Of a stretch of 42,358 nucleotides of DNA, positions 1 through 42,358 are shown one piece after another. A program made the translations under genes and the position numbers. Position 1 is the first letter of the stretch. The number at the start of each line of letters is the position of its first letter. Below the pieces are notes generated by a model. That model ran no database searches. It was not told the DNA's origin and was given only the letters and a program-made list of their open reading frames with translations. This stretch comes from Candidatus Methylomirabilota bacterium. GTDB taxonomy: Bacteria > Methylomirabilota > Methylomirabilia > Rokubacteriales > CSP1-6. The DNA is taken from the NCBI GenBank assembly GCA_036002485.1, contig DASYTI010000009.1:1-42358 (forward strand), given 5' to 3'.

Positions 1-1956
1 CTCCGGTCCAAGGGCCACCACGAGATCCTGGCCGCCCTGCTCTACGGCATCACGAGCCAGAAGGGGCTCATGGCGCTCGTGGGCGATGTCGGCACGGGCA
101 AGACCACGCTGTGTCGGACGCTCTTGCGCGAGCTGCCGGACAGCGTGCAGAGCGCTCTGGTGCTGAATCCGCACCTCTCCGACGCCGAGCTCATCGGGAC
201 CATTCTCGACGATCTGGGCGTCGAGCGCCGGGGCACCGCCAAGGGCGAGCTGCTGGCCACGCTGTCGCAGTACCTGCTCGCCGCGGGTGGCGAGGGCAAG
301 ACCGTCCTCGTGATCGTCGACGAGGCGCAGCAGATGAGCGTGGAGTCTCTCGAGCAGATCCGCATCCTCTCCAACCTCGAGACGGCCACGCGCAAGCTCC
401 TGCAAATCCTGCTCGTGGGCCAGCCGGAGCTCGAGGAGAAGCTCAAGCTCAACGAGCTCCGTCAGCTCGACCAGCGCATCGGCATCCGCTGCTATCTCAA
501 GCCTCTGCCGCGCAAGGAAACGTTCCGCTACGTCGAGCACCGGATGCGCATCGCGGGGTTGCCGGGAGAGCTGCCCTTCAACCGCTCCGCCCTCGCCAAG
601 ATCCATCAGTACAGCCACGGAATCCCGCGCGTCATCAACCTCGTTTGTGACCGCGCGCTGATGGCCGGCTTCAGCAACCGTGTCCGGGAGATCACGCCGA
701 CCCTCGTCACGAGCGCGGTGCGCAATCTCGAGGGCGGCCGTCGTGGACGCAACCGCTACACGCGGACATGGTCGCCCCGGGGCAAGCTGCGCCGCGCCGC
801 GATCGTCGCGGGCGCCCTCACCGTGCTTCTGGGCGCGGGCGGAGCGGCGGCGTACTGGGGCGGATGGCATCCAGGCCCGCTCAAGCTGACGGGGCGCCTC
901 GCGAAGCCGGCCCCTGTCCAGGCACCCGCGGCGATCACGCGCGCGGCCACGGTACCCGCGGCGCCAGCTTCCCCGGCGCCTCCGGCTCCCGCAGCTCCCG
1001 TGCCGGCATTTCCCGCGTCGACACCACCGGCGTGGGCGCCCATGATCGCGCCCAACCTAGCGGCTCAAGAGGCAGGCGGGCGCCCGCTTCTTCCTCCGAC
1101 GCCCGAGCCCACGGCCACACCGGTCCCGAAGTCCGCGCCCGGCGCGGCCGCGCTGGCTTCGCACGGCACCCCGGCGGCTCCGTTCGCGCCCGCGGTACCC
1201 GCCATGCCGCGCCCGCTGCCCGCGCCCGTCGCTCCAGGCGTCGCCCCGCCCGTGTCTCCTTCCGTGGCGGCTTCCGCAGTTGCCCTCAGCGCTCCCATCG
1301 ACGCGAGGTTGAGCAGTCCCGTCCTCGAGGCCCAGCGCCAGCTCATGGCCCGACTGCTCGGGCTGTGGGGACTGGCGGACGTCTCGACCGATCGAACACT
1401 CCCGGCATGGCCGATGTTGCCGGACGGCGGCCTCGACATCGCCGGAACGGCGGCGCGCTATCAGCTCGCGGCCACCTTTCTGCCATCGACGACGCTTGCT
1501 GATCTCCGAGCCATAGGGTTGCCCGCGCTGGTCGAGCTCGCCGACGCACCGGCGGGGCGCCCCTATCTGTTGAAGTCGATCGGAGCCGAGACAGCCACCC
1601 TCATCTCCCCCTCCGGCGAGGAGGCCCGCTTCGCCCTCAACTCGCTCGACCCCGCATGGACACGCTCGGCCTGGATCGTATGGCGCAATGTCGACCAGCT
1701 GCCGCCGGATCCCTGGCAGGCCATGAATCCAACGGTGCTCACCACCCTCGCCCTGCGCCTCCAGAAGCTTGGCTACCTGTCGGGGCCTCTTCCCGGGACT
1801 TATGACGGCCGATTCCAGCAAGCGGTGAGGCGCTTTCAGAAGGCAGTCGGGGGCCTCCAAGAGGATGGCGTCGTCGGTCCCCGCACGACCATGGCGCTGT
1901 CGCGGGTGGTCGGTGGCCGGTTCAACCCAACTATCCTCGAAGGCGGGACCCAGTGA
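1..1956 (+). CDS. ExeA/MshM-type AAA ATPase with C-terminal peptidoglycan-binding domain (5'-truncated)
   Basis: The reading frame is open from base 1, so the N-terminus lies outside the window; 651 residues are visible. The start has the ExeA-family RSKGHHEILAALLYG pattern, then a Walker A loop (GDVGTGKTT, about residues 28-36) and a Walker B stretch (VLVIVDEAQ, about 103-111). A single membrane segment lies near residues 266-289, followed by a long Ala/Pro-rich linker to about 430. The C-terminus (about 580-640) is a PG_binding_1 domain (LRLQKLGYL, AVRRFQKAVG, DGVVGPRT). ExeA/MshM ATPases act at the inner membrane and help build secretin or pilus complexes through the cell wall; the wall-binding domain fits. 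The next genes follow the msh order M-N-E-G. Family call is firm; the exact system served is inferred. Confidence 0.88.
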   Translation, partial: LRSKGHHEILAALLYGITSQKGLMALVGDVGTGKTTLCRTLLRELPDSVQSALVLNPHLSDAELIGTILDDLGVERRGTAKGELLATLSQYLLAAGGEGKTVLVIVDEAQQMSVESLEQIRILSNLETATRKLLQILLVGQPELEEKLKLNELRQLDQRIGIRCYLKPLPRKETFRYVEHRMRIAGLPGELPFNRSALAKIHQYSHGIPRVINLVCDRALMAGFSNRVREITPTLVTSAVRNLEGGRRGRNRYTRTWSPRGKLRRAAIVAGALTVLLGAGGAAAYWGGWHPGPLKLTGRLAKPAPVQAPAAITRAATVPAAPASPAPPAPAAPVPAFPASTPPAWAPMIAPNLAAQEAGGRPLLPPTPEPTATPVPKSAPGAAALASHGTPAAPFAPAVPAMPRPLPAPVAPGVAPPVSPSVAASAVALSAPIDARLSSPVLEAQRQLMARLLGLWGLADVSTDRTLPAWPMLPDGGLDIAGTAARYQLAATFLPSTTLADLRAIGLPALVELADAPAGRPYLLKSIGAETATLISPSGEEARFALNSLDPAWTRSAWIVWRNVDQLPPDPWQAMNPTVLTTLALRLQKLGYLSGPLPGTYDGRFQQAVRRFQKAVGGLQEDGVVGPRTTMALSRVVGGRFNPTILEGGTQ

Positions 1957-2606
1957 GCCGCCTGGCTGACCGCCTCATGGGCATGGATGAGCGGCGGACG
2001 CCCCGGCCGGGCCTGGGGGGTATCCCCCACCTGGGGGAGTCGGCCGAGCCACGCCGACAATGGCTTATCGTGGGGACTTTGGTTATTCTGGTTCTAATGG
2101 GTATTTTCGCCACCGGAATCGTGCTCCGACCCCATCCGATCTCGTCCCGCTCCGTCGTCGCGCCGGTCGGGACGGCAACGGCTGCTGACACAGCGGTCGC
2201 CGAGATACCGCGAGCCCCATCCGTGGCTGACCGGGTGGCGCGCCTGGTGCGCGAGGGCACCGAAGCCGCTCAGGGTGGCCAGATGGACGAGGCCGCGATT
2301 GCCTTCCGCAAGGCCGTCGACCTGGATCCCACCGACGCCGAAGCCTGGAATAGCCTGGGCGTGGTCCTGGTCCGGGCCGGCGACGCCGGCAGGGGCATCG
2401 AATGCTTCCGTCGCGCCCTGCGCGTCGTCCCGGGCCATTTTGAGGCCCACCGCAATCTGGCCGTGGCCCTCGACCGGCAAGGGCGAGTGGCGGAGGCGAC
2501 GCGACACTACCGCGCGTTCCTCTCGCAGAAGGGCGCCGGCGGCTCCGAGCGTGCCCAAGTGCTCGCCCGCCTCGAAGAGCTCGGAGCGCGCAGGGCGGGC
2601 GAATGA
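1953..2606 (+). CDS. Single-pass membrane TPR protein (MshN-like position)
   Basis: This 217-residue protein starts at a GTG that overlaps the stop of the ATPase gene (GTGA). It has a short cytoplasmic N-terminus, one hydrophobic segment at about residues 37-58 (WLIVGTLVILVLMGIFATGI), a linker, and at least two TPR units from about residue 90 to 200. Recognisable TPR pieces are AAIAFRKAVDLDPTDAEAWN and AVALDRQGRVAEATRHYRAF. Position between an MshM-like ATPase and an MshE-like ATPase matches MshN, a TPR protein of the MSHA pilus. The sequence alone supports only a membrane-anchored TPR protein; the role in pilus or secretion assembly is inferred from neighbours. Confidence 0.8.
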   Translation: MSRLADRLMGMDERRTPRPGLGGIPHLGESAEPRRQWLIVGTLVILVLMGIFATGIVLRPHPISSRSVVAPVGTATAADTAVAEIPRAPSVADRVARLVREGTEAAQGGQMDEAAIAFRKAVDLDPTDAEAWNSLGVVLVRAGDAGRGIECFRRALRVVPGHFEAHRNLAVALDRQGRVAEATRHYRAFLSQKGAGGSERAQVLARLEELGARRAGE

Positions 2607-4345
2607 GCACGGCCCCCGACCGCTGGGCATGGAGCCCGCTGGGCCAGATGCTCGTCAGCGACAAGCTTCTGTCCACCGAGCAGCTCAACCAGGCTCTGGA
2701 GCGGCAGCGCAAGACCCGCGAGCGGCTGGGGCAGATCCTCATCGACATGAAGCTGATCGACGAGGACATCCTGCTCAGGTACCTGGGCGCGCAGTTCCGC
2801 AAGGACTCGATCACGCGCCAGGAGCTGGCCGCCCTCGACCCGGACGTCGTCAAGCTCGTGCCCGAGGAGGTGGCCCGGCAATACGGGGTCATCGCCTCGC
2901 AGCGCTCGGGACGACGGCTCATCGTCGCCACGGCGGACCCGCTGAATGTCATGGCCATAGACGATCTCCGGCGCGCCACGGGCCTCGAGGTCGACTTCCG
3001 GATCGGGCCGGCCAGCGCTATCCAGGAGGCGATCGAGAAAACCTACCGCAAGGCCACCCAGGGCGTCAGTGCCGAGGGGCTGGACGACGCTCTCAAGGTC
3101 GATCTCGGACTCAACGTCGGTCCCGCCACCAGCGTGGCCGAGGGCGTGGTCGACATCAAGCAGCTGCAGACGCAGGCCGACGATCCTCCCGTCGTGCGCG
3201 TGGTCAACTACGTGCTTGGCCGCGCGGCGCTCGACGGCGCCTCCGACATCCATGTGGAGCCGCACGACGACCGTACGCGCGTCCGCTATCGCATCGACGG
3301 CCTGCTCTTCGACCTGCTCGAGATCCCCCGCCAGCTCCACCTGGCCGTGGTCTCACGCATCAAGATCATTTCGCGGCTCGACATCGCCGAGCGACGCTTG
3401 CCCCAGGACGGCAGCTTCTCCTCCCGCATCCACGGGCAGGAGTTCGACTTCCGCGTCTCCACTCTCCCCACGCTCTATGGCGAAAAAGTTGTGCTCCGCC
3501 TCCTCGAGAAGGCCGCGGTGGTCGAGCGCTACAGCATCGAAAACCTCGGCTTCGAGGCGGAGCAGCTCGAGCTGTTCCTGAAAGGCATCCGCCGCCCGTG
3601 GGGCATGGTGCTGATGACGGGCCCGACGGGCAGCGGCAAGTCAACGACGCTCCACACCGCGCTCAAGTTCATCAAGTCCCCGCGGAAGAACATCGTCACC
3701 GTCGAGGATCCGGTCGAGTACCGTCAGCCCGGCATCCAGCAGGTGCAGGTGAAGAGCGAGATTGGCTTCGACTTCGCGCGCTCTCTCCGCTCGATCCTCC
3801 GCCAGGATCCCGACATCATCATGGTCGGTGAGATCCGCGACCAGGAGACGGCGCAGATCGCGGTCAAGGCGGCCCTCACCGGCCACCTCGTGCTCTCGAC
3901 CCTGCACACCAATGACGCCGTGTCCACCCTGATCCGGCTCGTCAATATCGGCGTGGAGCCGTTTCTGGTCGCCTCGGCCGTCAACATTGCCGCGGCGCAG
4001 CGCCTGGTGCGCAAGATCTGCAAGGACTGCAAGGAGTCGTACAAACCGAGCGCGGACGAGATGGCCCTGTTCGCGCCGGATCCCGGGCCCGAGGTGCTCT
4101 ATCGCGGCCGCGGCTGCAAGAGCTGCCGCAACGTGGGCTACGCGGGCCGGATGGCCCTCTACGAAGTGTTCGCGGTGGACTCTGAGGTCCGTCGCATGCT
4201 GATCGACGGCGCGGATGGAGACAAGATCCAGCGCTACGCGATGGGATCGGGGATGGTCACCCTTCGCAAGTGCGGCTTTCGCCAGGCCGCGCGGGGCCTG
4301 ACCTCCCTCGAAGAGGTCCTGACCGTGGCCGCGGACATCGACTAG
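2603..4345 (+). CDS. GspE/PilB/MshE-family assembly ATPase
   Basis: The 580-residue hexameric ATPase that powers type II secretion or type IV pilus extension. Its ATG overlaps the preceding stop. Two 24-residue motifs of MshEN type (residues 12-35 and 41-64, five-residue spacer) form the N-terminal domain; in MshE this fold binds cyclic di-GMP. The core has Walker A (GPTGSGKSTT), an Asp box and Walker B (DPDIIMVGEIRD), a His box (STLHTNDA), and a C-terminal CxxC-x(n)-CxxC zinc knuckle (CKDC ... CKSC). Length and domain order are normal for the family. Next to a GspF/MshG-type protein, it is the motor of a pilus-like machine. MshE and PilB/GspE identities cannot be separated without a tree. 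Confidence 0.95.
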   Translation: MSTAPDRWAWSPLGQMLVSDKLLSTEQLNQALERQRKTRERLGQILIDMKLIDEDILLRYLGAQFRKDSITRQELAALDPDVVKLVPEEVARQYGVIASQRSGRRLIVATADPLNVMAIDDLRRATGLEVDFRIGPASAIQEAIEKTYRKATQGVSAEGLDDALKVDLGLNVGPATSVAEGVVDIKQLQTQADDPPVVRVVNYVLGRAALDGASDIHVEPHDDRTRVRYRIDGLLFDLLEIPRQLHLAVVSRIKIISRLDIAERRLPQDGSFSSRIHGQEFDFRVSTLPTLYGEKVVLRLLEKAAVVERYSIENLGFEAEQLELFLKGIRRPWGMVLMTGPTGSGKSTTLHTALKFIKSPRKNIVTVEDPVEYRQPGIQQVQVKSEIGFDFARSLRSILRQDPDIIMVGEIRDQETAQIAVKAALTGHLVLSTLHTNDAVSTLIRLVNIGVEPFLVASAVNIAAAQRLVRKICKDCKESYKPSADEMALFAPDPGPEVLYRGRGCKSCRNVGYAGRMALYEVFAVDSEVRRMLIDGADGDKIQRYAMGSGMVTLRKCGFRQAARGLTSLEEVLTVAADID

Positions 4346-4348
4346 GCC

Positions 4349-5608
4349 ATGCCGGTTTTCCAGTACGAGATCGCCGACCGCAAGGGCGCGGTGAGCCGGG
4401 GTACCGCCGAGGCGGTCGAGCAGGCCGAGCTCATCAACCGCTTCCGCGAGCGGGGCCAGGTGGTGCTGTCCCTACGGGAGACGGCGGGCGGCCGTGCCGC
4501 GACCAGCGGGATCGGGAGGGAATCGGTCGGCGAGGCCTTCCGCCAGTCCTTCAAGCGGATGTCCAGCGGCGTCAACCTCAGCATCATCCTGCTCTTCACC
4601 GGACAGCTGGCCGCCATGCTGGGCGGCGGCCTCCACCTCGTGCGCATCCTGACCGCCCTCGCGGCGGAGTCGACCCACAAGGTCTTCAGCAAGGTGCTGG
4701 AGCGGGTGCGGGACGACATCACGGCCGGGGCGACCTTCGCCGACTCGCTGGCGCAGCACCCCCACGTCTTCAACCGCCTCTACGTCTCGATCGTGCGCGC
4801 GGGCGAGGTCTCGGGCTCGCTCCCCGTCGTGCTCGACACGCTCACCACCTATCTGGAGAAGACCGAGTCCATCCGGCGCAAGGTCAAGGGCGCCATCGCC
4901 TACCCCGCGGTGATCCTGGTCGTGGCGACCCTCATCGTCATCTTCATGATCATCAAGATCGTGCCGGTCTTCGAGAGCGTCTATTCGAAGGCGGGGGCTC
5001 TGCTCCCCCTGCCCACCCGCATCCTCATCCAGATCAGCAGTATCATGCGGAACTGGCTGCTCCTCGTCGTCCTCGCCGTGCTGGTGATGGCCGCGCTGCT
5101 CTTCGCGCTGTACCAGACTCACGGCGGACGCCGCTTTTTCGACACCTGCAAGCTCAAGATGCCGCTCTTCGGGGGCCTCATCCGCAAGGCGATCCTGGCG
5201 CGCACCTGCCGCACCCTCAGCGTGCTCCTCAACGCGGGCATCCCGCTCATCGAGGCCATGGAGACGGTCTCCAAGGTCGCCGGCAATTCGGTCATCGAAC
5301 AGGCCTTGACGGACGCGACCCAGCGCATGCGCGACGGCGGCACCATCGCCGAGACGCTCCGCCAGACCGGTCATTTCCCGAGCATGGTCACCCAGCTCGT
5401 GTCCACGGGCGAGGAGAGCGGCACGCTGCCCGGCATGCTCTCCAAGGCCGCTGCCTACTACGAGCAGCAGGTGGATCAGGCCGTGGCCACCCTGTCCTCG
5501 CTGATCGAGCCGATCATGATCGTGATCATGGGCGGTATCGCGGGGGGCGTGATCTTCGCGCTCTATCTGCCCATCTTCAATCTCGGTCAGGCGATGAGAG
5601 GCAGGTAG
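4349..5608 (+). CDS. GspF/PilC/MshG-family inner-membrane platform protein
   Basis: A 419-residue polytopic protein, close to the usual length of about 400, starting 3 bases after the ATPase stop. It has two repeated T2SSF domains. The first (about residues 85-205) contains FTGQLAAMLGGGLHLVRIL and VRAGEVSGSLPVVLDTL; the second (about 285-405) contains CRTLSVLLNAGIPLIEAME and VSTGEESGTLPGML. Hydrophobic segments follow the first domain (AYPAVILVVATLIVIFMIIK), lie between the domains (LLLVVLAVLVMAALLFALY), and close the protein (IVIMGGIAGGVIFALYLP). The protein sits under the pilus or pseudopilus and couples the GspE-type ATPase to subunit assembly. It ends the machine part of the cluster; no pilin gene is visible in the window. 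Confidence 0.94.
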   Translation: MPVFQYEIADRKGAVSRGTAEAVEQAELINRFRERGQVVLSLRETAGGRAATSGIGRESVGEAFRQSFKRMSSGVNLSIILLFTGQLAAMLGGGLHLVRILTALAAESTHKVFSKVLERVRDDITAGATFADSLAQHPHVFNRLYVSIVRAGEVSGSLPVVLDTLTTYLEKTESIRRKVKGAIAYPAVILVVATLIVIFMIIKIVPVFESVYSKAGALLPLPTRILIQISSIMRNWLLLVVLAVLVMAALLFALYQTHGGRRFFDTCKLKMPLFGGLIRKAILARTCRTLSVLLNAGIPLIEAMETVSKVAGNSVIEQALTDATQRMRDGGTIAETLRQTGHFPSMVTQLVSTGEESGTLPGMLSKAAAYYEQQVDQAVATLSSLIEPIMIVIMGGIAGGVIFALYLPIFNLGQAMRGR

Positions 5609-5621
5609 CGGCCCTGGGATC

Positions 5622-7078
5622 ATGACGAGCCCGGCGAGCCCTGCGTACCGCGTATCGCTCCGTCTCTACGTGGTGTTTTCATTGCTCATGGCCGCCGCGG
5701 CGGCGGCCAGCGGCCTCTTCATGCTGTACCTGGCCCGCCCCTTTGCCGCCGAGCTCTCCGGCCCTCAGACCCGACAGCTGACCGTGCTGCTCTTCACGGG
5801 TTCCGCCGTAGCCGGCGCCCTCGCGGCCATTGGCGGCCTCATCGTCGGCCTGAACCTGGCCGGGCGCATCCGGGGCATCGTCGAGAAAGCGGAGGCGCTG
5901 TCACCGCATCTGGATGACGAGCCCGGCGTGCGGAGGAAGCCGACCACGGTGCGGGACGAGCTGGGCGTGCTCGACGCGTCGGTCGACCGGCTCACCCTGT
6001 CCATGGACCGATTCATCCGCGACAGCGACATCCTGGCCCGGCTGCCCGAAGGCATGCTGCTCCTCGGACCCTCGGCCACCCTCGTATCCTTTAACACCAC
6101 CGCGGAGGCGCTTCTCGGACTGTCGCTCGAGGCGTATCGGGGCGAGCCTATCCTGTCGGAGACGGGGGCCCTGCCCCGGTCCGCCGGCAATGACCCGCTG
6201 GCCCGTCTGCTCGAGGACGAGGCGGGCGGGCTCGATCCCGTCCACGAGACCGAGGTCGCCATCGTCACGGCCAAGGGGGATGCCTTGCTGCTCGAGATCA
6301 CGGCTCAGCGCCGTGACTGGGGGCGCGCGGCGACGGCCCAGGTTCTCGTCGTCCGTGACGCCTCGGAGAAGCGGCGCATCCGCGAGCAGATCCGCCGCGC
6401 CGACCAGCTCGCCTTCCTGGGCGGCATGGCCGCCCGCATCGCGCACGAGATCCGGACGCCGCTCGCCACCATCCGCGGGCTCCTCGAATTGCTTCAGGCC
6501 GATCTGCCCGCGGGCGACAATCGTCGCCAGTACATCGACCGGGTGCTCCTCGGCGTGGACCGCCAGAACCGCCTCGTGGAGAACCTGCTGACCCTGGCCC
6601 AGCCGGAGCCCGGAACGTGGCAGGCGGTATCGCTGCCGGAAACCCTCGAGGAGCTGATCCGGATGCTGCCGCCCGATTCCCGGCTGGTGCTGGATCGAGT
6701 CGACTCCGATGCCGTGCCGCCCGTCTGGGGCGACCCCTTTCACCTGTCCGAGGTCTTCACCAACCTCATCCAGAATGCGCTGGAGGCCGCGCCCGAGGGC
6801 GGGACGGTCCGGGTGCGGGTCGAGCCTCGCGGAGGGGACTATGTCCGCGTCCTCGTCTGGAACTCCGGCGCGGGCATTGCCCCCGAGCTTCTCGAGCGCA
6901 TTTTCCAGCCGTTCTTCACGACCAAGGCGCGGGGGACGGGATTGGGGCTGCCCATCGCGCGCCAGATCATCGAGGCTCACCGGGGCACCCTCACCGTGGA
7001 GAGCGACGGCAAGTCGGAGACCAGCTTTGTCGCCGAGCTCCCCACCACGGCGCCCGTGATGACCGCCGGAGCCAAGCC

Positions 7079-7082
<4 letters not shown>
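5622..7082 (+). CDS. Membrane sensor histidine kinase (NtrB/PilS-like)
   Basis: A 486-residue sensor kinase. Two N-terminal hydrophobic segments (about residues 13-40 and 53-82) bracket a short external loop. A HAMP-like linker, a PAS-like region (ILARLPEGMLLLGPSATLVS, about 134 onward), a HisKA domain and an HATPase domain follow. The phosphorylated residue is His275 in the H box ARIAHEIRTPLATI. The ATP-binding N box (LIQNALEAAPEGG) and G boxes (GAGIAPELL, GTGLGLPIARQI) are intact. It overlaps the downstream NtrC-type regulator by 4 bases, so the two form a two-component pair. Its place behind pilus-assembly genes recalls PilS/PilR, but the signal is not evident from the sequence. Confidence 0.9.
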
Positions 7083-8469
<1,387 letters not shown>

Positions 8470-8473
<4 letters not shown>

Positions 8474-9345
8474 GCGGCCTGGCGGAAGGCGTGGCCGAGC
8501 TGGTCGGGCGGCTCACGCACCTCGAAGGCCCGGGCGTCGCGGTACTGGCCCGGCTCGTGGCGGTCGCGCTGATCCTCCTCCTGGCCTTCGCGACCTACCG
8601 CATCCTCGGTCACGTGGTCGATCGCGTGCTGCGCCGGGCCGCGGGCGCCGATGAGCCGGGACGGGTCCAGCGTGTCCAGACGCTGGCCCCCCTCCTCAAC
8701 AACCTCGCGCTCTACGCGCTGTCCTTCGTCGTCGCCATCGTCGTGCTCCAGGAAGTGGGCGTGGATGTCCGGGCCCTCGCCGTCTCGGCCGGCGTGCTCG
8801 GACTGGCCGTGGGCTTCGGCGCCCAGAGCCTCATCAAGGATGTGATCACGGGCTTCTTCATCCTCTTCGAGGGCCTCGTCAAGGTTGGCGACGTGATCGA
8901 AGTGGGAGGGCACACCGGCGTGGTCGAGGCCATCGGGCTTCGCGTCACCAAGCTGCGCCTCTTCAATGGCGCCCAGCGCATCGTGCCAAACGGGGATTTG
9001 ACGCAATTCGCCAACTACAATAGGGGCTGGGCCCGCGCCGTCGTGGATGTCGGCGTCACCTACGACACCAATGTGCGACGGGCCCTGGAGGTCCTGGAGC
9101 GGGTCGGCCGTGAGTGGGCGGCCGAGACAGGGCTGGGACTCGACGCCCCGCTGGCTCAGGGTATCGTCCGCTTCGGCGAGACGGAGGTGGGACTGCGACT
9201 CTCGGTCAAGGTCGCTCCGCCCGAGCGCGGGGACGCGGAGTCCGACCTCCGACGCCGGATCAAGGAAGCTTTCGACCGCGATGGGCTTGAGCTGGCTGCT
9301 CCCCAGCGGGCCATCTACCTCAAGCCGCAGGAGGCACGGGCATGA
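8470..9345 (+). CDS. MscS-family mechanosensitive channel
   Basis: A 291-residue small-conductance mechanosensitive channel. The chosen ATG overlaps the regulator stop (ATGA); the open frame extends further upstream, but only inside the regulator gene. There are three membrane segments: about residues 25-45, 78-98 and the pore helix 100-125, with the Ala/Gly-rich pattern LAVGFGAQSLIKDVITGFFI typical of MscS TM3. The beta domain motif GDVIEVGGHTGVVEAIGLR and RIVPNGDLTQFANYN follow. The channel releases solutes on osmotic downshock. It sits between a two-component system and galU in an overlapped run, so it is probably co-transcribed, though no functional link is obvious. Confidence 0.93.
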
Positions 9346-10211
9346 CGCGGGTTCGCAAGGCCGTCTTCCCCGCCGCGGGCCTGGGCACCCGCTTCCTCCC
9401 CGCCACGAAGGCGCAGCCCAAGGAGATGCTGCCGCTCGTCGACAAGCCCACCATCCAGTACGTGGTGGAGGAGGCGGTCGCCTCCGGGCTCGACGAGATC
9501 ATTCTCGTCACGGGGCGCAACAAGCGCGCCATCGAGGACCACTTCGACGCGGCCTTCGAGCTCGAGTACTACCTCCAGGACCGGGGCAAGGTCGAGGAGC
9601 TGGCCCAGATCAAGACCATTTCGGAGATGGCCTCCGTCTCCTACGTGCGGCAGAAGGAGCCGCTCGGGCTCGGTCACGCGATTCTTTGCGCCCGGCCTCT
9701 GGTGGGGGACGAGCCTTTTGGGGTCTTCCTCGGCGACGACATCATCGTCTCCCGGGTGCCGTGCATGCGGCAGCTCCTCGACGTCTTCGAGCGTCACCAG
9801 GGCCCCGTGCTGGCCGTCATGCGCATCCCCAAGGAAGAGATCGGCCGCTACGGCGTCATCGTGCCCCGAGGCGTGGGGGGCGGCGTCTTCGAGGTGCTGG
9901 ATCTCGTCGAGAAGCCGGAGCCCAAGGACGCTCCGTCAGACCTGGCCATCATCGGCCGCTATGTGCTCACGCCGGATCTCTTTCCTATCCTGGCCGACAC
10001 GCCTCCCGACTCGCGCGGAGAGATACAGCTGACCAACGGGCTCAGGACACTCCGGGGCCGCCGGCCGATCTATGCCGTCGAGTTCGAGGGACGGCGCCAC
10101 GACACGGGAGAAAAACTCGGTTTCCTCAAGGCCACCGTCGAGTTCGCGCTCTCCCGGCCTGATCTGGCCGATGCGTTCCGCGCCTACCTCAAGGGCCTGA
10201 ACCTGGAGTAG
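9342..10211 (+). CDS. galU: UTP-glucose-1-phosphate uridylyltransferase
   Basis: A 289-residue GalU, the usual length, starting at an ATG overlapping the channel stop. It makes UDP-glucose from UTP and glucose 1-phosphate for surface polysaccharide and glycan synthesis. The nucleotide-binding signature AAGLGTRFLPATKAQPKEML is near the N-terminus. LVDKPTIQYVVEEAV, GLGHAILCA, the metal-site FLGDDI and LVEKPEP follow, and the C-terminal GEIQLTNGLR segment is present. It is the last gene of the overlapped run from base 1, and about 200 bases without a gene follow. Confidence 0.95.
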   Translation: MTRVRKAVFPAAGLGTRFLPATKAQPKEMLPLVDKPTIQYVVEEAVASGLDEIILVTGRNKRAIEDHFDAAFELEYYLQDRGKVEELAQIKTISEMASVSYVRQKEPLGLGHAILCARPLVGDEPFGVFLGDDIIVSRVPCMRQLLDVFERHQGPVLAVMRIPKEEIGRYGVIVPRGVGGGVFEVLDLVEKPEPKDAPSDLAIIGRYVLTPDLFPILADTPPDSRGEIQLTNGLRTLRGRRPIYAVEFEGRRHDTGEKLGFLKATVEFALSRPDLADAFRAYLKGLNLE

Positions 10212-10230
10212 CTCGAGACGAAGGCTTGGC

Positions 10231-10290
10231 AGTTCGAGCTGAGACGCGGCCCGAGCCGAAGGCGAGGGGAGCGGCGAGGTGAGGGCTGAA
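10231..10290 (+). repeat. Dispersed AGTTCGAG repeat, copy A
   Basis: Intergenic copy between galU and pncB. It begins AGTTCGAGCTGAGACG and ends GAGGTGAGGGCTGA. The ends match the other copies (12519, 27354, 31020, 34208, 34289) while the centre differs. The 10210-10216 and 10234-10240 heptamers (AGCTCGA / TCGAGCT) are complementary and could pair across its left border. No reading frame is obvious in it. Confidence 0.65.
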
Positions 10291-10341
10291 CAAAGTCCTT
10301 TCCGCGCGTGGACTTGCGTCTCGTCGAGGCCCCTCCGCCGT

Positions 10342-10370
10342 TTGACTTCCCCGAGGGATTCTGGGACAAT
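10342..10370 (+). promoter_or_regulatory. Putative sigma-70 promoter for pncB
   Basis: TTGACT at 10342-10347 and GACAAT at 10365-10370 are separated by exactly 17 bases. This is the best -35/-10 pair I found in the window. It lies about 40 bases before the chosen pncB ATG and after the galU-terminal repeat. Together with the gap after galU, this suggests that a new transcription unit starts here. Evidence is by consensus match only. Confidence 0.45.
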
Positions 10371-10410
10371 CCGCCCACTTGAGGGTCGGCATCTCGCGCC
10401 CTCCATCAGC

Positions 10411-11628
10411 ATGGCGAACCAACCGAGGCGCGCCTTCCACACGGCATCCGAGCCCGAGATCAAGGCGGGCCAGGTGTCGGATGTCTACTTCCAGCGGACC
10501 ATCCAGATCCTCAAGGCCAAGGGCATCACGAAGCGCGTCAAGGCTGAGATCCGACTCAAGAGCTTTCCACAAGCGGACTGGACCTTCGGCATCCTGGCCG
10601 GCATCGAAGAGGCGGCGGTGCTGCTGGAGGGGTTGCCCGTCGACGTCTGGGCCATGGACGAGGGCACGATCTTCGGCCCGCACGAGCCCGTGCTCGTGAT
10701 CGAGGGCACCTACGTCCAGTGGGCGGAGTACGAGACGGCGCTCCTGGGCTTGCTCTGCCAGGCTTCCGGCATCGCCACCAAGGCCGCCCGGTGCAAGCGC
10801 GCGGCGGGCGAGCGAGCGGTGATCTCCTTCGGGGCCCGGCGCATGCACCCGGCGCTGGCCCCCATGATCGAGCGCAATGCCTTCGTGGGCGGCTGCGACG
10901 GCGTGGCGGTGACCAAGGCGGCGGAGCTGATCGATGCCGACCCAACGGGAACCATCCCCCACGCCCTCGTGCTCATGTTCGGCGACACGGTGGAGGCGCT
11001 CAAGGCCTTTCACGAGGTCATCGATCCCAAGGTGCGTCGCGTGGCGCTCATCGACACCCTCCAGGACGAGAAGTTCGAGGCGATCCGCGTGGCGGAGGCG
11101 CTCGGCAAGGATCTCTACGCCGTGCGGCTCGACACCCCGTCATCTCGCCGGGGCGACTTCTTCCGCATCATCGAAGAGGTGCGGTGGGAGCTCGACATCC
11201 GCGGCTTCGAGCACGTCAAGATCCTGGCCTCGGGCGGTATCGACGAGTACGAGATCCTCAAGCTCAACCCTCTGGTGGACGGTTACGGCGTGGGGACATC
11301 AATTGCCAATGCCCCCGTCCTCTCCTTTGCGCTCGACATCATGGAGATCGAGGGGCGGCCCATGGCCAAGCGCGGCAAGCGATCGGGCGCCAAGCAGGTC
11401 TGGCGGATGCCCGGGACGTGCCGGAACATCGTGCTGCCCGCGGGCAAGGCGGCACCCATCGGGTCAGACGGGCGGCCCGCCGAGGCCTTGCTCAAGCCGC
11501 TGGTGGCGGGGGGTAGGATTGTCCGCGACCTGCCGCCTCCCCGAACGCTCCGCGAGCACGTGCTCGAGCAGATGGCGCGCATCGAGCTCACTCCCGCCCG
11601 CGAGCACGGGCTCCGCGGCGACTACTAA
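10411..11628 (+). CDS. pncB: Nicotinate phosphoribosyltransferase
   Basis: A 405-residue enzyme that joins nicotinate to PRPP to make nicotinate mononucleotide, the salvage entry to NAD. I chose the ATG at 10411 (MANQPRRAFHTASEPEIKAG) because homologues begin near the AFHTASEPEI stretch and a promoter-like pair lies just upstream. The open frame continues upstream to 10279, but that part reads through the repeat region. Family landmarks are GQVSDVYFQRT, the Ser-Phe-Gly-Ala-Arg-Arg motif (VISFGARRMHP), the KILASGGID strand and GYGVGTSIANAP near the phosphate site. It resembles the shorter archaeal-like branch rather than E. coli PncB. About 90 bases without a recognisable feature separate it from trpC. 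Confidence 0.88.
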   Translation: MANQPRRAFHTASEPEIKAGQVSDVYFQRTIQILKAKGITKRVKAEIRLKSFPQADWTFGILAGIEEAAVLLEGLPVDVWAMDEGTIFGPHEPVLVIEGTYVQWAEYETALLGLLCQASGIATKAARCKRAAGERAVISFGARRMHPALAPMIERNAFVGGCDGVAVTKAAELIDADPTGTIPHALVLMFGDTVEALKAFHEVIDPKVRRVALIDTLQDEKFEAIRVAEALGKDLYAVRLDTPSSRRGDFFRIIEEVRWELDIRGFEHVKILASGGIDEYEILKLNPLVDGYGVGTSIANAPVLSFALDIMEIEGRPMAKRGKRSGAKQVWRMPGTCRNIVLPAGKAAPIGSDGRPAEALLKPLVAGGRIVRDLPPPRTLREHVLEQMARIELTPAREHGLRGDY

Positions 11629-11716
11629 CTCGGCGACGCGGGGCGATGTCGGGCCGGGCCAATCCTGCCCCCGGGCTCACCGCATCGGCCCACCAAGTCG
11701 CCCACTAGGTCGTTCA

Positions 11717-12502
11717 ATGGGCGTGCTCGATGAGATTGTCGCGAACAAGCGCGAGGAACTCCGACGCCTCCGCGCCGAGCGGCCGCAGGCCGAGCTGGAG
11801 GCCGCGTGCCGAGGCCTCGGCCCCGCGCGCGAGTTCGAGGCGGCCCTTCGGCCGCAGGCGGCGGGTGGTGTCCGGCTCATCGCCGAGGTGAAGAGAGCGT
11901 CTCCATCCAAGGGCACCCTCAATGCGGCCCTCGACCCGGCGAGCCAGGCTCGTGACTATGCCGCGGCGGGAGCCGCAGTCATCTCCGTGCTCACCGACCA
12001 GAAGTACTTCCGCGGCTCGCTGGAAGACCTGGTCGCCGTGCGGGCCGCCGTCGAGGTGCCGCTTCTCCGCAAGGAGTTCATCCTCGAGGAGTATCAGCTC
12101 TGGGAGTCTCGGGCGGCCGGCGCGGATGCGGTGCTGCTCATCGTGGCCGCCCTCGACGAGGCCCGGCTGCACGATCTCCACCACGCGGCCAAGGACGTCG
12201 GGCTCTCCACCCTTGTGGAGGTTCACACGGCCGCCGAGCTCGAGCGCGCGGTGGCGCTGGGCGCGCCCGTGATCGGCGTCAACAACCGCAATCTCCAGAC
12301 GCTCGAGACCAGTCTCCAGCCCTCGCTCGATCTGTTGCCGCGGGTGCCGCGCGCGCACACCGCCGTCAGCGAGAGCGGGATCTTCACCGCTGCCGACGTC
12401 CGGCGGGTGGTGGAGGCAGGCGCCCACGCGGTGCTCGTGGGGGAAGGCCTGGTGCGGGCTATCGACATCGCCGCCAAGGTGCGCGAGCTCACCCTAAGAT
12501 GA
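11717..12502 (+). CDS. trpC: Indole-3-glycerol phosphate synthase
   Basis: A 261-residue single-domain TrpC, catalysing ring closure of CdRP to indole-3-glycerol phosphate in tryptophan synthesis. The chosen ATG gives MGVLDEIVANKREELRRL, the standard N-terminus. Catalytic landmarks are IAEVKRASPSKG (Lys of the first strand), VLTDQKYFRGS, LLRKEFILEEYQ, the GVNNRNLQTLE strand, AVSESGI and AVLVGEGLVRA. It is not fused to trpF, unlike E. coli. It ends next to a repeat copy and is followed by trpF, trpB and trpA; trpE, trpG and trpD are not in the window. Confidence 0.96.
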   Translation: MGVLDEIVANKREELRRLRAERPQAELEAACRGLGPAREFEAALRPQAAGGVRLIAEVKRASPSKGTLNAALDPASQARDYAAAGAAVISVLTDQKYFRGSLEDLVAVRAAVEVPLLRKEFILEEYQLWESRAAGADAVLLIVAALDEARLHDLHHAAKDVGLSTLVEVHTAAELERAVALGAPVIGVNNRNLQTLETSLQPSLDLLPRVPRAHTAVSESGIFTAADVRRVVEAGAHAVLVGEGLVRAIDIAAKVRELTLR

Positions 12503-12503
12503 C

Positions 12504-12580
12504 GCGAGGGCTAATGGGAGTTCGAGCTGAGACGGGGCCGACGAGCAGCAGGCGAGGAGCCCGGTGAGGCGAGGGCTAAT
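12504..12580 (+). repeat. Dispersed AGTTCGAG repeat, copy B, with a duplicated right end
   Basis: The whole trpC-trpF gap is this element. A full copy runs from AGTTCGAGCTGAGACG (12519) to GGCGAGGGCTAAT (12580). The 12-base right end GCGAGGGCTAAT also occurs just before it at 12504-12515, exactly 65 bases upstream. That arrangement looks like the remnant of a head-to-tail tandem array, as seen intact at 27354-27474. The trpF ATG begins at the very next base, so the trpF initiation region is made of repeat sequence. Confidence 0.7.
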
Positions 12581-13207
12581 ATGACCCGAGTCAAGATCTG
12601 CGGGATCACCAATGCCGCGGACGCGCGCGTGGCCGTGGAGGCGGGCGCCGACGCGCTCGGCTTCATCTTCGTCGAGGGGACGCCGCGGTATATCGCGCCC
12701 GCGGCCGCCGCGGAGATCATCGCCGGCCTGCCGCCCTTCGTGACGCCCGTGGGAGTGTTCTGGGATCATGCCGCTGGCCACGTCAAGGCCGTGGCGGAGG
12801 AGTGCCGTCTGGGCGCCCTGCAATTCCATGGCGACGAGCCCCCCGAGGCATTGGCCGGCTTCACGCTGCCCCTGATCAAGACCATCAAGGTGGGCGGCCC
12901 CGCCGACCTCGACGGACTCGAGCGCTACCGCGTGGCCGCCTTCCTCCTCGACTCGCCCGCCCGGTGGAGCGATGGCGAGAGACGAGAGCCCGTCCCGTGG
13001 GAGCTCGCCCGCCGCGTGCCGCGGCGCCATCCCGTCATTCTCTCGGCCGGGCTGACCCCGGACAATGTCGCCCGCGCCATCGCCGTGGCGCGCCCCTGGG
13101 GAGTGGATGTGGATTCCGGCGTCGAGGACCGGCCCGGGACCAAGAGTCCGGACAAGGTGCGTCGCTTCGTGGCCGCCGCCAAGTCGGCACCCCTGGAGGC
13201 CTCGTGA
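12581..13207 (+). CDS. trpF: Phosphoribosylanthranilate isomerase
   Basis: A 208-residue TrpF, the Amadori isomerase converting phosphoribosylanthranilate to CdRP. The N-terminus [20 protein letters not shown] holds the catalytic Cys of the KICG motif. [30 protein letters not shown] and the late phosphate-binding region ([26 protein letters not shown]) are present; the general-acid Asp is in FLLDSPA. The start lies directly against repeat copy B. Its stop overlaps the trpB GTG, so trpF and trpB are translationally coupled. Confidence 0.96.
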
Positions 13208-14463
13208 CGAGGCGGATCGGCAATCCCTCCGCCCTGCCCGATGCCGCGGGCCACTTCGGCCGCTTCGGCGGGCGCTTCGTTCCGGAGACGCTCATGGCCC
13301 CGCTCCTCCAGCTCGACAAGGCGTATCGCGCCGCGAGCGGGGACGCCCGGTTCCGGACGCGTCTCCGGCAGCTTCTCGCGACCTACGCGGGCCGGCCCAC
13401 GCCCCTCTACTTCGCCGAGCGGCTCACCAAGCGATGCGGCGGGGCCCGGATCTACCTCAAGCGCGAAGACCTGTGCCACACGGGAGCGCACAAGATCAAC
13501 AATGTCCTGGGGCAGGCCCTCCTGGCCGAGCGGATGGACAAGCGCCGGGTCATCGCGGAGACAGGGGCCGGCCAGCACGGGGTGGCCGCCGCCACGGCCG
13601 CGGCGCTCCTCGGGCTCGAGTGCCAGGTCTACATGGGCAGCGTGGACATCGAGCGCCAGGCCCTCAATGTGTTTCGCATGAAGCTGCTGGGCGCCACCGT
13701 CATCCCGGTGGAGAGCGGCTCGCGCACGCTCAAGGATGCCGTCAACGAGGCGCTGCGCGACTGGGTGACCAATGTCCGGACGACGTACTACCTTCTGGGC
13801 TCGGCCATGGGCCCGCATCCCTATCCCATGATGGTGCGCGATTTCCACCGCGTCATCGGCGAGGAGACGCGAGGGCAAGCGCGGAAGCTGACGGGCAAGC
13901 TCCCTGATCTTCTCGTGGCCTGCGTGGGCGGGGGCTCCAACGCCATCGGCCTCTTCTGGCCCTTCATCCGCGACCCGCGCGTGCGCATCGTGGGCGTGGA
14001 GCCCGCGGGTCACGGTCTTTCCACGGGTCGCCACGGCGCCGCGCTCGGGGCGGGGGTGGTGGGCGTGCTCCACGGCAGCATGAGCTATCTTCTCCAGAAC
14101 GACGACGGCCAGATCTCCGAGGCGCATTCGATCTCGGCGGGGCTCGACTACCCAGGCGTGGGACCCGAGCACGCGTACTACAAGGAGCAGGGCCGCTTCG
14201 AGTACGAGTCGGCCACCGACGCCGAGGCCCTCGACGCCTTCCAGGCCCTCGCCAAGCTCGAGGGCATCATGCCCGCGCTAGAGTCCGCGCATGCGGTGGC
14301 CTATGCGATGCGCGTGGCCGGCGGGATGAAAAAGAGCCAGCTCATCGTGGTCGGGCTCTCGGGTCGGGGCGACAAGGACGTGCACACGGTCGAGCAGGCG
14401 CTCGCCGGGAATGGACACGGGGTGGCGGCGGCGCGGGCCGCCTCGGCGGCAGGCCGGCGGTGA
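13204..14463 (+). CDS. trpB: Tryptophan synthase beta chain
   Basis: A 419-residue PLP enzyme that condenses indole with serine. I chose the GTG at 13204, overlapping the trpF stop, because the product then opens with the family-typical [18 protein letters not shown] binds Lys97 in [15 protein letters not shown]; the [10 protein letters not shown] loop binds its phosphate. [10 protein letters not shown] carries the catalytic Glu region, and the C-terminal [12 protein letters not shown] is normal. This is the trpB1 form that pairs with TrpA, whose gene follows with a 4-base overlap. The last 20 or so residues are Ala/Arg-rich and probably a disordered tail. Confidence 0.97.
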
Positions 14464-15278
14464 CCACGACGGCGACCGGGCGCCTGGCCACCACGTTCGC
14501 CGCGCTCCGAGAGCGGGGTGAGCGCGCGCTCATCCCGTACTTCACCGCGGGCGACCCGTCCGTATCGCTCACGAAGCGGCTCGTGATCGAAGCCGCGCGG
14601 CGGGGCGCGGATATCGTCGAGCTGGGCGTGCCCTTCTCGGATCCTCTGGCCGACGGGCCGGTCATCCAGCGGGCCACTCAGCGGGCGCTCCAGGCCGGAG
14701 TCACGCTGCCCCGCGTGCTCGAGCTGGCGCGCGATCTCCGCGGCGACACGCCCGTGCCCGTCGTCTTCCTCACGTACTACAACCCCCTCCTGGCCTTCGG
14801 TCTCAAGGCCTTCTGCGTGACGGCGGTAGAGTGCGGCGTCGACGGCGTCATGGTGGCCGACCTGCCGCCCGAGGAAGCCCGCCCCCTGCGACGGGAAGCC
14901 GAGGCCGCGGGTCTCGACCTCATCCACTTCGTCGCCCCGACCTCCACGCCCGATCGGATGCGCGCGATCGCGCGGGCGGCCACCGGCTTCCTCTACATGG
15001 TCTCCTTGACCGGCGTCACGGGCGCGCGCGCCGAGCTGCCGCCCGATCTCCTGCAGCACCTGCGCACGCTTCGCGGCATCACCACCAAGCCCATCTGCGT
15101 GGGCTTCGGCATCGGCACTCCCGCGCAGGCGGCCGCGGTGGGACGCGCGGCCGACGGCGTCATCGTGGGCTCGGCCATCGTTCAGCTCGTCGAACGCTAT
15201 GGCGGCTCCGAGGAGCTGGTCGGCCGGGTAGGGGACTTCATCGCTTCGCTCAAAGAGCCGCTGAGGGTGTCGGCCTAG
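14460..15278 (+). CDS. trpA: Tryptophan synthase alpha chain
   Basis: A 272-residue TrpA, which cleaves indole-3-glycerol phosphate to indole and passes it to TrpB. It starts at a GTG overlapping the trpB stop. Catalytic Glu54 lies in [20 protein letters not shown], and the second catalytic Asp in VADLPPEEA. The loop-6 region [13 protein letters not shown] and the phosphate-binding GFGIGTPAQ / VIVGSAIVQ segments are present. It is the last trp gene here; about 250 bases separate it from accD. Confidence 0.97.
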
Positions 15279-15282
15279 GAGG
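15277..15282 (+). promoter_or_regulatory. Perfect Shine-Dalgarno AGGAGG with no known gene behind it
   Basis: AGGAGG lies at the trpA stop, with an 8-base gap to an ATG at 15291. That is ideal spacing. Few real genes in this window have such a strong site, because most rely on stop-start overlap. It opens the small reading frame described at 15291-15527. Confidence 0.4.
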
Positions 15283-15290
15283 CTGGCCCA

Positions 15291-15527
15291 ATGATTTCCA
15301 TGCTCTCGCGAGCAGGAGTGTTCCGCTTCGAGCGCCGGCTTGGCCGGCGCAGTACTCAGATTGCTCGCCTCGGACGGCGGGGCTTCCTCGTATGGCTCGC
15401 CTCGTACGCGGGGGCCCCCGCCCCCGGCCGTGCTGCGGCTCGCAATGCGCCCACGACGTCCTGCGGCTCGCCCTGCGTCGGGGGGAGGTTTCGGAAGGGG
15501 GGCGGAGCCCTCCTCCGAGCTACGTAG
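15291..15527 (+). CDS. Possible small basic protein between trpA and accD (uncertain)
   Basis: A 78-codon frame with a perfect ribosome site, filling the trpA-accD gap and ending 2 bases before the accD ATG. The predicted product (MISMLSRAGVFRFERRLGRR at the start) is Arg- and Gly-rich and resembles no family I know. Against it, the same stretch holds palindromes and short direct repeats (15332-15350, 15408-15421, 15433/15461), and the late part of the product reads like translated low-complexity DNA. It may be a leader peptide that couples accD to trpA, a decayed gene, or chance. Confidence 0.22.
   Translation: MISMLSRAGVFRFERRLGRRSTQIARLGRRGFLVWLASYAGAPAPGRAAARNAPTTSCGSPCVGGRFRKGGGALLRAT
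15332..15350 (+). repeat. Perfect 8-bp hairpin upstream of accD
   Basis: GCGCCGGC (15332-15339) and GCCGGCGC (15343-15350) pair perfectly around a TTG loop. No T-run follows, so a classic intrinsic terminator is unlikely. A role in attenuation or mRNA processing between trpA and accD is possible but unproved. Confidence 0.5.
15363..15471. repeat. Short-repeat and palindrome cluster upstream of accD
   Basis: The stretch contains direct repeats of GCTCGCCTCG (15363-15372 and 15395-15404) and of CTGCGGCTCGC (15433-15443 and 15461-15471). It also has a perfect 14-base palindrome GCGGGGGCCCCCGC (15408-15421). The mix suggests an intergenic repeat element different from the AGTTCGAG family. Its borders are not clear from one copy. 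Confidence 0.45.
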
Positions 15528-15529
15528 CC

Positions 15530-16390
15530 ATGGCCTGGTTCTTCAAGGGCAAGGGAGAGCAAGAGGAGAGGCCCAAGAAGGTCAATATCGCCGAGGGCCT
15601 CTGGGTCAAGTGCGACTCCTGCAAGGAGATCGTCTATCGCGCCGAGGTGGACCGCGCCGGGCGCGTCTGCCCGAAGTGCCGTTACCCCTTCCGCATCACC
15701 GCCCCGGAGCGCATCGCCTCGCTGCTGGACGCGGGCTCCTTCGAGGAGCGCGAGATGGGACTTCGCTCGCGCGATCCCCTCGGCTTCAAGGACACCAAGC
15801 GCTACGTCGACCGCCTCAAGGCGGCGCGCGGCAAGACGGGTCTGGAGGAAGCCGTCATCACCGGACTCGGCCGCATCGCCGGCTACGAGGTCGCGGTGGG
15901 AGTGTTCGAGTTCGACTTCCTCGGCGGGAGCATGGCCTCGGTGGTCGGGGAGAAGCTCACGCGCCTCATCGAGCTCGCCGTGCAGAAGCGCGTGCCCGTC
16001 TTCATCGTGTCGGCCTCCGGAGGGGCACGGATGCAGGAGGGCATCCTATCGCTCATGCAGATGGCCAAGACCGCCTCCGCCCTCAAGCGGCTGGCCGACG
16101 AGCGTCTCCCCTATATCTCGCTGCTCACGGATCCGACGACGGGCGGCGTCACGGCCAGCTTCGCCATGCTGGGCGATCTCGTGCTGGCCGAGCCCCGCGC
16201 CCTCATCGGCTTCGCCGGCCCGCGCGTCATCGCCGAGACGATACGCCAGCCCCTGCCCGAGGGCTTCCAGCGCTCCGAGTTCCTCCTCGAGCACGGCCAG
16301 ATCGACCTCGTGATCGAGCGCCAAGAGCTCCGAGACACGCTCCGCCGCATTCTCGCTTTCTTCGCGGGTCCCTCCCAGCCGGCTCCATGA
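15530..16390 (+). CDS. accD: Acetyl-CoA carboxylase carboxyltransferase subunit beta
   Basis: A 286-residue AccD, the beta half of the carboxyltransferase that makes malonyl-CoA with AccA. The ATG at 15530 gives MAWFFKGKG, the usual AccD N-terminus; the frame upstream only overlaps trpA. A four-Cys zinc finger (CDSC ... CPKC, about residues 27-49) is followed by the crotonase-like core. Visible core motifs are FDFLGGSMASVVGEKL, SASGGARMQEG, SLMQMAKT, the TDPTTGGVTASFAMLGD loop and GFAGPRVIAETI. Neighbours trpA before and folC after are a common bacterial order. The stop overlaps the folC ATG. Confidence 0.96.
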   Translation: MAWFFKGKGEQEERPKKVNIAEGLWVKCDSCKEIVYRAEVDRAGRVCPKCRYPFRITAPERIASLLDAGSFEEREMGLRSRDPLGFKDTKRYVDRLKAARGKTGLEEAVITGLGRIAGYEVAVGVFEFDFLGGSMASVVGEKLTRLIELAVQKRVPVFIVSASGGARMQEGILSLMQMAKTASALKRLADERLPYISLLTDPTTGGVTASFAMLGDLVLAEPRALIGFAGPRVIAETIRQPLPEGFQRSEFLLEHGQIDLVIERQELRDTLRRILAFFAGPSQPAP

Positions 16391-17688
16391 CCTACCGCGA
16401 GGCCGTGGCCCGCATCACCGGGCTGCGGGGCGGCGAGATGGCCGGGATGCGCCCCGGCCTCGAGCGCATCGAGACCCTGCTCGAGGCTGCGGGCCACCCC
16501 GAGCGGGCGATGACCCTGGTCCAGGTCGGTGGCACCAATGGCAAGGGCTCGGTGTGCGCCATGCTGGCGGCCATCCTCCAGGCCGCGGGGCGCCGGGTCG
16601 GGCTCTACACCTCGCCCCACCTCATCGATATCCGCGAGCGCATTCGCGTCGACGGCCGCTCGATCTCCGAACCCGATTTCGCCGACGGCGTGGAGGCGCT
16701 CGGCACCCTCGTCGCCCGCCTCGACGCGACCATGTTCGAGGCGCTGACCGCCCTTGCCCTTGATCACTTCGCCCGTGAAGGAGTCGAGGTGGCCGTGCTC
16801 GAGGTCGGCCTGGGTGGGCGGCTCGACTCGACCACGGTGGGCCGCCCGGCCGTCGAGGTCGTGAGCCGCATCGACCTCGATCACCAGGCCTACCTGGGCG
16901 ACACCATCGAAGCCATCGCCGCGGAGAAAGCAGCCATCATCCGCAGCGGATCCGCGGTGTCAGCTAGACAGGAGCCCGGCGCCGAGTCGGTGATCGTCAG
17001 GCGCGCGGCCGAGGCCGGGGTGCCCCTCCTCCTCGAGGGACGGGATCTTCACGCCCGGGTGCGCCGGAGCGGGCTCGATGGCTTGTGGCTCGATCTCGAG
17101 GGGCCGCGCTTCGACCTCCGGGACGTGCGCGTGGGCCTCCTCGGAGTTTTTCAACCGGGCAATGCGCTCCTGGCCACCACCGCCGCGCATCTCCTTGGCG
17201 TGTCCGAAGCCGCCGTCCGCGCCGGCCTTGGGGCCGCCCGCTGGCCCGGGCGCTTCCAGATTTTGCCGGGGCCGCCTCCCCTCGTGCTCGATGGGGCGCA
17301 CAATCCGGCCGGCGCGAGGGCCCTGGCCGCCTCGCTCGAAGCGTATTTCCCGGGGCGGCGCGGCACTTTCATCATCGGGATCTTTTCCGACAAGGATCAG
17401 GCTGGCATCCTGCTCCCCCTCTTGCCTTTGGCTCGGCGTGTCATCTTCACCGCCAGCGAGCACCCGCGGGCGGCTCCAGCGGCCTCAGTCAAGGCTCTGG
17501 CCGAGAGACTGCGCCCGGGCCTCATGACCGAGCTGGCTCCCACTCCCGCTGAGGCCCTACAGATGGCGCTTTCCGATCCACTTACCCCCATGGTTTGTGT
17601 GGCGGGTTCTCTATCCCTCATTGGTCCGACTCTCGTCCAAGCCACTGAAAAGACAGATATTTTTAGCGAAGGCAACTCCGGCCGCTGA
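16387..17688 (+). CDS. folC: Dihydrofolate/folylpolyglutamate synthase
   Basis: A 433-residue Mur-ligase-family enzyme adding glutamates to folates, and probably also making dihydrofolate from dihydropteroate. The start overlaps the accD stop (ATGA). The ATP loop is GTNGKGSVCAML, followed by LYTSPHLIDIRERIRVDG, the EVGLGGRLDSTT metal/folate site, and SRIDLDHQAYLGDTIEAIA. The C-terminal ligand domain has LVLDGAHNPAGARAL. Whether it has both activities cannot be told from sequence. GC falls a little near its end, just before the lptD start. Confidence 0.94.
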   Translation: MTYREAVARITGLRGGEMAGMRPGLERIETLLEAAGHPERAMTLVQVGGTNGKGSVCAMLAAILQAAGRRVGLYTSPHLIDIRERIRVDGRSISEPDFADGVEALGTLVARLDATMFEALTALALDHFAREGVEVAVLEVGLGGRLDSTTVGRPAVEVVSRIDLDHQAYLGDTIEAIAAEKAAIIRSGSAVSARQEPGAESVIVRRAAEAGVPLLLEGRDLHARVRRSGLDGLWLDLEGPRFDLRDVRVGLLGVFQPGNALLATTAAHLLGVSEAAVRAGLGAARWPGRFQILPGPPPLVLDGAHNPAGARALAASLEAYFPGRRGTFIIGIFSDKDQAGILLPLLPLARRVIFTASEHPRAAPAASVKALAERLRPGLMTELAPTPAEALQMALSDPLTPMVCVAGSLSLIGPTLVQATEKTDIFSEGNSGR

Positions 17689-17702
17689 TAGGATGAGGGC
17701 CT

Positions 17703-19943
17703 GTGTCTCTAAAAAAGACGCCCAATCCCTGTCTGCCCGCGAGACTTGCGACACGGCTCGGCCCACTGGCCCTGGTGGCCGTGCTCTGCGGCCTCTACCC
17801 GCACGCGGAGACCTGGGCCCAGCAGCCTCCCCTGACACTCCAGGATAGCGGTGGCGAGACGAGCGTCGTCGCGGACCGCATCCAGCAGATCGGTGGCGAT
17901 TCGAATCTGCTCCTGGCCACCGGCAACGTAGAGATCACGCGCGGAGGCAGCCGCCTCATCGCCGATCGGGTCGAGCTCAACCGCACCACGGGTGAGGCGG
18001 TGGCCCAGGGCAAGGTCGTCTTCTTCGACGGGCAGGACCGGCTCGTCGGCGAGCGCGTCGACTACAACCTCAATACCGGCACGGGCGTCGTCTACAAGGG
18101 CTCGGCCCAGATCCCGCCTTACTATCGCCTCTCCGCGGAGCGCTTCGACCGGATGGGGGAGAGCGTGTACGGCCTGCGCCAGGGCGTGTTCACGACGTGT
18201 GAAGGCGACGTGCCCGACTGGTCCGTCCATCTGGGCTCAGGGCAGGCCGACCTCGACGGGATAATCTTCGGGCGCGACGCCTCCTTCTGGGTCAAGAGCG
18301 TGCCCGTCATTCCCTGGTGGCCTTTCTTCGCGGCGGCCCTCAGACGCGAGCGCCAGTCGGGCTTCCTCTTTCCCGAGTTCGGTCAGAACTCGCGGAAGGG
18401 ATACTTCGCCCGGGTGCCGTACTACTGGGCCATCAGCGACAGCCAGGACCTGACGATTGCCCTCGATACCTTCACGAAGCGGGGGATGGGCCTGGAGCTC
18501 GACTATCGCTACATCGTGTCGCGCGAGACGCAGGGGCAGATCACCGCCTTCGGCGTGAACGAATCCTTCCTCGACTCGCGCGGCTCGAAAGGGCTCGACG
18601 AGAACCGCGGCTGGATCCAGATCAGGCACGGCTGGCAGATCACGCCGAGCATGTCGCTCAAGATCGACTCGAACGTCACCTCTGACGACGACATCTACAA
18701 GACGTACGCCGACTCGACAGGCGCCCGGGTGCGGCAGCGGGCCGAGACCAATGTCTTCCTGACGCAGCGGTGGGAGTCGTGGAACCTCGTCGGCCGCGTG
18801 TACTGGTACCAGGATCTGACCACCCCGCGGCCCGTGGAGCTGCAGCGGGCGCCCGAGATCAAGCTAGAGGGCCTCCGCCAGCCCGTACCCGGAGTACCCG
18901 GGCTCCTCTACGAGACCCAGGCTTCCTTCGTCAGCTTCATTCGCGAGATCGGAAGCGAGGGCGTGCGAGGCGACTTCCACCCCCGGCTCCTCTACCCGAT
19001 TCCCGTGGCGGGGCTCTTCACCGTGACGCCTTTCCTGGGGGGGCGTCTGACCTACTACAACAAGCGGGTGGTCGCGAGCGAGATCTCGCAGGGCCCCGGC
19101 AATGGCTATCCGGTCAGTGTCGAGAAGACGGTCGCCGATGACCGGGTCCGCCAGCAGGTCGAGGCTGGGGTACAGCTGGAGACCCGCGTCTCGCGCGTGT
19201 TCAATACGGACGGGGTCGCCGGCATCTCCGCGCTGCAGCACGTGATCGAGCCGCGCGCCACTTTCCTCGAGATTCGCGGCATCAACCAGAAGGACAATCC
19301 GCAGTACGAGCCCGGGGGCGGCCCCTCGGTCGGTCTGGATCCGGGCTACGAGGCGCGGACCGGCATCGACGCCCAGAACAAGGCCCACGAGGTCACGTAC
19401 ACCCTCGTCAATCGGTTGAACGCGCGCACGGTCTCGGGTCCCAACGAGGAGCCGGTGCGATGGGAGCTCGCGCGCCTCACCCTGAGCCAGACCTACAATT
19501 TCCTGCCCGTCTCCGAGCCTTTCAAGGACGCGGTGGCCGAGATCTTGATCCAGCCCAACGAGCACCTCCGTTTCCGCGCCGATGCCCGGTACAATGTCTA
19601 CGGCCTGGGTGTCCGGGACGCGAACGCCGATATCAGCGCCATCTTCCGCGACTTCTCGGTCACCCTGGGGCCGCGCTTCAACGAGCAGGGGGGCTTCCGC
19701 TTCCTCCAGGCTTCCGCGACCGCGCGGCTGACACGCTTTCTGAACGTCAAAACCGCTAGCTACTGGGACTTGACCAACGGCAGGGCCACGGAGGCCCGAG
19801 GAGGGCTCGACATCCACTTCGACTGCTGGGCGATCAGCGTAGAAGTCATTCACCGCTACGCCTCGGACGATGAGATCCGGTTCTCCGTCAATCTCCTCGG
19901 GGTCGGTCAGGTGGGCACGAGCGGTCGCGCGGCCAGCCGATGA
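17703..19943 (+). CDS. lptD: LPS-assembly outer-membrane protein LptD
   Basis: A 746-residue LptD (OstA), the beta-barrel that inserts lipopolysaccharide in the outer leaflet. It starts at a GTG 14 bases after folC. A signal peptide ends near AETWA-QQ (about residue 39). The periplasmic OstA jellyroll (about 50-170) contains LLATGNVEITRGGSRLIADR and AVAQGKVVFFDGQDRLVGER. The barrel region follows, with YFARVPYYWAISDSQDLTIA as a family landmark. Besides Cys in the leader, only Cys166 (TTCEGD) and Cys708 (FDCWAI) were noticed in the mature part, which would allow one disulfide linking domains. Presence of lptD shows an LPS-type outer membrane. Confidence 0.93.
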   Translation: MSLKKTPNPCLPARLATRLGPLALVAVLCGLYPHAETWAQQPPLTLQDSGGETSVVADRIQQIGGDSNLLLATGNVEITRGGSRLIADRVELNRTTGEAVAQGKVVFFDGQDRLVGERVDYNLNTGTGVVYKGSAQIPPYYRLSAERFDRMGESVYGLRQGVFTTCEGDVPDWSVHLGSGQADLDGIIFGRDASFWVKSVPVIPWWPFFAAALRRERQSGFLFPEFGQNSRKGYFARVPYYWAISDSQDLTIALDTFTKRGMGLELDYRYIVSRETQGQITAFGVNESFLDSRGSKGLDENRGWIQIRHGWQITPSMSLKIDSNVTSDDDIYKTYADSTGARVRQRAETNVFLTQRWESWNLVGRVYWYQDLTTPRPVELQRAPEIKLEGLRQPVPGVPGLLYETQASFVSFIREIGSEGVRGDFHPRLLYPIPVAGLFTVTPFLGGRLTYYNKRVVASEISQGPGNGYPVSVEKTVADDRVRQQVEAGVQLETRVSRVFNTDGVAGISALQHVIEPRATFLEIRGINQKDNPQYEPGGGPSVGLDPGYEARTGIDAQNKAHEVTYTLVNRLNARTVSGPNEEPVRWELARLTLSQTYNFLPVSEPFKDAVAEILIQPNEHLRFRADARYNVYGLGVRDANADISAIFRDFSVTLGPRFNEQGGFRFLQASATARLTRFLNVKTASYWDLTNGRATEARGGLDIHFDCWAISVEVIHRYASDDEIRFSVNLLGVGQVGTSGRAASR

Positions 19944-21043
19944 TCCCCCAGATCGACCTCAAGCGGCAGCACGATGCGCTGAAAGCCGAGCTGATGGCGG
20001 CGGCAGAGCGCGTGCTCGGCTCTTGCCGGTTCATCCTCGGGCCCGAGGGCGCGGCCCTCGAGAGCGAGCTGGCCCGGCTCTGCGGCGTCGCGCACGGCAT
20101 GGGGGTCGCGTCGGGCACCGACGCCCTCGTCATTGCCCTCAGGGCGGTTGGCGTGCGGCCAGGGGACGAGGTCATCACCTCGGCCTTTTCCTTCGTGGCT
20201 TCGGCGACCGCCGTGCTCATGGTGGGGGCGCGGCCGGTCTTCGTGGACATCGATCCCGCGACCTACAACCTGGATCCCGCGCTGGCGGAAAAGGCGGTGA
20301 CGCCGCGCACTCGCGCCATCGTGCCCGTCCACCTCTATGGTCAGCCCGCCGCCATGGACGCGATCGCCGCTCTCGGCCGCGCCCACGGCCTGGCCGTGGT
20401 GGAGGACGCCGCGCAGGCGGTGGGAGCCTCGTATGGCGACAAGCCGGCCGGGGCCTGGGGCGACGCCGCGTGCCTGTCGTTCTATCCCACGAAGAACCTC
20501 GGCGGCTGCGGCGACGGGGGCATGATCCTGACCCCGCGTGAGGACGTGGCCCAGCAGGTGCGCCGGCTCCGTGATCATGGATCGGCGCGCAAGTACGAGC
20601 ACGTGGAGCTCGGCTACTCGAGCCGACTGGACGAGCTCCAGGCCGCGCTCCTCCGGGTGAAGCTCCGGCGCCTCGAGGAGTGGAACCAGTCGCGACGAAG
20701 GATCGCCTCCCGCTACCGGGAGCTGCTGAGGGGGGCGCCGCTCGTTCTGCCCGAGGAGCGCGCGCCCGCTCGCCACGTCTACCACCAGTTCACCGTGCGG
20801 ACGCCGAAGCGAGACGCCCTCGCCATGGCCCTGGCCGATTCCGGCATCGGCACCGCTGTCCACTACCCGATCGCCATTCCCGATCAGCCCATGTTCGCCG
20901 TGGCTGATCCCGATCGGACCTTCGCGCACGCCACGCGGGCCTCCGCCGAGGTGCTGTCCCTGCCGTGCTTTCCGGAGCTGACCGACGCGGAGGTCGAGCT
21001 GATCGCCCGCGTGATCCGCGACGCGCTCGGGCGGCTTCATTGA
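19940..21043 (+). CDS. DegT/DnrJ/EryC1-family nucleotide-sugar aminotransferase (WbpE-like)
   Basis: A 367-residue PLP enzyme starting at an ATG overlapping the lptD stop. It opens with IPQIDLKRQHDALKAELMAA and contains GVASGTDALVIALRA, GDEVITSAFSFVASATAV, the VVEDAAQAVGASY strand with the PLP-ring Asp, and PLP-binding Lys185 in SFYPTKNLGGCGDGG. The C-terminal IGTAVHYPIAIPDQP is typical of the WbpE group. With the UDP-sugar dehydrogenase immediately after it, a role in making an amino-uronic sugar (the UDP-GlcNAc3NAcA branch of WbpA-B-E-D) is plausible. The other enzymes of that route are not in the window, so the exact substrate is inferred. Confidence 0.88.
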   Translation: MIPQIDLKRQHDALKAELMAAAERVLGSCRFILGPEGAALESELARLCGVAHGMGVASGTDALVIALRAVGVRPGDEVITSAFSFVASATAVLMVGARPVFVDIDPATYNLDPALAEKAVTPRTRAIVPVHLYGQPAAMDAIAALGRAHGLAVVEDAAQAVGASYGDKPAGAWGDAACLSFYPTKNLGGCGDGGMILTPREDVAQQVRRLRDHGSARKYEHVELGYSSRLDELQAALLRVKLRRLEEWNQSRRRIASRYRELLRGAPLVLPEERAPARHVYHQFTVRTPKRDALAMALADSGIGTAVHYPIAIPDQPMFAVADPDRTFAHATRASAEVLSLPCFPELTDAEVELIARVIRDALGRLH

Positions 21044-21051
21044 GCGCGCCC

Positions 21052-22362
21052 ATGGGCCAGGTGGGGGAGGACCTCAAGCAGCGGCTCGAGCGGCGGGACG
21101 CCACCATCGGCATCATCGGGCTCGGCTATGTCGGGCTGCCTCTGGCCGTGGCCTTTGCCAAGGCGGGCCTGCCCGTGATCGGGGTCGACGCGGACCCGGG
21201 CCGCGCGGCGATGATTCGGGCCGGGGTGAGTCCGGTCGAGGACGTGCCGAGCGACGAACTGGCGCCCCTCGTCACCGCGAAGCGTCTGGTCGTGGCCGAC
21301 GGGATCGAGGCGCTCACGGCCGCCGACGCCATCATCATCTGCGTGCCCACGCCGCTGGGCAAGTCCAAGGAGCCCGACATCTCCCACATCGTGGCGGCCG
21401 CGGAAGATGTGGCGCGCATCCTGCGCGCTGGCCAGCTCATCGTGCTGGAGTCCACGACGTATCCAGGGACGACCGAGGAAGTGCTGCTGCCCCGCTTCGC
21501 CGCCTCGGGGCTCACGGTCGGCCACCAGTTCTTCCTCGCCTTCTCCCCGGAGCGCATCGATCCTGGCAACCGCCGGTACGGGCTCACCAACATTCCCAAG
21601 GTCGTGGGGGGCGTCACCTCGTCCTGCCTGGCCCTGGCCTCCGCGCTCTACGGGCAGATCGTCGAGCGCATCGTGCCCGTCTCCTCGCCCCAGGCGGCGG
21701 AGCTGGTCAAGCTCTTCGAGAACATATTCCGCAGCGTCAATATCGCGCTCGTCAATGAGCTGGCCATCATGTGCCGGCGGCTCGGGCTCTCGGTGTGGGA
21801 GATCATCGAGGCCGCCTCCACCAAGCCCTTCGGCTTCATGTCCTTCCAGCCCGGACCCGGCATCGGCGGCCACTGCTTGCCCAGCGATCCCTACTACCTC
21901 TCGTGGCGGGCGCGCATGATGGGCTACGAGGCCCGCTTCATCGCCTTCGCCGACGAGATCAACCGGGGCATGCCGGCCTACACCGTACAGCTTGCCACGG
22001 ACGCCCTCAATGACCTGGGCCGCCCCCTCAAGGGCTCACGCCTGCTCGTGCTCGGGGTCGCCTACAAGGCGGGGGTGGGGGACGTGCGCGATTCGCCCGC
22101 GGTGGAGATCATCGACGCCCTCGTCCTGCGGGGGGCGCGCGTGGACTATGCCGACCCCCACGTGCCCACGCTCACGGTGGGGAGCCGGTCGCTGACCGCG
22201 GTGGACTGGACGGCGGCCCTCGGATCCTACGATCTGGTGCTCGTCCTGACCGCCCATCGCGAGTTCGACCCCGTCCGCCTCGTGCGCGAAGCGCGGCTGG
22301 TCCTCGACACGCGCAATCTCACGGGACCGCTGGGTGCCCAGCCGCATGTGATCCGCTTGTAA
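21052..22362 (+). CDS. wbpA: UDP-sugar 6-dehydrogenase (WbpA/TviB type)
   Basis: A 436-residue NAD-dependent dehydrogenase that oxidises C6 of a UDP-hexose, probably UDP-GlcNAc, to the uronic acid. The Rossmann fingerprint is IGIIGLGYVGLPLAVAFAKAG. CVPTPLGKSKEPD, VLESTTYPGTTEE, AFSPERIDPGN and KLFENIFRSVNIALVNELA follow. The catalytic Cys is in GPGIGGHCLPSDPYYL, and the C-terminal GVAYKAGVGDVRDSPA closes the family pattern. I chose ATG 21052; an in-frame TTG at 21040 overlapping the aminotransferase stop is an alternative that adds four residues. Pairing with the upstream aminotransferase suggests the WbpA branch rather than plain UDP-glucose dehydrogenase. Confidence 0.88.
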   Translation: MGQVGEDLKQRLERRDATIGIIGLGYVGLPLAVAFAKAGLPVIGVDADPGRAAMIRAGVSPVEDVPSDELAPLVTAKRLVVADGIEALTAADAIIICVPTPLGKSKEPDISHIVAAAEDVARILRAGQLIVLESTTYPGTTEEVLLPRFAASGLTVGHQFFLAFSPERIDPGNRRYGLTNIPKVVGGVTSSCLALASALYGQIVERIVPVSSPQAAELVKLFENIFRSVNIALVNELAIMCRRLGLSVWEIIEAASTKPFGFMSFQPGPGIGGHCLPSDPYYLSWRARMMGYEARFIAFADEINRGMPAYTVQLATDALNDLGRPLKGSRLLVLGVAYKAGVGDVRDSPAVEIIDALVLRGARVDYADPHVPTLTVGSRSLTAVDWTAALGSYDLVLVLTAHREFDPVRLVREARLVLDTRNLTGPLGAQPHVIRL

Positions 22363-22369
22363 GGACGGG

Positions 22370-23257
22370 ATGAGCATCCTTGCCGCCGTCCTGAGGTCGC
22401 TCCGTCCCCGCCAGTGGGTCAAGAACCTCTTCGTCTTTGCCGGCGTGGTCTTCGCGCAACAGGTATTCACGCCGCTGGCCTGGCGCGCCGCCGCCGCCTT
22501 CGTCATCTTCTGCGGGCTCAGCGGGGCCATATATCTGTTCAACGATGTCGCCGACGTCGACAAGGACCGCTTGCACCCGCAGAAAAAGCTGCGCCCCGTC
22601 GCCGCGGGCGCGCTGTCCATCCGCGCGGCCGTGGCCATCGGCGTCGTGCTCTCCGCCGCCTGCCTGGCCGCCGCTTTCTCGCTCTCGCCCGTCTTCGGCC
22701 TGACCGCGCTCGGCTATGCCCTTCTCCTGACCGCGTACTCGGCCTGGCTCAAGCACCTCGTCATCCTGGACGTGCTGACCGTGGCCACCGGCTTCGTGCT
22801 GCGCGCGGTGGCGGGGGCGGTGGCGGTGGACGTGGAAATCTCGGGCTGGCTCCTCATCTGCACCATCCAGATCGCGCTCTTCCTGGCTCTCGGCAAGCGC
22901 CGCCACGAATTCCTGTCCCTCACGGGGGAGGCGGCGGCCCACCGGCCCATCCTGGCCGAGTACAGCGAGGGCTTCCTGGACCAGATGATCTCGGTGGTCA
23001 CCGCCTCGACGGTGACGGCCTATGCCCTCTACACCATGTCGGCGGACACCGTGGCCAAGTTTCACACGCGGCTTCTGCCCCTCACCCTGCCCTTCGTGCT
23101 CTACGGCATCTTCCGCTACCTCTACCTCCTGTACCGGCGGGATCTCGGGGGCAATCCCTCCGATCTGCTCGTGACCGACCGCGCGCTCCTCCTCGATGCC
23201 GTTCTCTGGATGCTCGCCACCCTCGCCATCATCTACGGCCCGCGATGGATGGGCTGA
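22370..23257 (+). CDS. UbiA-family prenyl-phosphate phosphoribosyltransferase (DPPR synthase-like)
   Basis: A 295-residue polytopic UbiA-fold enzyme. The N-terminus LRPRQWVKNLFVFAGVVFA and the first Asp-rich motif NDVADVDKDRLHPQKKLRP are the pattern of decaprenyl-phosphate phosphoribosyltransferases (mycobacterial Rv3806c) rather than quinone prenyltransferases. A second motif follows in LDVLTVATGFVLRAVAGAVA. About eight to nine hydrophobic segments fill the rest. DprE1- and DprE2-like genes come immediately after, the first overlapping by 13 bases. The likely reaction is transfer of 5-phosphoribose from PRPP to a polyprenyl phosphate. The chain length of the lipid is unknown. Confidence 0.85.
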   Translation: MSILAAVLRSLRPRQWVKNLFVFAGVVFAQQVFTPLAWRAAAAFVIFCGLSGAIYLFNDVADVDKDRLHPQKKLRPVAAGALSIRAAVAIGVVLSAACLAAAFSLSPVFGLTALGYALLLTAYSAWLKHLVILDVLTVATGFVLRAVAGAVAVDVEISGWLLICTIQIALFLALGKRRHEFLSLTGEAAAHRPILAEYSEGFLDQMISVVTASTVTAYALYTMSADTVAKFHTRLLPLTLPFVLYGIFRYLYLLYRRDLGGNPSDLLVTDRALLLDAVLWMLATLAIIYGPRWMG

Positions 23258-24582
23258 GCCTCGAGACCGTCGCGGGCTGGGGTCGCCATCCGGTCTGCCG
23301 CGCGGCGGTGGCGCGACCGGAGCGATTGAGGCTTCCGCGCGCCGGCCGCGTGCTTCCGCGCGGGCTCGGGCGGTCCTATGGCGACGCCGCGGTGCCCGCC
23401 TCCGCCCAGTCCCTCGTTCTCGAGACGGTGCGGGCCGACCGCATCCTGGCCTTCGAGCCTTCCACGGGGGCCCTGACCTGCGAGGCGGGGCTCTCGCTCG
23501 CGGAGATTCTCCGGGTCTTCGTGCCGCGGGGCTGGTTCACGCCGGTGAGCCCGGGGACGAAGTTCGTGACCGTGGGCGGCTGCGTCGCCTCCGACGTGCA
23601 CGGCAAGAACCATCACCGTGACGGATCCTTCGGCGGATTCGTGGGCCGCCTCGTGATCGAGACGGCCGACGGGCGCCTCGTGGAATGCGGCCCCGACCGC
23701 GAGCGTGAGCTCTTTCTCGCCACGGTCGGCGGCATGGGACTGACGGGGCTGATCACGGAGGCGACGATCCGCCTCAAGCCCATCGAGACGCCGTGGATGT
23801 TCGTTGAAACAGAACCGGCCGCCGGACTGACCGAGATGCTCGATCGGCTGAGACATGCCGGCAAGGACTGGCCGTATACCGTGGGCTGGATCGACTGCCT
23901 GGCCACCGGGTCCGGCCTCGGGCGCGGCATCGTGATCCGCGGCCGCCACGCCTCGCGCGGCGAGGCGCCGGGCGTTCCGCCTCGCGAGAACACTCCGCGC
24001 GCCGTCCCCTTCGACGGGCCCGCATGGCTCTTGAGCCCGGCGCTCATGCGGGCCTTCAACACGGCCTACTACCGGATCCAGTGCCGGAGAACGGGCGGGC
24101 GCCTCGTGTCCCATGACGCCTTCTTCTACCCGCTCGACTCCCTCCGGGACTGGAACCGCCTCTATGGCCGCCACGGCTTTCTCCAGTACCAGTGTGTGGT
24201 GCCGCGCGCGGCGGGCGCGCCCGTGCTCTCGGAGCTCCTCGATCGTCTGAGCCGGGCCGGGGCGGCGTCCTTTCTCGCGGTGATCAAGGATTTTGGCCCG
24301 GAGTCCGACGCGTATCTGTCCTTTCCCCTCGAGGGCACGACGCTCGCGCTGGATCTGCCGTACCGTGGCCCCGCCACCGAGGACCTCGTCCATCTGCTCA
24401 ACGCCACGGTGATCCGCGCGGGGGGCCGGATCTATCTGGCCAAGGACGCCGCCACCCGCCGGGAGGATTTCGAGCGCATGGTGCCTCGGCTGCCCGAGTG
24501 GCGGCGCGTGCGGGATCGGTGGGATCCGGAGCATCGATTCGGCTCGGCCCTGTCGGCGCGCCTGCTCGGAGATGAATCGTGA
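23245..24582 (+). CDS. dprE1: DprE1-like FAD-dependent decaprenylphosphoryl-ribose 2'-oxidase
   Basis: A 445-residue FAD enzyme of the vanillyl-alcohol-oxidase fold. The chosen ATG gives MDGLSLETVAGWGRHP. The FAD domain shows RGLGRSYGDAA, SPGTKFVTVGGCVASDVHG and HGKNHH (residues 119-124), matching DprE1. The C-terminus has KDFGPESDAYLSFPLEG and AKDAATRREDF, with Lys400 at the position of the mycobacterial catalytic Lys418. By alignment from memory, the position of mycobacterial Cys387 is Ala368 here. DprE1 oxidises the 2'-OH of polyprenyl-phosphoryl ribose as the first half of epimerisation to arabinose. DprE2-like and UbiA-like neighbours support the call. Confidence 0.86.
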   Translation: MDGLSLETVAGWGRHPVCRAAVARPERLRLPRAGRVLPRGLGRSYGDAAVPASAQSLVLETVRADRILAFEPSTGALTCEAGLSLAEILRVFVPRGWFTPVSPGTKFVTVGGCVASDVHGKNHHRDGSFGGFVGRLVIETADGRLVECGPDRERELFLATVGGMGLTGLITEATIRLKPIETPWMFVETEPAAGLTEMLDRLRHAGKDWPYTVGWIDCLATGSGLGRGIVIRGRHASRGEAPGVPPRENTPRAVPFDGPAWLLSPALMRAFNTAYYRIQCRRTGGRLVSHDAFFYPLDSLRDWNRLYGRHGFLQYQCVVPRAAGAPVLSELLDRLSRAGAASFLAVIKDFGPESDAYLSFPLEGTTLALDLPYRGPATEDLVHLLNATVIRAGGRIYLAKDAATRREDFERMVPRLPEWRRVRDRWDPEHRFGSALSARLLGDES

Positions 24583-25316
24583 AGGCCGTGATGGTTGGTG
24601 CCACGCGCGGCATGGGACGGGCCCTGGCGCGGCTTCTCGCCGGCCGCGGCGACGCCCTGGCCCTCCTCGGACGGGACCCGAATGAGCTCCTGACGTCCTC
24701 CCGGGATCTCGTGGCGCGCGGCGCGAGCGGACCGGTGCCGACGGGCCATCTCGACCTGGCGGAGCCCGCGGGCTTCGAGGCAGCCCTCGACGCGGCCGAT
24801 CGCGCCCTGGGCAGCTTCGACGCGCTGATCGTGACGGGCGGCGACTTCGCCCCCCAGGAGACGCTCGAGCGCGACACCGCGCGTCTCGCCCGGCTCCTCG
24901 AGGTCAATTTCACGGGCACGGTGGTGCTCTGCCAGCAGACCGCCGAGCGGCTGGCCCGCCGCGGTGGCGGCACGATCTGCGCGTTCAGCTCGGTGGCGGG
25001 CGATCGGGCACGGCGAGGCAACTATCTGTACGGCGCCTCCAAGGCGGGCCTGTCAGCTTATCTCGACGGACTCGGGCTCGCCTACGCCGACCGCGGAGTA
25101 CGCGTGGTCTCGGTGCGACCCGGTTTCGTCAAGACGGCCATGACGGTGGGGCTGCCCGTGCCTCCCTTCGCGGGTGAGCCGGAGTCGGTGGCGCGCGTGG
25201 TTCTCCGCGCCCTCGACCGGGGAAAGCCGGTGGTCTATGCTCCGCCCATCTGGCGCTGGGTGATGCTCGTCATCCGGCTGCTTCCGCGTGCGGTCATGCG
25301 CCGGGCTCGCTTCTAA
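24579..25316 (+). CDS. dprE2: DprE2-like short-chain dehydrogenase
   Basis: A 245-residue SDR starting at a GTG overlapping the dprE1-like stop. The cofactor loop is GATRGMGRALARLLAGRG; the catalytic Ser-Tyr-Lys set is in FSSVAGDRARRGNYLYGASK. VSVRPGFVKTAMT and a C-terminal hydrophobic helix (RWVMLVIRLLPRAVMRRA) follow, the latter a feature of DprE2 and its membrane association. It would reduce the 2'-keto intermediate to polyprenyl-phosphoryl arabinose. SDR sequence alone does not fix the substrate; the assignment rests on its overlap with the DprE1-like gene. Confidence 0.8.
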   Translation: MKAVMVGATRGMGRALARLLAGRGDALALLGRDPNELLTSSRDLVARGASGPVPTGHLDLAEPAGFEAALDAADRALGSFDALIVTGGDFAPQETLERDTARLARLLEVNFTGTVVLCQQTAERLARRGGGTICAFSSVAGDRARRGNYLYGASKAGLSAYLDGLGLAYADRGVRVVSVRPGFVKTAMTVGLPVPPFAGEPESVARVVLRALDRGKPVVYAPPIWRWVMLVIRLLPRAVMRRARF

Positions 25317-25335
25317 CGCGGTAAGATGATCACGT

Positions 25336-26757
25336 ATGCCTGACACCGTCAGAGTTCGTTTCGCGCCGAGTCCCACGGGCTCCTTTCACGTGGGCAGCGC
25401 TCGCACCGCGCTCTTCAACTGGGCCTTCGCCCGGCGGCACCAGGGCGTGTTCGTGCTGCGCATCGAGGACACGGACCGCTCGCGCTCGACCGAGGAGTAC
25501 CTCGCCCCCATCCTCGACGTCCTCCGCTGGCTCGGGCTCGAATGGGACGAGGGGCCGCCCGCTCCCGGCTATCGCCAGACCGAGCGCTTCGAGATCTACC
25601 GCGCGCACGCCGAGCGGCTCCTCGCGGAGGGCGGCGCCTATCGCTGCCGCTGCACGCCCGAGATCCTCAACGCGTTGCGGAAAGAGGCGCAGGCGCGCGG
25701 CGAGACCTTCCGCTACCCCGGCACCTGCCGCGACGCGAAGGTTCCCGCCTCCGAGCCCCACGCGCTGAGGCTCAAGGTGCCGACGGGCGGGCAGACGGTG
25801 GTCGAGGACGCCGTACTGGGCACCGTCACCTTCGACAACGACACGCTCGACGACTGGATCCTCGTGCGCACCGACGGCACGCCGACCTATAACTTCTGCG
25901 TGGTCGTCGATGACCTGACCATGAAGATCACCCACGTCATCCGGGGCAATGATCACCTCAACAACACGCCCAAGCAGCTCGCCTGCTATGCGGCCCTGGG
26001 CTATCCCGCCCCCGTCTTCGCCCACCTGCCCATGATCCTGGCCGCCGACCGCAGCAAGATGTCCAAGCGCCACGGCGCCACCACCGTCGAGGAGTACAGG
26101 GATCAGGGCATTCCGCGGGAGGCCCTCGTCAATTACCTGGCGCGGCTCGGTTGGTCCCACGGGGACCAGGAGATTCTCTCGCCCGAGGAGATCGCCGCGC
26201 ACTTCGATCTCGCCCATGTCGGCAAGGCGGGCGCCGTCTTCGACCGCGACAAGCTCCTCTGGCTCTCCCTCGAGTGGATCAAGATGATGCCGCCCGAGCG
26301 CCTGGCCGTCGAGCTCGAGCCCTTTCTCGCGCGGGCCGGGCTGCCCGTCCCTGCCGATCGCGTGCACCTCGCCCGGATCGCCGACAGCCTCAAGGAGCGC
26401 TCGCACACCTTCGTCGAGATGGCCGAGCAGGCCGCGTTCTATTTCCGTCCGCCCCCGGCCTATGATCCGCAGGCCGCCGCGAAGTTCTGGACGGCCGAGG
26501 CGCCGCATCGCTATGCCGTGCTGATCAAGCGCATCCAGGCTCAGGAAGCTTTCGACCCCGCGAGCCTCGAGGCTCTCGTTCGCGGCCTGGCCGCCGAGAT
26601 GGGGCTCAAGCTCGTGGACCTGGCCCAGCTCACGCGCATCGCCATCACGGGCAAGACCGAAAGCCCGCCCATCTTCCAGGTGGCGGCGCTCCTGGGCAAG
26701 GCGGAGACGCTGGCCCGGCTCGAGGCGGCCCTGACTGCGGTGGAGCGCCGACGATGA
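25336..26757 (+). CDS. gltX: Glutamate-tRNA ligase
   Basis: A 473-residue class I synthetase charging tRNA-Glu, and likely tRNA-Gln in organisms using the amidotransferase route. The class I signature is in FAPSPTGSFHVGSARTALFN (HVGS, residues 18-21) and the second is KMSKR at residues 241-245. The Glu-binding RIEDTDRSRS and the tRNA-recognition PTYNFCVVVDD and IRGNDHLNNTPKQ segments are normal. A Cys cluster at about residues 97-132 (CRC ... TCRDA) may hold zinc. The helical anticodon domain fills the rest. An AT-richer TAAGAT lies at 25322, but without a -35 partner. The stop overlaps the next ATG. Confidence 0.96.
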   Translation: MPDTVRVRFAPSPTGSFHVGSARTALFNWAFARRHQGVFVLRIEDTDRSRSTEEYLAPILDVLRWLGLEWDEGPPAPGYRQTERFEIYRAHAERLLAEGGAYRCRCTPEILNALRKEAQARGETFRYPGTCRDAKVPASEPHALRLKVPTGGQTVVEDAVLGTVTFDNDTLDDWILVRTDGTPTYNFCVVVDDLTMKITHVIRGNDHLNNTPKQLACYAALGYPAPVFAHLPMILAADRSKMSKRHGATTVEEYRDQGIPREALVNYLARLGWSHGDQEILSPEEIAAHFDLAHVGKAGAVFDRDKLLWLSLEWIKMMPPERLAVELEPFLARAGLPVPADRVHLARIADSLKERSHTFVEMAEQAAFYFRPPPAYDPQAAAKFWTAEAPHRYAVLIKRIQAQEAFDPASLEALVRGLAAEMGLKLVDLAQLTRIAITGKTESPPIFQVAALLGKAETLARLEAALTAVERRR

Positions 26758-27521
26758 GCCATCTTCTCCTGGCCCGGCACGGGCAGTCGGTCTCGAACGC
26801 CATCCGCCGCTTCCAGGGCAGCCAGGACGTGGAGCTGTCGGATCTCGGCGCGCGCCAGGCCGAGGCGCTGGCGCGCGTTCTCCAGAGCCGGCCCGTGGTC
26901 GCCGTCTACACGAGCCCGCTCGCGCGGGCACGACGCACGGCCGAGATCGCCGCGGCCGGCACCGATGTGCCCGTCACGCCCGTCGAGGATCTCCGCGAGC
27001 TTTGTCTGGGGGAGTGGGAGGGGCGGACGGTCGAGGAGATCCGCGCCTTGCCGGGCGATCCTTACGCCCAGTGGGTGCGGGATCCCGTCGCCTGTCTGCC
27101 TCCGGGAGGCGAGCCGCTTGCGGACGTGCAAGCTCGCGTGGTCAGGGCCATGGCCGAGATCGCCCGGGCGCATCCCAATGGCCGGCAAGTGCTGGTGGTG
27201 TGCCACGGCGGCGTCATCAGCGCTTATCTCGCCCATTGCCTCGGGCTGCCCCTGTCCTCGATCTGGCGACTGACGGTATCCAACGGCTCGCTTACCGAAG
27301 TGAGGCCGCCGCGCGTACACTCCGTCAACAACACCCGGCATCTGGCAGCTGTAGTTCGAGGTGCAGCCGAAGGCGAGCCGAGGGCTGAGTTGATCGTTCG
27401 AGGTGCAGCCGAAGGCGAGCCGAGGGCTGAGTTGATCGTTCGAGGTGCAGCCGAAGGCGAGCCGAGGGCTGAGTCAGACATCGCCCTGGGCTACCCGACG
27501 CCCACGCCTCGCGCCCCATGA
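26754..27521 (+). CDS. Histidine phosphatase (phosphoglycerate-mutase-like) with repeat-derived tail
   Basis: A 255-residue protein whose ATG overlaps the gltX stop. Residues 1-198 are a complete branch-2 histidine phosphatase: RHGQSVSN with nucleophile His9, FQGSQDVELSDLGARQAEAL, YTSPLARARRTAEI, ELCLGEWEG, and the second His in LVVCHGGVISAYLAH. The domain ends near NNTRHL. Residues 201-240 are three tandem 14-residue units (VRGAAEGEPRAELI), encoded by copies of the dispersed DNA repeat, followed by a 15-residue end. The substrate is unknown; candidates include phosphosugars and cobalamin-type phosphates. The tail is probably disordered and dispensable. Its stop overlaps the transporter ATG, so the insertion kept the frame and the coupling. 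Confidence 0.88.
   Translation: MSHLLLARHGQSVSNAIRRFQGSQDVELSDLGARQAEALARVLQSRPVVAVYTSPLARARRTAEIAAAGTDVPVTPVEDLRELCLGEWEGRTVEEIRALPGDPYAQWVRDPVACLPPGGEPLADVQARVVRAMAEIARAHPNGRQVLVVCHGGVISAYLAHCLGLPLSSIWRLTVSNGSLTEVRPPRVHSVNNTRHLAAVVRGAAEGEPRAELIVRGAAEGEPRAELIVRGAAEGEPRAESDIALGYPTPTPRAP
27354..27474 (+). repeat. Tandem 42-bp repeat inside the phosphatase gene (dispersed repeat, copies C1-C3)
   Basis: Units start at 27354, 27396 and 27438. The first two are identical over all 42 bases; the third stops matching after 37. Each runs GTTCGAGGTGCAGCCG ... GAGGGCTGAGTTGATC, and its ends match the intergenic copies at 31020 and 34208. The unit length is a multiple of three, so the copies read through without a stop. 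Identity of adjacent units suggests recent amplification. Confidence 0.93.
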
Positions 27522-29128
27522 TCCTCCTGGCCCTCTTCGGCGGCGTGGCCCTGCTCCTCTACGGCATGCAGCTCTGTGGCGAAGGGCTCCAGCGCGCGGC
27601 GGGAGGCCACCTGCGGCACTTGCTGACGAGCGCCACGCGCACGCGGCTCAACGCCGTGTGCTCCGGCGCGCTGGCCACGGTTCTCCTGCAGTCTTCCTCG
27701 GCGACCACGCTGATGGTCATCGGCTTCGTCTCGGCCGGACTCATGACGTTCCGTCAGTCGCTGGGCGTCATTCTGGGCGCCGACATCGGCACGACCCTCA
27801 CCGTCCAGCTCCTCGCCTTCAAGATCCAGGATCTGGCCCTGCTCCTCGTGGCGGCGGGATTCGGGCTCACCTTCTTTGGCCGGCGCGGCCTCGTCAAGAG
27901 CGTGGGCCAGGCCGTGCTGGGCTTCGGCTTCGTCTTCCTCGGGATGCGCCTCATGACCGAGGCGGTGGCTCCGGTGGCGGAGAGCGGGCTGGCGCGACAG
28001 GTGCTGGTGGCGCTGTCGGCGAATGCCGGCCTGGGCCTTCTCGTCGGCGCGGCATTCAGCGCCGGCATGTCCTCGTCGGCCGCGACCATCGGGATCATTC
28101 TCTCGCTCGCGAACCAGGGGCTCCTGCCTCTCAGCGGCGCGATTCCCGTGGTGCTCGGCGCCAATATCGGGACGTGCGCCACCGCGCTGACGGCGAGCCT
28201 GCGCTCCTCGGCCGAGGCCCGGCGCGTGGCCTTCGCCCACATCGCCTTCAAGGTGCTCGGGGTGGCCCTCGTGTTCCCCTTCATTCACCCCCTGGCTGTC
28301 CTCGTGGGCGCCACGGCGAGCGATGCCGCGCGCCAGGTTGCCAACACGCATACGCTCTTCAATGTGGCGATCAGCGCCGTGTTCCTGCCCTTCGCGCCAT
28401 GGGCCGCGCGCATGATCACGGCCATGGTGCCCGACGACATCACCACCGCCGACAACCCCTTCAAGACCCGCTATCTCGACGACCGCTACCTCGACCAGCC
28501 CGGGCTGGCCCTGGGGCAGGCGACGCGCGAGGCTCTGCGCATGGGCGACGTGGCCCAGGGCATGCTGCGGGACGCCATGCTCGTCCTGCGCAGCGACAAC
28601 CAGGAGCTCCTGGAAGACGTCGAGCGGCGCGACGACCAGCTCGACTACCTCGAACGGGAGATCAAGCTCTTCCTCTCGCGCCTGGGTCAGGAGACCATGT
28701 CCCCGGACCTGACCCGCAAGGAGATCGGGCTCATCTCCATGATCGGCAATCTCGAGAACATCGGCGACATCATCGACAAGAACCTCATGGAGCTCGCCCG
28801 CAAGAAGCTCTATCAGGGGCGGCGCTTCTCGGAGGCGGGGGAGGCCGAGCTGCTGGAGTTCCACGGCATGATCTCCAAGAACCTCGAGCGCGCCATCGCG
28901 GCCTTCGCGGCGAGCGACCGGGCCCTCGCCCAGGAAGTGCTCGACCAGCGACCGTTCATCCGTCAGCGCGAGCGCGAGCTTCGAAGCTCGCACCTGGCCC
29001 GGCTCCGGCAGGGGCTGGCGGAGTCGCTCGAAACCTCCGAGATCCACCTCGACGTGCTGACCAATCTGAAGCGTATCTCCTCGCACATCACCCAGCTCGT
29101 CTTCCCCATCCTAGAAGAGGACGCATAG
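27518..29128 (+). CDS. Na/Pi cotransporter II-family protein with PhoU-like domain
   Basis: A 536-residue membrane protein starting at an ATG overlapping the phosphatase stop. The transport half has two inverted repeats: LLQSSSATTLMVIGFVSAGL (QSSS motif, about residues 54-73) and SAGMSSSAATIGIILSLANQ, where Met replaces the usual Gln of the second QSSS. GADIGTTLTVQLLAF and GANIGTCATALTASL are the paired GANIGT motifs. From about residue 330 a helical PhoU-like domain runs to the C-terminus. Proteins of this NptA/YjbB group move phosphate with sodium, sometimes as exporters. Direction and substrate are not shown by the sequence. Confidence 0.9.
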   Translation: MILLALFGGVALLLYGMQLCGEGLQRAAGGHLRHLLTSATRTRLNAVCSGALATVLLQSSSATTLMVIGFVSAGLMTFRQSLGVILGADIGTTLTVQLLAFKIQDLALLLVAAGFGLTFFGRRGLVKSVGQAVLGFGFVFLGMRLMTEAVAPVAESGLARQVLVALSANAGLGLLVGAAFSAGMSSSAATIGIILSLANQGLLPLSGAIPVVLGANIGTCATALTASLRSSAEARRVAFAHIAFKVLGVALVFPFIHPLAVLVGATASDAARQVANTHTLFNVAISAVFLPFAPWAARMITAMVPDDITTADNPFKTRYLDDRYLDQPGLALGQATREALRMGDVAQGMLRDAMLVLRSDNQELLEDVERRDDQLDYLEREIKLFLSRLGQETMSPDLTRKEIGLISMIGNLENIGDIIDKNLMELARKKLYQGRRFSEAGEAELLEFHGMISKNLERAIAAFAASDRALAQEVLDQRPFIRQRERELRSSHLARLRQGLAESLETSEIHLDVLTNLKRISSHITQLVFPILEEDA

Positions 29129-29139
29129 GGGATCTGGAC

Positions 29140-30983
<1,844 letters not shown>

Positions 30984-30990
30984 AAAGATT

Positions 30991-31015
30991 CCCTCTCCCC
31001 CCTCGGGGGAGAGGG
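30991..31015 (+). repeat. Perfect 11-bp hairpin after glnB
   Basis: CCCTCTCCCCC (30991-31001) pairs exactly with GGGGGAGAGGG (31005-31015) around a CTC loop. There is no following T-run, so it may be an mRNA-stabilising or partial-termination structure, or part of a common GC-rich intergenic palindrome. Repeat copy D follows directly, and a GGTGAGGGG stretch comes after it. Confidence 0.6.
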
Positions 31016-31018
31016 CTG

Positions 31019-31066
31019 CAGTTCGAGCCGAGACGCTCGCCTCGAGCGACGAGGCGAGGGCTGAGT
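31019..31066 (+). repeat. Dispersed AGTTCGAG repeat, copy D
   Basis: Starts CAGTTCGAGCCGAGACG and ends GAGGCGAGGGCTGAG. Its centre forms a perfect hairpin: CTCGCCTCG (31036-31044) and CGAGGCGAG (31050-31058) around AGCGA. It fills most of the gap between glnB and glnE and lies 13 bases before the chosen glnE GTG. Confidence 0.72.
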
Positions 31067-31079
31067 AAGGTGAGGGGCG

Positions 31080-34000
31080 GTGGTAGCAGATGATCCGAGG
31101 ATCAGCGCCTCCATGAACCTGCTCACCGCGGCTCCGCGCGATCGCAAAGCGCTGGCCGAGCTCAAGCGGCTGGGCTTCGCTGACCCGCGCGCCGCCCTAG
31201 CCAACCTCCACGCGCTCACGCCGGAGCCGCGGGATGCCGAGCTCCTGGCCCCGCTCCTCCCGCGGCTGCTTCAGGCACTGGCGGAGTCGCCCGATCCTGA
31301 CATGGCGCTCAACAATTTGGAGCGCCTGGCCGCCCAGGGCGATCGCATCGCGCTGTTCCGTCTCCTCGGCTCGCACCCCGGCGCCCTCCATCTCATGGCG
31401 AGGCTCGGCGGCACCAGCCAGTTCCTGGCCGACACGCTGCGCCGGCATCCCACGCTCTTCCCCTGGCTCCTCGAGGGCCGGACCATGCGGCAGTGGCATG
31501 GCGACGAGCTCGCCGCCGTCCTCGAGCAGGACACGAGCGCCTTCGAGCGGCTCGACGCGCGCTGGAACGCGCTCCGCCGGTTCAAGTACCGCCAGCTCCT
31601 GCGCATAGGCTCCCGCGATCTGCTGGGTGACGCCGATCTGACCGTGACCACCGAAGAGCTCTCGCGGCTCGCCGATGTGTGTGTGGAGGCCGCGTGGCGA
31701 TGGGCCGAGGAGCGTCTGCGCGAGCGCTTCGGCGTCCCCCAGGGGTCCGAGGGCGCGCCCACGGGCCTCGCCGTCATCGGCATGGGCAAGCTCGGGGGCG
31801 ATGAGCTGAACTACTCCTCGGACATCGATCTGGTCTTCGTCTACGGAGAGGACGGGGAGACCTCAGGCGGGTCGGAGGGCCGCCTCCCGAACGGCGACTA
31901 CTTCGCCGCCGCCGCGCGGGACATCGTGGCCGCCCTCGAGTCCGTGACCGAGGAAGGGTACGCCTTCCGCGTGGATCTCCGTCTCCGGCCCGAGGGCCGG
32001 ATGGGCGGGATCATCCTGTCGCTCGGCGGCTACCGGACCTATCTGGCCGAGCGCGCCGAGCTCTGGGAGCGCCAGGCGCTGATCAAAGCGCGCTTCTGCG
32101 CGGGCGACGCCCAGGTGGCGGACCGCTTCTTCGACCTGATCCGGCCATTCGTCTTCCGGCCCGGCCTCGATCCAGACATCGTGGCCGCCGTGCGAGGCAT
32201 GAAGCGCCAGATCGACCGATCGCTCAGCGGCAAGGGCATCGAGCGTCGCCACGTCAAGCTCGGGCGCGGGGGCATCCGCGAGGTCGAGTTCCTCGTCCAG
32301 GCCCTCCAGCTCCTCTACTCGGGCGATGATTCCTGGCTGCGCGAGCGGAACAGCCTGCGCGCGATCTTCCGGCTCACGGAGCGCGGCTACCTCTCGCAGT
32401 CCCTCGGCCGCTTCCTGGGCGACGCCCTCGTCTTTCTGCGCACCGTCGAGCACCGGCTGCAGATCGTCAACGAGTTCCAGACTCACACGCTTCCCGAGGA
32501 CCCCGTGGCGCTGGGCCGGCTGGCCCGGCGGCTCGGCTCCACGCTTCCTCCCGCAGCGGCCCGCCGCGCCTTCGAGGCTGAATACCGGCGGGTCACCGAC
32601 GGCGTGCACCAGGCCTTCGCCGCCTTCTTCGCCGCGCCACCCGAGGCAAAGGAGTCGGCCCCTCGGGTCCCCACGTACACGGCCCTCAAGGCCACCGGCT
32701 TCGTCGATCCCGACCGCGCGCGCCAGAACCTGCGGCTCGTCCTCGAGGGGCGGCCTCTCGTCCCCTACGTCGAGCCCATGCGACGCGCCATCCGGACCAT
32801 GTTCCCCGTGCTCCTCGACGCGCTCTGGCAGAGCCCCGACCCGGATGAGGCGCTCAATCAGTTCGAGCGCTTCATCGCCGCGGCGGGACCGCGCACGGCG
32901 TATCTCGAGCTCCTGGCCGATCGTCCCCACCTGCACACGAATCTCGTCAAGCTCTGCGCTCGTGGCGAGCTCCTGACCCAGCTCCTGCTGACGCAGCCGG
33001 AGCTGCTGAGCCGGCTGGCCGATCCTGCCACCTTCGCGGCACCGAGACGGCGGGCGGACTTCCGACGCGCGCTGGCCCCTGCGCTGGCTCCGGCGCTGGC
33101 GCTGCCCGAGCGCATGGACCGGCTGCGCCGGCTCAAGCAGGCCGAAGAGCTGGGCATCATCTGGCGGCTGCTTCTTGGAGTCACCGATGCCGATCGCTTC
33201 TCTCGGGAGATGACGGCGCTGGCGGAAGCGGCGCTGGCCGCGGGCTGGCTCATGGCCCTCGACCAGGCGGCGGCGACCCTCGGCGTCCCCGTGGATTCCG
33301 CTGGGCGGCTCGTCCCCGCCAGCGTCATCGGGCTCGGCAAGTTCGGTGGACGCGAGCTGTCGACAGGCTCCGACCTCGATCTCTTCGTGATCTACGGTGG
33401 GGCGGGGGAGACGGACGGCCCCGAGCGCGTCGAGGCCCACGTGTTCTACGACCGCGCCGTCGAGGCTCTCTCCTCGATCCTGGGCGACGTCACCGCGGCC
33501 GGCGTGGTCGTGCCCGTGGACCTGCGCCTTCGTCCCGGATCCAAGGGCAGCGGCTTCGCCTCGAGCCTGGAGGCCCTCGGCCAGTACTACCGCGAATGGG
33601 CGGACCCGTGGGAGCGCCAGACGCTGACGCGCGCACGCCTCGTGGGCGGCGATCCGCGCCTCGGGCGGTCCGTGCGCCAGGCCATCCAGGCCCTCGTGTA
33701 CGGACCCGAGGCGCCTCCGCCGGACCTCAAAGAGATGCGCGCGCTCCGGGGACGCATGGAAAAGGAGCTCGGCAAGGAGACGCCGGGGCGCCTGCACGTC
33801 AAGTTCGGCCGCGGGGGGCTCGTGGACGTCGAGTTCATCACCCAGGCCATCCAGATGCGCCACGGGCGTGAGCATCCGGCGATACGCAGCCCGCACACGG
33901 TGACGGCGCTGCGGGCGATCGGAGGGTCAGGACTCCTGCCGGCGGAAGAGGCCACGCAGCTCGCGGACAACTATCGATTCCTCCGTCGCGTCTCGGCGGA

Positions 34001-34172
34001 TCTCCGTCTCTTCGGAGCGCGCCCCAGCGACACGATCGAGCTGGCCGGGCCCATCCCGGCACGGCTCGCCAAGAGCCTCGAGTACCCCTCGCGCAAGGAA
34101 TTCCTCGACGACTACCGGCGCCGCACCGCGTGGGTGCGCGAGCTCTACCATCGCGTGGTGCTGCCCGGCTGA
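31080..34172 (+). CDS. glnE: Bifunctional glutamine-synthetase adenylyltransferase/deadenylylase
   Basis: A protein of up to 1030 residues with two nucleotidyltransferase halves. The N-terminal adenylyl-removing half has GMGKLGGDELNYSSDIDL (about 234-251) and the C-terminal adenylylating half has GLGKFGGRELSTGSDLDL (about 750-767); the metal-binding DxD is intact in both. Each half is followed by its GlnD-PII-uridylyltransferase-like helical domain (GRGGIREVEFLVQALQ, GRGGLVDVEFITQAIQ). It adds or removes AMP on glutamine synthetase in response to P-II and glutamine. I used GTG 31080; ATG 31113 is an in-frame alternative that would shorten the protein by 11 residues. The upstream region is repeat copy D. 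Confidence 0.95.
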   Translation: MVADDPRISASMNLLTAAPRDRKALAELKRLGFADPRAALANLHALTPEPRDAELLAPLLPRLLQALAESPDPDMALNNLERLAAQGDRIALFRLLGSHPGALHLMARLGGTSQFLADTLRRHPTLFPWLLEGRTMRQWHGDELAAVLEQDTSAFERLDARWNALRRFKYRQLLRIGSRDLLGDADLTVTTEELSRLADVCVEAAWRWAEERLRERFGVPQGSEGAPTGLAVIGMGKLGGDELNYSSDIDLVFVYGEDGETSGGSEGRLPNGDYFAAAARDIVAALESVTEEGYAFRVDLRLRPEGRMGGIILSLGGYRTYLAERAELWERQALIKARFCAGDAQVADRFFDLIRPFVFRPGLDPDIVAAVRGMKRQIDRSLSGKGIERRHVKLGRGGIREVEFLVQALQLLYSGDDSWLRERNSLRAIFRLTERGYLSQSLGRFLGDALVFLRTVEHRLQIVNEFQTHTLPEDPVALGRLARRLGSTLPPAAARRAFEAEYRRVTDGVHQAFAAFFAAPPEAKESAPRVPTYTALKATGFVDPDRARQNLRLVLEGRPLVPYVEPMRRAIRTMFPVLLDALWQSPDPDEALNQFERFIAAAGPRTAYLELLADRPHLHTNLVKLCARGELLTQLLLTQPELLSRLADPATFAAPRRRADFRRALAPALAPALALPERMDRLRRLKQAEELGIIWRLLLGVTDADRFSREMTALAEAALAAGWLMALDQAAATLGVPVDSAGRLVPASVIGLGKFGGRELSTGSDLDLFVIYGGAGETDGPERVEAHVFYDRAVEALSSILGDVTAAGVVVPVDLRLRPGSKGSGFASSLEALGQYYREWADPWERQTLTRARLVGGDPRLGRSVRQAIQALVYGPEAPPPDLKEMRALRGRMEKELGKETPGRLHVKFGRGGLVDVEFITQAIQMRHGREHPAIRSPHTVTALRAIGGSGLLPAEEATQLADNYRFLRRVSADLRLFGARPSDTIELAGPIPARLAKSLEYPSRKEFLDDYRRRTAWVRELYHRVVLPG

Positions 34173-34207
34173 CCGCAGGCACTGGGTCAATTTACTTCGC
34201 CAGATCC

Positions 34208-34252
34208 ACTCAGCCCTCGCCTCGCGGCTGCGCCGCTCGGCTCGAACTGCCA
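34208..34252 (-). repeat. Dispersed AGTTCGAG repeat, copy E (inverted)
   Basis: Read on the minus strand it runs TGGCAGTTCGAGCCGAG ... GGCGAGGGCTGAGT. It lies in the 296-base gap between glnE and polA. The centre contains the 5-bp stem GCGGC / GCCGC around GCA. Copy F, closely similar and in the same orientation, lies 81 bases downstream. Confidence 0.7.
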
Positions 34253-34256
34253 CGTT

Positions 34257-34362
34257 GCGAGCGGGCCGGCAACCCTCAACGTACGTCAATTCAGCCCTCG
34301 CCTCGTGGCTGCGCTGCTCGGCTCGAACGGCCACGTACGCCTCGGGCTGCCGGCCCGCTCGC
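34257..34362. repeat. 15-bp inverted repeat flanking copy F
   Basis: GCGAGCGGGCCGGCA (34257-34271) and TGCCGGCCCGCTCGC (34348-34362) are exact reverse complements with copy F between them. This could form a long cruciform or RNA stem, or mark the ends of a mobile unit. No transposase is nearby. Confidence 0.65.
34289..34333 (-). repeat. Dispersed AGTTCGAG repeat, copy F (inverted)
   Basis: Same orientation as copy E; read on the minus strand it starts GGCCGTTCGAGCCGAG and ends GGCGAGGGCTGAATT. Both copies are followed on the plus strand by CACGT, so shared sequence extends slightly beyond the core. The remaining 135 bases up to polA hold a TAACAAT that could be a -10 box (34454-34460), but with no matching -35. 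Confidence 0.7.
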
Positions 34363-34468
34363 TCCTCGTCTGGCTCGCAACTTGCCCCAGTGCCACTGCC
34401 AAGACTGACCCACAGCGGACAGCACTGTCCCGGCACGGGACTCGCGGGCTGTGTAACAATTAGGCGGT

Positions 34469-37400
34469 ATGAACGCCCGCCTGTTCGTCGTGGACGGCCC
34501 CGGATATCTTTACCGCGCGTATCACGCGCTGCCCTATCTTTCGAACTCGAAGGGCCAGCCCTCCAACGCCGTCTTCGGCATGTCCACGATGCTCTGGAAG
34601 CTCCTCCGTGATGAGAATCCGGAGTACGCCGCCGTGGCCTGGGACCCGCCGGGGCCGACGTTCAGGGAAGCGAAGCTGCCGACCTACAAGGAGACGCGTC
34701 CCGGGATGCCGGACGACCTCCGGAGCCAGATCGCCCTGGTGATGCGCGTCTTCGAGGCGCTCCGGTTGCCGCTTCTGGAAGTGCCGGGCTTCGAGGCCGA
34801 TGATGTGCTGGGCACCCTGGTGGAGCGCATGAAGAGCGAGCCGGTCGAGATGGTCCTCGTCACGAGCGACAAGGACATGCTCCAGCTCGTGAGCCCGCGT
34901 GTCCGCGTCCTCTCGGCCAACGCCCGGGGGGAGCCCGTGTGGTACGACGGGGCGGCCGTCACCGCCAAGTGGGGCGTGACCCCAGAGCAGATTCCTGACC
35001 TGCTGGCGCTGATGGGCGACAGCATCGACAACATCCCCGGCGTGCCGGGGATCGGAGAGAAGACGGCCGTCAAGCTCATCAGCCAGTTCGGCGGCGTGTC
35101 GCGGCTCTACGAGAACCTCACCCTCGTGCCCGGCAAGCTCCGCGAGGCGCTGGCCGCGAACCGCCAGGCCGCCCTTCTCTCGCGCGAGATCGCCACCGTG
35201 AGCACGCGGGTGCCCATCGCGCAGAGTCTCGAGGACTTCCGCCGCCAGGAGCCCGACTGGGAGCGGCTGCGGGCGCTCTGGAGCGAGCTCGAGTTCCACA
35301 CGCTCATCCGCCAGCTTCCCGCCTCGGCCACGCCCGAGATCACCGCGGAGGCGCTCCCGAGCCTGACGGGACCCGAGGCGCTCGAGCGCTGGCTCGCCGA
35401 TGTCCCCGCCGATGCGCCCGTCGCCGTGGACTGGGTGGGGGAAGGCTCGCCGCCCGAACCCGCCCTCGGAGCCCTCGGCCTCTTTCATCCGGCGGCGGGC
35501 GCCGCGGTCTTGACCCTCGGAACGGTGGCGCCCGACTTCGGCGGCCGTCGCCTCATCGGCCATGACGTCAAGCCGGTGATCGAGTGGTGGCTGTCCCGCG
35601 GCGGGATCGTTCCGGTCTTCGAGGACACGGCCGTGGGCGCCTACCTGCTCAATCCTGCCCGCACGAGCTACAAGCTCGACGAGGTCTGCGCCGAGCTGCT
35701 GGGCGAAGGGCCGGGCCTCGCCGCCCCCGGGACGCGCGCCCGCTGGGTGTGGCAGCTCTGGGAGATGCTGCCGCGCGCGCTCAACGAAGTCGGTCTCGAC
35801 GCGCTCTACGACGATCTCGAGCGCCCGCTCGTGCCCGTGCTCGCCCTCATGGAGCGCCACGGCATCCGGGTCGACCCCGCGCGGCTCGAAGAATTCTCCA
35901 AGGAGCTCGACGGCACCCTCGTCGGTCTCACGCGCCAGATTTACTCGCTGGCGGGCGGCGAGTTCAATATCGGCTCGCCCAAGCAGCTGGCCCAGGTGCT
36001 CTTCGCGAAGCTCAAGCTGCCGCCCGTCAAGAAGACCAAGACGGGCTATTCCACCGATGCCGACGTCCTGGAGCAGCTCGCCCTCGGCCACGAGCTGCCC
36101 GCCAAGATCATCGAGCACCGCACGCTCGCCAAGCTCAAGTCCACCTACGCCGATGCCCTGCCGGGGCTGATCCATCCGTCCACCGGCCGCATCCACACCT
36201 CCTTCAATCAGCTCGTCGCGGCCACGGGCCGGCTGTCCTGTCTTCCCGCGGGCGCTCTAGTAAACACCCAGAGTGGACTTGTGGGCATCGAAGACGTCCG
36301 CCCAGGGGATTTCATACGCACGGCGCGTGGTCCGCGCCGTGTGCTCGCTTCCGAACAGACAGGCGTGAAATCTGTCGTGGCGATTGTCCTTTCCACGGGA
36401 GTGGTATTCCGCTGTAGTCCTGATCATAAGCTGCGGAGCCTGGGTCAGTGGGTCGAAGCGTCCGCGTTGAAGCCCGGCGATCCTCTCTACATGAGCTTCA
36501 CTGCGGGGTTGTTCGGTTCTTCGATCGAGTTTGAAGTGGAACCGACTGCAGCCTATCGCACGCGCAAGACGCCTTCTCTGCCCACCGGCTGGAGCCAGGA
36601 TCTCGCCGAGTTAGTTGGATACGCGATGGCCGATGGCCACATCGCGCACAGCAACTACAATGGAAAGCCAGCCCAACTAGTCCTTGCCTTTGACTGGCAT
36701 GACGAGGATCTGGTTCGGCATTTCACTCATGTCATCCGTGAGTTGTTCGGAAAGACGCCGACTTTCCGAAGGACTCGAACGTGCCCGATCTTGATGCTGT
36801 CGAGCATGGACGTGTGCGGCCTCTTAGAGCAGCTCGGGGCGGGCGGTACCTCGAAGGTCATTCAAGTGCCTCCCGGACTGTTCAGTGCGCCAAGAGAAAT
36901 CGCGGCTTCATTCCTCCGTGGATACTTTGAGGGGGATGGAACGGCTTCCCGTGCTCTTTCGGTGCGGTCGGTGTCACGCGACATGCTGGAAGGAGTTCAC
37001 CACCTTCTAAGTCTGTTTGGAATACCGTCGAGCATCGCGGATGGCAGGGACGATCCACGTGGATACGCGCCGCGCCACACCTTGTTTGTGCTGGGGGACA
37101 GATTCAAGCGCACGTTTCGCGACCAGATTGGGTTCATCTCTGCCAAGAAGCGAGGTCAACTCGATCGGCTGCTCAGCAAACCCACTGAGAGGAGCACGGC
37201 GGAAGTTCTAACTCTTCCCAATCCTCACGAGATCCTGAGCAGCAAGTCGACGTTGTATGACTGCGAGAGGCGTTCAGACGGGAAAGGTCTCCCGGCTCTC
37301 TACGTCTTTGTCCATAGATTCGCCGCGGGTCGAACTACCTGCACGCTGCGTCGAGCCGAGTCGATCATAAGCGCTCTGAAGACGGGCGACACTGATGTGC

Positions 37401-38314
37401 CTGAATTCCTGGACGAGGCGGTATCTCGGCAGTACTTCGAGGTCGCGGCGCGATCTGTGTCCTGGGAGCCACCGGTGCCCATGTACGACATCGCTGTCGA
37501 GGGCGAGGAGTACATTGCGGACGGCATTGTGGTTCACAATTCGTCGGCGCCCAACCTCCAGAACATCCCGATCCGGACGGAGCTCGGTCGTCGCATCCGC
37601 GCGGCCTTCCTGCCCGAGCCCGGCTGGCGCTTCCTCGCCGCGGACTACTCGCAGATCGAGCTCCGCATCCTGGCCCACGTCTCGGGCGAGGAGAGCCTCA
37701 TCGCCGCCTTCCGCGCGGGCGAGGACATTCACCAGCGCACGGCCGCCGAGGTCTTCGGGGTCGAGGTCACCGCGGTCGTGGCCGAGCAGCGCGCCATCGC
37801 CAAGACCACCAACTTCGCCGTGATCTACGGCGTCACCGCCTTCGGCCTGTCGAACCAGCTATCTTTCACTCCCAAGCAAGCGCAGGAGTTTCTCGACCGG
37901 TTCTTCGGGCGCCACGCGAAGGTCAAGGCCTATCTCGAGCGCACGGTGGCCGAGGGGCGCCAGCGCGGCTTCGTGCAGACGCTGCTGGGCCGCCGACGGT
38001 ACATCCCGGAGCTCCAGAGCGGCAATCCCAACCTCCGCGGCTTCGCCGAGCGCATGGCGACCAACGCGCCGATCCAGGGCACCGCGGCCGACCTCGTCAA
38101 GATCGCCATGGTGCGGATGGCCAAGGCCCTCGCGGAGGGCGGGTTCAAGGCGCGGATGCTCCTTCAAGTGCACGATGAATTGCTCTTCGAGGCGCCGGAG
38201 GACGAGCTGGCCCGGCTCGAGGCGCTGACCCGTGAGGTGATGGAGTCGGCCATGGCTCTCGACGTGCCGCTCAAGGTGGACATCAAGACCGGAGCCGACT
38301 GGGAACAGGCGTGA
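34469..38314 (+). CDS. polA: DNA polymerase I interrupted by an intein
   Basis: A 1281-codon gene; removing the intein (residues 591-1024) leaves an 847-residue polymerase of normal size. The N-terminal 5' nuclease domain has FVVDGPGYLYRAYHAL, FEADDVLGTL, VTSDKDMLQLV and GDSIDNIPGVPGIGEKTA. The middle domain (about 305-420) is 3'-5'-exonuclease-like but degenerate: the DxE site reads Asp321-Trp-Val, so proofreading is doubtful. The polymerase domain has TGRLS then the intein, SSAPNLQNIPIRTE, motif A (DYSQIELRILAH, Asp1059), motif B (EQRAIAKTTNFAVIYG) and motif C (VHDELLFEAP, His1235-Asp-Glu). Pol I fills gaps and removes RNA primers. The intein must splice out for activity. The stop overlaps coaE. 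Confidence 0.96.
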   Translation: MNARLFVVDGPGYLYRAYHALPYLSNSKGQPSNAVFGMSTMLWKLLRDENPEYAAVAWDPPGPTFREAKLPTYKETRPGMPDDLRSQIALVMRVFEALRLPLLEVPGFEADDVLGTLVERMKSEPVEMVLVTSDKDMLQLVSPRVRVLSANARGEPVWYDGAAVTAKWGVTPEQIPDLLALMGDSIDNIPGVPGIGEKTAVKLISQFGGVSRLYENLTLVPGKLREALAANRQAALLSREIATVSTRVPIAQSLEDFRRQEPDWERLRALWSELEFHTLIRQLPASATPEITAEALPSLTGPEALERWLADVPADAPVAVDWVGEGSPPEPALGALGLFHPAAGAAVLTLGTVAPDFGGRRLIGHDVKPVIEWWLSRGGIVPVFEDTAVGAYLLNPARTSYKLDEVCAELLGEGPGLAAPGTRARWVWQLWEMLPRALNEVGLDALYDDLERPLVPVLALMERHGIRVDPARLEEFSKELDGTLVGLTRQIYSLAGGEFNIGSPKQLAQVLFAKLKLPPVKKTKTGYSTDADVLEQLALGHELPAKIIEHRTLAKLKSTYADALPGLIHPSTGRIHTSFNQLVAATGRLSCLPAGALVNTQSGLVGIEDVRPGDFIRTARGPRRVLASEQTGVKSVVAIVLSTGVVFRCSPDHKLRSLGQWVEASALKPGDPLYMSFTAGLFGSSIEFEVEPTAAYRTRKTPSLPTGWSQDLAELVGYAMADGHIAHSNYNGKPAQLVLAFDWHDEDLVRHFTHVIRELFGKTPTFRRTRTCPILMLSSMDVCGLLEQLGAGGTSKVIQVPPGLFSAPREIAASFLRGYFEGDGTASRALSVRSVSRDMLEGVHHLLSLFGIPSSIADGRDDPRGYAPRHTLFVLGDRFKRTFRDQIGFISAKKRGQLDRLLSKPTERSTAEVLTLPNPHEILSSKSTLYDCERRSDGKGLPALYVFVHRFAAGRTTCTLRRAESIISALKTGDTDVPEFLDEAVSRQYFEVAARSVSWEPPVPMYDIAVEGEEYIADGIVVHNSSAPNLQNIPIRTELGRRIRAAFLPEPGWRFLAADYSQIELRILAHVSGEESLIAAFRAGEDIHQRTAAEVFGVEVTAVVAEQRAIAKTTNFAVIYGVTAFGLSNQLSFTPKQAQEFLDRFFGRHAKVKAYLERTVAEGRQRGFVQTLLGRRRYIPELQSGNPNLRGFAERMATNAPIQGTAADLVKIAMVRMAKALAEGGFKARMLLQVHDELLFEAPEDELARLEALTREVMESAMALDVPLKVDIKTGADWEQA
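36239..37540 (+). mobile_element. Class 1 intein with LAGLIDADG homing endonuclease in PolA
   Basis: A 434-residue in-frame insertion between TGRLS and SSAPNLQNIP. The first residue is Cys591 (block A, CLPAGALVNTQSGLVGIEDV); block B is VVFRCSPDHKL, with Ser where Thr is usual and the key His kept. Block F is MYDIAVEGEEYIADG, and it ends Val-Val-His-Asn before Ser1025. The core holds two dodecapeptide motifs, LVGYAMADGH (Asp722) and LRGYFEGDGT (Asp823), so the endonuclease looks intact. Three hand-counted 60-base blocks gave 50, 55 and 60 percent GC, against 72 percent in one flanking polA block. That and its A/T-ending codons suggest transfer from another genome. The splice site lies between motifs that grip the primer-template. 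Confidence 0.96.
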
Positions 38315-38940
38315 GGCGCTTCCTGCTCGTCGGCCTCACGGGCAGCATCGCCACGGGCAAGAGCACGGTCAGCCAGATGTTCGCGCACCTGGGCGCGCGC
38401 GTCATCGACGCCGATCTCCTGGCGCGGGAGGTGGTCATGCCCGGCCAGCCCGCCTATACGAAGATCGTCGAGGAGTTCGGCCCGGGTATAGTCCAGGAGG
38501 ACGGGCACCTGGACCGCAAGGCCCTCGGCGCCATCGTCTTTGCCGATGCCGCCAAGCGCAAACGGCTCGAGGAGATCACGCATCCGGCCATACGCCTCCG
38601 CCAGCAGCGCATCCTCTCCGTCCTCGAGGAGGAAGGCCACGAGGGCATCGTCATCTGGGACGTGGCCTTGCTCTTCGAGTCGGGCGGGGTGTCCCGGATG
38701 GATCGCGTGGTCGTCGTCTACGCCGATCCCGAGACCGAGCTGATCCGCCTCATGACGCGCGACGGCCGCCCCGAGGCCGAGTGCCGCGCCCGGATCGCGA
38801 GCCAGATGCCCGTGGCCGACAAGGCCAAGCGCGCCGACTACGTCATCGACAATTCCGGCACGCGCGCCGAGACCGAAGGGCAGGTGCGGGCGGTCTACGC
38901 CTCGCTCCTCGCCGAGCTCAAGAGCAGGCTCACGGCGTGA
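38311..38940 (+). CDS. coaE: Dephospho-CoA kinase
   Basis: A 209-residue P-loop kinase for the last step of coenzyme A synthesis. It starts at a GTG overlapping the polA stop. The ATP loop is GLTGSIATGKSTVSQMF, followed by VIDADLLAREVV, the lid-side ITHPAIRLRQQ and the base-site VVYADPETELIRLMTRDG. Length is normal. A polA-coaE order is common in bacteria. Its stop overlaps rsmA. Confidence 0.95.
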   Translation: MRRFLLVGLTGSIATGKSTVSQMFAHLGARVIDADLLAREVVMPGQPAYTKIVEEFGPGIVQEDGHLDRKALGAIVFADAAKRKRLEEITHPAIRLRQQRILSVLEEEGHEGIVIWDVALLFESGGVSRMDRVVVVYADPETELIRLMTRDGRPEAECRARIASQMPVADKAKRADYVIDNSGTRAETEGQVRAVYASLLAELKSRLTA

Positions 38941-39794
38941 GCCCGCGCCGCAACGCGCGCGCGCTGGCTCCCCGTCCCGCGCGCCGCGCGGCTTCCGGTA
39001 AGACGCGCGCGCTCGGCCAGCACTTTCTCCTCGACGAGACCGTGTCCGAGCGCATGGTCGCGCTCGTTCAGCCGACCTCGCGAGACCTGGTGGTCGAGAT
39101 TGGGCCCGGTCAGGGAGCCCTGACAGGACGCCTGGCCAGAGCCGCGGGGAGACTGGTGGCCCTCGAGGTGGATCACGCGCTGGCCTCCGCGCTCCGTGAG
39201 CGTTTCGCGGGGGTCTCCCATGTCGAGATCCGCGACGCCGATGCCCGCACGTTCGACTACGCGAGTATGGCTGGGCTCAAGCCGGAGGCCGGCGGCCGCG
39301 TCATCGTGGCCGCCAATCTCCCTTACAGTGTGGCCAAGCCCATCCTCCAGGCCCTGGTCGACGCCGGACCGGTCGTGGACGAGATGGCCCTCATGCTCCA
39401 GAAGGAAGTGGCCCAGCGCATCGAGGCGTCGCCGGGCGGAAGGACCTACGGCAGCCTCTCCGTCTTGACCCAGGTGTCGTGCGAGTCGCATCTGGTCTTC
39501 ACGGTGCCGCCCGGCGCCTTCAGGCCGCCGCCTCAGGTGGATTCCGCCGTGGTGCATCTGCGTCGCCGCCCCGAGCCTCTGGTGCCCGCGGCTGAGGGCG
39601 CGCGCTTTCGTATGGTCGTGCTGGCGGCCTTCAGCCAGCGCCGGAAGAACCTCGCCAATGCCCTGGCGGCGGGACTTGGGATCGCGGCCGAGCGCGCGCG
39701 CTCCCTCTGCGATTCGGCCGACGTGGATCCTGGCCGGCGGGCGGAAACCCTCACCATCGCGGAGTTTGCCAGGCTGGCGCGGACGCACGGCTGA
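38937..39794 (+). CDS. rsmA: 16S rRNA (adenine1518/1519-N6)-dimethyltransferase
   Basis: A 285-residue KsgA/RsmA that dimethylates two adenines in the 3'-terminal helix of 16S rRNA. I chose the GTG at 38937, overlapping the coaE stop. A basic 20-residue N-terminal stretch precedes the family start ALGQHFLLDETVSERMVAL. SAM-binding VVEIGPGQGALTGRLA, the acidic strand VALEVDHALA, and catalytic motif IV NLPYSVAKPILQ are present. VDSAVVHL and AFSQRRKNLANAL mark the C-terminal domain. A 52-base gap without a clear promoter separates it from the RNase J gene. Confidence 0.95.
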   Translation: MSPRRNARALAPRPARRAASGKTRALGQHFLLDETVSERMVALVQPTSRDLVVEIGPGQGALTGRLARAAGRLVALEVDHALASALRERFAGVSHVEIRDADARTFDYASMAGLKPEAGGRVIVAANLPYSVAKPILQALVDAGPVVDEMALMLQKEVAQRIEASPGGRTYGSLSVLTQVSCESHLVFTVPPGAFRPPPQVDSAVVHLRRRPEPLVPAAEGARFRMVVLAAFSQRRKNLANALAAGLGIAAERARSLCDSADVDPGRRAETLTIAEFARLARTHG

Positions 39795-39846
39795 CGCCTC
39801 GCTTTTTCGCCGCCACGGCGCGTGGTGATACCATGAATGCGCCGCC

Positions 39847-41550
39847 GTGAGCACTATTTACAGGCCTTCACCGGTCCCCATCGATGTTCCCGCCGAGCCC
39901 GCCGTCCGCCTCATCCCGCTGGGCGGGCTGGGTGAGATCGGGCTCAACATGATGCTCGTCGAAACGGGTGATGACATCATCGCCGTGGACTGCGGCCTGC
40001 TCTTTCCCGATGATGAGATGCCGGGGGTCGACTATGTCATCCCGGACTGGACCTATCTCCGCGAGCAGCGCGCCCGCTTTCGCGCCGTCGTCCTGACCCA
40101 TGGCCACGAGGACCATGTCGGCGCCCTCGCTTACCTCCTGCGCGAGTTCGACGTGCCGGTCTACGGAACCCCGCTCACCCTCGCCATCGCCCGCCACCGG
40201 CTGACCGAGCTGGGCGCCCTCGCGAGCGCGGATCTCCGGCCCTATCAGCCGGGCGACGAGATCCGGGTGGGCGGGCTCGTGGTCGAGCCCATCCGGGTGA
40301 CGCATTCCATCGCCGACGGCATCGGGCTCGCCATCGAGACGCCGGTGGGCACCGTGATCCACACGGGTGACTTCAAGCTCGACGAGCACCCGGTGGACGC
40401 CGCGCAGCCCGACTACGCGCGGTTCCGTGCCCTGGGGAATCGCGGGGTCCTCGCCCTCTGCTCGGACTCGACCAATGCCGGCCGCCCCGGGCGCACCGGC
40501 TCGGAGACGGAGGTGGGGGCGGCCCTCGAGGGCCGCTTCGCCGAGGCGCACGGACGAATTCTCGTTGCCACCTTCGCGTCACACATCCACCGGATCCAGC
40601 AAGTGCTCAATCTGGCCGCCGCCTCCTCGCGCAAGGTCGCCCTGCTCGGGCGCAGCATGGTCGCCAATGTCGCCGTGGCCTCCGAGCTCGGCTACCTCAA
40701 GGTGCCGGACGGGCTCCTCGTCTCTCTCGAGGAACTGGGAGAGCTGCCCGCGCGCCGGCAGGTGATCCTGTCGACGGGCAGCCAGGGCGAGACCCATTCC
40801 GCCGTCTCCCTCATCGCCGCGGGAGAGCACAAGGACGTCTCGGTGGGCGCGGGCGACCTCGTGATCTTCTCCTCGCGCGTCATTCCGGGCAATGAGCGCG
40901 TCATCGGACGCGCGATCAATGCCCTCCTCCGCCTTGGCGCCGAGGTGCTGTGGGAGGACGTGGCCTTCGTTCATGTCTCGGGCCATGCCAGCCAGGAGGA
41001 TCTGAAGCACATGCTCGCGCTCACGCGCCCGCGGTACTTCATGCCCGTGCACGGCGAGTACCGTCATCTTCTCCAGCACGCCCGCCTCGCCGAGAGCGTG
41101 GGTATTCCCCGTGACCGCGTCTTCCTCGTGGAGGACGGGGTGGGCCTCGAGCTCTCGAAATCTGGCGCCCGCGTGCTCACGGGGTACCCGACCGGACGAA
41201 TCTTCGTGGACGGCAAGGGTATCGGCGATGTGGGGCAGGTGGTGTTGCGGGACCGCCAGCTCCTGGCCGAGGCGGGGATGGTCGTGGTCGCCCTCACCAT
41301 AGACAAGATCTCGGGCTCGGTGGTGGCGGGACCCGAGATCGCCTCTCGCGGGTTCGTCTACATGAAGGACTCCGACGAGCTGATGGAAGAGGTCAAGCGC
41401 GCCGTCCGCGAAGCGCTGGCGGCCCGAGAGGAGCCCGAGGTGATCGATCGCGAGCTCATCGGCGCCATCGTGCGGAGCGCGGTGCGCCGCTTCATCAACC
41501 AGCGCTTCGACCGCAAGCCGGTCGTGATCCCGCTGGTCCTGGAGGTCTGA
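39847..41550 (+). CDS. rnj: Ribonuclease J
   Basis: A 567-residue metallo-beta-lactamase/beta-CASP ribonuclease with 5'-3' exonuclease and endonuclease activity in mRNA turnover and rRNA maturation. The start is a GTG at 39847. The zinc site is LTHGHEDHVGALAYLL (His85, His87, Asp89, His90); HTGDFKLDEHPVD and LCSDSTNAGRPG follow. The beta-CASP insert has TFASHIHRIQQVLN, ILSTGSQGE and HVSGHASQEDLKHML, and MPVHGEYRHL closes the catalytic part. The C-terminal domain is present. The 4-base junction with ftsK (TGATG) couples the two genes. Confidence 0.95.
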   Translation: MSTIYRPSPVPIDVPAEPAVRLIPLGGLGEIGLNMMLVETGDDIIAVDCGLLFPDDEMPGVDYVIPDWTYLREQRARFRAVVLTHGHEDHVGALAYLLREFDVPVYGTPLTLAIARHRLTELGALASADLRPYQPGDEIRVGGLVVEPIRVTHSIADGIGLAIETPVGTVIHTGDFKLDEHPVDAAQPDYARFRALGNRGVLALCSDSTNAGRPGRTGSETEVGAALEGRFAEAHGRILVATFASHIHRIQQVLNLAAASSRKVALLGRSMVANVAVASELGYLKVPDGLLVSLEELGELPARRQVILSTGSQGETHSAVSLIAAGEHKDVSVGAGDLVIFSSRVIPGNERVIGRAINALLRLGAEVLWEDVAFVHVSGHASQEDLKHMLALTRPRYFMPVHGEYRHLLQHARLAESVGIPRDRVFLVEDGVGLELSKSGARVLTGYPTGRIFVDGKGIGDVGQVVLRDRQLLAEAGMVVVALTIDKISGSVVAGPEIASRGFVYMKDSDELMEEVKRAVREALAAREEPEVIDRELIGAIVRSAVRRFINQRFDRKPVVIPLVLEV

Positions 41551-42358
41551 TGGCCGAGCGAGTGGCGGAACGACCGGCCGACCGAGGGGTCGAGCGGGGA
41601 ACGGGGCCGGGAGCCGGCGCGCGGGCCGAGGCGGCCGGGCGCGCGGCGCGCCGGGCCAGGCGCGAGCAGGGCCGCTGGGTACGGGAGGTCAAAGGTATCC
41701 TGGCTCTCGCCCTTGCCGGTTTCAGCGGCGTCGCCCTCTTTGCCTATGAGCCGACGGTGCACCTGCTCGATCAGTCGAGTCCCGTCGGCCCCGTCGGGGT
41801 CTGGCTCGGCTGGATCTTCTTCTGGGCCTTCGGCTATGCGGGATTTCTCTTCCCGCTGCTCCTGGCGGGCTATGGCGCCTCCGCCTTCATCCGCTCGCGC
41901 ATGGTCACGGGCTGGCCCGCTGGCCTCGGCCTCGCCCTGCTCCTCATCAGCGCCACGGGCATTCTCACCCGGATGTCCGACACCCTCTCCGAGCAGCGCA
42001 TCCACAAGGGCGGCGTGCTCGGCTGGGCGGTCTCCGAGGCTCTCCGCGCCTCCGTCGGCACCGTGGGCGCCTGGATCATCCTGCTCGTCCTCATCCCTGT
42101 CGCCATGCTCCTCATCACGCGGATCTCGCTCCACGTCATGTCGAGCGCGCTGGGTGCGCGGCTCCGCGCGCTCCTCTTCTTCCACGGCACCGAGACGGCA
42201 AGCCCGGCGGTGCGGCCCCCTCCCGGCAGACTCGATCCCGCCGTCGAGCCCGATGAGCCGGCCGATCCGCCTCGTCTCGTCGTCAAGGAGCCCGCCAAGC
42301 TCAAGGGCTCCCTCGTGGAGAAGGGCCTGGCCTGGCAGGAGACCTTCGACTTCGGCAA
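41550..42358 (+). CDS. ftsK: FtsK/SpoIIIE DNA translocase, N-terminal part (3'-truncated)
   Basis: Starts at ATG 41550, sharing its A with the stop codon of the RNase J gene, with GGAGGT just before it; the frame is open to the end of the window, giving 269 residues. An Arg/Ala/Gly-rich cytoplasmic head (1-45) is followed by four hydrophobic segments (about 48-67, 85-109, 121-138, 167-192), the FtsK 4TM membrane domain. A Pro-rich linker then begins. The motor and gamma domains lie beyond the window, so the family call rests on the membrane domain, the linker and the common RNase J-ftsK neighbourhood. FtsK anchors at the division septum and pumps chromosome ends. Confidence 0.75.
   Translation, partial: MAERVAERPADRGVERGTGPGAGARAEAAGRAARRARREQGRWVREVKGILALALAGFSGVALFAYEPTVHLLDQSSPVGPVGVWLGWIFFWAFGYAGFLFPLLLAGYGASAFIRSRMVTGWPAGLGLALLLISATGILTRMSDTLSEQRIHKGGVLGWAVSEALRASVGTVGAWIILLVLIPVAMLLITRISLHVMSSALGARLRALLFFHGTETASPAVRPPPGRLDPAVEPDEPADPPRLVVKEPAKLKGSLVEKGLAWQETFDFG

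Follow-up and report, generated by a model that had tools for sequence, protein, structure and literature searches.

An intein with a LAGLIDADG endonuclease domain in bacterial DNA polymerase I, and codon changes at its empty insertion sites

The window analyzed here, a 42,358-nucleotide stretch of DNA from a Candidatus Methylomirabilota bacterium (source genome G000), carries a polA gene that is read in one frame from DNA polymerase I into an insert and back into DNA polymerase I (Table 1). A preliminary description prepared from the letters of this DNA had placed a 434-codon in-frame insert at positions 36239-37540, and these coordinates proved exact on translation. The interval encodes 434 residues without a stop codon, starting with CLPAG and ending with GIVVHN, and the junctions read TGRLS/C...HN/SSAPNLQ (slashes mark the borders of inserts or, in empty sequences, the insertion point). 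The exteins were identified as DNA polymerase I by NCBIfam (PRK05755, E = 6.8e-288), and Pfam finds 5'-3' exonuclease and DNA_pol_A domains in the exteins, which together have the complete PolA domain set. PolA minus the insert is 847 amino acids long and has the normal motif ATGRLSSSAPNLQNIP. With the SPO1 intron position (Asn675/Leu676, see below) as the reference and the E. coli motif taken to be TGRLSSTDPNLQ, the intein would lie between Ser670 and Ser671 of E. coli Pol I. Arg668 of that enzyme, two residues before the insertion point, contacts the primer-template.

Table 1. Positions of the polA gene, its intein and the putative homing site in the window
Feature	Positions	Strand	Remarks
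polA precursor gene	34469..38314	+	1281 codons plus stop; single-frame ORF PolA-intein-PolA
PolA N-extein	34469..36238	+	590 codons, ends ATGRLS; NCBIfam PRK05755 match 4-591
Intein	36239..37540	+	434 aa, Cys1 to Asn434; counterpart in 3 further genomes
N-terminal splicing (Hint) part	36239..36568	+	Block A CLPAG, block B SPDH63KL; approximate boundaries
LAGLIDADG homing endonuclease domain	36569..37228	+	Motifs LAELVGYAMADG (Asp132) and FLRGYFEGDG (Asp233); approximate boundaries
C-terminal splicing part	37424..37540	+	Block F MYDIAVEGEEYIADG, block G IVVHN
PolA C-extein	37541..38314	+	257 codons plus stop; begins Ser+1, SSAPNLQNIP
Putative homing site, left half	36215..36238	+	GTCGCGGCCACGGGCCGGCTGTCC; abuts 37541-37576 in empty alleles; inferred extent
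Putative homing site, right half	37541..37576	+	Inferred extent

All of the splicing residues named in the preliminary description were found: Cys1 (codon TGT, 36239-36241), the block B His63 in SPDHKL, the terminal His433-Asn434 (CACAAT, ending at 37540) and Ser+1 (TCG, 37541-37543). In an alignment, all four intein homologues keep C1, H63, D132, D233, H433 and N434. The Hint_2 profile matches each of the four, and sequence-profile matches for the Hint fold are weak but consistent. The Pfam profile Intein_splicing matched with an E-value of 3.4e-6 and reached residue 434, at a score (27.4) below the curated cut-off of 35.8. Residues 6-96 matched the MtuRecA and gp41-1 inteins in the PDB, and an AlphaFold2 model of the intein computed from one sequence alone had a pLDDT of only 33. 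Two residues are atypical, a Glu in block F for the usual His and a Ser in block B for the usual Thr; each of these substitutions is found in working inteins. In agreement with the preliminary description, we regard the insert as a full-length class 1 intein at TGRLS/S, with intact motif residues and apparently competent for splicing.

The polA gene would be translated into a precursor of 1281 amino acids. Cys1 would undergo an N-S acyl shift, Ser+1 would receive the N-extein, and Asn434 would cyclize with the assistance of His433, releasing the 847-residue PolA with ATGRLSSSAPNLQNIP uninterrupted; the spliced product would contain ATGRLSSSAPNLQ. Without splicing the cell would be expected to lack intact Pol I, because a search of the source genome (a 253-contig draft assembly) gave no second PolA polymerase. 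The same genome also has a stand-alone 298-amino-acid homologue of the 5'-3' exonuclease (C183).

The endonuclease part carries two LAGLIDADG motifs, in which the Asp residues at the catalytic positions (132 and 233) are invariant among the four homologues, and was matched by Pfam LAGLIDADG_3 over intein residues 221-298 (E = 1e-15). Its closest PDB matches are the archaeal VMA inteins 7QSS/7QSU (E = 3e-8), which resemble it in this part and differ in their host, an archaeal V-ATPase. Values of dN/dS for the endonuclease region were 0.07 (G000-G001), 0.10 (G000-G033) and 0.09 (G001-G033), with pairs involving G073 either saturated or higher (0.13, 0.22). These values point to purifying selection on the endonuclease region where synonymous divergence is measurable.

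Equivalent inserts of 434-435 amino acids, at the identical codon junction, were found in G001 (76% identical), which is congeneric with the source genome, in G033 (67%), from another genus, and in G073 (59%), from a third. The insert is most improbably an assembly chimera or a decayed element that no longer splices. The draft state of the source assembly, in 253 contigs, would allow such an artifact, but the three further genomes, at 59-76% identity, carry the insert in frame with all key residues. A chimera, the objection raised in the preliminary description, is refuted, and chance is ruled out, because these genomes share the identical junction.

Carriers make up 4 of the 57 genomes of the family and fall in three genera, and every carrier genus also has congeners with an exact empty site. 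Seven such alleles were found: G002, G003 and G004 in the genus of the source genome (g1, which includes G000-G004), G013 and G080 in that of G033, and G026 and G074 in that of G073. Comparison with intein-free PolA from close relatives had been suggested from the start, and in G002 and G003 the site reads ATGRLS/SSAPNLQNIP, uninterrupted. Coexistence of intein-plus and intein-minus versions in G004 was considered and rejected: its two contigs share an overlap of 174 bases without a mismatch, and the site in it is empty. No close relatives of the intein beyond the four carriers were found among 95 genomes of the phylum, and none in viral contigs, phages or plasmids. Among the bacterial matches listed for the pattern TGRLSC in 84,980 species genomes, none with downstream sequence contained an intein; the Cys in them is a natural substitution, and one match ran off its sequence. 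A stricter pattern, which detects only Cys1 inteins whose second residue is hydrophobic, gave no match in 396 genomes of one Acidobacteria-centered group and a single chance match, outside PolA, in 398 genomes of one Proteobacteria-centered group.

On the extein tree each carrier groups with intein-free species with support of 0.99-1.00, except for G001, which is placed with G002 and G003 in a clade supported at 1.00 whose inner node is weak (0.586). Such a tree would imply that the intein was gained four times or else was lost precisely on about seven or more occasions. The preliminary description had held that precise loss should be hard at this site. Since all four carriers group with species that are precisely intein-free, that expectation is not supported in the form given, and either precise loss is frequent or gain has recurred often. 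Third-position G+C in the carriers is 0.65-0.77 in the inteins versus 0.89-0.94 in the exteins, which fits either a foreign origin or weaker codon selection. Between the source genome and G001, G033 and G073, dN in the intein and extein, respectively, was 0.159/0.106, 0.264/0.186 and 0.359/0.354. Note that dS is uninformative on vertical versus horizontal descent, because synonymous differences in the exteins level off near 0.45.

An intein present in the common ancestor, inherited mainly vertically, lost precisely many times and left with an endonuclease of little present role, is a history that we consider somewhat doubtful. Under it the dN rank order between carriers should be equal for intein and extein, as it is, but with four tips this congruence carries little weight. 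It would also require the seven or more precise losses, and the purifying selection seen on the endonuclease region in pairs with measurable dS would be unexpected if the enzyme were idle; in the homing-cycle model, a vertically fixed, idle endonuclease is not expected to be under purifying selection. We hold, judging from motifs, selection and distribution, that the polA insert is very probably a class 1 intein that splices and is mobile, its LAGLIDADG homing endonuclease being intact. On encountering an intein-free polA allele, this enzyme would cut it, and the intein would be copied in as the break is repaired.

The empty alleles differ from the carriers in their codons around the insertion point. 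In intein-free relatives, synonymous divergence and A/T-ending codons peak together from about -5 to +10 codons, and the putative homing site of Table 1 is drawn from this peak. Synonymous divergence at the site versus the flanks was 11/19 (0.58) versus 0.17 for G000-G004 (p = 1e-4), 10/20 (0.50) versus 0.09 for G001-G002 (p = 1e-5) and 13/20 (0.65) versus 0.13 for G002-G003 (p = 4e-7), where all p-values, here and below, are guides only, the tract window having been picked after the data were viewed and the genomes being related. Genus g10 has a weak peak at the site (ratios of 1.4 to 2.1), and within-genus pairs from genera without the intein gave site-to-flank ratios of 0.3-1.6, none of them significant.

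Although G+C makes up ~91% of third positions in this gene, changes at the empty sites favor codons ending in A or T. Expected numbers of such codons were obtained by redealing codons within each amino acid, using a 15-codon window. The empty alleles of the carrier genera contain 25 A/T-ending codons out of 90, versus 8.0 expected. No such excess was found in the intein-bearing alleles as a group (7/60 versus 5.1), in the intein-free SQ-type clade (19/238 versus 14.5) or, as a control, at the O-helix site of the same genomes (4/89 versus 7.6); one carrier, G073, has a mild excess (3/15, p = 0.045). Of 596 15-codon windows in the intein-free SS-type alleles, the top one has its start four codons ahead of the insertion point. 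Recoding also extends beyond the known carrier genera: SS-type genera without a known TGRLS/S intein also have an excess (27/105 versus 13.1 expected), and these may have had past contact with the intein. Because the altered codons vary between the empty alleles, the pattern suggests several independent recoding events. The tracts at empty sites are short and centered on the break point; those of G004, G013 and G026 also alter amino acids.

The sequences themselves show the insert, its site and motif residues, purifying selection, a patchy distribution and altered codons at empty sites, and the simplest account would be that an active endonuclease cuts normal polA sites and that intein-free lineages are enriched for altered ones. 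The footprint would then reflect past attack by the endonuclease and escape from it. Resistant empty alleles are included in homing-cycle theory (PMC3229294). Endonucleases of this kind tolerate single synonymous changes, and amino-acid-changing ones strongly reduce homing (PMC3024317); clusters of changes would be needed for escape, because the single synonymous ones are tolerated. We tentatively propose, with somewhat less than even confidence, that empty polA sites in this family have repeatedly and independently gained clustered synonymous changes by which the endonuclease is blocked. In the same guarded sense, intein-free lineages might persist partly through mostly synonymous changes of the target that make it poorly cut. 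If true, the genomes of these uncultured bacteria would record a silent immunity to a homing element that arose in nature.

Two other origins of the altered codons were weighed. The recoded empty sites could be scars, either short conversion tracts from divergent intein-free donors or products of error-prone repair of breaks. Short tracts centered on the break point, with amino-acid changes in three alleles, are what scars would leave, but no close tract donor was found for G002, G004 or G026, the nearest having 10, 13 and 14 mismatches per 60 bases under thin donor sampling, and the version involving break repair still needs past cutting at the site; we consider scars unlikely. Less likely again is a codon anomaly that has nothing to do with the intein, such as a local peculiarity of sequence in the SS-type polA lineage. 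The excess in SS-type genera without a known intein at TGRLS/S is in its favor; against it, intein-bearing alleles of the same lineage show no excess as a group, none is seen in the SQ-type clade or at the O-helix site, and the altered codons vary by allele, so that they are not one inherited feature. Silent escape from cutting, as proposed above, is the reading that we carry forward, at the tentative level stated.

The preliminary description had named DnaE, DnaB, RecA and ribonucleotide reductase as the usual bacterial hosts. PolA is not a new host protein: bacterial PolA is a listed intein host in a 2018 review (PMC5874633), and phage PolA is occupied at this very junction. The PolA entry of that review shares its host class with the present intein and does not itself name the site, species or sequence. 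A search of the open-access literature turned up no publication describing a PolA intein at TGRLS/S. With PolA already known as an intein host, it is the footprint that most merits further work. The present work contributes a bacterial PolA intein that is conserved and well supported, and for which carriers and empty congeners form a clean set. The preliminary description had mentioned neither the endonuclease domain nor the congeners with empty sites, the second PolA site or the recoding.

Inteins in phage contigs L236, L237 and L145 sit at the exact junction, TGR(L or F)S/C...N/(S or C). They are 326-336 amino acids long, those of L236 and L237 being HNH-like, and the contigs of L236 and L237 are 236 and 218 kb in size. 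The L236 intein is 27% identical to the present one over 95 amino acids, similarity to those of L237 and L145 is not significant, and the L145 intein ends in Gly-Asn, unlike the His-Asn found here. Because the phage and bacterial inteins share little beyond the Hint core, we read the TGRLS/S junction as probably colonized independently in bacteria and phages; this junction of family A polymerases is occupied by unrelated inteins in the two.

The second intein site in PolA lies in the fingers O-helix, between K and T of AK-TVNFGVIYG, and harbors an intein in G021, G031 and phage L237. G021 and G031 are members of the same bacterial family as the source genome; their inteins (AK/C...SHN/TVNFGVIYG) are likewise full-length, LAGLIDADG-type inteins in PolA, about 27% identical to the present one, and differ in their insertion point. 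The intein of Salmonella phage vB_SenS-Ent3 (HG934470) is likewise in a family A polymerase, but it is in the O-helix (GKA/C...AHN/CELGLGY), one residue from the site used in G021, G031 and L237, and is 299 amino acids long and annotated with splicing domains only. The top-scoring relatives outside PolA were inteins of class II ribonucleotide reductase from the same phylum (HN/SGGGTGFAFS; E = 2e-24, 25% identity over the full length), which differ in host, assigned by motif only, and in site. These and the O-helix inteins of PolA, at about 25-27% identity, are the nearest relatives beyond the four carriers.

The Bacillus phage SPO1 has a group I intron in its DNA polymerase I gene at the equivalent of E. 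coli Asn675/Leu676 (PMC2814812). This element also bears an endonuclease and lies in nearly the same polA stretch, but it is an RNA intron and is inserted five codons downstream. The polA stretch around TGRLS/S has been hit by one RNA intron and several inteins.

The O-helix provides a second intein site in PolA (AK/C...SHN/TVNFGVIYG). It is filled in two genomes belonging to the same family as the source genome of the window (loci L152 of G021 and L148 of G031), where the inteins are 443 aa long and 72% identical to each other. Both PolA sites are occupied in a large phage (L237, IMGVR_UViG_3300017963_000192), whose 1931-codon PolA ORF carries a third intein in its N-terminal part, a region that looks like a uracil-DNA glycosylase.

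Among the matches listed from a TGRLSC pattern search of 84,980 species genomes (L033-L136), chlamydial PolA frequently has Cys where TGRLSS has its second Ser, and the same substitution was found in several other phyla. Because this Cys occurs naturally, TGRLSC by itself is not an intein marker.

A second intein of the source genome resides in DnaE (contig C106, locus L151; ORF on the - strand). It is 421 aa long, with junctions GYGFNK/C...AVHN/SHGACY, and is 27% identical to the PolA intein of that genome. Inteins ending in THN/CDEEFEAF were observed in a MoxR-like AAA ATPase of several family members (L239 on G021:C202, L184 and L185). At least three intein matches fall within a single 2316-codon open frame on contig G015:C129 (L164, L181, L222).

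Tandem repeat located elsewhere in the window
Feature	Position	Repeat unit	Location
Three in-frame tandem repeats, 42 bases each	27354-27479	GTTCGAGGTGCAGCCGAAGGCGAGCCGAGGGCTGAGTTGATC	3' end of phosphoglycerate-mutase-like ORF
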